A stretch of DNA of 43,836 nucleotides, from assembly GCA_030649955.1 (NCBI GenBank), contig JAUSFD010000002.1, forward strand, positions 1 to 43,836, read 5' to 3'. The number at the start of each line of letters is the position of its first letter. Position 1 is the first letter of the stretch. Below, one piece after another: positions 1 through 43,836 of the stretch. The notes under the pieces were generated by a model. It was not told the DNA's origin. It ran no database searches and worked only from the letters and a program-made list of their open reading frames with translations. Origin of the DNA: Candidatus Peregrinibacteria bacterium. Its GTDB lineage: Bacteria; Patescibacteriota; Gracilibacteria; Peribacterales; Peribacteraceae. A program made the translations under genes and the position numbers.

Positions 1-10
1 GGTATGAACC

Positions 11-52
11 CCAGAGCAAGCTCTGGACTCCTTTTTCCGGAGCAAGCTCCGG
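11..52. repeat. Two tandem short hairpins, terminator-like
   Basis: Two perfect stem-loops follow each other: CCAGAG-caag-CTCTGG (11-26) and CCGGAG-caag-CTCCGG (37-52). The first is followed on the plus strand by ACTCC and a run of five T, so it could end a plus-strand transcript entering from the left. The second is preceded by that T run, giving an A-rich tail on the minus strand. The shared CAAG loops and near-identical stems suggest one repeat family. Bases 53-238 hold no gene that I recognise; a palindromic GC-rich repeat lies at 105-136. Confidence 0.5.
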
Positions 53-104
53 GGAATCAGACCATCGACTCCGCAAGCAGGTATACTTTCTCCAGGCCGC
101 TCGT

Positions 105-136
105 CCGGCGTAGCCCCGCGCACGGGGCGAAGTCGG
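105..136. repeat. GC-rich palindromic repeat (GGCGAAGTCGG family), copy 1
   Basis: The segment CCGGCG-TAGCCCCGCG-...-GGGGCGAAGTCGG is close to its own reverse complement. A near-identical copy lies at 7541-7573 between two convergent genes, and the GGCGAAGTCGG core recurs near 40763-40775 next to a tRNA-end-like sequence. It is an intergenic repeat of unknown role. Confidence 0.5.
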
Positions 137-238
137 ATTGACCAATGTTGCGATTGGCAATAGTGCAGAAGATGACGGTGACCGGAAATACAACTGAAGA
201 TACACATGGATACAAACTCCTAGGAAGCTTGATGTCCC

Positions 239-3200
239 TCAGAGTCTCTCAAGTTCATCCGCCCAATACACATTGCTCATCTTTTCAGGAGTACCAGCAT
301 GCACAAGGATGAACGTCTCCTCACCATCGCCAGAACACAGCAAGTTCCAGCTTTGATTGAGTTCAGGAATGAACGTCTGCGCCACTTCGATCCCTTCCCA
401 AAGCGGTTTGCGCGTGATCTTCGCGGATTCGAATAGGACGCAATGCGATATGCAGATAGGCAGTAACTTTCGCTCTTCCACCTTGGCTTTCACTTCTTTG
501 ATTTCCATTCCGGTTGCTGCTGCAAATCCATCCAGTGTGACTGCCAGCCTGACATTGACGTGCTGTTCCTTGCCAACCGACGGCAGATCAATGGTCTGAT
601 CATTGCGGGCAACCATCGAAAGCAGAGGGAGCAGTTCATCATTCCAGAAAATAGGCTCTGACAATGCGGGCATTCCCTCATATTGAGCGAGAGTGCTGGT
701 CGGTATGGGGTCAATGCCAAGACCCCTCGCAACAGTTTGAAGAAGCTCGGGGTCAATGTCCCATCTTTTACAGAAGACGCTGGTACTGCTCGCACGGTGT
801 ATTCCTTCACGCTTCTTCTCATACTCCTCAAAGATAAATGAGCCATCCCGATCCTCGATCACTCTACCCATCGTTCCGGCCACGGCCGCTTCCGGCAACG
901 TGGGCAATTTAGCAAGTATGAGTTCTTTCCAGTATGTTCTCGCTTTCTCAATCGGAGGGATGACGCTTGGATTGTTACGGAGAATTCTGTACCCCGTAAT
1001 CGGTGTAACGTGTTCAGCAGCCAGCCATCGACGGACATCCTGTTCCTGTGCCTTCTTCTCTTGGACGCCCGATAATTGAAGAATTCCGCGCATACCTATG
1101 GCCGTGCGGTTCTGCATTTCAGAAATGGTGATTTCGTCCGTTACGGCATCGAGCATGTAACTGTCTGCCGGGAAAGCAGAGATTTTGTTCAGCACGACAT
1201 CTTTCCAGTAGGCCATCGCTCGCCAAAGTCGTCCTTTGTACGCCGGGTCTGGATGCGACCTCAATACCCTGTGCTTTACAGGCGGAATATGCTTGCTGGA
1301 AAGCCAAAGACGAAGTTCCTGCTCTGCCGCATGCTTTCCCTGCATGGCTGGCAATCCAAGTATCCCTCGAATGCCAATGGCAATGCGATCTTGCTCGTCA
1401 TCTTTGAGTGTTACTTCATCGGTGACCGGATCGAGGATGCTCACTTCTCCTCGCTCCAATTCCCTTCGCTGCTGCTCTGCTTCTTCCTGCTGCTTCTTGG
1501 CAGCTTTCCATTCGTCCACAATCCGATCCAGGTCTTCCTCTCGATAGAGAAGCAATGATTTGTTCCCTCGGCTGCGTAGATTCTGAACACTGCGGACTTT
1601 TCCTCGTACCGTTGCTTCCCCTACGAGTTTGAGAAGTTGAGCGTGTGAAATGTCTTTTTCGGGTAAGCGTGCATAGGCAGGAAGCGTGATGATCACTTCG
1701 CCGTATACCTCCGCCCGACCATCCAGCATGTCGATCTTCCGTTGATGCTTCACTTTCTGCCCATCGGTACGAGAGACGAATTTCTCTGCCTCTTCGCCGA
1801 AAGTGGCGAGAGCTTCGGCAAGATCGACAGGCGGACTTCCTCCGGTAATTTCATCCGCAGCCCTCCGCAGCAATTTCCTTCTCTCTACAACGGGGAGCGT
1901 ATCAAAATCCGCTGTGGCGACAGCGCGGGAACGCAGTGACCACTCGGCCTCGATGATGAGAGCGTGTGTCTTGGTATAGGGTTTGTGTAATCTGCCCATG
2001 TACCGCTTGTCCGTAGCACTATCGAACGCTCTCGCCGTTCTGCCAGTCGGCTGAATGATACGCGCCGGACTCTGCGTTGCGCGTGCCATGACCGCCGTAT
2101 TGAGTGGAGGGAAATCCCATCCCTCCGTCAGCAGTTCAACGGTGATGATTTTATCTATTTCACCTCGAAGGAGTGCCTGCTCTGCTTTCGCAACTACCGC
2201 AACATCGCTCTGCTTTTCATAGCCAGTGACAATCTGGCATTTCAATCCGTATCTGCTCGCAATCTCTTGGTATTTCCTGCACTCCTTGTGATTAGCACAG
2301 AAGACGGCGGTGTAGCGGGGTTCCGTGCCTTCATCACGAGCTTTGATCCACGCACGAATGAGTTTCTCGTATACGCCTTCGCGCGTAAGAATTGCAACTT
2401 CGTCTTCTTCTCGGATGCTTCTGATTTCATCCTCATAGATGATAGATTTTTCTGCCTTCTCGATCCTGAATGGCACGAGAATTCCGGCACCGACCAATTC
2501 GTCGTAATGCTCTTCTGCAATCAACTGATGGTAGTATTCGGAGACGGATTTATTTTGCAGTTCCGTCGTTGCGGTAAAGGCGAGTATGAGGCGAGAATCC
2601 GCACCTTCTTGCTGAAACTGCGGTACCATTGAAATAGCCGCACTCTGCAAGCCAAGTCGCGACAGGCTCTTTGCACTCTGGTGACCGATTGATCGATGCG
2701 CTTCATCGCAAATGACGACGGAACACTCTGACATTTCTCGGGTGTAATCGTCGTCAGATCCCATTCGTCGGAGGTGGGTCTGATACGTACCGACCAGCAC
2801 TCTCTTTCCCTTGCCCACGTCGAAGTGCTTTCCGCCGATGATTCCGATGTCTTCACGCGAAATGCCAACTCTCTCAACCAGTTCATCGACAGTCTGCGTG
2901 AGGAGAATTGTCTTCGGCACGAAAATGGCGGTCTTTGTATTCATCAATCGCGTGATAATTCCGTAGAGTACCGTCTTTCCTGCTCCTGTGGGTTGCCTCA
3001 TGTACCCCGTGTTCCATTGATTGCCGCCGTCCGAAAGAAACTCGGCAAGTCGCACAAGTCCTCTTAATTGATTGATACGTACGGTTCGATTCTCTTCTTG
3101 AAGGAATGGGAGTTGTTCTTCCATAGATTTCAGAAGCTGCCGGTTGAGTTCAAACCGCCGCACTTCCGCAGGAAGTAACTCTTCTCCTTCACCTTTCTCC

Positions 3201-3328
3201 TCTTCAACTGACAGTTTTTCTTCAATGCCTTCGCGTATCGTGCGCACCAGCGTATCTATATTCGGCTGACCTTCTCTAGAAGGTACAGATTCTGTTATGC
3301 CCGTCCGAGTTTCATGCTCTATCTTCAT
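239..3328 (-). CDS. SF2 DEAH-box helicase with repeat-bearing C-terminal half
   Basis: Superfamily 2 helicase/translocase related to type III restriction (Res) and DEAD/DEAH helicases. Counting from the ATG at 3340, Walker A QPTGAGKT is at 116-123, DEAH box CDEAHR at 211-216, motif III-like FTATTE near 255-260 and motif VI QPTGRTARA at 430-438. The remaining 600 residues are unusual. A segment at about 563-612 resembles an excisionase/MerR winged helix. Two copies of an 84-85 residue module follow (about 636-720 and 729-812), both starting with a D-x-VTDE-hT pattern and ending YWK-[DE]-hhL-x-K. I place the start at 3328 (MKIEHE) because a -10-like CATAAT (3339-3344, minus strand), with TTGCAA 16 bp further upstream, covers the ATG at 3340. 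It is divergent from the sigma gene. No methylase or specificity gene is adjacent, so a restriction role is not supported. Confidence 0.8.
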   Translation of the reverse strand: MKIEHETRTGITESVPSREGQPNIDTLVRTIREGIEEKLSVEEEKGEGEELLPAEVRRFELNRQLLKSMEEQLPFLQEENRTVRINQLRGLVRLAEFLSDGGNQWNTGYMRQPTGAGKTVLYGIITRLMNTKTAIFVPKTILLTQTVDELVERVGISREDIGIIGGKHFDVGKGKRVLVGTYQTHLRRMGSDDDYTREMSECSVVICDEAHRSIGHQSAKSLSRLGLQSAAISMVPQFQQEGADSRLILAFTATTELQNKSVSEYYHQLIAEEHYDELVGAGILVPFRIEKAEKSIIYEDEIRSIREEDEVAILTREGVYEKLIRAWIKARDEGTEPRYTAVFCANHKECRKYQEIASRYGLKCQIVTGYEKQSDVAVVAKAEQALLRGEIDKIITVELLTEGWDFPPLNTAVMARATQSPARIIQPTGRTARAFDSATDKRYMGRLHKPYTKTHALIIEAEWSLRSRAVATADFDTLPVVERRKLLRRAADEITGGSPPVDLAEALATFGEEAEKFVSRTDGQKVKHQRKIDMLDGRAEVYGEVIITLPAYARLPEKDISHAQLLKLVGEATVRGKVRSVQNLRSRGNKSLLLYREEDLDRIVDEWKAAKKQQEEAEQQRRELERGEVSILDPVTDEVTLKDDEQDRIAIGIRGILGLPAMQGKHAAEQELRLWLSSKHIPPVKHRVLRSHPDPAYKGRLWRAMAYWKDVVLNKISAFPADSYMLDAVTDEITISEMQNRTAIGMRGILQLSGVQEKKAQEQDVRRWLAAEHVTPITGYRILRNNPSVIPPIEKARTYWKELILAKLPTLPEAAVAGTMGRVIEDRDGSFIFEEYEKKREGIHRASSTSVFCKRWDIDPELLQTVARGLGIDPIPTSTLAQYEGMPALSEPIFWNDELLPLLSMVARNDQTIDLPSVGKEQHVNVRLAVTLDGFAAATGMEIKEVKAKVEERKLLPICISHCVLFESAKITRKPLWEGIEVAQTFIPELNQSWNLLCSGDGEETFILVHAGTPEKMSNVYWADELERL

Positions 3329-3338
3329 GCTAGATCCC

Positions 3339-3408
3339 ATTATGCGCAGTTTGCTGGAACTTGCAAGAACAACGATTAGATTGCATTTTACTACTTCATG
3401 GTTATACT
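3339..3408. promoter_or_regulatory. Divergent promoters for helicase and sigma factor
   Basis: Minus strand: TTGCAA (3361-3366), 16 bp, CATAAT (3339-3344), 10 bases before the helicase ATG at 3328. Plus strand: TTGCAT (3381-3386), 16 bp, TATACT (3403-3408), 9 bases before the sigma ATG at 3418. Both would give mRNAs with almost no leader. Confidence 0.55.
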
Positions 3409-3417
3409 GCCACCATC

Positions 3418-5130
3418 ATGAGAATCTCAAAGTCAGACTCGTTGTACGATGGAAAATACCCACGTGACGCGTATATCGAACGCATTCAGAGAAATGGGGT
3501 GCTGAACAGAGATGAGCGGAAGAATTTAGAGAGAGGTGCGCATCAAGGCAGAATGGTACTCGTCGAAGTCGCGCAGCAAAGCCCACTCGTATTGCTGCAA
3601 ACTGCGCATACACTTCGGGGACTTCGAGACAGAAATCATTCGGGCTACAACGTCCTCATGGAGATGGTGCCGATGGATGATGAGGATAAAAGAGAGGAAT
3701 TCTTGACGATGATTTCCCAAATGGAAGATCGTCTCGCCCAACTGATCGCGATTGCGGCGAGAGGTTCATCCGATGAAGAATCGCAGCAGGAGTTCGCCGA
3801 AGCCGCGCAGCAAATGTCCGTGCTTGCTCCATCCTTTCCAGTCAGCCCCACCTACATTCTGCAATGGGATCATGAGACGAGGAGTGGCAATAGAACGGAC
3901 GCACAGGCGGAACTGACCGAAAAGGGAAAGAAATTGGAGGCAATTGAGGGAAAATCCCGGCAACTGCTTTCCCTTCTTGGCCGCATCCCCGACATCGCCC
4001 GCACATTGCCTCGCCTATCAGGCGATAACTCCGGCGGCGGCATGCAGGCGCTATCCAGAAAAAGAATGCTCTCAAAACTCGCCGAAGATGTTGGCGTTGC
4101 GAAAGAAGCATATGACATGATTCGCGCAGAGGATTGGGGTACGCAGGTCAAAAGTCAGACGCAAGCTATTCAGAACGCGGCAGACATTCTCCGGCTGTTG
4201 GAGGAACAGGTGTTGAGACATGGCATGTCGCAGATGGGATTGAGCATGGGAGAAGTGAGCGGCAAAGGAGCGGAAGCAGTCGAAGCAACGGTCAATGGCT
4301 ACGCCAGAACTGCTCATGAACTCATCAATGCGCATCTTGGAATGGTTGTCTCCATTGCGAGAAAGTACACGGATCAGGGAGTCGATTTTCACGATCTCAT
4401 CCAAGAAGGGAACGAGTTCCTTGTTCGCGCCGCTCGCTCCCATGACCCGAGCAAGGGGCAGTTCACCACCTATACTTGGCCCGCTCTGCATGGCGTGATG
4501 AAGGATGTGATTCGTGACAAAACAATCGTCCGCATGCCTATGGAGTCGAGAAAGCAAATGAGGAAAGTGAAACAGGCTCGCGAGCAGTATTTGAAAGATG
4601 AATCTGCCCGACAAGAAGAACCTGAAATGGATAAATGGATCGCTGAACAGACGGGCTTGGCGCGTCATACCGTGAACAGGTCGCTCTACTGGCTTGAACG
4701 AAATTGGAGGACGGCAATCAGCCTCGAAAGTTATATCCGTGATACACATACTCCACGTCCTGCGTACAGAGAGGATGACCCCGAGGAACTTGCAGAAATT
4801 GAGCAGCACGAATGGCAGTATTTGAAGGACACCATTCCCTATCCCGGCGATGATGCAGAGGGACAACAGATTGTTGAAATTGACGCAGCCCTTCTCCGAG
4901 GAAGAATCGACGAAGTTCTCCGATCACTTGCCCCGCGTGAAAGCGAAGTTATTAAGCTGCGATACGGGCTTCTGGATGGTCACGCGTATACTCTCGATGA
5001 AGTCGCAGAGACCTACGGAATTACAAGAGAAAGGATCAGGCAAATTGAGGCCAGGGCAGTCAGGAAGTTGCAGCACCCCGTACGCTCTCGGCGGCTTGAA
5101 GAATTTATGCATAATCTGAGAGATGAATAG
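3418..5130 (+). CDS. RpoD-like sigma-70 family factor, diverged region 2
   Basis: A 570-residue sigma-70 protein with the long RpoD-type layout: a region 1.2-like start (YIERIQRNGVLNRDERKNLE), a long non-conserved helical insert, region 2 (INAHLGMVVSIARKY...DLIQEGN), region 3, and region 4 with a well-kept -35-reading helix (YGITRERIRQIEARAVRKLQHP). Region 2.3-2.4, which melts and reads the -10 box in RpoD (YATWWIRQAITRSIAD), is instead YTWPALHGVMKDVIRD, so the tryptophan pair and recognition residues are changed. I infer an alternative factor with near-normal -35 and altered -10 preference. A TTG 57 bases upstream could be a start, but it precedes the TATACT box; the ATG at 3418 fits better. 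It is divergent from the helicase and may be co-regulated with it. Confidence 0.85.
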   Translation: MRISKSDSLYDGKYPRDAYIERIQRNGVLNRDERKNLERGAHQGRMVLVEVAQQSPLVLLQTAHTLRGLRDRNHSGYNVLMEMVPMDDEDKREEFLTMISQMEDRLAQLIAIAARGSSDEESQQEFAEAAQQMSVLAPSFPVSPTYILQWDHETRSGNRTDAQAELTEKGKKLEAIEGKSRQLLSLLGRIPDIARTLPRLSGDNSGGGMQALSRKRMLSKLAEDVGVAKEAYDMIRAEDWGTQVKSQTQAIQNAADILRLLEEQVLRHGMSQMGLSMGEVSGKGAEAVEATVNGYARTAHELINAHLGMVVSIARKYTDQGVDFHDLIQEGNEFLVRAARSHDPSKGQFTTYTWPALHGVMKDVIRDKTIVRMPMESRKQMRKVKQAREQYLKDESARQEEPEMDKWIAEQTGLARHTVNRSLYWLERNWRTAISLESYIRDTHTPRPAYREDDPEELAEIEQHEWQYLKDTIPYPGDDAEGQQIVEIDAALLRGRIDEVLRSLAPRESEVIKLRYGLLDGHAYTLDEVAETYGITRERIRQIEARAVRKLQHPVRSRRLEEFMHNLRDE

Positions 5131-5414
5131 TCTCGTCAGAAACATACTCTTTGACGAATCACAGTTGTCATCATTCCCAGTAACCCGCTCCACCCCGCTC
5201 CATTCAACGAGGGGTCTATCAGTATGTTATTCCTGCAGACCATGCTTCTCCCAGAAGACGAGAATCTCAAACTTCTTCTTTGCTTTGTCTGTCATATGTT
5301 CCCGCCGTACCGCCCTGTTGTAACAGGTCACGAGATGGATGCCCTTGAATGCTGGTCTGAATCGTCCTCTTCCCATAGGTCTGTGGAGACCTCAGGGAGT
5401 GCAATATGTATGTG

Positions 5415-5441
5415 AACCTATGCATGCGTGCAGGTTTTTTT
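5415..5441 (+). terminator. Rho-independent terminator candidate
   Basis: AACCT at 5415-5419 pairs with AGGTT ending at 5436, around a partly self-complementary GCATGC centre, and is followed by an unbroken T run to 5441. It lies about 290 bases after the sigma stop codon, so the transcript it ends is either a long 3' tail or a separate small RNA. Confidence 0.5.
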
Positions 5442-5720
5442 GCTCTGAAACGGGCAGAAAGTACTCATAAAATTCCTGTGGACACAGAGTCCTAGAACCA
5501 CCTATCAAAGTTGTAGTAATCTCCAGTGAAGCACACGGGGGCAAGCAGCCGCGCTTTGTCGATGGGTAACTCGCAGGAACTCCTGTTGACGAAAGAGGAG
5601 AGAGATTGAGTGATCGAGTACATTGCACTGCACATCTCGAGCATGGACTTGCAACTGCGAGCGCTTCACAAAGGCTCCGATGCAGATTGGACATTTTCCT
5701 GTTCTGCATTTCCACGCTGT

Positions 5721-5750
5721 TTGACGGAGAAAAAGTGCGGGATGTACAGT
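5721..5750 (+). promoter_or_regulatory. Promoter of the haem peroxidase
   Basis: TTGACG (5721-5726), 18 bp spacer, TACAGT (5745-5750). It precedes the ATG at 5776, giving a leader of roughly 20 bases with no clear Shine-Dalgarno sequence. Confidence 0.5.
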
Positions 5751-5775
5751 GCTTTCCTTTTTCTTCTCTCACACC

Positions 5776-7464
5776 ATGTCCCTCCGTACATCCGCAGTCG
5801 TCGTCCTGAGTTCCATCGCCCTCACCCTGCCCTCTCCCCTGCTCGCACAGGAGGCGAGCGCAGTGGCGGGATACCGCACCATCGATGGGTGGGCGAACAA
5901 CGCTGCGAACCCCACGTGGGGTATGGCGGGAGCACGCCTTTCGCGCAGGACACCGGCAACGTACGCCGATGGGTACGCGGAGCCTGGAGTGTATGGACGC
6001 CCGAATGCCCGCGTGATCAGCAACACCCTCGCTCACCAGAACTCCTCCATCGAGAACCGGCGCGACCTCACCGATATGGTTCCGCAGTGGGGACAGTTCC
6101 TCACGCACGATATCGGACTCACGCCAGCGCACACCCCGACGGAGAGCTTCGTGATCCCGGTGCCCACGGGTGATCCCGTATTGGACCCGCAGGCAACGGG
6201 GACGAAGGTGATCAACGTCCGAAGGTCTGTGTACGACCCATCGACAGGAACGGGTCCAGGCAACCCTCGTGAGCAGCTCAATATGGTCACCTCGTTCATC
6301 GACGCATCGCAGGTCTACGGATCGGATCTGCATCGCGCGAATGCGCTACGGTCCTTCCAGGGGGGCAAGCTCCGGGTGAGTGCAGGGAATCTGCTCCCGT
6401 TCAACGATGTCGGTCTCGAGAATGAACTTGTAGGGACGAATCCTGCCTTCTTCATCGCCGGAGACATCCGCGCGAATGAGCAGCTCGGCCTTACGTCCAT
6501 GCACACGCTCTTCGTCCGCGAGCACAACAGACTCTGCGACGAGATCGCGCAGCAGAATCCGGGACTGAGTGATGAGGAGCTCTACCAGCGCGCGCGGCGC
6601 ATCGTCATTGCCCAAATGCAGGCAATAACGTACAACGAATTCCTGCCCGCAATCCTCGGACCAGCTCCACTGCGGTCGTACCGCGGGTACAACCCAACGG
6701 TGAACCCCAGCATCGACACGGTCTTCTCCACGACAGCTTTCCGCTTCGGCCACTCAAACGTCTCGGATCTGCTCCTAAGACTCGACAACAATGGGAATGT
6801 CATTCCTCAGGGGAACCTCACACGCAGAGAGGCATCCCAGCAGCCGCAGAAACTCGTGACAGAGGGCGGCATCGATCCGCTCCTGAAGGGACTGAGCGTC
6901 CAGGTGATGCAGGAGACAGATCTCAAGGTCATCAACGCGATCCGCAACATCCTCTTTGGGCCTCCAGGCTCCGCCGGCACGGACATTTTCGCGCTGGATA
7001 TCCAGCGTGGGCGCGATCACGGGATCATGGGATACAACGCACTCAGGCAGTGGTACGGCCTCGCTCCTGTGGCCAGCTTCCAGGAGCTCACGGATGATGC
7101 TGCGGTCGCGGCGCAACTTCAGGGACTCTACGGAGATGTGAACAGCGTCGACGCCTTCATTGGAATGCTCGCGGAGCGTCACGTGCGCGGCGGGAGCGTG
7201 GGACCGCTGACACGTGCGATCATCGCCGAGCAGTTTGAGCACCTCCGCAATGGCGATCTATACTGGTACGAGAACGCGCTCACGTTCCGGGAGATCAGCG
7301 AGATTCGTCGGACGAAGCTCTCCGATATCATCCGCCGCAACACCGGCATCACGAACATCCAGAAGAACGTGTTCGTCGCTCCCGCAGCGCAGCGCAGACC
7401 TGCGCAGCTACCGCCCAACTTCCCGGGTTTCGGTGATCTGTTCCCCTCATCGTTCTTCGAGTGA
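5776..7464 (+). CDS. Exported animal-type haem peroxidase
   Basis: A 562-residue member of the animal haem peroxidase (peroxidase-cyclooxygenase) superfamily, predicted to oxidise small substrates with H2O2 outside the cytoplasm. A signal peptide (hydrophobic core SAVVVLSSIALTL, AQ cleavage) starts at the ATG at 5776; the upstream in-frame ATG would bury it. The distal motif WGQFLTHD (about 105-112) keeps the catalytic Gln and His and the calcium Asp, but has Thr where myeloperoxidase has the haem-linking Asp. IRANEQ (about 231-236) keeps the catalytic Arg and the second haem-ester Glu; Gln replaces the Met. The calcium loop TSFIDASQVYG is intact, and the proximal His is in FRFGHSN (about 326). 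LDIQRGRDHG carries Asp in place of the proximal Asn. All core residues suggest an active enzyme, with at most one haem ester bond. It stands alone, convergent with the GH81 gene. Confidence 0.9.
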   Translation: MSLRTSAVVVLSSIALTLPSPLLAQEASAVAGYRTIDGWANNAANPTWGMAGARLSRRTPATYADGYAEPGVYGRPNARVISNTLAHQNSSIENRRDLTDMVPQWGQFLTHDIGLTPAHTPTESFVIPVPTGDPVLDPQATGTKVINVRRSVYDPSTGTGPGNPREQLNMVTSFIDASQVYGSDLHRANALRSFQGGKLRVSAGNLLPFNDVGLENELVGTNPAFFIAGDIRANEQLGLTSMHTLFVREHNRLCDEIAQQNPGLSDEELYQRARRIVIAQMQAITYNEFLPAILGPAPLRSYRGYNPTVNPSIDTVFSTTAFRFGHSNVSDLLLRLDNNGNVIPQGNLTRREASQQPQKLVTEGGIDPLLKGLSVQVMQETDLKVINAIRNILFGPPGSAGTDIFALDIQRGRDHGIMGYNALRQWYGLAPVASFQELTDDAAVAAQLQGLYGDVNSVDAFIGMLAERHVRGGSVGPLTRAIIAEQFEHLRNGDLYWYENALTFREISEIRRTKLSDIIRRNTGITNIQKNVFVAPAAQRRPAQLPPNFPGFGDLFPSSFFE

Positions 7465-7475
7465 AGCTCCTGGCT

Positions 7476-7574
7476 GCGCGCGTCTAGCGCGCAAGCGTAA
7501 CCGCGTAAAGCGGCGCGTGCCGCCACGCGGCTTTACGAGCCCGGCGAAGCCCCGCGGGGCGGGGCGAAGTCGGG
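7476..7574. terminator. Cluster of three GC-rich hairpins between convergent genes
   Basis: Three inverted repeats fill the gap between the peroxidase stop and the GH81 stop: GCGCGC-gtcta-GCGCGC (about 7476-7492); a long stem CGTAAAGC-gg-CGCGTG / CACGCG-GCTTTACG with a CCGC loop (7504-7537); and the palindromic GGCGAAGTCGG-type repeat (7541-7573). None has a T tract. Together they could block read-through in both directions. Confidence 0.5.
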
Positions 7575-7577
7575 TGA

Positions 7578-9842
7578 TCACGGGAACGTGAGGCGCTTCA
7601 CGTTCCACCCCGCGTTGAGTCCCGTGATCCGTCCGCGCTTGCCCGTCCGCGCATCGATGAACGTGCACTCTGCGGGATCAGTCTCGCGTCGGAACACCAC
7701 TGCGGAGGAGGAAGTGCCCTTGCCGAAGGCTGCTCCACACGATCGCTCTGGGACGAGCTGCGGTGCATACGCTCCCAGCTCCGTGAAAGCTGCAACCCAG
7801 TGCTCGACGGCGCTCTTCGAGAGAACCGGATCGAGCGGGGCACCCTCCGGAATCCGCTGCGGGTATCCGCCGATCGCTGCCGCGAGAGTGAGGGAGGTCT
7901 TCCACATTCCGGGTGGATTGAGGACGGCGAGCGGTTTCACGAGGGTGTCGATCACTCGCGGATGCGCAACGGCGAGGAGCGCGGGCGTCGTCGGAGGGAA
8001 GAACTGGATCCCACGGACTGCTTCGTCGCTCCCATCGAAGAAGGTGGCGTAGTCCGCCTTGCCTCCCCAGAGGATAGAGACCATCGGGAACGGGAAATTC
8101 TGTGGCAGTGTGGGATGTCCCTCGAGGGCGTTGAACCAGTAGGCACGTGTTGCTGCTGCCTCCTGGGCGAGGAGCCAGGTCCCGACATCCTCCATGCCCT
8201 TATCCCCGAGTGAGCGCCCGAGGAGTGCTACAGCATGCCACGCCTGCAACGCCTCAGAGGTGGACTCCTGGTTCTGCGCATCATTAAAGCGTGTGAGCCC
8301 ATTGGCCCAGCTGTGCCCCGCGTACGCATCGAAGTGCCGGAGGTACGGGAAGGAGGAGTCGCCCCTGTCCCACGCGGCGATGTCGCGTGTGAGCAGACGC
8401 ATGCACGTCCCGTACTCAGGAGCGAACGACGGATCCCGCAGTGCAAGGAGTGCCCCTGCGGAGAGGAAGTACCCCGCGTGGAAATGATGGTCGTTGTAGT
8501 GCTCGCTCCCGAACGCAGGGGGGAAGCCGATGAGCCCGCCGACACGCTCGTCGTACGCGAACGATCGCTCCTCACCCTCTCCGCCACCCTGGCACCAGTC
8601 ACTGAGCATGGAATGGACCTTGCCCTGCGCATCCTTCGCGAGCGCTGCCTCTCCCGTTTGGTGTGCAATCTCCATCAGCTGTGCTGCGCGCAACACCTGC
8701 TTGCCCGCGGCGTAGATGTCCCCCTGTGTTGCGGGGAGGAGCGCGCCGATTTCTTGACGGAGCGTCGTGAGGAAGCGCGTATTCCCCTTCAGTTCCTGAG
8801 CAAGCGGAAGACCAGGGAGGAGTGGAGGGCGCGGGAGATCTGTTACGAAGGCGCGCCCGCGGTAGAGCGTGACGGGTCCGCGCACTGTCTGGTACGTACC
8901 GATGCTTTCACCCAGCGACGAGCGGAGGAAGGCAGCTTGGTGCGGAAAGATGCCGAGGAGCGTCTCACGCGGAGCAGTGTACGTCGTCTCCACGGTCTCC
9001 GGTTTCACTGCATACGATACTTCTGTCCCCTCCGGGGGTGCGAGTGCGAAGGGCAGATACGCTTGAGGGTCGCTACCCGGTGCGATGGTCGCAATGCTGA
9101 GAAGCCCCGAAACAGGCGGTATGACCGTGAGCGCACTCCCCTGCTGATCGATCGCCCCACCATCGGACACGGTAATGAGGTAGCGGCGCGTCGGTGATGT
9201 AATCAACACACTTTCACCGCAGGGACGGGAACACCGCTGAGGGACGATGCGACTCTCCGGTGGGAGTGTGACGGAGAAATCCCCACGGTGCGTCCGCACG
9301 AAAGCGAAGGGGCTCCCCTGCGCCACGGTGACGTCGAACGCCGCTTCCTGCTGGGAGGAGTACGCCCGCCACGTGACGTCCCAGTCTCCCCAGTTGAGGA
9401 CTTGTGACCGCGTAAGTGGTGCGCCACGGTATGTGAAGCGGAGAACTTCCTTGGGTGCATGCATGATGGCGCGTCCACTCACCTCCACCGCAGGATCCAC
9501 AACGACGAGCCCGGTGGCGTCGAGGGTGACCACAAGCGGGTATGGGAAAAACGGTGCTGGCCAGGGCTCCAGAGCACCGGAACTCCACCACGCATTGGTG
9601 GGGAAGGGTCGCGGCGCTCCGGGAGGAAGAGTGAGTGCAGTGCGCAGAGACGCAGGGAACGGTGAGAGCGTCGTGCGGTCCACGGGACGAGGGGGAGTGA
9701 GTGTGCGCACTGCACGCGCGACGCGCGGTGCAATCGGCAGTGCCTCCGGTGGCTGTAGGACGGGCGTCTGCAGGTAATTCAAGAACACAAGGAACGCCGA
9801 AGCAGGGAGGAGTGCCATGTTGACGAAGACGCGCAAAGGCAT
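7578..9842 (-). CDS. GH81 endo-beta-1,3-glucanase, membrane-anchored
   Basis: A 754-residue glycoside hydrolase of family GH81, which cleaves internal beta-1,3-glucan bonds by inversion. Family signatures are clear: PTNAWWSS in the N-terminal beta domain (about 81-88); EHYNDHHFHAGYFLSAGALLA (about 447-467), holding the Asp used as catalytic acid; and GHSWANGL plus NQESTSEALQAW (about 524-535), holding the conserved Glu pair. A hydrophobic segment after the start (FVNMALLPASAFLVFLNYL) looks like an uncleaved signal anchor. The ATG at 9842 overlaps the stop of the preceding gene (TGATG), so translation is coupled and the longer in-frame start inside that gene is unlikely. It is third in the operon with the GT2 synthase and HlyD-like protein, where it probably trims or releases the polymer, as BcsZ does for cellulose or AlgL for alginate. 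Confidence 0.9.
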   Translation of the reverse strand: MPLRVFVNMALLPASAFLVFLNYLQTPVLQPPEALPIAPRVARAVRTLTPPRPVDRTTLSPFPASLRTALTLPPGAPRPFPTNAWWSSGALEPWPAPFFPYPLVVTLDATGLVVVDPAVEVSGRAIMHAPKEVLRFTYRGAPLTRSQVLNWGDWDVTWRAYSSQQEAAFDVTVAQGSPFAFVRTHRGDFSVTLPPESRIVPQRCSRPCGESVLITSPTRRYLITVSDGGAIDQQGSALTVIPPVSGLLSIATIAPGSDPQAYLPFALAPPEGTEVSYAVKPETVETTYTAPRETLLGIFPHQAAFLRSSLGESIGTYQTVRGPVTLYRGRAFVTDLPRPPLLPGLPLAQELKGNTRFLTTLRQEIGALLPATQGDIYAAGKQVLRAAQLMEIAHQTGEAALAKDAQGKVHSMLSDWCQGGGEGEERSFAYDERVGGLIGFPPAFGSEHYNDHHFHAGYFLSAGALLALRDPSFAPEYGTCMRLLTRDIAAWDRGDSSFPYLRHFDAYAGHSWANGLTRFNDAQNQESTSEALQAWHAVALLGRSLGDKGMEDVGTWLLAQEAAATRAYWFNALEGHPTLPQNFPFPMVSILWGGKADYATFFDGSDEAVRGIQFFPPTTPALLAVAHPRVIDTLVKPLAVLNPPGMWKTSLTLAAAIGGYPQRIPEGAPLDPVLSKSAVEHWVAAFTELGAYAPQLVPERSCGAAFGKGTSSSAVVFRRETDPAECTFIDARTGKRGRITGLNAGWNVKRLTFP

Positions 9843-10549
9843 CAGAGCGGTTCCGCAAGAGAAGAGGGCGCAAATCGCTTCGCGACGCGCTTCACCCAAT
9901 CCTTGAACGCATTCTCATTCGCAACAGAGATCTCCACCGTGACGGGGAGCCCCACGGAGAGCAGGCCATCGGGATCGAGGGGTTTGAGGAGACGTAGGCG
10001 CACTTCTACGGAGCGCGTGACACTGTCGTAGAAGGGACTCACAGAAGTAACGAGAGCAGGCATGGGCTCGCCATCGTTCAAGTGATCAGCGATCACCGTT
10101 GCCGGGAGGAACGGCTTCATTTGAAAGCGTTCCTGCGGACTCACCGTAAAGCGTGCCGTCACGTACTGCGCATCCGCGTCGCCATCCACAACCTTCGCGA
10201 GGATTTCACTCGCCTGCACGAACTCTCCAGCGGCAACCCCAATATCCATCACGATTCCCTCACGTGGGGAACGGATGGGTACTACCATGACACCCTTGGG
10301 ATCCACCTGTGTCTGCGCTGTCACTTCGAAGAGCATCGCGTTCCTCTTCACTGGCTGGTTCTCGAGCACGTACACTTTCTGCACCGTTCCGACGACGGGG
10401 GTACCGACATCCAGGATCGTGCGCATGAGGACGGCATCATTGGAAGCCATCTGCTTCGGGAACCAGAATCGGTCGAGGAGGATCCACCCCTGGAAGAGCA
10501 GGAAGAGGAGAACGATGCCGCAGAGGAACGCGTAGGAGGAGAGCTTCAC
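9842..10549 (-). CDS. HlyD/Alg44-like membrane adaptor of the polysaccharide operon
   Basis: A 235-residue protein with one N-terminal membrane helix (YAFLCGIVLLFLLFQGWILL) and an extracytoplasmic barrel-sandwich (biotinyl-lipoyl-like) domain: VGTPVVGTVQKVYVLENQPV and RSPREGIVMDIGVAAGEFV are the paired half-motifs. A small beta-barrel region follows. The coiled-coil hairpin of efflux adaptors is missing, as in the periplasmic part of alginate Alg44. No PilZ domain is present. The start is GTG at 10549, overlapping the synthase stop by four bases (GTGA); the longer upstream frame is only the synthase gene read in another frame. Likely role: periplasmic partner that guides or gates the polymer from the GT2 synthase. 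Confidence 0.8.
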   Translation of the reverse strand: MKLSSYAFLCGIVLLFLLFQGWILLDRFWFPKQMASNDAVLMRTILDVGTPVVGTVQKVYVLENQPVKRNAMLFEVTAQTQVDPKGVMVVPIRSPREGIVMDIGVAAGEFVQASEILAKVVDGDADAQYVTARFTVSPQERFQMKPFLPATVIADHLNDGEPMPALVTSVSPFYDSVTRSVEVRLRLLKPLDPDGLLSVGLPVTVEISVANENAFKDWVKRVAKRFAPSSLAEPL

Positions 10550-12084
10550 GATGTGATGGGGACGGTGCCTGGCATGCGCGCATGACCCAGGGAGACCGCA
10601 CGCGGGAAGGCCTGCCGGGTGAAGGAGAAGAGGATGGCGATGTTGAAGAGGAGGCACGCAACGACAACGACACGCAGGAAGAGCGGTTCACTGCGAATGA
10701 GCACCAGTGGGATGCCACCGAGTGAGAGGAGGAGCAGGATGATCTGCGGGGCGACGGCCGTGACGTAGTCTGTCCGGTTGCGGATGACGCCGGTGACGCT
10801 CCAACGCAGGTTGATACCCGTGAGGACAGAGATGAGCGCAGCGATGTGCGTGGGGAAGACAGAGAGGGCAATGACGAACGAACGCCACCGCGGCCAGTGA
10901 CCGAGGAGGTACACCGTCGTGAAGAGCGCCATACCGTAGTACGGGACGAAGCGCGTCACCCACAGCATCGCGGCATCCGTGCGGATGGGTCTCCATCCCA
11001 GGTACGCGTAGAGGAGAGGGAGGAGGAAGTAGAGGAAGACGGCAATGCCACTCAAGTAGTAGAGCGACGTGTGCAGGTACTGCCACTGCTGATCGAAGGT
11101 GAGGCGCTGTCGGAGGGGATTGCGTAGAAAGAGGATCTCTAGCCCCCCGCGCGCCCAGCGGAACTGCTGACGGAGGAGGCTCCCCACGGTCTCTGGAGCA
11201 CGTCCGATGGCGAGGACACGCGGGAGGAAGACCGATCGCCATCCGCCTTCATGGAGGAGGATCGAGGTCCAGATATCCTCGGAGTGCGACCGTTCGTACA
11301 GTCCGCCAATCCCATCGATGGCGCTACGACGGAACAAGACGTTCGTTCCAACACAGAATGCAGCGTTGAACGCATTCTTCGCATTCTGAATGTGGTGGTA
11401 GAACACCTCCTGGATCTCCGCACATCCGCCACTCAAGTAGCCATCGGTGTTGCCGTAGTACTGCGGCGTCTGCACGAAGGCCATGCCCTTGTCCGCGAGC
11501 AAGTGCGGGAGAGTCTCCACGAGGAACGAGCGATCGGGAACCTGATCGCTGTCGAAGATGGCGAAGAACTCCGTGTGCACCCGCTCCAGTCCCGCATTGA
11601 TGTTGCCCGCTTTCCCAGCCTTGCGTGTCCCGCGACGGAGGTACTCCACACCCAAATCCTGGGAGAGTGTGCGGACATTGTCATCGTTGCCGTCATCGAG
11701 CACCACCGTCCGATGACGAATATCGAGGTCCCGGGCCGCCATGACCGTTTGCCGGATGACCGCGAGCGGCTCTCCGGCGACAGGGACGAGCACCGCGACC
11801 AGGGAATCCGGAATCTGTGCGGGAGGAATACGCTCGAGCGCCTGCCGGTACGTAGAGACCGTAAGTGGTTCCGCTGTATCGGGAGCAATGAGGAGTGTGA
11901 TCCATACTCCCAGGAGCTCGAGCATGGCAATGATCTCTGCAATGCAGAGGAAGGTGAACGCGATGGGGTGTCCCATCGACCGTCCGGAGAACAGGAACGA
12001 TCCGTACCACGTGAGTCCCATGGTAGCGAGAACGATGATCAAGCTTGTGCTCGCCGGACGGGAGCGAGAGTTTGGTTGGTGCAT
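10546..12084 (-). CDS. Processive GT2 polysaccharide synthase (BcsA/curdlan-synthase-like)
   Basis: A 512-residue inner-membrane glycosyltransferase that would polymerise a beta-glycan from a nucleotide sugar and pass it across the membrane. Counted from the ATG at 12084, the catalytic signature is complete: LDDG (129-132), DSD (178-180), SED in place of TED (268-270) and QQFRW as the Q-x-x-R-W motif (306-310). Two membrane helices precede and at least four follow the catalytic domain. A stretch after the sixth helix (WSVTGVIRN) resembles the BcsA gating loop FxVTxK. There is no C-terminal PilZ domain, so direct c-di-GMP control of the BcsA kind is not evident. An ATG at 12126 overlaps the -10 box, so 12084 is preferred. 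The GH81 glucanase in the same operon suggests that the product has beta-1,3 linkages. Confidence 0.85.
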   Translation of the reverse strand: MHQPNSRSRPASTSLIIVLATMGLTWYGSFLFSGRSMGHPIAFTFLCIAEIIAMLELLGVWITLLIAPDTAEPLTVSTYRQALERIPPAQIPDSLVAVLVPVAGEPLAVIRQTVMAARDLDIRHRTVVLDDGNDDNVRTLSQDLGVEYLRRGTRKAGKAGNINAGLERVHTEFFAIFDSDQVPDRSFLVETLPHLLADKGMAFVQTPQYYGNTDGYLSGGCAEIQEVFYHHIQNAKNAFNAAFCVGTNVLFRRSAIDGIGGLYERSHSEDIWTSILLHEGGWRSVFLPRVLAIGRAPETVGSLLRQQFRWARGGLEILFLRNPLRQRLTFDQQWQYLHTSLYYLSGIAVFLYFLLPLLYAYLGWRPIRTDAAMLWVTRFVPYYGMALFTTVYLLGHWPRWRSFVIALSVFPTHIAALISVLTGINLRWSVTGVIRNRTDYVTAVAPQIILLLLSLGGIPLVLIRSEPLFLRVVVVACLLFNIAILFSFTRQAFPRAVSLGHARMPGTVPITS

Positions 12085-12121
12085 GAGCGGAGATTGGAGC
12101 AGCGCCGACGGGAGGAGAGTC

Positions 12122-12151
12122 ATCATAAGGAATTGCAGGATTCTTTCGCAA
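12122..12151 (-). promoter_or_regulatory. Promoter of the polysaccharide operon
   Basis: On the minus strand, TTGCGA (12146-12151), 18 bp, TATGAT (12122-12127). Initiation would fall about 7 bases further on, downstream of the ATG pair at 12121-12126, leaving a leader of about 30 bases before the ATG at 12084. This decides the start of the synthase gene. Confidence 0.5.
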
Positions 12152-12235
12152 GATTCCCCTCGGCAGTTCCACGAATGTATGACGGTTTCTCCTTGACCAT
12201 TCTTACCTGGTGTAGCTGGTTCGCTTCTTCGCTTG

Positions 12236-12305
12236 TGATACCAAGTTGCAATACAAACGCAATCAATCGGAGTATGAAAACTTCCTCCTCTCGTACCTCG
12301 TAGCG
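12236..12305. repeat. Intergenic repeat (TGATACCAAGTTGCAATA family), copy 1
   Basis: The 18-base word TGATACCAAGTTGCAATA (12236-12253) and, 48 bases on, CCTCCTCTCGTA (12284-12295) followed by GTAGCG recur in the same order at 20490-20560. The matched words with diverged sequence between them suggest decayed copies of one 65-70 bp element. The rest of the gap 12152-12480 holds no gene that I can support. Confidence 0.5.
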
Positions 12306-12480
12306 TTTCCTCAAGCCAAAGATTGCTTCGATAAGCCAGGGATGATTAGTAGCATTCTAAACGCGAAGTGGTATGAGCTTCTGAGAAAGTTTGGAGGATA
12401 AAGAAGCAAAGAAGCTCACGAGCTTGCAAAAAATGAGGCGGGCCACAGCCCGCCTCATCTCGATGAATATCAATACGGGA

Positions 12481-13203
12481 TCAGACAACAGACGGCGGTT
12501 CCGTCGGCGGTGCTTGCTGCGGGATAACTGGTTCCACGGGAGGAGCGACTGGCATGAGCACCTCTGGCGCGGCGACGACTGCTGCAGCCGGATGACTGGA
12601 GAAGATGCGCATCGCGCGGAGTGCGAAGACGCCAACACCCAGGATCATCACACCGATGAACGCGAGCATGAGCATCTTCGTTGAATTCCCCTCTACCGCT
12701 GCTGCGTGGGGAACCTCGTTCGTCAGCTCCTCAGTGATCGCTGGAGGTGCAACTTCCATCTGCTGCTGCTCCTCGACTGAAGGTTCCGTGAATTCGAGTA
12801 CAGGCGTCTCCCCTTCGTACGGGATTTCGTATTCCTCGCCCGTAGACGGAGAGACATCCCCCTCGGAGGAGAAGGGATCGAACTCCATTTCCCCAGAGGT
12901 TTCCCCTGTGTACTCCTGGGGGACGCTGTCACTTTCCTGATACTCCTGGTTCGCCCAGGGATCCTCGGGGGAATCGGACCAGTCCGCAGGCGGATCCATG
13001 GCTTCGTCGCTGAATCCCATGGGATCGTCCTCCGCCGGAGGCGGAGCCTCCTCGGGCGCAGGCTCTTCCTGCAGGATGATTGCTTCCCCCTGCGCGGAAT
13101 CCGACTCGAACGCTTCCTCCGGCCCCTTGTATGCGTGCGCCAAGGGCGAGGCGAGGAGGGTGAGCAGAGAGGAGACGGTGATAATGGTAGCGGTGCGGTT
13201 CAT
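12481..13203 (-). CDS. Acidic exported membrane protein, unknown function
   Basis: A 240-residue protein not recognised as a family. The ATG at 13203 gives a clear signal peptide (ATIITVSSLLTLLASPLAHA). A Glu/Pro/Ser/Asp-rich, strongly acidic extracytoplasmic region of about 150 residues follows, likely disordered. One membrane helix comes next (MLMLAFIGVMILGVGVFAL), then an Ala/Pro/Val-rich tail ending EPPSVV. The same reading frame stays open upstream into the neighbouring gene but is a shadow there. It starts 31 bases after the stop of the NBR1-domain gene, so the two are probably co-transcribed. The acidic stalk and proline-rich tail suggest a surface linker, but no function can be assigned. 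Confidence 0.75.
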   Translation of the reverse strand: MNRTATIITVSSLLTLLASPLAHAYKGPEEAFESDSAQGEAIILQEEPAPEEAPPPAEDDPMGFSDEAMDPPADWSDSPEDPWANQEYQESDSVPQEYTGETSGEMEFDPFSSEGDVSPSTGEEYEIPYEGETPVLEFTEPSVEEQQQMEVAPPAITEELTNEVPHAAAVEGNSTKMLMLAFIGVMILGVGVFALRAMRIFSSHPAAAVVAAPEVLMPVAPPVEPVIPQQAPPTEPPSVV

Positions 13204-13234
13204 GAGAGAGATGGGTAGTGTGTGTGGAATGTGA

Positions 13235-14566
13235 TCAGGTGCTGGGGTTCGGGCGCGAGAAGTTGCATGTGCTCTTGCCATTGGCATCCTCCGTACATCG
13301 GAATCCACGCTCGACCGTACAGGTGGCACTGCACCCATCGAAGCTGTCCGTGTTGTCGTCATCGCAGGCTTCCTGGTACTCCCTCTTCGCATTGCCGCAG
13401 ACTGGACGGTAGACCTCGATCTTGTGCGGACAGTGGACACCGAAGATGATCGGCGCCTGCCCCGGGAGCTCCTGTGCCATCTTCCAGTGGAAGGTTTGGT
13501 TCGACCCCAAGGAGGTGCCCGTCGCAGAGAAGGTGAAGGTGTGCTCCTGCCCCTCCGCAATGGCATCTGCCGCTCCCAGTTCCACGCGCTTGATGCCCCA
13601 AGCATTGCTATTCGCTGGAGAGTGCGTGAGCTTGTACCCATTTGCTTTCGTCCACAGCGTTGTTCCGGAGTTCATCATGCGGACGGTGACGTCGAACTTC
13701 TCGCGGAGTGCTACGCGCGCGGGCGCTGTGATCACCTTGCATTCCGCAGCATTCACGAGCTGAACGACGCGGATGTTCTTTGTGCAGATCTCCCCAAAGC
13801 CACCCTTCCCCGCTTCGTGCATGCTCCAGGCGAATTGGACAGTGCGCGCCTGACCAGAGGGGGCTGTTGCATTGAAGGTGAATGTCTTACTGTTCCCCCG
13901 CGTGACCGTCGATCCGCTGAGGGAGACCTGGCTGAGGCCCCACGTGCTATTCCCCTCCTCGTACCAGCTCACGAGCTTGTACGCACTCGGCGTCCAAACA
14001 GTGGAACCCGTGTTCGCGAGCGTCACCGACGCCGTGAAGGGATTCCCCGCATTGATGGAATCCGGAGCGGTGATGCCGAGGCACGCCGCATCACTGTACT
14101 CATCCAGACCATCGCTGCTCTCGGCGAATGCCCTCCGCTGCTTCAGGAAGAGAGGCGCTTCGCTCATGATGTAATAGGTGTTCCCGGGCGTGAAGAACGA
14201 GAGAAGACGGGACGAGGGGAGGTCGCGGAAGAACGCAAAATCGTCGTATGCCCGGTCCGTGAACGCATACTTGCCGTTGTATGTATCCGGCTCAGAACCA
14301 TCGTACTCATAGATCCAGGCAGAGACCTGGCCGTGCTTCAGACGGTCCTTGAACACTTCGAACGTGCTCGTCCCGCCAGCGAAGTAGATGGTGTCCTCGT
14401 CCGCTTTCACGACGACGCCCGCTTCCGCAGAGGTTGGACGGATGATCGTGAGAGAGGCATTCAGCGAACCGAATGGAGCGCCACCGAGGGTAATGGCAAC
14501 GACGAAGGCGAAAGCGGATGCGATGTACGCACCGAGTAGCAGACGAGTTCGCTTGGATTGTGCCAT
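13235..14566 (-). CDS. Secreted protein with two NBR1-like domains and a DUF4215-type Cys motif
   Basis: A 443-residue surface protein. An N-terminal hydrophobic segment (LLLGAYIASAFAFVVAITLGG) exports or anchors it. After about 150 residues of unknown fold come two tandem Ig-like domains of the NBR1 'four-tryptophan' type: first NTGSTVWTPSAYKLVSW ... STWGLSQVSL ... VQFAWSM, then NSGTTLWTKANGYKLTH ... NAWGIKRVEL ... FHWKM. The C-terminus has the Cys-rich pattern CGNAKREYQEACDDDN followed by DGCSATC and GFRC, as in DUF4215/Myxococcus-type repeats. These modules bind partners or sugars in other bacterial surface proteins; here the ligand is unknown. It heads a likely two-gene transcript with the acidic membrane protein. 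Confidence 0.8.
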   Translation of the reverse strand: MAQSKRTRLLLGAYIASAFAFVVAITLGGAPFGSLNASLTIIRPTSAEAGVVVKADEDTIYFAGGTSTFEVFKDRLKHGQVSAWIYEYDGSEPDTYNGKYAFTDRAYDDFAFFRDLPSSRLLSFFTPGNTYYIMSEAPLFLKQRRAFAESSDGLDEYSDAACLGITAPDSINAGNPFTASVTLANTGSTVWTPSAYKLVSWYEEGNSTWGLSQVSLSGSTVTRGNSKTFTFNATAPSGQARTVQFAWSMHEAGKGGFGEICTKNIRVVQLVNAAECKVITAPARVALREKFDVTVRMMNSGTTLWTKANGYKLTHSPANSNAWGIKRVELGAADAIAEGQEHTFTFSATGTSLGSNQTFHWKMAQELPGQAPIIFGVHCPHKIEVYRPVCGNAKREYQEACDDDNTDSFDGCSATCTVERGFRCTEDANGKSTCNFSRPNPST

Positions 14567-14644
14567 ACGGCAAGGGAGGATGGATGTTTGTGGACTTCTC
14601 CGCAGTATACGCTTTTGGGAGGTTCTTGTAAACCTGTTGAGAGG

Positions 14645-14702
14645 GAGGAACAGGGAACCGAGTATCAGGGAACAGGGTCCCTGTTATTCTGTTCCCTGTT
14701 CC
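14645..14702. repeat. Nested inverted repeat of GTTCCCT heptamers
   Basis: GGAACAGGGAAC at the left pairs with GTTCCCTGTTCC at the right, and inside them AACAGGG-TCCCTGTT forms a second perfect palindrome. The words are tandem heptamers (GTTCCCT). It sits 45 bases after the SLH-esterase stop codon and before the NBR1-domain gene, and could act as a terminator or processing hairpin. A related array lies at 43189-43254. Confidence 0.6.
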
Positions 14703-14747
14703 CGGCCTGCCCTCCGAAGTCCACCGAGGCGGACGAAGGGGGGTTCC

Positions 14748-16148
14748 CTAGTCGGGCAATCCCTCAAAAAACGCCCGGATATGCCCCGCAGTCCCATCCG
14801 GCCAGAGGTGTGGATTGTTCGTGCCGTTCCTTCCATCGCGGAATTCGTGCGGGCACCAGACAACGGGGCTCCCCTCCGTGCACTGTGTGTACTGAACGCA
14901 CTTGAAGGATTCCGGCTCGGCCGGAGCGGTCTCCGTGGAGCACCGGTTCTGTGTGAGGCGTTGATCGCGCGCGAACTCGCTGCCGGAGAATGGCGCGAGC
15001 TGGTCGTCTCGATTGTGGAGGATCATGCTCGCAGTGGGTCCGGCACAGGGTGCGAACGAGGCGGATCCCGCAACCCCCACGGAACCTCGTACGACTCCGC
15101 CACGCAGGCAAGCGATGGTGTTCGCAAACCACGCCCCTAGCGAGTGGCCAACCACGTAGATCCGGTGGTAGTCGATGCAGTAGCGATCCCCGATCGTGTG
15201 CACGAGGGTATCGAAGAGTTCGAGATCCCGCGGTGCATCCTGCTGGTCACCGGGATCGACCCAGGTGAAGGTGCCATCCGCGCGCGCCGTCGCACTGGGG
15301 TACGCGATGAAGTACTCGGGGAACGCGTGATCGAGGCCGAAGTAGCCACGCACCATGGCGTTGCTGTTCGTGCGCCCATGGAACGCCACGATGAGCGCCC
15401 GCGGCTCACCGTTGTCCGCAACGGGAGGGACGGAGAGGAGGAAGGAGCGCTCCACACCGCGCACGGTGACGACATTCGGCTCCCCTGCTCCGCTAGGTGA
15501 GGCACATCCAGGCGAGAGGTTCCCGTCTCTGCTCGTCTCCTTGAGGCGCAGAGTGCGCTCCACGATGGACGCCATCCGCTCGCGCGTGAGGGGTTCCCAC
15601 GGGACGTACGCGTACTTCGAGAGGATCCCGTGCTCGTGTGCGTACTCGACGTACTGCAGGTACCACTCCTCTCCACTCACGTCAGGAAACGGTATGCGCT
15701 CCGCGCGGAAGAGGATCTTCAGTGCTTCCGCGATATTCACTGGTGCATTCGGTCGAAATCCCCCGCCTTCGTAGCCGCTGATGATGCGCTGCTGCTTCGC
15801 CTCGCAGACCACCGCAGCGAACCACAGTCGTGGTGCGACATCAGGGAAGCAGCGCCGACGCACACGGGCATCCCCAGAGCGATCGCCCATCACTGTCTTC
15901 ACGAGCTCCGCGCGGTTCACGACATTCTTCGGCTTGAACGTCCCATCCGGGTACCCTTGGATGATGCCACGCAAGCGGAGAGCGGCGATCTCTGGGTCGT
16001 ACCACGAGAGCCCGGTATCGGTGAAGGCTGCCGCACTCACGGAGAGAGGACACACGAGGGACAGGACGATTGCCGCCGCACACCAGTGGGAATGGATAGT
16101 GAACAGTGGACAGTGGATAACGGACAATACTGAAACGATACGATGCAT
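14748..16148 (-). CDS. SLH-domain surface esterase (PHB-depolymerase/feruloyl-esterase type)
   Basis: A 466-residue protein. After a signal peptide come three S-layer homology domains: FTDTGLSWYDPEIAALRLRG with GYPDGTFKP; CFPDVAPRLWFAAVV with GYEGGGFRP; FPDVSGEEWYLQYV. A linker leads to an alpha/beta-hydrolase of the PHB depolymerase/LpqC/feruloyl esterase group. The oxyanion strand is IVAFHGRTNSN, the nucleophile lies in GHSLGAW, the Asp candidate in HNRDDQLAP, and the His candidate in the C-terminal GTAGHIRAFF. Paired Cys residues suggest extracellular disulfides. SLH domains tie proteins to the wall or S-layer, so this is a surface-tethered ester hydrolase; substrate unknown. Start ATG 16148 lies in the loop of a heptamer inverted repeat (16098-16207), and residues about 6-16 (SVLSVIHCPLF) are encoded by one of its arms. 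Confidence 0.85.
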   Translation of the reverse strand: MHRIVSVLSVIHCPLFTIHSHWCAAAIVLSLVCPLSVSAAAFTDTGLSWYDPEIAALRLRGIIQGYPDGTFKPKNVVNRAELVKTVMGDRSGDARVRRRCFPDVAPRLWFAAVVCEAKQQRIISGYEGGGFRPNAPVNIAEALKILFRAERIPFPDVSGEEWYLQYVEYAHEHGILSKYAYVPWEPLTRERMASIVERTLRLKETSRDGNLSPGCASPSGAGEPNVVTVRGVERSFLLSVPPVADNGEPRALIVAFHGRTNSNAMVRGYFGLDHAFPEYFIAYPSATARADGTFTWVDPGDQQDAPRDLELFDTLVHTIGDRYCIDYHRIYVVGHSLGAWFANTIACLRGGVVRGSVGVAGSASFAPCAGPTASMILHNRDDQLAPFSGSEFARDQRLTQNRCSTETAPAEPESFKCVQYTQCTEGSPVVWCPHEFRDGRNGTNNPHLWPDGTAGHIRAFFEGLPD

Positions 16149-16207
16149 ACAGGAACTCCTCTCTCCTCGCTCGTGGATTGTCCACTGCCCACTGTCCACT
16201 GTCCACT
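16098..16207. repeat. Heptamer inverted-repeat element, copy 1
   Basis: Left arm: four heptamers AGTGAAC, AGTGGAC, AGTGGAT, AACGGAC (16098-16125). Right arm: four heptamers GTCCACT, GCCCACT, GTCCACT, GTCCACT (16180-16207). The 54-base loop holds a purine-rich GAGAGAGGAG tract and the ATG of the SLH-esterase on the minus strand. A second copy at 42695-42794 has the same arm words and a related loop. Confidence 0.75.
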
Positions 16208-16247
16208 TCTCCGTTGAGCTCTTCGCTTCTTCGGGGGTGACGCAGCT

Positions 16248-16733
16248 TCAATTCTCAACGCACGTCCCCGCGGCATCCGGATAGTCGCGCCCCTCGTAGT
16301 CACAGGTGAGCCCCTCTTCGCAGAGGATCCCGGCAATGCCGCCGCAGAGTTCTCCTTCCTTGGCACCCGCGCGAGCGGGAGCACTGCTCTTCGCCGCCGG
16401 TTCGATGGTCTCGAAGGAAACGATATCCACGTTACCGTCGTTCACGGTGATCCGCGCACGCGCCTTGAGGGCGATGTGCCCATCCTCGTACGAGACGATG
16501 GCCGTCGTGGGATCCTCCCAGGCAATGTCCGTGACGGTGAATGTGCCACCGACGACGGTTTCCTCCGTCGAGAGCACAGCGATATTCTCACGGATGTAGG
16601 CCTCTGCAGTTGCATGGCCATCCGCGGTATCCCCGGGAGTGGGAGTGCATGCGGTGAGTGTCAGGAGTGCAATACCCGCGGCGATGATGGTCCAGTGGAG
16701 CGGGTGAATGCTCGGGGAATGCTGGGAATGCAT
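16248..16733 (-). CDS. Lipoprotein with Cys-rich C-terminal motif
   Basis: A 161-residue predicted lipoprotein. The N-terminal helix ends in a lipobox LTAC (about 26-29), so the mature protein starts at Cys and is membrane-attached outside the cytoplasm. The middle (about 40-105) is a small alpha/beta domain of the NTF2/DUF4878-like general shape (TAEAYIRENI, TFTVTDIAWEDPTTAIVSYEDG), which I cannot assign firmly. The end, CGGIAGILCEEGLTCDYEG with PDAAGTCV, has the spacing of a compact disulfide knot seen repeatedly in small CPR surface proteins. It lies upstream of the SLH-esterase on the same strand, about 100 bases away, with the heptamer element between them, so co-transcription is possible. 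Function unknown. Confidence 0.75.
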   Translation of the reverse strand: MHSQHSPSIHPLHWTIIAAGIALLTLTACTPTPGDTADGHATAEAYIRENIAVLSTEETVVGGTFTVTDIAWEDPTTAIVSYEDGHIALKARARITVNDGNVDIVSFETIEPAAKSSAPARAGAKEGELCGGIAGILCEEGLTCDYEGRDYPDAAGTCVEN

Positions 16734-16814
16734 AGTAAGAGAGGGAGGAATGCTGCGTTCTCTGACTCTGGAAACGAGAAAGTCTGACAGAAGTAACGGG
16801 AATGCGATTGTTAT

Positions 16815-16915
16815 ATTGCTATATTGTTATATTGTTAGCAGGCAAGTAGTGAACTGTATGACATCGAACTCACGCATCGCTTGCGAGCAATAGAGCAATA
16901 TAACAATATAGCAAT
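16815..16915. repeat. AT-rich inverted repeat with perfect 20-bp arms
   Basis: The arm at 16815-16834 (ATTGCTATATTGTTATATTG) is the exact reverse complement of 16896-16915. Each arm is made of an 8-base word (ATTGTTAT) repeated. The loop of about 60 bases is ordinary sequence. It lies in the divergent gap between the lipoprotein and the MFS gene, 11 bases before the MFS -10 box. Confidence 0.75.
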
Positions 16916-16925
16916 TTCCCCTTGC

Positions 16926-16931
16926 TAGACT
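16926..16931 (+). promoter_or_regulatory. -10 box of the MFS gene
   Basis: TAGACT lies 6 bases before the ATG at 16938, so the transcript would begin at or near the start codon. No good -35 is visible; the right arm of the AT-rich inverted repeat occupies that position. Confidence 0.35.
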
Positions 16932-16937
16932 TCGGCG

Positions 16938-18110
16938 ATGCCCAATGCTCCTGAGAAGACGACGACAACTGTATGGCTCTTCGCCACCGCATCGTTCCTG
17001 CACGACATCGGTGCGGACATGATCTTCTCTGTATGGCCGTTCTTCCTCACGAATGTGCTCGGCGTGAACAAGAGTGTCGTCGGGCTCATCGATGGCATTG
17101 GCGATACGTTGGTATCGCTTTCCCAAGCGGGGGCGGGGTACCTCTCCGATCGCTTGCGCAAGCGAAAAGTCTTTGTATGGATGGGCTATCTCTTCGGCAG
17201 TGTCGCGCGCATAGGGTACGCGCTCGCGCCCACGTGGCAGTGGGTCATCCCCTTCCGCATGCTCGACCGCTCTGGGAAGATGCGCAGTACGCCCCGCGAC
17301 GCAATCGTCGCGGAAATCTCCACGAGGGAAAACAGGGGGAGGCACTTCGGCATCCTCCGCATGATGGACAACAGCGGCGCGGTTCTGGGGATCGTCCTCT
17401 CGCTCCTGCTCATCGGCCGCCTGGGCTACCGCACGCTGTTCCTCCTCGCAGCGATCCCCTCCGTTCTGGCGGTGCTCCTCGTCCTCATCGCGTACCGTGA
17501 GCGCAAGGGACCAGACATGCTGATCTTCCGGGGCATTCGCGTTGCACACTGGAACGCGAACTTGAAGCTCTACTTCCTCCTGAGCGCGATCTTTGAACTG
17601 GGGTCCTTCAGCTACTCGTTCCTGCTCCTCTACGCGCACGATACCGGAATCGCCGCGACGAAGACACCGCTGCTCTACCTGCTCTTCACCGTGATCGCCG
17701 CTTCGCTGTCCCTCCCCTTCGGGAAGCTCGCGGACCGGATCGGGAGGAAACCCGTGATGCTCTTCTCCTTCGCCTGCTGGGGTGCGACGACTCTCCTCCT
17801 CGTGATCGATTCCCATCCGCTCGTCATCATCGCGGCATTCGCCCTCTACGGCACGCACAAAGCAGCGCTTGATCCGGTGCAGCGGACGATGCTCGCAGAA
17901 CTCGCGCCCCCTGCCTTCGTCGCGAGCACGATGGGCGCATTCCAGCTCGCAACCGGCGTGATGAGTCTCCCCGCGTCCCTCATCGCAGGAGTCCTGTGGG
18001 ACACTATAGGTTCACGCGCACCACTGCTCCTCTCGCTTGGGCTCACGTGCGTCGCCGCAGTTCTCCTCTTGGCTGTGCGCGAAACGGGCAGAAGCCAACC
18101 GCGATCATGA
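16938..18110 (+). CDS. MFS transporter
   Basis: A 390-residue major facilitator superfamily permease with about 12 membrane helices. The loop 2-3 signature is present (AGYLSDRLRKRKVFVWMGYLFG, matching the GxxxDRxGRR pattern), and a second copy lies between helices 8 and 9 (GKLADRIGRKPVMLFS). The helix-4/5 stretch FRMLDRSGKMRSTPRDAIVAE is typical of drug/sugar-type MFS proteins found beside resistance genes. Substrate cannot be read from sequence. The gene ends six bases inside the convergent acetyltransferase gene. Start at ATG 16938 with a -10 box six bases upstream and no Shine-Dalgarno. Confidence 0.9.
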   Translation: MPNAPEKTTTTVWLFATASFLHDIGADMIFSVWPFFLTNVLGVNKSVVGLIDGIGDTLVSLSQAGAGYLSDRLRKRKVFVWMGYLFGSVARIGYALAPTWQWVIPFRMLDRSGKMRSTPRDAIVAEISTRENRGRHFGILRMMDNSGAVLGIVLSLLLIGRLGYRTLFLLAAIPSVLAVLLVLIAYRERKGPDMLIFRGIRVAHWNANLKLYFLLSAIFELGSFSYSFLLLYAHDTGIAATKTPLLYLLFTVIAASLSLPFGKLADRIGRKPVMLFSFACWGATTLLLVIDSHPLVIIAAFALYGTHKAALDPVQRTMLAELAPPAFVASTMGAFQLATGVMSLPASLIAGVLWDTIGSRAPLLLSLGLTCVAAVLLLAVRETGRSQPRS

Positions 18111-18908
18111 CGTGTACTCCGCGATGACGAATGCATCATCCGGGAGGAAACCGAGTGTGCGGTACACCTTGAGCGCCGGAGCGTTATCGTTCGCGCAGAA
18201 GAGGAGCATGTGCCTTCCCTGCGAGAGCCATCGCTTGCAGACAGCGCTCACCGTCTGCTTGGCGTAGCCTTTCCGTTGAAACTTCGGGTGCGTGACAACA
18301 CCGCCAATCTGCGCGTAGTGGTCCGAGTAGCCGTGGATGCAGGCCTTCGCAACGATCTCCCCATCGATCCGCAGGAGCATTTCGTACTCGGTGAAGATCT
18401 GGCTGCGATCGCGATCGATGATGGGAACACCGGGATCCTCCCCTTCCGTCGCGCGCGTAAGCCGGATGATCGCATCGACATCCTCCGGAGTCGCTTCGGT
18501 GACATCGCGACTGCCGTGATCCTTGAACCGCTCATGCGTGAGGATGAGGACCGACTGTTCACTGATGCTTTTCGGCTTGATGCCGTGGCTTTCGAGCCGT
18601 TCGATCGTCGGAGATGCGTGGCACTTGAATGCAGGGACGTGCTCAATCTTCACACTCAAAGAAACGAAGTGATCGACGAGTGCATGCGTCACATCGGGAC
18701 TCTCCGCATTGATCACGAGACTTCCGAAGCGACCGAAGTACGTGCCGAGTCCTCGCATCTCCTTTCCTTCGAAGAATCCGACATGGGTATTCTCCCCTTC
18801 TGCATCCTCTCGATTGAAGCTGCCGATGACGAAAAGATTCTCGCGCTCGCTCTTGTACGCGTAGGAGAGGATGGTCTCCTGATCGGCCGGACCGAAGGTG
18901 CGGAGCAT
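18105..18908 (-). CDS. GNAT family N-acetyltransferase
   Basis: A 267-residue protein whose C-terminal half is a GNAT domain. It has the acetyl-CoA binding loop in GGVVTHPKFQRKGYAKQTVSAVC (Q/RxxGxG/A pattern) and a following ANDNAPALKVYRTLGFLP motif near the end. The N-terminal 130 residues (MLRTFGPADQETILSYAYKSE...) form a second, degenerate GNAT-like lobe as in two-domain members. Substrate unknown. The same frame is open far upstream, but the ATG at 18908 is favoured: TATTAT lies six bases before it, matching the leaderless pattern of this region. It is divergent from the rRNA methyltransferase gene and overlaps the MFS gene tail by six bases. Confidence 0.85.
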   Translation of the reverse strand: MLRTFGPADQETILSYAYKSERENLFVIGSFNREDAEGENTHVGFFEGKEMRGLGTYFGRFGSLVINAESPDVTHALVDHFVSLSVKIEHVPAFKCHASPTIERLESHGIKPKSISEQSVLILTHERFKDHGSRDVTEATPEDVDAIIRLTRATEGEDPGVPIIDRDRSQIFTEYEMLLRIDGEIVAKACIHGYSDHYAQIGGVVTHPKFQRKGYAKQTVSAVCKRWLSQGRHMLLFCANDNAPALKVYRTLGFLPDDAFVIAEYTS

Positions 18909-19016
18909 AGAGATATAATAGCGGAGGGGTGGGAATGGTTCGTCGGTCTCTTCGGACTCCTCATAATCCTCTAAGCTGCGCAGACAGCTGTCTTGTGCTA
19001 CGGTCGCCGCTACGCC

Positions 19017-20201
19017 ATGGCCACTGCCTACCCCATCGTCACCCTCAAGCCCGGTCGCGATGTGCACGTCCGGAACCGTCATCACGCGATCTACCTGAAT
19101 GCGTTCGACTCGCTGAACGGGATCGAGACCGGGAGCATTGTCGAAGTACACAGCCACGAAGGAGACTTCCTCTGCTACGCGCAGGTGAACACGCGCGCGT
19201 ACATCGCGGGACGCATCATCGCGTTCGAGAAGGGAGACCCGATGGCGCAGTTGAAGAGGAACATCAAGCGTTCGATCGAACTCCGGGAGACCTTCTTCGG
19301 TGATGGGGAGACGACAGCGTACCGCCTCATCAATGCTGAGGGTGACGGAATTCCGGGGCTCATTGTGGATCGGTACGGCGACATCCTCGTCGTGCAGTGC
19401 ACAACACTCGGGATGGATCGGCTGCACGGGTGGATCGCCGATACGCTGATGGAGATCTGCAAGCCGAAGAGTATTTTCGAAAAGTCCGCGGGGCCTGGGC
19501 GTAAGAAGGAAGGACTCGAGCCGCGGGAAGGCTGGATGCGCGGCAGTGGAGATCCCTCCGTCACCGTGATCGAACGAGGATTGAAGTACAGGATCGATCT
19601 GGAAGGCGGACAGAAGACCGGTCTCTTCCTCGACCAGCGGGAGATGCGCTCGCTCGTCCGCTCGCTCGCGCCGGGTCGCACGGTGTTGGATTGCTGCAGC
19701 TACGTCGGCGGTTTCTCGCTCTCCGCCCTCGCCGGAGGAGCCGTCGCCGCAGACGCGGTCGACTACGATGCCTTCGCCCTCGAACACGCGAAGGAGCACA
19801 TGGCACTCAACGACATTCCTGCGGAGCAATTTACAACGTACGCCGAAGACGTCTTCGACTTCCTCCGCCGCCGCCCCCTCCCCCACCAGTACGACTTCAT
19901 CATCCTCGATCCTCCTGCCTTCGCGAAGCGGTCGAGTGATCTCGATCAGGCGAAGGGCGCGTACACCGATCTCAACCGTCTTGGATTCCAGGCGCTCTCA
20001 CCGGGAGGTCTTCTCCTCACGTGCTCCTGCTCGTTCCAAGTCGACCCGCAACTTTTTCAGACGATCGTCTTCCACGCGGCACGACAAGCGAATAGATCTG
20101 TGCGCATCATCCAGCGCCACCGGAATGCGTTCGATCACCCGGTCAATCTGTTTCACCCGGAGGTGGATTACCTGAAGAGTCTTCTTCTGTGGGTGGAGTG
20201 A
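19017..20201 (+). CDS. RlmI-like class I rRNA methyltransferase (PUA + SAM domain)
   Basis: A 394-residue SAM-dependent methyltransferase of the RlmI (23S rRNA m5C) group. N-terminal PUA domain: TLKPGRDVHVRNRHHAIYLNAF ... GSIVEVHSHEG. Middle EEHEA-like region: RLINAEGDGIPGLIVDRYGD, strongly conserved in the family. SAM-binding motif I: VLDCCSYVGGFSLSALAGGA. Catalytic-site motif: FIILDPPAFAKR. Motif VI-like: LLLTCSCSFQVDPQLF, holding the expected Cys. Length matches RlmI (about 396). Start ATG 19017 is preferred over an upstream alternative eight codons earlier. The stop lies inside the convergent 20143-20445 gene by about 60 bases. Confidence 0.9.
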   Translation: MATAYPIVTLKPGRDVHVRNRHHAIYLNAFDSLNGIETGSIVEVHSHEGDFLCYAQVNTRAYIAGRIIAFEKGDPMAQLKRNIKRSIELRETFFGDGETTAYRLINAEGDGIPGLIVDRYGDILVVQCTTLGMDRLHGWIADTLMEICKPKSIFEKSAGPGRKKEGLEPREGWMRGSGDPSVTVIERGLKYRIDLEGGQKTGLFLDQREMRSLVRSLAPGRTVLDCCSYVGGFSLSALAGGAVAADAVDYDAFALEHAKEHMALNDIPAEQFTTYAEDVFDFLRRRPLPHQYDFIILDPPAFAKRSSDLDQAKGAYTDLNRLGFQALSPGGLLLTCSCSFQVDPQLFQTIVFHAARQANRSVRIIQRHRNAFDHPVNLFHPEVDYLKSLLLWVE

Positions 20202-20445
20202 GTGTTTCCTCCACGATGAAGAATGCGATCTTCTGCCCAGTTGCGTCATCGGTATTCGGTATCATGCGGAAACCCAACTGACCTTTTCGACTATCCCCGA
20301 ACGCCTTCTCTAGTCGTCTGCGGACGCTATTCACACCCTCAAGACCGAGTTCCGGCCCGAAACTCAAGACCACAACGCGCCCTGGCACCACCTCCTTGAG
20401 GGAGTCTGTGATAGGTGGAAGCTCGCGATCTTCGCGTGGTGCCAT
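20143..20445 (-). CDS. Small hypothetical protein
   Basis: A 100-residue protein of unknown family with a mixed alpha/beta pattern (RVVVLSFGPELGLEGVNSVRRRLEKAF ... KIAFFIVEETLTP) and a Pro/Glu/Asp-rich tail. It overlaps the tail of the RlmI-like gene by about 60 bases. Its reality is supported by a good promoter: TTGCAT, 16 bp, TAAAAT (20453-20458, minus strand), then 7 bases to the ATG at 20445; another ATG two codons upstream is closer to the -10 box. Function unknown. Confidence 0.6.
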   Translation of the reverse strand: MAPREDRELPPITDSLKEVVPGRVVVLSFGPELGLEGVNSVRRRLEKAFGDSRKGQLGFRMIPNTDDATGQKIAFFIVEETLTPPTEEDSSGNPPPGETD

Positions 20446-20452
20446 GTACATT

Positions 20453-20480
20453 ATTTTAGATCATTTTATATTTTATGCAA
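20453..20480 (-). promoter_or_regulatory. Promoter of the small hypothetical gene
   Basis: Minus strand TTGCAT (20475-20480), 16 bp spacer, TAAAAT (20453-20458), 7 bases to ATG 20445, implying a leaderless mRNA. Confidence 0.55.
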
Positions 20481-20489
20481 GTATTCCCC

Positions 20490-20560
20490 TGATACCAAGT
20501 TGCAATAACTAGATGCCCAATCCAGAAAACCAGTAACTCCCTCCTCTCGTATAGCCGTAG
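20490..20560. repeat. Intergenic repeat (TGATACCAAGTTGCAATA family), copy 2
   Basis: TGATACCAAGTTGCAATA (20490-20507) and CCTCCTCTCGTA (20540-20551), followed by GTAGCG, repeat the order and spacing seen at 12236-12305. The segment after it to the agmatine deiminase stop (20642) holds no recognised gene. Confidence 0.5.
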
Positions 20561-20641
20561 CGATACCAGCGGCAAGAAGCATGCAAAAGCGCACAATCCA
20601 TGAGCCACGTTTTCATTGCGAAGGCGTATGAGAACAGCACA

Positions 20642-21808
20642 CTACTTTTCTGCGACAGGATGAAGTGGTGCAGGTTCCTGCTGCGTAGAGCAGTGGTATG
20701 TACCCAGGCCCCACACGAGATCCTTCGCATACAGATCGATTATCCTGCGGTCTGGGAAGGCCTGCTGCAGTGCCCCAAGAGCCTTCGCATCATTGGGATC
20801 GTTGAACACTGGTGCGAGGACGACGTCATTGCCGATGTAGAAATTCGCGTAGCTCATCGGGAGTTGCAATCCCCAGAGGCTATCGGGCTTCGGCAGTGGC
20901 ACCTCGATGACGGAGAGCTGTCTGCCACGCTCGTTACGCATAGCTTCCAAGCGCTGGAGGTTCCTCTTGAGCACGCGGTGATCCTCCCCGGAGGAGCGCG
21001 GGGCAACCATCGTGATGACGGTATCTCGGGAAACGAAGCGCGTGAGATCGTCGATGTGTCCGCTCGTGTCATCCCCACCGATGCCCCGCTCGAGCCACAG
21101 GACGTTTTCGACACCCAAGTTCTCACAGAGAGTGCGCTCGACATCCTCCTTCGTCCTCCGCTGCTCTCCGGGGAGCAGGCGGTTCTCGTTAAGGAGGCAC
21201 TCCTCGGTGGTGAGGAGCGACCCCGTGCCGTTCACATCAATGGATCCTCCCTCCAGAACCTGCGCAATCGTGTGGCGCTCGACGCCGGCGATCTTCGCCA
21301 TCTGGAAGGGAACCTGATTGTCGAGATCGCACTCCGATTTCCAGGGTTCCTTCCCCCATCCATTGAACGCCCAATCGGTGATGCAGCGTTCTCCCGTCTG
21401 ATCGTTGACGAGGAAGATCCCGCCCGTGTCGCGAATCCACGACCAGTTGTTCGCCACAAAGTGGGTGCGAACGTTTCGATGTTCCGCAAGCCCCGCCGAC
21501 ACCTGGTTGAACACCTTGTGAAGCCGTCCCCATGCTTCGATGTTGCGCACGATGATGTTCACGGCCTCAGAGGGCGCGAGGGAGCGCGCCATGTCCGCCC
21601 ACTGCTCCTCGATCCCCCTCCTCTTGAAGACGCCGTTCGGCCAGTGCCGATGCGCGTCCCGTCGGCTCCCGGGATCGAAGGGGTATGCAAGCCACGTCGC
21701 TTCGTGCGGTTCCCACTCCGCAGGCATGCGGTAGCCGCGTTCTGTGAGAGAGGGAGTGCTGGAGCAGGGGGCGTTCATACGCAGCGGAGAAAGGCCGAAT
21801 GATGCCAT
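20642..21808 (-). CDS. aguA: Agmatine deiminase / peptidyl-arginine deiminase family protein
   Basis: A 388-residue guanidino-group hydrolase of the agmatine deiminase (PAD_porph) family, converting agmatine to N-carbamoylputrescine and ammonia. Family landmarks: RMPAEWEPHEATWLAYP at the start, WIRDTGGIFLVND, the substrate motif EGGSIDVNG, the His-containing GGDDTSGHIDDLTRF, and the C-terminal nucleophile in GLGTYHCSTQQEPAP (Cys about 373). Length is close to the usual 350-370. An internal ATG at 21778 is an equally plausible start. No carbamoylputrescine amidohydrolase or arginine decarboxylase is visible nearby, so the rest of the polyamine route, if present, lies elsewhere. Confidence 0.85.
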   Translation of the reverse strand: MASFGLSPLRMNAPCSSTPSLTERGYRMPAEWEPHEATWLAYPFDPGSRRDAHRHWPNGVFKRRGIEEQWADMARSLAPSEAVNIIVRNIEAWGRLHKVFNQVSAGLAEHRNVRTHFVANNWSWIRDTGGIFLVNDQTGERCITDWAFNGWGKEPWKSECDLDNQVPFQMAKIAGVERHTIAQVLEGGSIDVNGTGSLLTTEECLLNENRLLPGEQRRTKEDVERTLCENLGVENVLWLERGIGGDDTSGHIDDLTRFVSRDTVITMVAPRSSGEDHRVLKRNLQRLEAMRNERGRQLSVIEVPLPKPDSLWGLQLPMSYANFYIGNDVVLAPVFNDPNDAKALGALQQAFPDRRIIDLYAKDLVWGLGTYHCSTQQEPAPLHPVAEK

Positions 21809-21868
21809 GGAGACGAGTACGGTTCAAGAGCACTGTTCGCCCACGGGCTCAATCAACCTCTGTGAGCA

Positions 21869-22615
21869 TCAGACCTGAATCCTCGAGAACAAATAGCTCC
21901 CAATCCCCAGGAACAGCGCCGTGACGAGGCTGAGGACGGTGATGTCCACGGGCAAGCCGAAGTGCCCTACTCCGCTCAGGGTGATGCGCAGCGCATCAAC
22001 ACCGTAGGAGAGAGGATCGAGGGAGGCCATAATCGCGATCGGACGCGGGAGCCCCTCGAGGGGGAAGAGTGCACCGGAGAGGAAGAAGAGCGGCATGACG
22101 AGGAAGTTCATGAAGAGGTGGAACCCCTGGAAATCCTGGAGCAAGCACGCGATCCCGGTCCCGAGTGCCGTGAAGAGGAGGGCGATGAGGAACATGAAAG
22201 GGAACGCGAGGGGGACCATCAGCATGCTCTCCGGGCGGAAGCCAGCGAGAAAGGTGATGAGGAAGACGACGAAGCCCTGGATGAATGCCACCGTTGCCCC
22301 ACCGAGTGTCCGCCCGAGCATGATGTGCATACGCGGCACGGGGGCAACCATCGTTTCCTTGAGGAACCCGAACTGGCGCTCCCAGATGATCTCGATGCCG
22401 GACAAGACTGCCGTGAAGAGGATGCTCATCCCGATGACGCCCGGGGCGATGAACTGGATGTAGTCGCCACCTCCGGCTTTCTCGTAGATAGGAGCGAACC
22501 CGAAGCCAAGCGCGAAGAGAAAGAGGAGCGGCTGCCCCAGTGACCCGATCATGCGGGCGCGGGAGCGCGAGTAGCGCTTGAGTTGCCGGAGCCAGAGGAT
22601 GTAGATCGTGGACAT
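21869..22615 (-). CDS. ABC-2 type export permease
   Basis: A 248-residue inner-membrane permease with six predicted helices, of the ABC-2/DrrB type. The conserved GI-hh-MSI-hh-TAVLSGIEIIWERQFGFLKETMVAPVPR segment and the helix-5 motif LPLFFLSGALFPLEGLP...DPLSYGVDALR are typical. It starts 13 bases after the stop of the ATPase gene, so the pair forms one transporter. Exported substrate unknown. Start ATG 22615; the longer open frame upstream is a shadow of the ATPase gene. Confidence 0.9.
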   Translation of the reverse strand: MSTIYILWLRQLKRYSRSRARMIGSLGQPLLFLFALGFGFAPIYEKAGGGDYIQFIAPGVIGMSILFTAVLSGIEIIWERQFGFLKETMVAPVPRMHIMLGRTLGGATVAFIQGFVVFLITFLAGFRPESMLMVPLAFPFMFLIALLFTALGTGIACLLQDFQGFHLFMNFLVMPLFFLSGALFPLEGLPRPIAIMASLDPLSYGVDALRITLSGVGHFGLPVDITVLSLVTALFLGIGSYLFSRIQV

Positions 22616-22628
22616 AGTCGTGAGAGGG

Positions 22629-23438
22629 TTACCGTTTCCGCCAGAGTTTGCTGTGCATCCTGAGCTGGTCGATGGCGCCGGCATCCTCATCGCGGATGGC
22701 GCTGCCAGTGAGGGAGAGGAAGGCTTCCTCGAGCGTCTGCGTCCCAGTCTTCTGCTTGAGGGCTTCGGAGGAATCGAGTGCGATGATCTTCCCATGGTCG
22801 ATCACGGCGATCCGCTGCGCGATGCGGTCTGCCTCCTCCATGTAGTGCGTCGTGAGGAAGACCGTGATCCCCTCCTTCGCATTCAAGTCCGTGACGTACG
22901 ACCACAGATGGTTTCGGGTCTGGGGGTCGAGGCCTAGTGTAGGTTCATCGAGGAAGAGGATGAGCGGGTGGTGGAGGAGACCGCGCGCGATCTCGAGCCT
23001 CCTGCGCATGCCACCGGAGAACACGCGGACCAGGTCGTCCTTCCGGTCCGTGAGCCCGACGATGGTGAGGAGCTCGTCCATCCGCTTGCGGCGCAGCGCC
23101 TTCGGCACGCCGTAGAGAACGCCGTGGAGCTCCAGGTTCTCCCATGCGGTGAGCTCGTCGTCGAGACTGGGGTCCTGGAAGACAATCCCGAAGGAACGGC
23201 GAACGGCATCCTGCTCATGCAGGGGGTCATGCCCGTTGATGCGGATCTCCCCGCTCGTGGGACGCAGGAGAGTCGTCAGCATCTTGATCGTCGTCGTCTT
23301 GCCCGCGCCGTTGGGCCCCAGGAAGGCGAAGATCTCGCCCGGAGCGACGGAGAAGGACACGTGATCGACAGCGGTCAAGCTCCCGAACTGCTTCGTGAGA
23401 TCGCGCACGTCGATGATGGGTGGAGTAGACGGCTGCAT
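22629..23438 (-). CDS. ABC transporter ATP-binding protein (DrrA-like)
   Basis: A 269-residue nucleotide-binding subunit. Walker A GPNGAGKTT, Q-loop in FGIVFQDPSLDDELTAWEN, signature FSGGMRRRLEIARGL, Walker B LILFLDEPTLGLD and the switch His in TTHYMEEADRIA are all intact. The C-terminal tail after GKIIALDSSEALKQ matches the daunorubicin-resistance (DrrA) group. It follows the HxlR regulator by about 25 bases and precedes the permease by 13, giving a three-gene operon. Confidence 0.93.
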   Translation of the reverse strand: MQPSTPPIIDVRDLTKQFGSLTAVDHVSFSVAPGEIFAFLGPNGAGKTTTIKMLTTLLRPTSGEIRINGHDPLHEQDAVRRSFGIVFQDPSLDDELTAWENLELHGVLYGVPKALRRKRMDELLTIVGLTDRKDDLVRVFSGGMRRRLEIARGLLHHPLILFLDEPTLGLDPQTRNHLWSYVTDLNAKEGITVFLTTHYMEEADRIAQRIAVIDHGKIIALDSSEALKQKTGTQTLEEAFLSLTGSAIRDEDAGAIDQLRMHSKLWRKR

Positions 23439-23463
23439 TGCAGAACGGGAATGGGAGAAAGCC

Positions 23464-23814
23464 TCACCTACGCACAGGCTTCCTCTGGAAGGGCTGGTGC
23501 CCCCACTTCTTCGCCCAGAGGGCAAATCCTTCGAAGACCGCGCGGAGGTCCATCCCCTTGCGGGTGATCGCGTACGTGACGCATACCGGCTTACTCGTTT
23601 CCACCGTTCGCGCGATGAGCCCCTCGCGCTCGAGCTCGCTCAAGCGCTCACAGAGGATGCGTGCGTTGATGTCTGGGAGGCTCTCTTCGAGCTTGCAGAA
23701 GCGCAGCTTCTTCTCTTGCGTGAGTGCGCGGAGGATGAGAAGACTCCACTTCTTCGAGACCTTCTCGAGGATGCACGTGAGCGAGCACGTTGCGGACGAG
23801 TACATGGAATGCAT
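23464..23814 (-). CDS. HxlR family (YodB/CatR-like) transcriptional regulator
   Basis: A 116-residue winged-helix regulator: KVSKKWSLLILRALTQEKKLRFCKLEESLPDINARILCERLSELEREGLIAR is the HxlR core, followed by the wing and VTYAITRKGMDLRAVFEGFALWAKKW. Two N-terminal cysteines (10 and 14; 7 and 11 from the internal ATG) sit where YodB/CatR/HypR carry the redox-sensing Cys, so a thiol switch responding to quinones or oxidants is plausible. It heads the ABC exporter operon and is divergent from an FMN reductase. The gap holds TACT-N7-AGTA, the operator form described for YodB. Predicted role: repressor of both sides, released by oxidative or electrophile stress. Confidence 0.88.
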   Translation of the reverse strand: MHSMYSSATCSLTCILEKVSKKWSLLILRALTQEKKLRFCKLEESLPDINARILCERLSELEREGLIARTVETSKPVCVTYAITRKGMDLRAVFEGFALWAKKWGHQPFQRKPVRR

Positions 23815-23841
23815 TCCCGATGAGGGTACGCGGAGAGTATG

Positions 23842-23891
23842 TACTTATCAATAGTAATCTCCTTTACTTTAGTAAGTACTCTCCGTACGAT
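23842..23891. promoter_or_regulatory. HxlR-type operator(s) and divergent promoters
   Basis: TACT-tatcaat-AGTA (23842-23856) is an exact TACT-N7-AGTA site. A second TACT-tt-AGTA lies at 23865-23874, running into a further TACT at 23877-23880. The minus-strand -35 TTGATA (23846-23851) of the regulator operon overlaps the first site. On the plus strand TTTACT (23863-23868), 17 bp, TACGAT (23886-23891) overlaps the second and would serve the FMN reductase. Confidence 0.6.
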
Positions 23892-23919
23892 GACACCACT
23901 AATCATTCTTCCCATTTCC

Positions 23920-24474
23920 ATGTCCACACCTCTACGCGTCCTCGGCATCTCCGGGAGCCTACGAAAAGGCTCCTTGAACACGAACCTCCTCAAAGCAGCG
24001 CAGGAGCTCGCTCCCAGTGGCATCAGCGTGGATATCGCAGACATCAGCCAGATCCCACCGTACAACGCGGACATCGATCCGTTCCCCGCCGCGGTCACGG
24101 CATTGAAGAAGCAGGTGGAAGCTGCAGATGCCATCCTCATCGCGACACCGGAATACAACTTCTCCATCACGGGCGTTCTCAAGAATGTCCTCGACTGGAT
24201 CTCCCGACCATACGGTAAGTGCAGCTTGGATGATAAGCCGGTCGCCATCATGAGCGCTTCAACGGGTATGCTCGGCGGCGGTCGTGCCCAGTACCATCTC
24301 CGTCAGGTCCTCGTGGAGATGAATGCGCACGCGATGGGGAAGCCGGAGTGCATCGTGACCTTCGCACCGGAGAAGTTCGACACGAGCGGGAAGCTCACGG
24401 ATGCGAAGACGCGCGAGAAGATCGTCGAGATGCTCACCGCTCTGGCAGCGTGGACGGAACGATTGCGGGAGTGA
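23920..24474 (+). CDS. NADPH-dependent FMN reductase / quinone-azoreductase-like flavodoxin
   Basis: A 184-residue flavodoxin-fold reductase of the SsuE/ChrR/YieF group. The FMN phosphate loop is VLGISGSLRKGSLNTNLLKAA; the second flavin loop is TPEYNFSITGVLKNVLDWISRP, a hallmark of the family; GMLGGGRAQYHLRQVL is the usual third segment. Members reduce quinones, azo dyes or chromate with NADPH. An ATG at 23890 lies inside the -10 box and earlier starts precede the promoter, so ATG 23920 is chosen. Divergent from the HxlR regulator, the gene layout is like yodB-azoR systems. Confidence 0.9.
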   Translation: MSTPLRVLGISGSLRKGSLNTNLLKAAQELAPSGISVDIADISQIPPYNADIDPFPAAVTALKKQVEAADAILIATPEYNFSITGVLKNVLDWISRPYGKCSLDDKPVAIMSASTGMLGGGRAQYHLRQVLVEMNAHAMGKPECIVTFAPEKFDTSGKLTDAKTREKIVEMLTALAAWTERLRE

Positions 24475-24501
24475 GAAAACAGAATAGATTGAAACTAAGC
24501 A

Positions 24502-24519
24502 GCACCCGTCCTCGGGTGC
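24502..24519. terminator. Short hairpin between FMN reductase and VOC gene
   Basis: GCACCC-gtcctc-GGGTGC is a perfect 6-bp stem 28 bases after the FMN reductase stop. There is no T tract, so it may be a weak terminator or an operator for the next gene, whose -10-like TATGCT or TAGTAT is at 24528-24536. Confidence 0.4.
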
Positions 24520-24542
24520 GGTCCCTGTAGTATGCTGCACCC

Positions 24543-24968
24543 ATGCGTCCCACCCTCACCCTCATCACCCTCGGCGTCGCGGACCTCGCGCGATCACTGA
24601 AGTTCTACCGTGATGGACTCCAATGGGAGACGAAATCGAAACTCGAGGATGGCGTCATCTTCTTGAAGCTCAACAACATCGTCCTCGGGCTCTGGCCGCG
24701 GGAGGAACTCGCGAAGGATGCGAAGATGCAGAACACTCCTCCGGCATTCTCCGGCATCGCGCTCGCGCACAACACGAAGAGTAAGGAAGAAGTCGATCAG
24801 ATTTTCGCGGAGGTGAATGCTCTGGGTGCGATCATCACGAAGACACCGGAAAATACCTTCTGGGGTGGATACAGCGGCTACTTCCAGGATCCAGACAGGC
24901 ACCTGTGGGAGGTCGCGTGGAATCCACATTGGAAGATCGATAGCCAGGGAAGTGTCATTCTTCCATGA
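24543..24968 (+). CDS. VOC (glyoxalase/bleomycin-resistance fold) protein
   Basis: A 141-residue vicinal-oxygen-chelate protein with two beta-alpha-beta-beta-beta modules: LTLITLGVADLARSLKFYRDGLQWE in the first, and SGYFQDPDRHLWEVAWNP closing the second. The first strand lacks the metal His of true glyoxalase I, while the late Glu in LWEV is kept, so the metal site is at best partial. It resembles uncharacterised VOC proteins rather than a defined enzyme. Length is normal for a single-domain member. The -10-like TATGCT is six bases before the ATG. It is followed by the copper locus but separated from it by that locus's own promoter. Confidence 0.85.
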   Translation: MRPTLTLITLGVADLARSLKFYRDGLQWETKSKLEDGVIFLKLNNIVLGLWPREELAKDAKMQNTPPAFSGIALAHNTKSKEEVDQIFAEVNALGAIITKTPENTFWGGYSGYFQDPDRHLWEVAWNPHWKIDSQGSVILP

Positions 24969-24979
24969 GAATTCATGTT

Positions 24980-25028
24980 TTGACATTCCCCAATTCCATT
25001 GCATAGAATGTTGTAGAATACCTCTACA
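24980..25028 (+). promoter_or_regulatory. Promoter with overlapping inverted repeat, copper locus
   Basis: TTGACA (24980-24985), 18 bp, TAGAAT (25004-25009). The expected start point (about 25016) lies inside a perfect inverted repeat TGTAGA-atacc-TCTACA (25012-25028), the usual place for a repressor operator. The first ATG is at 25047. Confidence 0.6.
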
Positions 25029-25046
25029 TCTCTCCCATCTTTCCTC

Positions 25047-25742
25047 ATGCGCACGTCGCATTTCATCGCACTGACATCGGTTCTCGCTCTCACTCCTCTC
25101 CTCGCATCAGCGCACGAAACGCAGATGTTCCGGATTGGGGAGAAGACGTACTCCTTCGTCATCGGTTCGTTGAACGAACCCGTCGCAGTGGATGATAAGT
25201 CGGGTGTGTCGGTGGCAGTGTCGCTCGTCTCTCCTGAGGAAGTGATGGAGCCGGAGCACGATGAGGGCACGGAGCATGGGCATGAAGCACCAGTGCCAGT
25301 GACGGGGCTGGAGCAGACGCTCAAAGTGGAAGTGAGCGCGGCGGGGAAGACGAAGGTGATGGACCTCACATCCGTGTTCGGGGAACCGGGAAGCTACAAG
25401 GCCGTCTACATCCCCACGGTGCAGACGACGCTCACGTACAGGCTCTTCGGAACAGTGGAAGGAAAGGAGGTGAATCTGAGCTTCTCCTGCAACCCGGCAG
25501 GGCATCCACAATCCGAGGATGACAAGAGCGAAGTGGAAGTGAGCCCCGGCGTGACGCGCACTCTCAAGAGAGGCGCATTCGGTTGCCCGGTCGGGCGAGC
25601 GGACCTGGGATTCCCGGAGCCGTCGGCAACGGTGCAGGAGTTGAAGAGTGGAAGCAACACTATCAGCCTGATCGGCGCGGTCCTGGGTCTGCTCGGACTC
25701 ATTGCGGGAGGAATGGCATTAGCGAAGTCCCACAAGCACTGA
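25047..25742 (+). CDS. Exported, membrane-anchored protein of the copper locus
   Basis: A 231-residue protein with a signal peptide (FIALTSVLALTPLLASA, cleaved before HETQMF), an extracytoplasmic beta-rich domain and a C-terminal membrane helix (ISLIGAVLGLLGLIAGGMALA) ending in KSHKH. The pattern TGLEQTLKVEVSAAGKTKVMDL ... FGEPGSYKAVYIPTVQTTLTYRLFGTVEGKEV is that of uncharacterised periplasmic proteins that travel with CopC/CopD and copper-handling genes. The first mature residue is His, and a His/Glu-rich loop (HDEGTEHGHE) and two Cys could bind metal. First gene of the three-gene copper locus, 32 bases before the next. Function inferred only from context. Confidence 0.75.
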   Translation: MRTSHFIALTSVLALTPLLASAHETQMFRIGEKTYSFVIGSLNEPVAVDDKSGVSVAVSLVSPEEVMEPEHDEGTEHGHEAPVPVTGLEQTLKVEVSAAGKTKVMDLTSVFGEPGSYKAVYIPTVQTTLTYRLFGTVEGKEVNLSFSCNPAGHPQSEDDKSEVEVSPGVTRTLKRGAFGCPVGRADLGFPEPSATVQELKSGSNTISLIGAVLGLLGLIAGGMALAKSHKH

Positions 25743-25774
25743 ATTCCTCGGTACCTACATCTCCAAGCTCTCTG

Positions 25775-26296
25775 ATGCTACTGCGGCTCCCCATTGTCGC
25801 GCTCCTGCTCCTGGCCCCCGCGCTCGCCCTTGCGCATCCCTCGGGGCAGCTGTTCGAGGCGAAGGTGGGTGAACTCACGATCGATGGTGGCTGCAATGAG
25901 ATAGCGTTTTACGCCGGTCTCGAGACATTCTGTAGCTTCGGAATCATCGAGGGTGCAGGTTCGTTCGACTGGACGCTCGTCCCCCATGACGTGCTCACCG
26001 TGACGATTACACCGAAAGACGGTGAGAGCGCACCAATCGAGCAGAGCAATCCTGGCGAGCCAGAGGTAATGACCTTCTTCTCTCTCACGTTCCCCCGCGC
26101 TGGGGACTACACGATGAATGTGCGCTTCACGGAGGGGACGGACGTCATCGCGGAGGCGGCTTTCCCTGTGACTGTGCAGGGAGAGGACCAGCTGCGGTTC
26201 GTGAAGCGCGTCGTCTCCGCTGCGGTCCTCGGCATCCTCGCGATCATCACCGTTGCGCTCACAATCTCTGCTATCCGCGTCCGGCCTCGATCTTGA
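25775..26296 (+). CDS. Exported membrane-anchored protein, copper locus
   Basis: A 173-residue protein with a signal peptide (LPIVALLLLAPALALA, cleaved before HPSGQLF), an extracytoplasmic immunoglobulin-like beta domain (LTFPRAGDYTMNVRFTEG...AAFPVTVQ) and one C-terminal membrane helix (VVSAAVLGILAIITVALTIS). As with both neighbours, the mature N-terminus begins with His, the residue used by CopC-type His-brace copper sites, though I cannot show that this protein has one. The start ATG 25775 is set by the signal peptide. Its stop overlaps the next start by four bases (TTGA), so the two are translated together. Confidence 0.75.
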   Translation: MLLRLPIVALLLLAPALALAHPSGQLFEAKVGELTIDGGCNEIAFYAGLETFCSFGIIEGAGSFDWTLVPHDVLTVTITPKDGESAPIEQSNPGEPEVMTFFSLTFPRAGDYTMNVRFTEGTDVIAEAAFPVTVQGEDQLRFVKRVVSAAVLGILAIITVALTISAIRVRPRS

Positions 26297-29127
26297 AGAA
26301 GCTACTCTCCCTCGTCTGGCTGATCGCGCTTGCCTATCCCCTAGGGGCCGCAGCGCATGCGACACCGACACTCTACGAACCCGAAGCGTCCGCGGTTCTC
26401 GAGAGTGCACCCGATCGTGTTCGCATCCGCTTCTCGGAGCGAGTCGAGCCGGGTGCAAGTGCGATCGCGGTGTTCGCACCCGATGGAACGCGAGTGGAAG
26501 AGGGCAAAGCAGCACGGGATCCGCAGGATTCGTATCTCCTGTCCGTCGGCATTCGCGCAACGGCAACCGGGAGCTACGCAGTCTCTTGGCAGGTGGTCTC
26601 CGCGGATGACGGACACTTCACGAAAGGCGCGTACCTCTTCTCCTACGGGAGTGCGAGTGCGGAGTCCACGGGCGTGCAGTTCACTGTGACGTATCGCTCT
26701 TCCTACCTTGAAGCCCTGTTCATCTGGCTTGAACTGCTGGGACAAGCACTCCTCCTAGGAGCACTCGTGTGCTGGCTGCACTTCGTGCGTCCGTTCAATT
26801 TGCAGTCGGATGGAGTGGCAGCGCAATTTCGACGGAGGTTCTCCGCATTTTCCACGACTGCCTGCGGACTCATCGTCCTCGGGACAATGGGGTACATCTC
26901 GTACAAAGCATGGCAGATCGCACCGGATAATCCGCTGTCCGCTCTGCGCGCGATGCTCTCGACGGTCTCAGGGAGTTACGCGGCAGTGCGCGGCATTCTC
27001 GGTCTCATTGCTCTCACAGTTGTGTGGCCTTTAGGGGCAAAGGACCGTCAGCGTCGAGCGCGTGAGATTCTCCTCACTCTCCTCCTCATCGCGCTCGTTC
27101 TGCTGCGCGCGAGAGTCAGTCATGCTGCGGCATCGCACACGCTCCCCGTCTTCTCTGTCCTCGTGACTGCGGTGCACCTCCTTGCGAAGAGCTTCTGGAT
27201 CGGGACCGTCCCCGCGTTCGTCTTCCTGGTCGTTCCACTCCTGGAGGGGAAAGGTGCTGCCGTGCGCGCTCGTGCACTCATCACACTGTCGCAGCTCCTC
27301 GCATTCGCCCTCGGTATCGGCGGGGTCACCGGTGTGTACATCGTGTGGCTGCACCTGAAGACGCTCGGGAATATCCAAGCGACACACTGGGGAATGCAGT
27401 TCGTACTGCTCACCCTCTCCGCAGTCCTCCTGCTCGGCTCGCGACTATGGCAGCAGTACAAAGGTGATCGAGCACACCTCACCGCAACGCAGGGGAGCAT
27501 TGGGCGCAGGGAGAAGGAGATCCTCGGGAATGCGGGAATCTTCCTGATCACGGAAGCAATTGTGGGCATCGGCGTCCTCTACTTCTCGAGCGTGCTCATC
27601 ATCACCACGCCGCCAGTCCGCGGAGGGGAAGAGTTCACGCAGAGTGTGACGAGTCAGGGGGTGAAACTCACACTTGCTGAGCATCCCTCGGATCGCGACG
27701 TTCTCCTGCTCACGAGCGGAGACAGCGATAACACGGTGAAGGAGGTGATCGTCACGCTGACGAATGCGGAGCGAGGCATAGGACCCATCGTCGCTCCTCT
27801 CGAAAGACGATTCCCGGGTGGGTACGCCCTGAAGAAGAGTGCCCTCACGCCACCGGGACAGTGGACTATTGATGCAACGGTGCAGCGGGGAGGTGCCTAC
27901 GATGCTACGGCGAGTTTCAAGGTCGATGCTCCCGCTGATTTCGCATCCACATCACAGGAAATGCGCACTCTGGATGGCTTCACATGGTTGATGATTCTCT
28001 CTGCACTCGCGGTCCTCCTGCTCGCATTCTCCCTGTATCACATGGGCGCGCGGATGGCAGCGAAGATCGGCCAAGCGAATCCTGTCCTCCCCTCCCTCAC
28101 AACGGAACACCCGTGGATAATCGCTCTCACGAACATCACTGCCCTCCTGATCCTCGCAGTCATCTTGAACATGCATGGACACGGCAGCTTCCAGCGCGCA
28201 TGCCGGGCCATCGGCGGCATGTGGCACCAGAGCGTGCCGATGCGCGCAGGGCGCATCACCTCCGATGCACCGATGATGGGGTGCATGGTGGGCTCCGGGA
28301 AAGGCCAGGAGCACTTCTCCGATGCCCGCGAGTTTGCGGAGTTCCTGCGACCAGCGCAGGCGAAAGCACAGATGCAGGTTTCACCCGCTGCCCCGCGGGT
28401 TGATCAGAACGTGACGCTCACCTTCACGCTCACGGACCTGCAGGGCAATCTCCTCCCCAATCTGCGTATCGAGCATGACCGCATCCTGCACGTCATCATT
28501 GTTGGCCAGGACACGGATACCTTCGCCCACATCCACCCGGAGGACACAGGCTCGATCACGCCGACAATGCTCGCAGAGGGGAAGTTCTCTGTGCGCACAT
28601 CCTTCCCGAAGGCAGGACGCTACTTGATCGCCGTCGACTTCACCGTACGCTCGCAGACCTTCGCACAGGAGTTCACGGTGACGGTTCCTGGAGCGAATCC
28701 CATGGTGCCCTTCACAGAGACGCCGTCACTCGTGAGTGATATGCACGAGTACATCGTCCATCTACAGAAACCAGAACCGCTGCAATCTGGCTCTCTACAG
28801 AAGCTCTCGTTCACCGTCGAGAAGGACGGGAAGCCCGTGACCGATCTGCAGCCCTATCTCGCTGCTCCCATGCACCTCGCAGTCGTGAAGCAGGACCTGC
28901 GCCGCTTCCAGCATACGCACGCACTCGTCCCGCAGACGCTCTGGCAGCGGATGACCATGCCTCGCAATCCGAACGCGAAGCACCTGCACATTGTGCTCAG
29001 CGAGGGCTTCGGCCCGACGCTCGAGGCCTTCGTAAGCTTCCCCTCCCCCGGTCGCTACACCCTCTTCGGGGAATTCCGGCACGAGAACGAAGTGCACCGT
29101 GCGCGGTTCGTGATGGATGTGGAGTGA
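26293..29127 (+). CDS. CopC-CopD fusion with two C-terminal His-rich beta domains
   Basis: A 944-residue membrane protein for periplasmic copper binding and probably import. After a signal peptide the mature protein begins AHATPTLYEP: His22, plus Asp105/106 and His108 in SADDGHFTKG, reproduce the CopC Cu(II) site. A CopD-type membrane domain follows (about 130-460), then an extracytoplasmic domain, further helices at about 565-625 and a long C-terminal tail. The tail holds two related beta domains: LRIEHDRILHVIIVGQDTDTFAHIHPE ... SFPKAGRYLIA, and LAAPMHLAVVKQDLRRFQHTHA ... FPSPGRYTLFGEF. Both are rich in His and resemble YtkA/FixH-like modules. YcnJ-type CopC-CopD fusions are known; the added paired domains make this one nearly twice as long. 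The start is TTG at 26293, overlapping the previous stop. Confidence 0.85.
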   Translation: MKKLLSLVWLIALAYPLGAAAHATPTLYEPEASAVLESAPDRVRIRFSERVEPGASAIAVFAPDGTRVEEGKAARDPQDSYLLSVGIRATATGSYAVSWQVVSADDGHFTKGAYLFSYGSASAESTGVQFTVTYRSSYLEALFIWLELLGQALLLGALVCWLHFVRPFNLQSDGVAAQFRRRFSAFSTTACGLIVLGTMGYISYKAWQIAPDNPLSALRAMLSTVSGSYAAVRGILGLIALTVVWPLGAKDRQRRAREILLTLLLIALVLLRARVSHAAASHTLPVFSVLVTAVHLLAKSFWIGTVPAFVFLVVPLLEGKGAAVRARALITLSQLLAFALGIGGVTGVYIVWLHLKTLGNIQATHWGMQFVLLTLSAVLLLGSRLWQQYKGDRAHLTATQGSIGRREKEILGNAGIFLITEAIVGIGVLYFSSVLIITTPPVRGGEEFTQSVTSQGVKLTLAEHPSDRDVLLLTSGDSDNTVKEVIVTLTNAERGIGPIVAPLERRFPGGYALKKSALTPPGQWTIDATVQRGGAYDATASFKVDAPADFASTSQEMRTLDGFTWLMILSALAVLLLAFSLYHMGARMAAKIGQANPVLPSLTTEHPWIIALTNITALLILAVILNMHGHGSFQRACRAIGGMWHQSVPMRAGRITSDAPMMGCMVGSGKGQEHFSDAREFAEFLRPAQAKAQMQVSPAAPRVDQNVTLTFTLTDLQGNLLPNLRIEHDRILHVIIVGQDTDTFAHIHPEDTGSITPTMLAEGKFSVRTSFPKAGRYLIAVDFTVRSQTFAQEFTVTVPGANPMVPFTETPSLVSDMHEYIVHLQKPEPLQSGSLQKLSFTVEKDGKPVTDLQPYLAAPMHLAVVKQDLRRFQHTHALVPQTLWQRMTMPRNPNAKHLHIVLSEGFGPTLEAFVSFPSPGRYTLFGEFRHENEVHRARFVMDVE

Positions 29128-29150
29128 GAATGGAAATCATGCACAACAGC

Positions 29151-29168
29151 GCAGGCATACTTGCCTGC
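29151..29168. terminator. Perfect hairpin between convergent genes
   Basis: GCAGGCA-tact-TGCCTGC, a 7-bp stem with a four-base loop, 23 bases after the CopC-CopD stop. No T tract. It separates the copper locus from the convergent gene ending at 29211. Confidence 0.5.
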
Positions 29169-29210
29169 AGTCCCGAAGGAAGTGTCGCGGTCCAGAACAG
29201 GAGCTCGCTA

Positions 29211-30107
29211 CTAGCGAATGTGATCCTCAATCACCGGTCGCATCAGATCTGCCATTGCAGCTACCCGTTGCGCATCAGGCTGGCACGTCGCGAGATCGAA
29301 TTCCCCTCCCCCCGGTGTCGTGGCGAGGAGATCCTTCGTGAAGTCTGGGGAAACACCGCGCTTCCCATAGCCGTAGATGAAGTCGGGATGGAGACTGCGC
29401 ACCTTCGCGTACGGCATATTGAAAACCCACGGGATTCCTGCAGCAGTGAGAATTTCACCCAGAGATGTGGCGAGTTTTCGATCACCGACGATCTCGCCAG
29501 TGTCGGTGGAATCGATGAAATCCGTTATTCGTTTTTTACCGTGAAGTGCTGCGTCGACCCAATAATTGACGTGGTCCTCGAGTGTCTCAAGCTTCGCCAC
29601 AGGAGAGGGCGGGACAGGACTGCCCTGACTCATGCTGTGCCAGTCGATGACTGTGCGTGCATCGGGTGTTGAACTGAGTGCGAGGCGGATCGCCCCCGTT
29701 GTGTCGCCATGGATGCCGCGGAGGATGCGATGAACATGCTCAGCTATCTCTGGAGAGAAAGTGAATGGGATCGCGCAATGCTCGAGACGGTTGCAGTCGA
29801 CGATCCCTCGCGGTGACTGGACGTGGAGGTGGAGGCTCCCCGGAATCTTCTTCGTCATGTCCTCTGCCAATTCCCCTGTTCCTACATCACGTTCAACGTG
29901 GACATAGCGCTTGAGCTTTTCGTGCACTCCATCGAACACTTCGAGAACAGACTCCGGCAACCCCACCTCCGTTCCATCGTGGAGCGTAAGGAAGACCAAA
30001 CGCGCATGCGAAAGGTACGGGTCACCAGGCCCCATGGAATTCTGCACTTCAAGGCCACCCTTCGCGTGGCTCATAATGTCCGAGACTCGTGGTTGCAGTG
30101 TATTCAT
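29211..30107 (-). CDS. N-formylglutamate amidohydrolase-like protein
   Basis: A 298-residue protein resembling the N-formylglutamate deformylase/amidohydrolase (FGase) family, zinc-dependent hydrolases. Matching landmarks are PRGIVDCNRLEH (family D-x-NR), VIDWHSMSQ (family D-x-HS metal motif) and FNMPYAKV. The N-terminal 80 residues (HARLVFLTLHDGTEVGLPESV) differ from typical FGases, which begin with an SPHSG motif; here the early signature is not obvious, so the substrate may be different. The gene is less GC-rich than its neighbours and has an excellent promoter six bases from the ATG. A peptidoglycan- or amino-acid-linked hydrolase is an alternative reading. Confidence 0.55.
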   Translation of the reverse strand: MNTLQPRVSDIMSHAKGGLEVQNSMGPGDPYLSHARLVFLTLHDGTEVGLPESVLEVFDGVHEKLKRYVHVERDVGTGELAEDMTKKIPGSLHLHVQSPRGIVDCNRLEHCAIPFTFSPEIAEHVHRILRGIHGDTTGAIRLALSSTPDARTVIDWHSMSQGSPVPPSPVAKLETLEDHVNYWVDAALHGKKRITDFIDSTDTGEIVGDRKLATSLGEILTAAGIPWVFNMPYAKVRSLHPDFIYGYGKRGVSPDFTKDLLATTPGGGEFDLATCQPDAQRVAAMADLMRPVIEDHIR

Positions 30108-30113
30108 GATTGT

Positions 30114-30142
30114 TTTATAACATAATACAATTCAATAGTCAA
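30114..30142 (-). promoter_or_regulatory. Promoter of the FGase-like gene
   Basis: Minus strand TTGACT (30137-30142), 17 bp, TATAAA (30114-30119), then 6 bases to ATG 30107. A near-consensus promoter with start point at the initiation codon. Confidence 0.65.
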
Positions 30143-30286
30143 TCCACGCCAATGTGGGCGCATTTGCCATTTCTATGCTCTATTGCAGAGCTATATCCTA
30201 CGACACTCTCCGATTGAAAAATTACCTCGTCCTGGAGAGCAGGCGTTCGGCCTTAGGTCCTGAAAATCCGCGCCCAACAAACCATT

Positions 30287-31114
30287 CTACTCGTAGTGGA
30301 GCAATCCACCCACAACGGACCCTCCCAAATTCACTACGGTGGACTCCAGCTCAGTATCAATTTTCTGAATCATGGCATTCAGTTTCTCAGCGAGCTCCTG
30401 GTAGTACTTCTCATCCAGTTGATGCTTCACCGCTTCGAGTTTTGATCGGACATAACCTCCCAGGAAGCCAGTACGATTCTTCTTCCAAGCAGCGAAATCT
30501 TGGGGCAGGGCGGCAGATTCGACGAGAACGCGAAGGCTCTCCTCCACCCATTGCTCAAAGGATTTCTCCATGAATGCCCCAACATCAGCCAACGCCAAGA
30601 GCGTATCTTGATCTTCCTTCGGAGCGTAATCTCGGTAGTGGGGTGATCCTTGAACATTCTGTCCAAAGCTCGTGCGCAGAATCATTTCTTGCAGTCTGAT
30701 GATCTGCCCAACACTAAGGGACGCTCCGAGTTTCTCTCGTGCCTTTCGCGCTGCAAATTCCTCGTTACTCAGGTCTTCTCCGTGAATGTCCTTCTTTGGA
30801 GAAGTCTGCCGGATGGTCTGTCCGGCATGTCCGTAATCATGGAAGAGGGCTGCAAGAACGAGGAGCTTCTGCTGCTGCGGGGAAAGTTTGCTGTGAGAAG
30901 CGAGATTTTTTACACGAGCGATCACTTCTCTGGTGTGCTGATCATTGTGGTAGGATAATTCAGCTGCATCCCGTTCAATATCGACCAGCACTTCACGTTC
31001 CCATTGCTCAAGCTGTTCATCGTGAATGTCCACCTCCTGCTGTAAAGAACTTCCTACAGCTGAAAGAGCTAAAGCTTCCTGATCTAAGAAATTTTGTTTT
31101 TTTGGAGCCTCCAT
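30287..31114 (-). CDS. HD-domain metal-dependent phosphohydrolase
   Basis: A 275-residue HD-domain protein. The metal-site residues are clear: H56 and H60 in SYHNDQHTREVI, the HD pair H92-D93 in LAALFHDYGHAG, with H96 and a later Asp in LLALADVGAF. The layout is that of small cyclic-nucleotide or nucleotide phosphohydrolases with a stand-alone HD domain. Substrate cannot be inferred. The C-terminal 70 residues are helical and may dimerise. It has the strongest promoter in the window, eight bases from the ATG, and the gene is less GC-rich than its neighbours. Confidence 0.85.
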   Translation of the reverse strand: MEAPKKQNFLDQEALALSAVGSSLQQEVDIHDEQLEQWEREVLVDIERDAAELSYHNDQHTREVIARVKNLASHSKLSPQQQKLLVLAALFHDYGHAGQTIRQTSPKKDIHGEDLSNEEFAARKAREKLGASLSVGQIIRLQEMILRTSFGQNVQGSPHYRDYAPKEDQDTLLALADVGAFMEKSFEQWVEESLRVLVESAALPQDFAAWKKNRTGFLGGYVRSKLEAVKHQLDEKYYQELAEKLNAMIQKIDTELESTVVNLGGSVVGGLLHYE

Positions 31115-31122
31115 ATGTTAAT

Positions 31123-31150
31123 ATTATAGACTTTAATTATTTTTTGTCAA
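31123..31150 (-). promoter_or_regulatory. Consensus promoter of the HD-domain gene
   Basis: Minus strand TTGACA (31145-31150), 16 bp AT-rich spacer, TATAAT (31123-31128), then 8 bases to ATG 31114. Both hexamers match consensus exactly. Confidence 0.8.
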
Positions 31151-31256
31151 ACATTCAGTTAGTAGCCTACGCTCACGTTTCATAGAGTCCTTTGGAAGAA
31201 GTAATAATCCCCTTACCACCACACCACAATCTAAGCATTACAGAAGCCCAGCCATC

Positions 31257-31284
31257 TTGCTGTGCATGACCAGCGGCATACCAT
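31257..31284 (+). promoter_or_regulatory. Promoter of the RTX-repeat gene
   Basis: TTGCTG (31257-31262), 16 bp, TACCAT (31279-31284), 8 bases to ATG 31293. It overlaps the upstream in-frame ATG codons, which supports 31293 as the start. Confidence 0.45.
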
Positions 31285-31292
31285 GGAATGCT

Positions 31293-32234
31293 ATGCACCT
31301 CACACGCTCCACAGTTGCTCTCCTCTCCATCGGCCTTCTCCTCAGCAGCTCGGCACCAACACTGGAGGCACAGGCCATCACGACACTCACGCTCGTGAGC
31401 GGGAATGGACCCATTGGCGGCTTGGACCCCATCACGGAGTTCAGCATCAACGGCACGACGTGGACACCGGCGACGATCGTCCCCGCGTGCTGCCAACTCG
31501 GGCAGAGCATCGTGAACTACGACGTCATTCCCGGAACGCAGCTCATTGCACGGAACAACAGCGGTACAACCCCTACTACCCCCACAACACTCTACCGGGT
31601 CTCTTTCCAGCTCCCACCGTCCTTCCTTGTACCCGTCCTCAAGATCACGATGCACGCGGACAATATGGGAACGGTGTTCCTGAATGGCAATCTCGTCGGT
31701 GCGCAGCCGGGGAATCCCAATCCTGTGAGCGCAAACTTCAAGGATCCACCGTCGATCTTCGTCGATGCCGTAAGCGCGCACTTCCAGCCCGGGCAGAACG
31801 AGATCCGGTTCAACGTCCTGAACTTCGGTGGTCCATCCATCCTAGATTATGAAGCGCAGATCACGTACGTGGCTTCCCCGCCGCCCGCGGGGACTAATCC
31901 TTGCCTGAATCCCACGATCACGGGTACGGCCGGCAACGATGCCATCGTCCTTACGACGGGCCCGCACGTCGTCGACGGCATGGGCGGCAATGACGCGATC
32001 GTCAGCATCGGGAACTTCAACGACATCATCTGCGGCGGCACCGGCGACGATAGGATCGATAGCGGCGGCGGCAACGACATCGTGTTCGCGGGACCGGGGG
32101 ACGATGCTGTGAGCGGCAATGCGGGTAACGATGCCCTCCTTGGTGGACCAGGCGATGACACGCTGCACGGAGATACGGGCTTCGATATCTGCTTCGATTT
32201 CCAGGGGACAAATACCTTCAGTCAGTGTCCGTAG
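31293..32234 (+). CDS. Secreted protein with RTX-type calcium-binding repeats
   Basis: A 313-residue exported protein. A signal peptide (STVALLSIGLLLSSSAPTLEAQA) precedes a beta-sandwich-like domain of about 165 residues with a Cys-Cys pair (VPACCQLG) and a jelly-roll-like stretch (LKITMHADNMGTVFLNGNLVG), reminiscent of carbohydrate-binding modules. From about residue 200 a run of GGxGxD-type nonapeptides follows (GMGGNDAIVSIG, GGTGDDRIDSGGGNDIVFAGPGDD, GGPGDDTLHGDTGFD), the calcium-binding parallel beta-roll of RTX proteins. No type I secretion genes are nearby and a Sec signal is present, so export is probably by Sec. Surface adhesion or glycan binding is a guess. Its 3' end overlaps the convergent membrane protein gene by 17 bases. 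Confidence 0.8.
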   Translation: MHLTRSTVALLSIGLLLSSSAPTLEAQAITTLTLVSGNGPIGGLDPITEFSINGTTWTPATIVPACCQLGQSIVNYDVIPGTQLIARNNSGTTPTTPTTLYRVSFQLPPSFLVPVLKITMHADNMGTVFLNGNLVGAQPGNPNPVSANFKDPPSIFVDAVSAHFQPGQNEIRFNVLNFGGPSILDYEAQITYVASPPPAGTNPCLNPTITGTAGNDAIVLTTGPHVVDGMGGNDAIVSIGNFNDIICGGTGDDRIDSGGGNDIVFAGPGDDAVSGNAGNDALLGGPGDDTLHGDTGFDICFDFQGTNTFSQCP

Positions 32235-34014
32235 CGCGCTTACGCCCCCACACGATGTACGCCCAGAGGAGGAAAACACCGGCCGCGTAGCATCCCAGAA
32301 GGAGTACTGCAGAGAGTGCTGGCGGCGACTGCTCCAGATTGACAATCGTGCCCTCGGGATTGAAGAGTGTGTGGAAGAGGAGGAACGCGGCGAGGGTGAA
32401 CTCGAGGAACCAGAGGAGTTTCCTCCAACGGAAGATTGCGCCACCGGCGAGGTACGGGAGCGGGAGGAGTTCCAGGAATGCGTCCTCAATCATGATCACG
32501 AAGAGGAGGTTGAGGATATCGAGCGGCACAGGATAGTTCGTGAGGAATGAACCCAAGACCCACACGATGAGTGCGAGCACGAGGAGCCACAGGATGCCGA
32601 GGAATTCGAAGAAACTCTCGCGTTTGCTGTAGACCGTCGATGCGATGACGACACCGACCGGGATGCCGTAGATATAGCCAGGACTCAGCTGGAAAGATCG
32701 ACTGATGATGACGCAGACCGCAGCGACGACGAGACCGCTCACATTCGCCTTGAACCAGCTGGGGAGGCGCCAGAACCGTGCGAGGAGGAAGAGCACGACA
32801 TCCTTCATGCATGCGGAGAGGACGATGGAGAGGATCACGATGATGGCCATGCCCAGCTGCTCCTCGGGGATGCGGAATTCCGGATTGATGTACGCCCCGA
32901 TCACGCCGTAGACGAGCACGAGTACGAGGATGAACCACGACTTGCCGCTGAAGCGCGACAGGACGAATGTATTGAAACGATCACCTTCGGTAGTGAGAAT
33001 ATTGTTGAAGAGGAAATTCGATCCCCCGACGACGAGGAAGAAGATGAACGCGAAGAGGGGGATCTTTAGGAGGGAGACCGACGTTGCACCGGCGAATCCC
33101 TGTGCGGAGACATCCGGAATGAAGGCATCGAGAAGCCAGAAGAGCAGTAACGTTAGGGCGAGTTGGAATGGAAGCCTCCCGAGGATCTGCTTCACGCGCG
33201 CTTCATCGGAAACGAGCAGGCGGCTCAGGACCACACCCGAGAGGGCGACGACGAGCGCGAAGAGGAGAGCGAGGATGCCATTACCGGCGATCGCGTGGGG
33301 ATCGAGGGAGAACTCCGACGGACGCACTATTGCATCGGGATCGATGATCGGTTCTGTGTAGCCAAAACTCTCCCGGTTGTACCAAGCACCATCAGCATCG
33401 AGCTCAATGACGATCACCGGACTACTCTCCGCAGAGTGCGAAGAGGAAGAGAGTGACGAGGAACTCTGCTCTCCCTCTTGAGAGGACCTCGATGACTGCA
33501 CAGTGACAGCGGGACGTGCAGAGGTTGTCGCTGTCGAAAGCGAAGAGCGAGCAGGAATGTCCGAGTGCGGTGCAGAGTTCACACTCGCAACAGATTTGGG
33601 TGCAGCCGAGGAAGTGGATGACCGTGGTCGAGAGGAAACACGACCGCCACCCTGTTCACCGGATTGGCTGACAGCGGATGCAGCCGTCGAAGAGGTGATT
33701 GCACCGGAATCCGCTGCGGAGGATTTCGTTTCCGCAGTGGAAGAGGTGCCCGCTTGCGCCTGTGCAGCACTGGAAGACGCAGGTGGCACTCCGGACGTCC
33801 CCGCTGTTGAATTCGCTGCACCGCCAGTTCCTGCAGTGGAAGAAGCCGTCGAAGATGTGACGACATCAGACTGTCCTGCAGATGACCTGGGCAGGACGAT
33901 CACTTCCGCTTCCCTCTCCGCAGCAGCACTCGCAGATGCTTCTCCAGGAGTCTGGGCTGCGACGGGGAGCGAGCTCAGGCAGAGCGTGACGATGAGGAGT
34001 GCGAGACGTCGCAT
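32218..34014 (-). CDS. Polytopic membrane protein with Ser/Thr/Ala-rich exported region
   Basis: A 598-residue protein that I do not recognise. A signal peptide (LALLIVTLCLSSLPVAAQ) is followed by about 160 residues of low-complexity Ser/Ala/Thr-rich sequence (for example SSSSLSSSSHS), mucin-like and probably extended. The last 380 residues contain about 11-12 membrane helices (ILALLFALVVALSGVVLSRLL ... IPLFAFIFFLVVGGSNFLFNN ... AVLLLGCYAAGVFLLWAYIVW). A start at 34014 is supported by TATACT (34023-34028) eight bases upstream; earlier ATGs precede that box. The fusion of a glycosylation-prone stalk to a transporter-like core is unusual. No catalytic motif is visible. Confidence 0.75.
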   Translation of the reverse strand: MRRLALLIVTLCLSSLPVAAQTPGEASASAAAEREAEVIVLPRSSAGQSDVVTSSTASSTAGTGGAANSTAGTSGVPPASSSAAQAQAGTSSTAETKSSAADSGAITSSTAASAVSQSGEQGGGRVSSRPRSSTSSAAPKSVASVNSAPHSDIPARSSLSTATTSARPAVTVQSSRSSQEGEQSSSSLSSSSHSAESSPVIVIELDADGAWYNRESFGYTEPIIDPDAIVRPSEFSLDPHAIAGNGILALLFALVVALSGVVLSRLLVSDEARVKQILGRLPFQLALTLLLFWLLDAFIPDVSAQGFAGATSVSLLKIPLFAFIFFLVVGGSNFLFNNILTTEGDRFNTFVLSRFSGKSWFILVLVLVYGVIGAYINPEFRIPEEQLGMAIIVILSIVLSACMKDVVLFLLARFWRLPSWFKANVSGLVVAAVCVIISRSFQLSPGYIYGIPVGVVIASTVYSKRESFFEFLGILWLLVLALIVWVLGSFLTNYPVPLDILNLLFVIMIEDAFLELLPLPYLAGGAIFRWRKLLWFLEFTLAAFLLFHTLFNPEGTIVNLEQSPPALSAVLLLGCYAAGVFLLWAYIVWGRKRATDTD

Positions 34015-34114
34015 AGCAGCGGAGTATAGCAAAATGGACATCCTTGCACTCATAAAATTCTCTTAGCAGCAGGCGAACACGTACGAAATGAGCATGTACT
34101 CCCTACCACACGCG

Positions 34115-34687
34115 TTACTGCCCTGGCGCCGCTTGCCCACCGAGGAGTGCCTTGCGATCGCTCTCGTAGGCATTCAGACAGAGCTTGCTCTCGCCGCAGG
34201 CATCCTCCGCGGCGCGGAAATCCTTCCCTGCAGCGGTTTCATTCCCCATCTCCATGGAGAGGAGCGCACGGCGGTTCCTGTAGTACCAGTCACCGGGCCG
34301 TGCCTTCACCGCCTGCGTGTACTTATCCATTGCTGCCTTTTGATCAGGAGGTTTTTTTGCGAGATCCAGCTGCGCCTGCTCCACGAGCTTGTCGTTATCC
34401 ATGATGTCCTTCACAACGGCTCCCGCATCCACTGCGGCATTGCCAGCGGGATCCGGCTCCCCATCCGGTCCCTTCACATCGGGCTTCATCCAGTTGGGTG
34501 AGTTGACCAACGCGCCTCTGGCCATGGCCTTCCCCGTCAGGTTCCCATTCTCATCGTAGAGCCCGTGGAGCTTGCCCCACTCCTTCGCGAAGTCCAAGAC
34601 CAGTTCCTTGTCCTTCTTCTCGCACGCTGTCAGGAGCAACGAGAGAACGAGGAGCGAGACCCCGATGCTGGCGCGTGCGCGTGTCAT
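34115..34687 (-). CDS. Lipoprotein with TPR-like helices
   Basis: A 190-residue predicted lipoprotein with lipobox LLTACEKK (Cys about 22). The C-terminal half (AAMDKYTQAVKARPGDWYYRNRRALLSMEMGNETAAGKDFRAAEDACGE) reads as one or two tetratricopeptide helical pairs, normally used for protein contacts. Its ATG overlaps the stop of the upstream gene (ATGA), so the two are translationally coupled and probably form one complex at the membrane surface. No enzymatic motif is seen. Confidence 0.8.
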   Translation of the reverse strand: MTRARASIGVSLLVLSLLLTACEKKDKELVLDFAKEWGKLHGLYDENGNLTGKAMARGALVNSPNWMKPDVKGPDGEPDPAGNAAVDAGAVVKDIMDNDKLVEQAQLDLAKKPPDQKAAMDKYTQAVKARPGDWYYRNRRALLSMEMGNETAAGKDFRAAEDACGESKLCLNAYESDRKALLGGQAAPGQ

Positions 34688-35304
34688 TGTGAGGAGGATG
34701 AGGAGGAGGAGAGCAATTCCCGGAGGGCATCGATGTCCGCACTGAGGACCTCATCGATGCGGACGTCGCCGTACGCGATGCGCATGAATTCCTCATCGGT
34801 CATCTGTCCCTGTGCCACCTTCTGAATGTCCTCCATGCGGCCAGCGACGGTCATGTACGAGCGGTCTTTCTCATCGTAGAACTCCAGGCCAACGACCGCG
34901 ACTCCGCTCTGACGCGCCGTTGCTGTCGTTCCCAGAGTCACCAATGTTTGGATAACGGGATCTCTCTGTCCGCGCACGAAGGTGAATCCCTCCGTTGCCC
35001 TCAGGACGGCGAAGGCGATGGACGCAGTCCCCTCCTTCATGGGGAGGACGTAGAGATGGACACCGTTCGGGCTTAGACCCGCAGCCTTCGCTTCCTGCAA
35101 CATCTTCGCGGATGCCACTCGGTCCGGCGTGGGGCTGAGCAGCTTTTCCGCACGCGTCGAGCCAATGCCGAGTCTCTCCGGCACGCGGAAGAGGAGCCCC
35201 AGTACCAGCCCGAGGAGGACCAGGATGATGAGCAGGAACCAGAGGCAACCTCGGAGGCAGCCGCGCTTTTTCTTCACCCGAGGGGAGGAGTCAGATCGTG
35301 CCAT
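34684..35304 (-). CDS. Membrane-anchored hypothetical protein
   Basis: A 206-residue protein with a basic cytoplasmic N-terminus (SPRVKKKRGCLRGCL), one strong membrane helix (WFLLIILVLLGLVLGLLF) and an extracytoplasmic alpha/beta domain (about 50-195) ending in a Ser-rich tail. The Cys-x-x-x-Cys just before the helix could be acylated or bind metal. Family unknown. It overlaps the TPR lipoprotein start by four bases. Confidence 0.75.
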   Translation of the reverse strand: MARSDSSPRVKKKRGCLRGCLWFLLIILVLLGLVLGLLFRVPERLGIGSTRAEKLLSPTPDRVASAKMLQEAKAAGLSPNGVHLYVLPMKEGTASIAFAVLRATEGFTFVRGQRDPVIQTLVTLGTTATARQSGVAVVGLEFYDEKDRSYMTVAGRMEDIQKVAQGQMTDEEFMRIAYGDVRIDEVLSADIDALRELLSSSSSSSQ

Positions 35305-35367
35305 AGAGACGGAAATACCAAGCTACGCTATACCCGCGAAGAGGCCAATGCAAAGGGAAGGAGACCG

Positions 35368-36474
35368 CTACGCGTGGTCCGTTCGCCCCATGTCGAGGAC
35401 GATACGGCCGCGATCCTTCGCCTCCGTCTCCGCGGGTGTCTCTGTAATGAGCTGTCCACATGCTGCCGCGATATCGTCCCCCATCGTCTTCCTCTGCGTC
35501 ACGTCGAGGCCATAGTCGCGGAGGATCTGCTTGAAGGCATCGATGCGCTGATCACTGCTACGGGAAAAGGTTTTCCCAGCAACGGGGTTGTACGGGATCA
35601 GGTTGATCTTGCTCGCCGCAGTTTTGCGAATGTACCTCCCCAGTTCATGCGCGAGCTCCAGTGTATCGTTCACCCCCGTGATGAGCGTGTATTCGTAAGT
35701 GATGTGGTGGCGCTGATTGCCCTTGAGCTTCGCGTACCTGTGCGACCAGTCTGCGAGCTTCTTCAGGAACTCTGGCACCGTCGTGGGAACGATCTCCTCC
35801 CGCCGCTGCTGGTTCGCACTGTGGAGGGAGACCGCGACGCGCACCGGTGGCCAATCATCGTCCGTGAGCAGCTTCTCCATCTGCATGATCACCCCCACCG
35901 TGGAGACGGTGATGCGCGTCGGCCCGATGTCCGTGTACTCGAGCCACGTGTGGATTGCCTTTTTCACATTGTCGTAGTTCGTCATCGGCTCACCCATGCC
36001 CATGAAGACAACGTTGCTGATGCGCGTTGCGAGGCTGGGTTGTGTGCGCAAGTGCGCCTGCCAGAACCGGTACTGATCCATGATCTCATCACTCGTGAGG
36101 CTGCGTTTGAAGCCCATCGCACCCGTTGCACAGAACGTGCACTTCATCGCGCACCCGATCTGCGAGCTCACGCAGATAGTCCACTGCCCGCGCTTGTTGA
36201 GCATCAGCACACTCTCGAACCGCTTCCCATCCGCGGCGATGAGCACCGCCTTGAACGTATCGTCGCTGTGACTCCGGTACATCCTCTCCGCTCTACAGGT
36301 GATCCACGGCATCGCATCGATGAGCGTCTCGCGCATCGCCTTCGGGAGGGTCTTCACGTCCTCCCACCCCTTCGCATTGGGCGTGAAGAGCGCCTGTTCG
36401 ACCTGCTTCCAACGGTACGCTGGTTCATCGGGAAACAGTGCGCGGAAGAGGGATTCGCGGGTCTGAGGGGACAT
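35368..36474 (-). CDS. rlmN: 23S rRNA/tRNA (adenine-2-C)-methyltransferase RlmN
   Basis: A 368-residue radical-SAM enzyme that methylates C2 of A2503 in 23S rRNA (and A37 in some tRNAs). The iron-sulfur motif CxxxCxxC is C108-C112-C115 in IGCAMKCTFCATG; MGMGEPMTNYDNV is the glycine-rich SAM motif; the methyl-carrying Cys is in GDDIAAACGQL near the end (about 339), matching E. coli Cys355. Length is normal for the family. TATAGT (36485-36490, minus strand) lies ten bases before the ATG. Single-gene transcript. Confidence 0.96.
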   Translation of the reverse strand: MSPQTRESLFRALFPDEPAYRWKQVEQALFTPNAKGWEDVKTLPKAMRETLIDAMPWITCRAERMYRSHSDDTFKAVLIAADGKRFESVLMLNKRGQWTICVSSQIGCAMKCTFCATGAMGFKRSLTSDEIMDQYRFWQAHLRTQPSLATRISNVVFMGMGEPMTNYDNVKKAIHTWLEYTDIGPTRITVSTVGVIMQMEKLLTDDDWPPVRVAVSLHSANQQRREEIVPTTVPEFLKKLADWSHRYAKLKGNQRHHITYEYTLITGVNDTLELAHELGRYIRKTAASKINLIPYNPVAGKTFSRSSDQRIDAFKQILRDYGLDVTQRKTMGDDIAAACGQLITETPAETEAKDRGRIVLDMGRTDHA

Positions 36475-36566
36475 GGTCTTGGAGACTATACCTGAACACT
36501 AAAAACAGCACAGAACACGCTTTCTAGAACTCCACGCCCATATTAGACTAAAATACAATTTTTTGT

Positions 36567-36572
36567 TATAAT
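36567..36572 (+). promoter_or_regulatory. -10 box of the small exported protein gene
   Basis: Consensus TATAAT at 36567-36572, with only a weak -35 (TAGACT or TTAGAC near 36543-36549). It lies 43 bases before the ATG at 36616, one of the few genes here with a real leader. Confidence 0.45.
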
Positions 36573-36615
36573 AATAGCAAGGACAACGCAAAGAAACACC
36601 TACTCCCCTCCCCCT

Positions 36616-37011
36616 ATGAAGCGCACGCAATCTCGTATCGTGAAGATGGTCGCGCTGGCGATCATGACCATCGCCGTGAGTATCCCCATGGATCCCTCGA
36701 AGAACTGGCTGCACCTCACGGAGGAGGAGAGGAAGTTGGAGTACGCGATCAAGCACGATGATGACTCCATGTACGCCGCGGCGAGTGCGTCATCGTCTTC
36801 CGTAACTGCAGTCGCTGTAGAGGAAACAAACGTTGCCTCTGAGGAAGCCCCTTCGAAGAAGAGAGTCTTCCGGCCACGACCGAAGACCATCGTCGCCTCC
36901 ATGGAATTGGAGGAAGAGCCGGAGGAACCGGCATTCACACCCGTCACCCACTTCGCTGCACGCAACAGTAAAGTGCAGAGAGAGCTCATCAAGGAGCAGC
37001 GAGAGGAGTGA
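36616..37011 (+). CDS. Small exported or membrane-tethered hypothetical protein
   Basis: A 131-residue protein of no known family. A basic start and hydrophobic stretch (IVKMVALAIMTIAVSIPM) suggest export or a membrane tether. The rest is polar and low-complexity: Ser/Ala-rich (YAAASASSSSVTAVAV), Lys/Arg/Pro-rich, then Glu/Pro-rich, ending in a charged helix (KVQRELIKEQREE). It is probably disordered. Its codon use looks like that of its neighbours. Confidence 0.6.
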   Translation: MKRTQSRIVKMVALAIMTIAVSIPMDPSKNWLHLTEEERKLEYAIKHDDDSMYAAASASSSSVTAVAVEETNVASEEAPSKKRVFRPRPKTIVASMELEEEPEEPAFTPVTHFAARNSKVQRELIKEQREE

Positions 37012-37095
37012 GTTCTCTGAGAAGTGGATACTATCGACCGAGCGAGAACTCGTGCCCTCCTACTTTCTCAGGGCAGGGAGAGAGGTGATTGGTAT

Positions 37096-37124
37096 TTGAC
37101 GTGTTATTGATAAGATGTTATTTT
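37096..37124 (+). promoter_or_regulatory. Promoter of the second GT2 gene
   Basis: TTGACG (37096-37101), 17 bp, TATTTT (37119-37124), 8 bases to the ATG at 37133; a leaderless arrangement. Confidence 0.6.
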
Positions 37125-37132
37125 AATACCTC

Positions 37133-38506
37133 ATGCAACACCGCCGGAAAGCCACATTCACCGTGCCCTTCATCCTCGCACTGTACATTCCCACAACGCT
37201 CGTCGCGTGCTTCGCCCTCACGAAGACGTACGTGGCGACGAACGAATTCGCATTCATGCGACTCGGCATCCTCCTGCTCTTCATGCCGATCCTCATCAAG
37301 TACCTCCTGCACCTCCTCATCGCCCCGTGGTACCCCGTCATCGAATTCTTCCGCGCGCGGAAGCGGCCGAAGAGTTTCCTACCCACCGTGTCCGTCCTCA
37401 TCCCAGCATGGAATGAGGAGGTCGGCATTCTCGCGACGGTGCGTTCGGTCCTCCAGACCCACTATCCCCACCTAGAAATCATCGTCATCAACGATGGATC
37501 AACGGACGGCACGCACGAGAGAGTCACAGCGTTCATCGCGGAGTGGAAGAAGGGAGTGCACACATCGAAAGCCTCTTTGCAGTACAAGCGTGTACCGAAT
37601 GGTGGGAAGGCGCGCGCACTCAACGCCGGCCTCGCCATGGCAACAGGCGAGATTATCATCACCATCGATGCCGATAGCGCAATGGATCCGCGGGCAATCC
37701 GGAACATGGTGAAGCACTTCTCTGATGCGCGCGTCGCCTCCGTCGCGGGGAATGTCGCCATTGGGAAGAATCGCAAGCCCATCGGCCTCCTGCAGCAACT
37801 GGAGTACCTGTACGGATTCTTCTTCAAGCGCGCAGACTCCCTCCTCAACGCTGTGTACATCGTCGGCGGAGCCGCGGGAGCGTACCGCAGGAAACTCCTC
37901 CTCGCGCTCGGCGGGTTCGACGAGACGATCATCACAGAGGACATCGAGATGTCCACGCGCCTGCAGGATGAGGGATACCGCGTGCGCTACGCAGCAGATG
38001 CCATCGTGTACACAGAGGGGCCCGCGGACATCCGTGCGCTGTGTCAGCAGCGTCTGCGGTGGAAGTTTGGACGGCTCCTGACGTTCTACAAGTACCGCCA
38101 CCTCTTCTTCAGTGTGAAACGAAAACACAACACGTACCTCTGCTTCCTCATTCTGCCGATTGCCCTCTTCGCGGAATTCCTTCTCTTCTTTGAAGGTGCA
38201 CTCCTCACCATCTTCTACACCTACACGGTGTTCACGAACGATTACCTGCCCCTCCTCATCGTCATCCTCCTGCTCACAGCGATCGTGTGCTTCCAGATCC
38301 TCCTCGATACGAATACTCGCTACCACACGAACCTCCTGCTCCTCGCACCAGGCGCGTGGATCCTCTTCTATCTGATCGACATCGTGGAGTACCAAGCACT
38401 CATCCGCAGCCTCTGGTACTTGATGAGACGCGAGCATCCCATCTGGCAGCGTTGGGTACGCGTGGGGGTATTTGGACAGGCAGTGAAAGGAGGGAAACTC
38501 TCCTGA
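37133..38506 (+). CDS. Processive GT2 glycosyltransferase (PgaC/hyaluronan-synthase-like)
   Basis: A 457-residue inner-membrane GT2 enzyme, distinct from the BcsA-like one at 10546-12084. Two N-terminal helices (about 9-30 and 42-62) precede a complete catalytic domain: VSVLIPAWNEEVGILATVRS, INDGSTDGT, DADS (DxD), ITEDIEMSTRL (TED) and QQRLRWKFG (QxxRW). Three to four C-terminal helices follow (LCFLILPIALFAEFLLFF ... LLIVILLLTAIVCFQILL). This is the PgaC/IcaA/NodC/HAS organisation, so a poly-N-acetylglucosamine- or chitin-like polymer is the first guess. No deacetylase (PgaB) or export partner is adjacent. The gene stands alone after its promoter. Confidence 0.88.
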   Translation: MQHRRKATFTVPFILALYIPTTLVACFALTKTYVATNEFAFMRLGILLLFMPILIKYLLHLLIAPWYPVIEFFRARKRPKSFLPTVSVLIPAWNEEVGILATVRSVLQTHYPHLEIIVINDGSTDGTHERVTAFIAEWKKGVHTSKASLQYKRVPNGGKARALNAGLAMATGEIIITIDADSAMDPRAIRNMVKHFSDARVASVAGNVAIGKNRKPIGLLQQLEYLYGFFFKRADSLLNAVYIVGGAAGAYRRKLLLALGGFDETIITEDIEMSTRLQDEGYRVRYAADAIVYTEGPADIRALCQQRLRWKFGRLLTFYKYRHLFFSVKRKHNTYLCFLILPIALFAEFLLFFEGALLTIFYTYTVFTNDYLPLLIVILLLTAIVCFQILLDTNTRYHTNLLLLAPGAWILFYLIDIVEYQALIRSLWYLMRREHPIWQRWVRVGVFGQAVKGGKLS

Positions 38507-38921
38507 GGAAAACTCGCGACCTGCTGTTCGAAATGCACAAGGAATTCCTTGGAGAATCGTCATTTCGAAGTATATCGAGGTACAGATCTACGTCCCACGG
38601 GGCACGTAAAAACGCTTCTCGTGCGCTGATGGAGTTACCTCTCAACCAGAATGAGTGGCTGCGCCACGTGGTCGCGACTCACCCCGTAAAGGGACGTGGT
38701 CCATATGTGGGGCTGTACGTCCTGCGAGCGATTGTACGTAGCTACCCTCGTAGAGACTATTCGAACTTTTGGGCTGAGACTCAAGACACATGTGATCTGT
38801 CGCATTGCCGATCAAGGAGGTCGATTGCGTATCGGCTCCACACCAGCAATAATGGGAACCCGTAAGGAACTGCTCTTTGAGACGTCTCAATTGTTGTTCC
38901 CCTCATTTCCCCTCTTCTCGT
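38507..38921. other. 415-base gap without a recognised gene
   Basis: Open frames here are short or continue as shadows from the GT2 gene. I see a small hairpin GTGG-ctgcg-CCAC (near 38656-38668) and a perfect palindrome GAGACGTCTC (38878-38887) shortly before the next gene, a possible protein-binding site. No tRNA or known RNA motif was found. Confidence 0.4.
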
Positions 38922-39071
38922 ATGAATGCCATTATACCGTTTGTCGTTCTCCTCGTTGTCGCGCTGATCTTCAACTACATTCCGATGGACGGAAAACTGA
39001 AGCAAATCGGTTTCGTTATCATCGGCGTCGTTGCCATCATCATGCTCCTCAGGTTCGCGGGCATTGTGTAG
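38922..39071 (+). CDS. Small two-helix membrane protein (Thivi_2564-like)
   Basis: A 49-residue protein. It has one helix (IIPFVVLLVVALIFNYI), a short PMDGKLKQ loop and a second helix (IGFVIIGVVAIIMLLRFAGIV). The central hIPMDxKhKxIhxhhhhhhhhhhLL pattern is that of the small Thivi_2564 membrane family of unknown function found in many bacteria. An upstream in-frame ATG would add a poor N-terminal extension; ATG 38922 is preferred. Confidence 0.7.
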   Translation: MNAIIPFVVLLVVALIFNYIPMDGKLKQIGFVIIGVVAIIMLLRFAGIV

Positions 39072-39170
39072 CTCTGTTTGAAGCCTGTGACACACGCAGA
39101 ACGATCACGTGCGAAAGGGGGCAGCCTCGCCCTCCTTCGCTACACCGAGACTCTGAAACCGCCAACCCCA

Positions 39171-39193
39171 GCGTAGCCGTATCGCAGATTTGG
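39171..39193. repeat. Fragment of the tRNA-end repeat (GCGTAGCCGTATCGCAG core)
   Basis: The 23 bases from GCGTAGCCG to ATTTGG are identical to the last 23 bases of both full-length repeats at 40614-40726 and 41483-41594. The rest of the element is missing or decayed here. Confidence 0.65.
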
Positions 39194-39284
39194 AAGTATT
39201 TTCAGAAAGAGTAGTGGGCCACGTTTGTTTCCTCAAGGAAGCAGAATGGAATAGTATCCTTGAAGATTTTCCCCCGTCCCAACC

Positions 39285-39833
39285 ATGCGCACACCCCAGC
39301 TCATCGTGATGACAAGTATGTTCCTCTTAACACTCACAGCGTGCCAGTCAACAGAGCCTCAAAAGAGTGCGACTTCTTCACATGTCTCAAAAGCTGTCGC
39401 CGTCCTCACTCCATCGAGTGGCAGTTCCGTTCGAGGAACGGTGACCTTCAGTGAAGAGAATGGAAGCGTGACGATCTCTGCGTCTCTCACGGGACTCACA
39501 CCGGGACAGCATGGGTTCCATATCCACGAATGGGGCGACATCAATTGCAGCGATGGAATGTGTACCGGCAGTCACTTCAACCCGACAGGTTCCCAGCACG
39601 GTGATGCCGACGCAACGGAGCGACATGTCGGTGATCTGGGTAACAGCGATGCTGACGCCAGCGGGAATGCCACATTCCAGCGGACGGATAGCGTTCTCTC
39701 GCTGAATGGACCGCACTCAGTGATCGGTCGCGCCATCGTTGTCCATGCCAATCAGGACGACTTCTCCCAACCGACGGGAAATGCCGGCGGACGCGTCGCC
39801 TACGGTGTCATCGGCATCAGCGAGATACAGTAA
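39285..39833 (+). CDS. sodC: Cu/Zn superoxide dismutase, lipoprotein
   Basis: A 182-residue extracytoplasmic Cu/Zn SOD that converts superoxide to H2O2 and O2. Lipobox LTAC gives a lipidated Cys20. Metal ligands are all present: Cu site H79 and H81 (GFHIHEWG) and H154 (VVHAN); bridging/Zn H97 (GSHFNP), H105 (SQHG), H114 and D117 (ERHVGDLGN). The active-site Arg is R170 in GNAGGRVAYGVIGI. The conserved Cys that normally follows this Arg (RxACG) is Tyr173 here, so the classical subunit disulfide cannot form; C88 and C93 in DINCSDGMC could make a local bridge instead. It fits the oxidative theme with the haem peroxidase, which would use the H2O2 product. Confidence 0.93.
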   Translation: MRTPQLIVMTSMFLLTLTACQSTEPQKSATSSHVSKAVAVLTPSSGSSVRGTVTFSEENGSVTISASLTGLTPGQHGFHIHEWGDINCSDGMCTGSHFNPTGSQHGDADATERHVGDLGNSDADASGNATFQRTDSVLSLNGPHSVIGRAIVVHANQDDFSQPTGNAGGRVAYGVIGISEIQ

Positions 39834-40079
39834 ATTCTCGATGTTTTGTCCTACCCTCTTGCTAGAGCAGGAGAAGGGCATGCATGAATGTATCACCCAT
39901 GCTGCATAGCTTGCGATGCAGAAGGACAGACCAGAAGGTTCTCGACGCAAACTCCGTGGCGTTCTTTCCAAGAGAATACCGATAGTGGATGTATAGAGGC
40001 CCTACGGGGAGCCCAATACCCTTTCTTTTATGGCTGAATACTGTAGTATGTTCTACTGCATTTCTTCCTCAGCCTCGTT

Positions 40080-40610
40080 ATGAAGCCTAGGATCACTTCC
40101 CGTTTCGCACTGCCGCTCGTTACAGCAGCCTTGCTCTTCGCAATCGTTGCCCCCGTAGCGCATGGCGCCATCAGGGCCGTGGGAAAGCACAAAGGAGACT
40201 ATCTCCCTGCACATAACTTCAAACTTGAAATCGACGGCGTCATTTCCGGCGGATTCAAGGAAATCAGCGGGCTAGAATCCGAAATAGAGGTGATCGAATT
40301 CAGGGATGGCGATGATCCCATCACACACAAGCGGGCGGGAATCCATCGCTACGGCAACATCGTGCTTAAGCGCGGCCTCATGGACGAGTCGGATGAACTC
40401 CGCCAATGGTACAAGAAAGTGCTTGCAGGCCAGACCGATCGTAAATCAGGATCCGTCATCTATCTGGACCGTGCGGGACAAGAGGTGCTGCGCTACAACT
40501 TCTTCGAGGCATGGCCGTGCAAATGGAAACTGCCCGAACTCTCTACGGATGGCAGTTCTGCTGCTACCGAAGAAATCGAGATCTGTCTGGAGAAGATAGA
40601 GCGGAAATAG
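40080..40610 (+). CDS. Phage/T6SS-type tail tube protein (gp19 family) with Sec signal peptide
   Basis: A 176-residue protein. Residues about 38-175 match the T4 gp19/tail-tube family used in phage tails and extracellular contractile injection systems: NFKLEIDGVISGGFKEISGLESEIEVIEFRDG, then HRYGNIVLKRGLMDESDELRQWYKKV, then SGSVIYLDRAGQEVLRYNFFEAWPCKW, ending EEIEICLEKIE. In phages and injection systems this protein has no export signal and assembles in the cytoplasm. Here a textbook signal peptide precedes it: basic start, core FALPLVTAALLFAIVAPV and an AHG/A cleavage region. No sheath, baseplate or other tail gene is nearby, so it is an orphan, followed four bases later by a tRNA-end repeat. 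Function unknown; a surface tube or polymer is possible. Confidence 0.85.
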   Translation: MKPRITSRFALPLVTAALLFAIVAPVAHGAIRAVGKHKGDYLPAHNFKLEIDGVISGGFKEISGLESEIEVIEFRDGDDPITHKRAGIHRYGNIVLKRGLMDESDELRQWYKKVLAGQTDRKSGSVIYLDRAGQEVLRYNFFEAWPCKWKLPELSTDGSSAATEEIEICLEKIERK

Positions 40611-40613
40611 TTT

Positions 40614-40726
40614 TGGCAGCCCCACGGAGAACCCGGCTCCGTTCCTGCGGGAACTACGCCGCGGCTTCGTCGAACTCCGTTTACAACCATGCTGCCTACC
40701 GCGGCGTAGCCGTATCGCAGATTTGG
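40614..40726. repeat. 113-bp element beginning with tRNA-Glu 3' end, copy 1
   Basis: It opens with TGGCAGCCCCACGGAGAA, identical to the first 18 bases (CCA, acceptor and T-arm side) of the tRNA-Glu gene at 42131-42205. It ends with the GCGTAGCCG...ATTTGG core. Internally CTACGCCGCGG (40654-40664) pairs with CCGCGGCGTAG (40699-40709). It differs from copy 2 by one substitution and one indel. It begins four bases after the tail-tube stop codon. Confidence 0.8.
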
Positions 40727-40841
40727 AAATACAATGATGAGAGATCATCGTCCTACAGCCTCGCGGCGAAGTCGGGTGGCAGCCCTGAAGATTCTCAACG
40801 AAAACTCCCTTATCAAGACAATGATAGACTGGTGCCGGTTC

Positions 40842-41447
40842 CTAAAAATTCTCACCCAATGCCGTCCTCCTTTTAAGAATATCAATAATCATCAGTCCGA
40901 CAATCGGATCTAACGAACTTTCCAATTCTTCCATCGAAAAAATCATTGGCTTTGTGTCTCCTTTATCTGATTCATCCGCAACTTGTTTATCATGCAATTC
41001 AACATGATAGCGCAGCCAATAAGCGGCTTCTTTCCACTGATTTACATAGCTTGCCTCTCTCGCTATTTGTTGTTCTGATTCCGGCTTGGATTCAAGATGA
41101 GAAAATCGATCCCGAAAAGCAGCACGAGCTTGATCCTGAATAGCGGTGATTCCAGATGCAACATCGTCCCGGAGGTCAATGCGGCCAAGATAGCCATCTA
41201 TGACTCGGCTCCACCTTTCCTTCTCTGTTATTGCATACAATTGCTTCAGGTCGATACATGGATCAAAAAGAATGTCATATGTATTTTCCCACTTTTCCAT
41301 CTCTGCTAGATAACGCGTTCTGGCCACCTCGAATGCAGCGATGAAATCATCAAGAGTGTTCTCGGGAAATTGTGCTCCCACTGGCAACGATCGTCCCATC
41401 TCCGGCGGCACTATTCTTTCAGCAATTTGTGCAGGACTTACTTTCAT
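40842..41447 (-). CDS. Hypothetical helical protein between two repeat copies
   Basis: A 201-residue protein (207 from the upstream ATG at 41465) of no family that I recognise, mainly alpha-helical: NTLDDFIAAFEVARTRYLAEMEKWENTYDILF ... AIQDQARAAFRDRFSHLESKPESEQQIAREASYVNQWKEAAYWLRYHVEL. It is soluble with no signal peptide. It is less GC-rich than the surroundings and lies exactly between the two 113-bp repeats, so it may be cargo brought in with them. On the minus strand TTGACA is followed, after 17 bp, by CATTTT and six bases later by ATG 41447, matching the local leaderless layout. Confidence 0.65.
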   Translation of the reverse strand: MKVSPAQIAERIVPPEMGRSLPVGAQFPENTLDDFIAAFEVARTRYLAEMEKWENTYDILFDPCIDLKQLYAITEKERWSRVIDGYLGRIDLRDDVASGITAIQDQARAAFRDRFSHLESKPESEQQIAREASYVNQWKEAAYWLRYHVELHDKQVADESDKGDTKPMIFSMEELESSLDPIVGLMIIDILKRRTALGENF

Positions 41448-41482
41448 GATACTAAAATGAATCATTTTTATTTATCTGTCAA

Positions 41483-41594
41483 TGGCAGCCCCACGGAGAA
41501 CCCGGCTCCGTTCCTGCGGGAACTACGCCGCGACTTCGTCGAACTCCGTTTACAACCATGCTGCTACCGCGGCGTAGCCGTATCGCAGATTTGG
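41483..41594. repeat. 113-bp element beginning with tRNA-Glu 3' end, copy 2
   Basis: Direct-repeat partner of 40614-40726, nearly identical over 112 bases. One change makes the left palindrome arm CTACGCCGCGA, which shortens the internal stem by one pair. It sits between the upstream end of the hypothetical gene and the stop of the GIY-YIG gene. Confidence 0.8.
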
Positions 41595-41595
41595 C

Positions 41596-41874
41596 TTATT
41601 TCTCTTGTTGCAGGGTATGTCTCAACATCAGTTTCAATGCGCGCTTCCCCATCGTTGTTTTGAAGTATTGTTCTCTACGCAGAGCATCACTTTTGTTCGA
41701 ATAACATTCGAAGAACACCAGGTGCCACGGTCTTCTGCTTTTCGTGGATCTCACTTTCCCGGCATTGTGCGTCAGCAGACGGTCACGGAGTTTTGTAGAG
41801 AATCCGACGTACAATTGACGATCGAGGGTACTCCGGAGAACGTACACAAAAATACATAGCAGACCACTATACAT
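41596..41874 (-). CDS. GIY-YIG domain protein (UPF0213/YhbQ-like)
   Basis: A 92-residue stand-alone GIY-YIG nuclease-fold protein: FVYVLRSTLDRQLYVGFSTKLRDRLLTHN carries both tyrosines (VYV and LYVG in place of GIY and YIG) and the conserved Arg. GKVRSTKSRRPWHLVFFECYSNKSDALRREQYFK holds the Glu region. Small members of this type are common in CPR and other bacteria; some act on DNA, and their role is uncertain. The N-terminal MYSGLLC may not be native. Its stop codon abuts the second 113-bp repeat and its start is next to the repeats beside tRNA-Glu, suggesting a link with mobility. Confidence 0.8.
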   Translation of the reverse strand: MYSGLLCIFVYVLRSTLDRQLYVGFSTKLRDRLLTHNAGKVRSTKSRRPWHLVFFECYSNKSDALRREQYFKTTMGKRALKLMLRHTLQQEK

Positions 41875-41920
41875 GTGTCCCGTAGCAGCCCTGCAGTTGC
41901 GCTCCGCTTCACTGCTGGGC

Positions 41921-41995
41921 GCTACAGGGCCACGCAGTACGGCATTTCTAGAGTGAGTGGCCTGCCATGCAGTCGTCGAGCCGCAGCGAGACGTA
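41921..41995. repeat. 75-bp direct repeat beside tRNA-Glu, copy 1
   Basis: An exact copy of 42051-42125 at a spacing of 130 bases (GCTACAGGGCCACG ... GCGAGACGTA). The segment between the copies is unrelated low-information sequence. No open frame is supported. Confidence 0.8.
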
Positions 41996-42050
41996 GGATA
42001 TCCCCGTAGCAGATGCTCCTCTGGAGAAAAGGACGCAAGTCCAACGCATC

Positions 42051-42125
42051 GCTACAGGGCCACGCAGTACGGCATTTCTAGAGTGAGTGGCCTGCCATGC
42101 AGTCGTCGAGCCGCAGCGAGACGTA
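42051..42125. repeat. 75-bp direct repeat beside tRNA-Glu, copy 2
   Basis: Second exact copy, ending five bases from the tRNA 3' terminus. In this copy CACGCAGTAC (42061-42070) is an inverted repeat of GTACTGCGTG (42123-42132), which includes the first two bases of the tRNA CCA complement, so the repeat and tRNA end together form a long hairpin. Confidence 0.8.
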
Positions 42126-42130
42126 CTGCG

Positions 42131-42205
42131 TGGCAGCCCCACGGAGAATCGAACTCCGATTAGCGGATTGAAAACCCGCTGTCCTAACCGTTAGACGATG
42201 GGGCC
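42131..42205 (-). tRNA. tRNA-Glu (anticodon UUC)
   Basis: On the minus strand the 75-base gene begins GGCCCCATCGTCTAACGG and folds as a full cloverleaf: acceptor GGCCCCA/TGGGGCT, D arm, anticodon stem GCGGG/TCCGC around TTTTCAA (anticodon TTC), and T arm CGGAG-TTCGATT-CTCCG. The CCA end is encoded. The G1-U72 end pair is a wobble. It is the only tRNA gene I find in the window. Its 3' portion is copied in the repeats at 40614 and 41483. Confidence 0.95.
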
Positions 42206-42248
42206 ACGATGCGAGATAGAGCAGTGAAATCAGTATAAATCATGTACC

Positions 42249-42277
42249 TTGTTTTTTCACGAAAAATATAGTAAAAT
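42249..42277 (+). promoter_or_regulatory. Promoter of the 42289 gene
   Basis: TTGTTT (42249-42254), 17 bp, TAAAAT (42272-42277), then 11 bases containing AGGTG before ATG 42289. Confidence 0.5.
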
Positions 42278-42288
42278 ATTAGGTGAAC

Positions 42289-42693
42289 ATGTCAAACACA
42301 CACACAGACCAACTTGTTGCAGTGGCACAGAGGTGGGCAGTCGTGAGCGTCCTCGTCGCAGGCATCGTCGCCGTTGTCGGGGGGACGACACAGGGGATGA
42401 GTGCACAGATGACTGGGCCTGGAGCCACAGTACAGAGCGCGAAGTCCGTAACCCCAACGATTCAGCAGTGGACACTGCACAGTGCTGCCGTAGAGCTCCT
42501 TCCTCAGACGAACGCGAGTGCGCTCCTGGCAGTCGGTTTGCTCCTCATCATTGGAGCAATCTTCCTCCATGCGCTCTTCCTCATTCGGAGGGAGCGTCCC
42601 GTACACGTGACCGTGGTGAAGCGGAAGGTACCGAAGATCGTGTTCATGCATTTCGACGCATGGCTCGATAAAGGGATGGTTGAGCAACGGTGA
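42289..42693 (+). CDS. Small membrane protein with two helices
   Basis: A 134-residue protein of unknown family. One helix near the start (WAVVSVLVAGIVAVVGG), an extracytoplasmic loop of about 45 residues, a second helix (ASALLAVGLLLIIGAIFLHALFLI), then a basic cytoplasmic tail (RRERPVHVTVVKRKVPKIVF). It could be a scaffold or regulator; nothing more can be read. The last codon is directly followed by the heptamer element at 42695. Confidence 0.7.
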   Translation: MSNTHTDQLVAVAQRWAVVSVLVAGIVAVVGGTTQGMSAQMTGPGATVQSAKSVTPTIQQWTLHSAAVELLPQTNASALLAVGLLLIIGAIFLHALFLIRRERPVHVTVVKRKVPKIVFMHFDAWLDKGMVEQR

Positions 42694-42694
42694 A

Positions 42695-42794
42695 ATTGGA
42701 CAGTGGAAAACGGACAGTGGACAATGGCAAATCGATTGCATGCAAAGAGAACCTCAATATTTGCTCGGCAATTGTCCACTATCCACTGTCCGCT
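42695..42794. repeat. Heptamer inverted-repeat element, copy 2
   Basis: Left arm ATTGGAC, AGTGGAA, AACGGAC, AGTGGAC (42695-42722). Right arm GTCCACT, ATCCACT, GTCCGCT (42774-42794). The 51-base loop resembles that of copy 1 at 16098-16207 (shared GATGCAT/GATTGCATG and GAACTCC/GAACCTC words), so the two are one dispersed element and not chance inverted repeats. Confidence 0.75.
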
Positions 42795-42835
42795 ACATCC
42801 ACGAGTCAGGTCATGCTTTCGCAAGCCATCCCATG

Positions 42836-42857
42836 AAAAAGCAGCCTCATCGGCTGC
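42836..42857 (-). terminator. Rho-independent terminator of the structured RNA
   Basis: Minus strand GCAGCC-gatga-GGCTGC followed by five T. A classic intrinsic terminator, oriented to end the transcript started at 43136-43164. Confidence 0.75.
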
Positions 42858-43129
42858 CTCTTCGCTGGAATTTGGGATGCTGGAATACCGCGAGGTATTA
42901 GCAGCAGCTCCCTGAGCCGCCGGACATAGTGAGAAATAGGGAAAAAATAGCATCCGCAGTGTAAAGCAGAGAATGAATCATGTCTATCACTCTCCATTGA
43001 CGAGTGATAATCCCACTAAGGCCTTCTCGGTGCACAAAAACAAAACCGTCATCCGATTGATTGGAAGTGACGGTGTTTGTTTTCACCACCAGGCTGTACG
43101 TGGGGTTACCCCTCGACACATCTGATGAT
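42836..43129 (-). ncRNA. Probable structured small RNA, about 290 nt
   Basis: A transcription unit with its own promoter and terminator but no convincing protein. From its 5' end it contains CACATC-atca-GATGTG; GGGG-taa-CCCC; a long stem (plus-strand 43037-43083) in which AAAACAAA and ACCGTCA pair with TGACGGT and TTTGTTTT around one bulge, extended by GGTG/CACC; TATCACTC paired with GAGTGATA; AATACC-tcgc-GGTATT; then the terminator hairpin. It is less GC-rich than the genes around it. An open frame for an 88-residue protein crosses it, starting before the promoter -10 box, and a nine-codon ORF (MSGGSGSCC) lies near the 3' end; neither looks like a typical gene, though a short peptide cannot be excluded. 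It does not match tmRNA, RNase P, SRP or 6S signatures that I know. Confidence 0.55.
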
Positions 43130-43135
43130 GTGAAT

Positions 43136-43164
43136 ATCATAGCATATTTTGTGTTATTTAGCAA
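43136..43164 (-). promoter_or_regulatory. Promoter of the structured RNA
   Basis: Minus strand TTGCTA (43159-43164), 17 bp, TATGAT (43136-43141). Predicted start point about 43129. It lies about 80 bases downstream of the pyrK stop, so the RNA is an independent unit. Confidence 0.65.
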
Positions 43165-43188
43165 GCTCTGGGAAGGGAGCAGGGATCC

Positions 43189-43254
43189 GGGAACTGGGAA
43201 CAGGAGGGAAGAGGGCCCGGTTCCCTGTTCCCCGTTCCCAATTCCCTATTCTCC
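43189..43254. repeat. GTTCCCT heptamer array and hairpin at the pyrK 3' end
   Basis: GGGAACTGGGAACAGG (43189-43204) pairs with CCTGTTCCCCGTTCCC (43224-43239). The right side is five tandem heptamers: GTTCCCT, GTTCCCC, GTTCCCA, ATTCCCT, ATTCTCC (43220-43254). The last two contain the pyrK stop codon and its final two sense codons. It is related to the array at 14645-14702. Confidence 0.7.
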
Positions 43255-43836
43255 GAAGTTGTGCTTCTTCCCCAGATCATCCCTGTGGAACTTGCCGAAC
43301 TCGGTGATCTTCACGCAGACATCATTCTTCACAACAGGGCCCTCCACGCATAACCGAATCCCGAGGGGCTCGACGACGCAGTTGCCGCAGATGCCGAAGC
43401 CGCACTTCATGTACCGTTCGAGCGAGAGCTGGCTGGGAACCTCGTACTTCGCAGTGATCTCCGAGACTTTCTTCAGCATCATCTCGGGACCGCAGGCGAA
43501 GACCTGATCGACGGGGCTGCAGTCCTCCTTCTTCGCGCCCTTCGACTCACGAGGGCAACTACTGAGGAGCTTCTCGAGCACCTCGGTGTTGAATCCCTTG
43601 AATCCTTCAGAGCCATCGTTCGTGGCAATGTGGAGGGAAGTGTGGGGGAGCGTCTCGAGTTCCGTGATGTAGAGCAGGTGCTCCTTGCTCCGCGCACCGA
43701 CAATCACCTCGAGTGTGCAGCCGTGCTGCACGGACTCCTTCGCGACGAAGTACATCGGCGCAGCGCCGTAACCTCCTGCGACGAGGACGATGTGCTCACC
43801 AGGCTTCCACTCGTAGCACGTACCGAAGGGTCCGCG
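43246..43836 (-). CDS. pyrK: Dihydroorotate dehydrogenase electron-transfer subunit (PyrK-like), partial
   Basis: The C-terminal 196 residues of an iron-sulfur flavoprotein reductase; the gene runs off the right edge of the window. It shows RGPFGTCYEW and VLVAGGYGAAPMYFVA (nucleotide-binding motif), the acidic NAD-domain segment VDQVFACGPEMMLKKV, and the 2Fe-2S cluster loop CGFGICGNC ... RLC typical of PyrK, which passes electrons from PyrD to NAD+ in pyrimidine synthesis. The N-terminal FAD domain lies outside. The last codons and stop are part of a heptamer repeat array. Confidence 0.88.
   Translation of the reverse strand, partial: RGPFGTCYEWKPGEHIVLVAGGYGAAPMYFVAKESVQHGCTLEVIVGARSKEHLLYITELETLPHTSLHIATNDGSEGFKGFNTEVLEKLLSSCPRESKGAKKEDCSPVDQVFACGPEMMLKKVSEITAKYEVPSQLSLERYMKCGFGICGNCVVEPLGIRLCVEGPVVKNDVCVKITEFGKFHRDDLGKKHNFGE

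Follow-up and report, generated by a model that had tools for sequence, protein, structure and literature searches.

Tail tubes are viewed as parts that are assembled in the cytosol and driven out of the cell by contraction. Hcp of type VI secretion leaves the cell via the T6SS and not through Sec. The inner tubes of extracellular contractile injection systems (eCIS), e.g., Pvc1/Pvc5 of PVC, Afp1/Afp5, the tube of the Algoriphagus CIS, and All3324 from Anabaena, are the solved relatives, by sequence, of the protein described here. Signal-peptide-bearing subunits that form hollow extracellular tubules have been described for the Pyrodictium cannulae (CanA/B/C) (PMC4187195); these belong to different organisms and offer only an analogy for how the protein could work.

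Analysis of the window (the whole stretch of DNA that was analyzed, 43,836 nucleotides from a Candidatus Peregrinibacteria bacterium) revealed a gene with an ATG start that encodes a full-length member of the gp19/CIS inner tube family (Table 1). The PF06841 profile matched residues 44 to 174 over profile positions 2 to 134 of 134, with 127 bits against a cutoff of 28.2, and TIGR02241 matched with 106.5 bits against a cutoff of 62.4; the protein thus lies above the curated cutoffs of both profiles. An AlphaFold2 monomer model of the mature protein was generated, and a Foldseek search with this model gave 7b5h_AN as the top match. In VIA-align comparisons, eCIS tube and cap chains gave Z scores of up to 15.5 (138 residues), Hcp (6bdc), which shares the general fold, gave 12.8, and the T4 tube gave 11.8. 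The eCIS inner tubes named above share the families and the predicted fold of the protein (Z, 13 to 15.5 over about 137 residues; phmmer E value to All3324, 3e-18). Unlike them, it has a predicted Sec signal peptide, and its genome is without sheath, gp25, and CIS adaptor matches. A conserved disulfide was also considered, for which there was no evidence, as the second cysteine (mature position 140) is present in just 7 of 73 relatives.

Table 1. Positions of the gp19-type gene and its parts in the window
Feature	Position	Strand	Basis
Gene for a predicted exported gp19-type tube protein, whole gene, 176 aa	40080..40610	+	ORF; PF06841 E 5e-37; TIGR02241 E 9.5e-31
Predicted Sec signal peptide, residues 1-29, probable cleavage between AHG and AIR	40080..40166	+	Sequence features; counts versus spurious ORFs and other gp19 proteins; same feature in paralogue and exported clade
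Mature gp19/eCIS-tube domain, 147 aa	40167..40607	+	AlphaFold2 pLDDT 86.4; Foldseek 7b5h_AN E 7.8e-11; VIA-align Z up to 15.5
In-frame GTG, codon 34, rival cytosolic start	40179..40181	+	Start-codon inspection

Residues 1 to 29 of the protein (MKPRITSRFALPLVTAALLFAIVAPVAHG) comprise an n-region with a charge of +3, an unbroken hydrophobic core of about 18 residues (mean KD of 2.8 over 12 residues), and a cleavage motif with AHG before and A after the predicted site. Export signals were scored with a simple Sec rule based on a 12-residue core. This rule was positive for none of 84 spurious ORFs in the window, for 1 borderline case among 191 other gp19 relatives, and for nearly every member of the exported clade described below; the clade member that it missed (L009) has a short lipoprotein signal that falls below the 12-residue core. 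Export of the window protein through Sec is a well-supported prediction, and the signal would then be cleaved and the mature protein released or located at the surface. Loading signals of eCIS effectors are described as hydrophilic (PMC11297309), which is not what the strongly hydrophobic N-terminal segment of the window protein shows. A CIS component would be a cytosolic subunit without a Sec signal, and both genomic copies of gp19 carry a predicted one. A preliminary description of this locus had named a full gp19-type tube domain behind a clean signal peptide and had proposed a comparison with Hcp and gp19 structures. The domain was borne out by the profile match over its whole length, the tube fold by the monomer model, for which eCIS tube and cap chains were closest, and the signal peptide by its three regions and the Sec-rule counts.

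The second gp19 copy is located on contig C11 of the source genome. It is 57% identical to the window protein over the full protein and has its own signal peptide. Comparison of the mature domains of the two copies revealed a dN of 0.28 and a dS of 1.83, and the signal part has 27% identity; by this measure, the mature domain is under purifying selection. Adjoining the second copy on the same strand (L004:7047-9454, minus strand) are genes for two secreted proteins, one zinc-protease-like (HTFGLNHQDE) and the other a DUF7450/MopE protein; this may be an exported gene set.

Among 353 genomes of the class, gp19 above the family cutoff was found only in the source genome, and the same was true among 380 genomes of the phylum. 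A scan of species genomes identified 62 relatives. A survey of relatives for the same export signal and for injection genes revealed exported forms in two archaea, a Myxococcaceae MAG, and a cyanobacterial MAG, with the searched sheath and/or gp25 genes lacking. The first archaeal form (L011, Pacearchaeota MAG) has the signal MKTKIIVIIIAGFLLFNVFTLS, directly followed by AIRKTG; the second (L146, genome G692) comes from the same phylum and was found by searching that phylum. Besides its lipobox, LAAC, the Myxococcaceae protein (L006) carries a long N-terminal part; the lipobox of the cyanobacterial protein (L009) is LSGC. Further candidates were not counted as exported. Long-ORF gp19 matches from Myxococcota (frames of 310 to 560 aa) were considered as exported fusions, and those fetched have no signal segment. 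A protein from Euryarchaeota (L047) was set aside as ambiguous, since it could start conventionally at a GTG past its hydrophobic segment and falls outside the exported clade. In G018, a genome of the same family as the source, L176:2482-5250 encodes a large exported protein with a signal peptide, repeated charged segments that are probably coiled-coil, and a Cys-rich end. This protein holds a 47-residue gp19-like piece with 21.2 bits, which is below the family cutoff.

Phylogenetic analysis placed all six exported proteins in a single clade (support, 100/97) together with a cytosolic one, L005, and a single origin of export was not rejected (P = 0.11). L005 is the tube of a real Myxococcales CIS cluster with adjoining sheath genes. 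It is 56% identical to the window protein and has the N-terminal motif IR..KHxGDYLPAHNFKLEIDGV in common with it, but it starts with Met in the cytosol. Alignment of the mature exported N termini (AIRAVGKHKGDY, AIRSVGKHKGDY, and AIRKTGSQGDY) with the cytosolic one (MIRQRTKHNGDY) revealed that the mature exported protein (AIR..GDYLPAHNF) begins at the position of the L005 Met (MIR..GDYLPAHNF). Since the mature N termini line up with this Met, the signal peptide seems to have been inserted just before the old cytosolic start. A phage origin was also considered: none of 50,697 phage records was matched in a tblastn search with the mature domain. Among viral contigs, there was a single distant match (33%), and plasmid matches were below 45% identity and either annotated as phage tail proteins or unannotated.

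The archaeal genome G692 encodes exported forms of the CIS_tube adaptor (PF19266, the LysM adaptor), in one case fused to gp19. The fusion protein of 570 aa (L146:3740-5452) consists of a signal peptide, 130 aa of unassigned sequence, gp19 with an insert, and then PF19266 (E value, 1.3e-19). About 165 bp downstream, L146:5617-6261 encodes a protein of 214 aa with the signal peptide MKRFVPILVSILVLFVLVVSSASA and PF19266 (E value, 1.1e-13). The cytosolic adaptors of CIS clusters have no signal at the start and a LysM part at the end; in contrast, the exported adaptors have a Cys-rich tail in place of the C-terminal LysM. That one locus exports two parts of the same subassembly speaks for a contact between them that persists outside the cytoplasm. 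As the window's genome is without a PF19266 adaptor, the G692 case backs the group and not the window protein directly.

On balance, the evidence leans slightly toward a tube subunit that is derived from a cytosolic CIS tube, leaves the cytoplasm via Sec, and acts outside the cytoplasmic membrane, with no recognized contractile injection system in the cell. The ancestor would have been an ordinary cytosolic CIS tube, such as the Myxococcales CIS cluster still encodes. A signal peptide would have been gained ahead of the old start, and after cleavage the mature protein would begin about where the old one did. The mature protein may still form hexameric rings or short tubes at the cell surface. 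The window protein has retained 12 of 12 nearly invariant gp19 positions and an intact inter-strand loop region, which favors ring formation, and ring or tube assembly outside the membrane would be the likeliest use. A role in partner-cell contact, by attachment or as a conduit, is speculation based on how cells with such small genomes are expected to live; it would fit a small, probably episymbiotic cell. The reuse of the tube fold outside the membrane, which the preliminary description had proposed, is well supported, given a clade over two domains of life, the absence of the machine, and the export of the adaptor in one archaeon; the self-assembling surface tube or secreted polymer that it had also suggested would be one possible form of this reuse.

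Polymerization cannot be assumed for the whole exported group, because some relatives have an altered loop, a lost Trp, or inserts. An exported barrel that does not polymerize is thus a serious rival and, although the less probable reading, a substantial one: the tube barrel would now be a periplasmic or surface domain with a binding, structural, or enzyme-accessory role, as a monomer or single ring. Several features of the exported relatives (L006, L146, and L011) point in this direction, namely, anchoring by lipid, long additional domains, and loop changes. The inter-strand loop is changed in L009 and L011 (in the latter it is shortened, and there is an insert), and the conserved Trp is lost in L006. 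L006 is a lipoprotein whose long N-terminal part matches the gp19 profile over 20 columns only, around YxFxEAWP, with a model pLDDT of 59; this only suggests a tandem gp19. In L146, the gp19 insert is bracketed by Cys, and the fused adaptor is without LysM. The G018 protein, which is large, Cys-rich, and exported, has only the short gp19-like piece below the cutoff. The full domain, invariant positions, and intact loop of the window protein argue against a nonpolymerizing barrel, and the gp19-adaptor fusion of G692 agrees with a preserved ring geometry.

The predicted export depends on the ATG start. The GTG at codon 34 sits where a cytosolic tube would start, and the paralogue has one at the expected cytosolic start too. 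If translation began at this GTG, the protein would be an orphan tube of the ordinary cytosolic type, and an upstream open frame would have been mistaken for its hydrophobic segment. GTG and TTG are among the start codons used in the window, and no Shine-Dalgarno-like sequence was seen upstream of the window ATG. A start at codon 34 is nevertheless improbable. Two diverged copies each keep an ATG and a complete signal peptide; the signal of the C11 copy has diverged to the low identity given above yet is still a signal peptide, which counts against this start. A ribosome-binding-like sequence lies ahead of the signal-peptide start in L009 (GAGGAG before ATG) and in L006 (Shine-Dalgarno-like AGAGG), the stretch of L011 from the signal to the domain core is free of start codons, and such a segment is found in only the one borderline case among the other gp19 relatives. 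The N-terminal 33 codons have an in-frame coding score of 0.09 (coding mean, 0.17; wrong forward frames, -0.41 and -0.17), which favors the signal-peptide start and is supportive but not decisive. A misplaced start, which the preliminary description had considered a threat to its proposal, thus finds little favor in the diverged copy and in the starts of the relatives; given the rival GTG, the ATG remains the start that we infer.

Families of the injection machinery were searched one by one in the source genome (G000; 1.67 Mb, 34 contigs, 98.6% complete). No matches were found to the sheath (PF04984), gp25 (PF04965), or the CIS adaptor (PF19266). In control genomes with a cytosolic gp19, the sheath was found in 5 of 5, gp25 in 6 of 6, and the adaptor in 5 of 6. 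Among the genomes with an exported gp19, the sheath was absent from G000, G419, G420, and G421 (G692 being outside the sheath search), and gp25 was absent from all five, G692 included. These genomes are partly incomplete MAGs, so that each single absence is weak evidence, but the pattern is not. By these gene searches, it is well supported that the exported form goes with a lack of the searched sheath and/or gp25 genes, whereas genomes with the cytosolic form have them. The absence of sheath, spike, and baseplate genes nearby, as noted in the preliminary description, was right for the neighbors examined, and the genome-wide search for sheath, gp25, and adaptor gave no match elsewhere. No conserved neighbor of gp19 hinted at a function. 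A complete injection system on missed contigs or with very diverged genes, which would use the window protein conventionally or secrete it, is very unlikely. The genome is split into contigs and slightly incomplete, and the searches spanned three families, sheath, gp25, and adaptor; but none of these matched, CIS tubes are not Sec substrates, and the domain is above the cutoff in 0 of 352 other genomes of the class.

Contamination or misbinning, with a contig foreign to the genome, is highly improbable: a sporadic distribution, a closest cytosolic relative from Myxococcota, a MAG contamination estimate of 1.57%, and a neighboring glycosyltransferase without a close homologue in relatives (33% at best) would fit it, but two copies lie on two contigs, and the window tetranucleotide signature is closest to the contig of the C11 copy (r = 0.91) and then to the same-family genome (0.85), with lower values for all other loci tested.

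A broader and rather unlikely proposal concerns the whole clade: having acquired a signal peptide, this small group of tube proteins would have crossed the membrane and been passed among archaea, larger bacteria, and a CPR-type bacterium. In these cells it would form an extracellular ring or tube without a sheath, joined in one archaeon by an exported adaptor; this would be a new surface tubule derived from an injection machine. No report of a Sec-exported gp19 protein was found in the literature searched, a search with most subscription papers outside its coverage. If the proposal is true, a sheath-less tube subunit exported singly through Sec would uncouple the tube from the machine, and it would offer bacteria and archaea that are small and probably host dependent a simple means of building a hollow extracellular structure. 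A second look is worthwhile for some of the tube genes that carry the annotation "phage tail protein" in tail-less genomes.

Analysis of the gene surroundings revealed a repeat of about 118 bp at window positions 40614-40731 and 41483-41599, with a partial copy at 39161-39198. The 3' end of the tRNA-Glu gene at 42131-42205 (minus strand) recurs as the first 28 nt of this repeat, and the gp19 stop codon lies 4 nt ahead of the first full copy. The copies bound small gene cassettes, i.e., superoxide dismutase with gp19, a 207-aa ORF, and a 92-aa ORF, and look like tRNA-derived attachment repeats or tRNA pseudogenes. A perfect direct repeat of 76 nt (41920-41995 and 42050-42125) adjoins the tRNA-Glu gene. 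The superoxide dismutase, encoded at 39285-39833 about 247 bp upstream of gp19, is of the Cu/Zn type and has a lipoprotein-type signal. At 26293-29127, the window encodes a 944-aa protein with a match to CopC, a periplasmic copper protein, over its first 117 residues.
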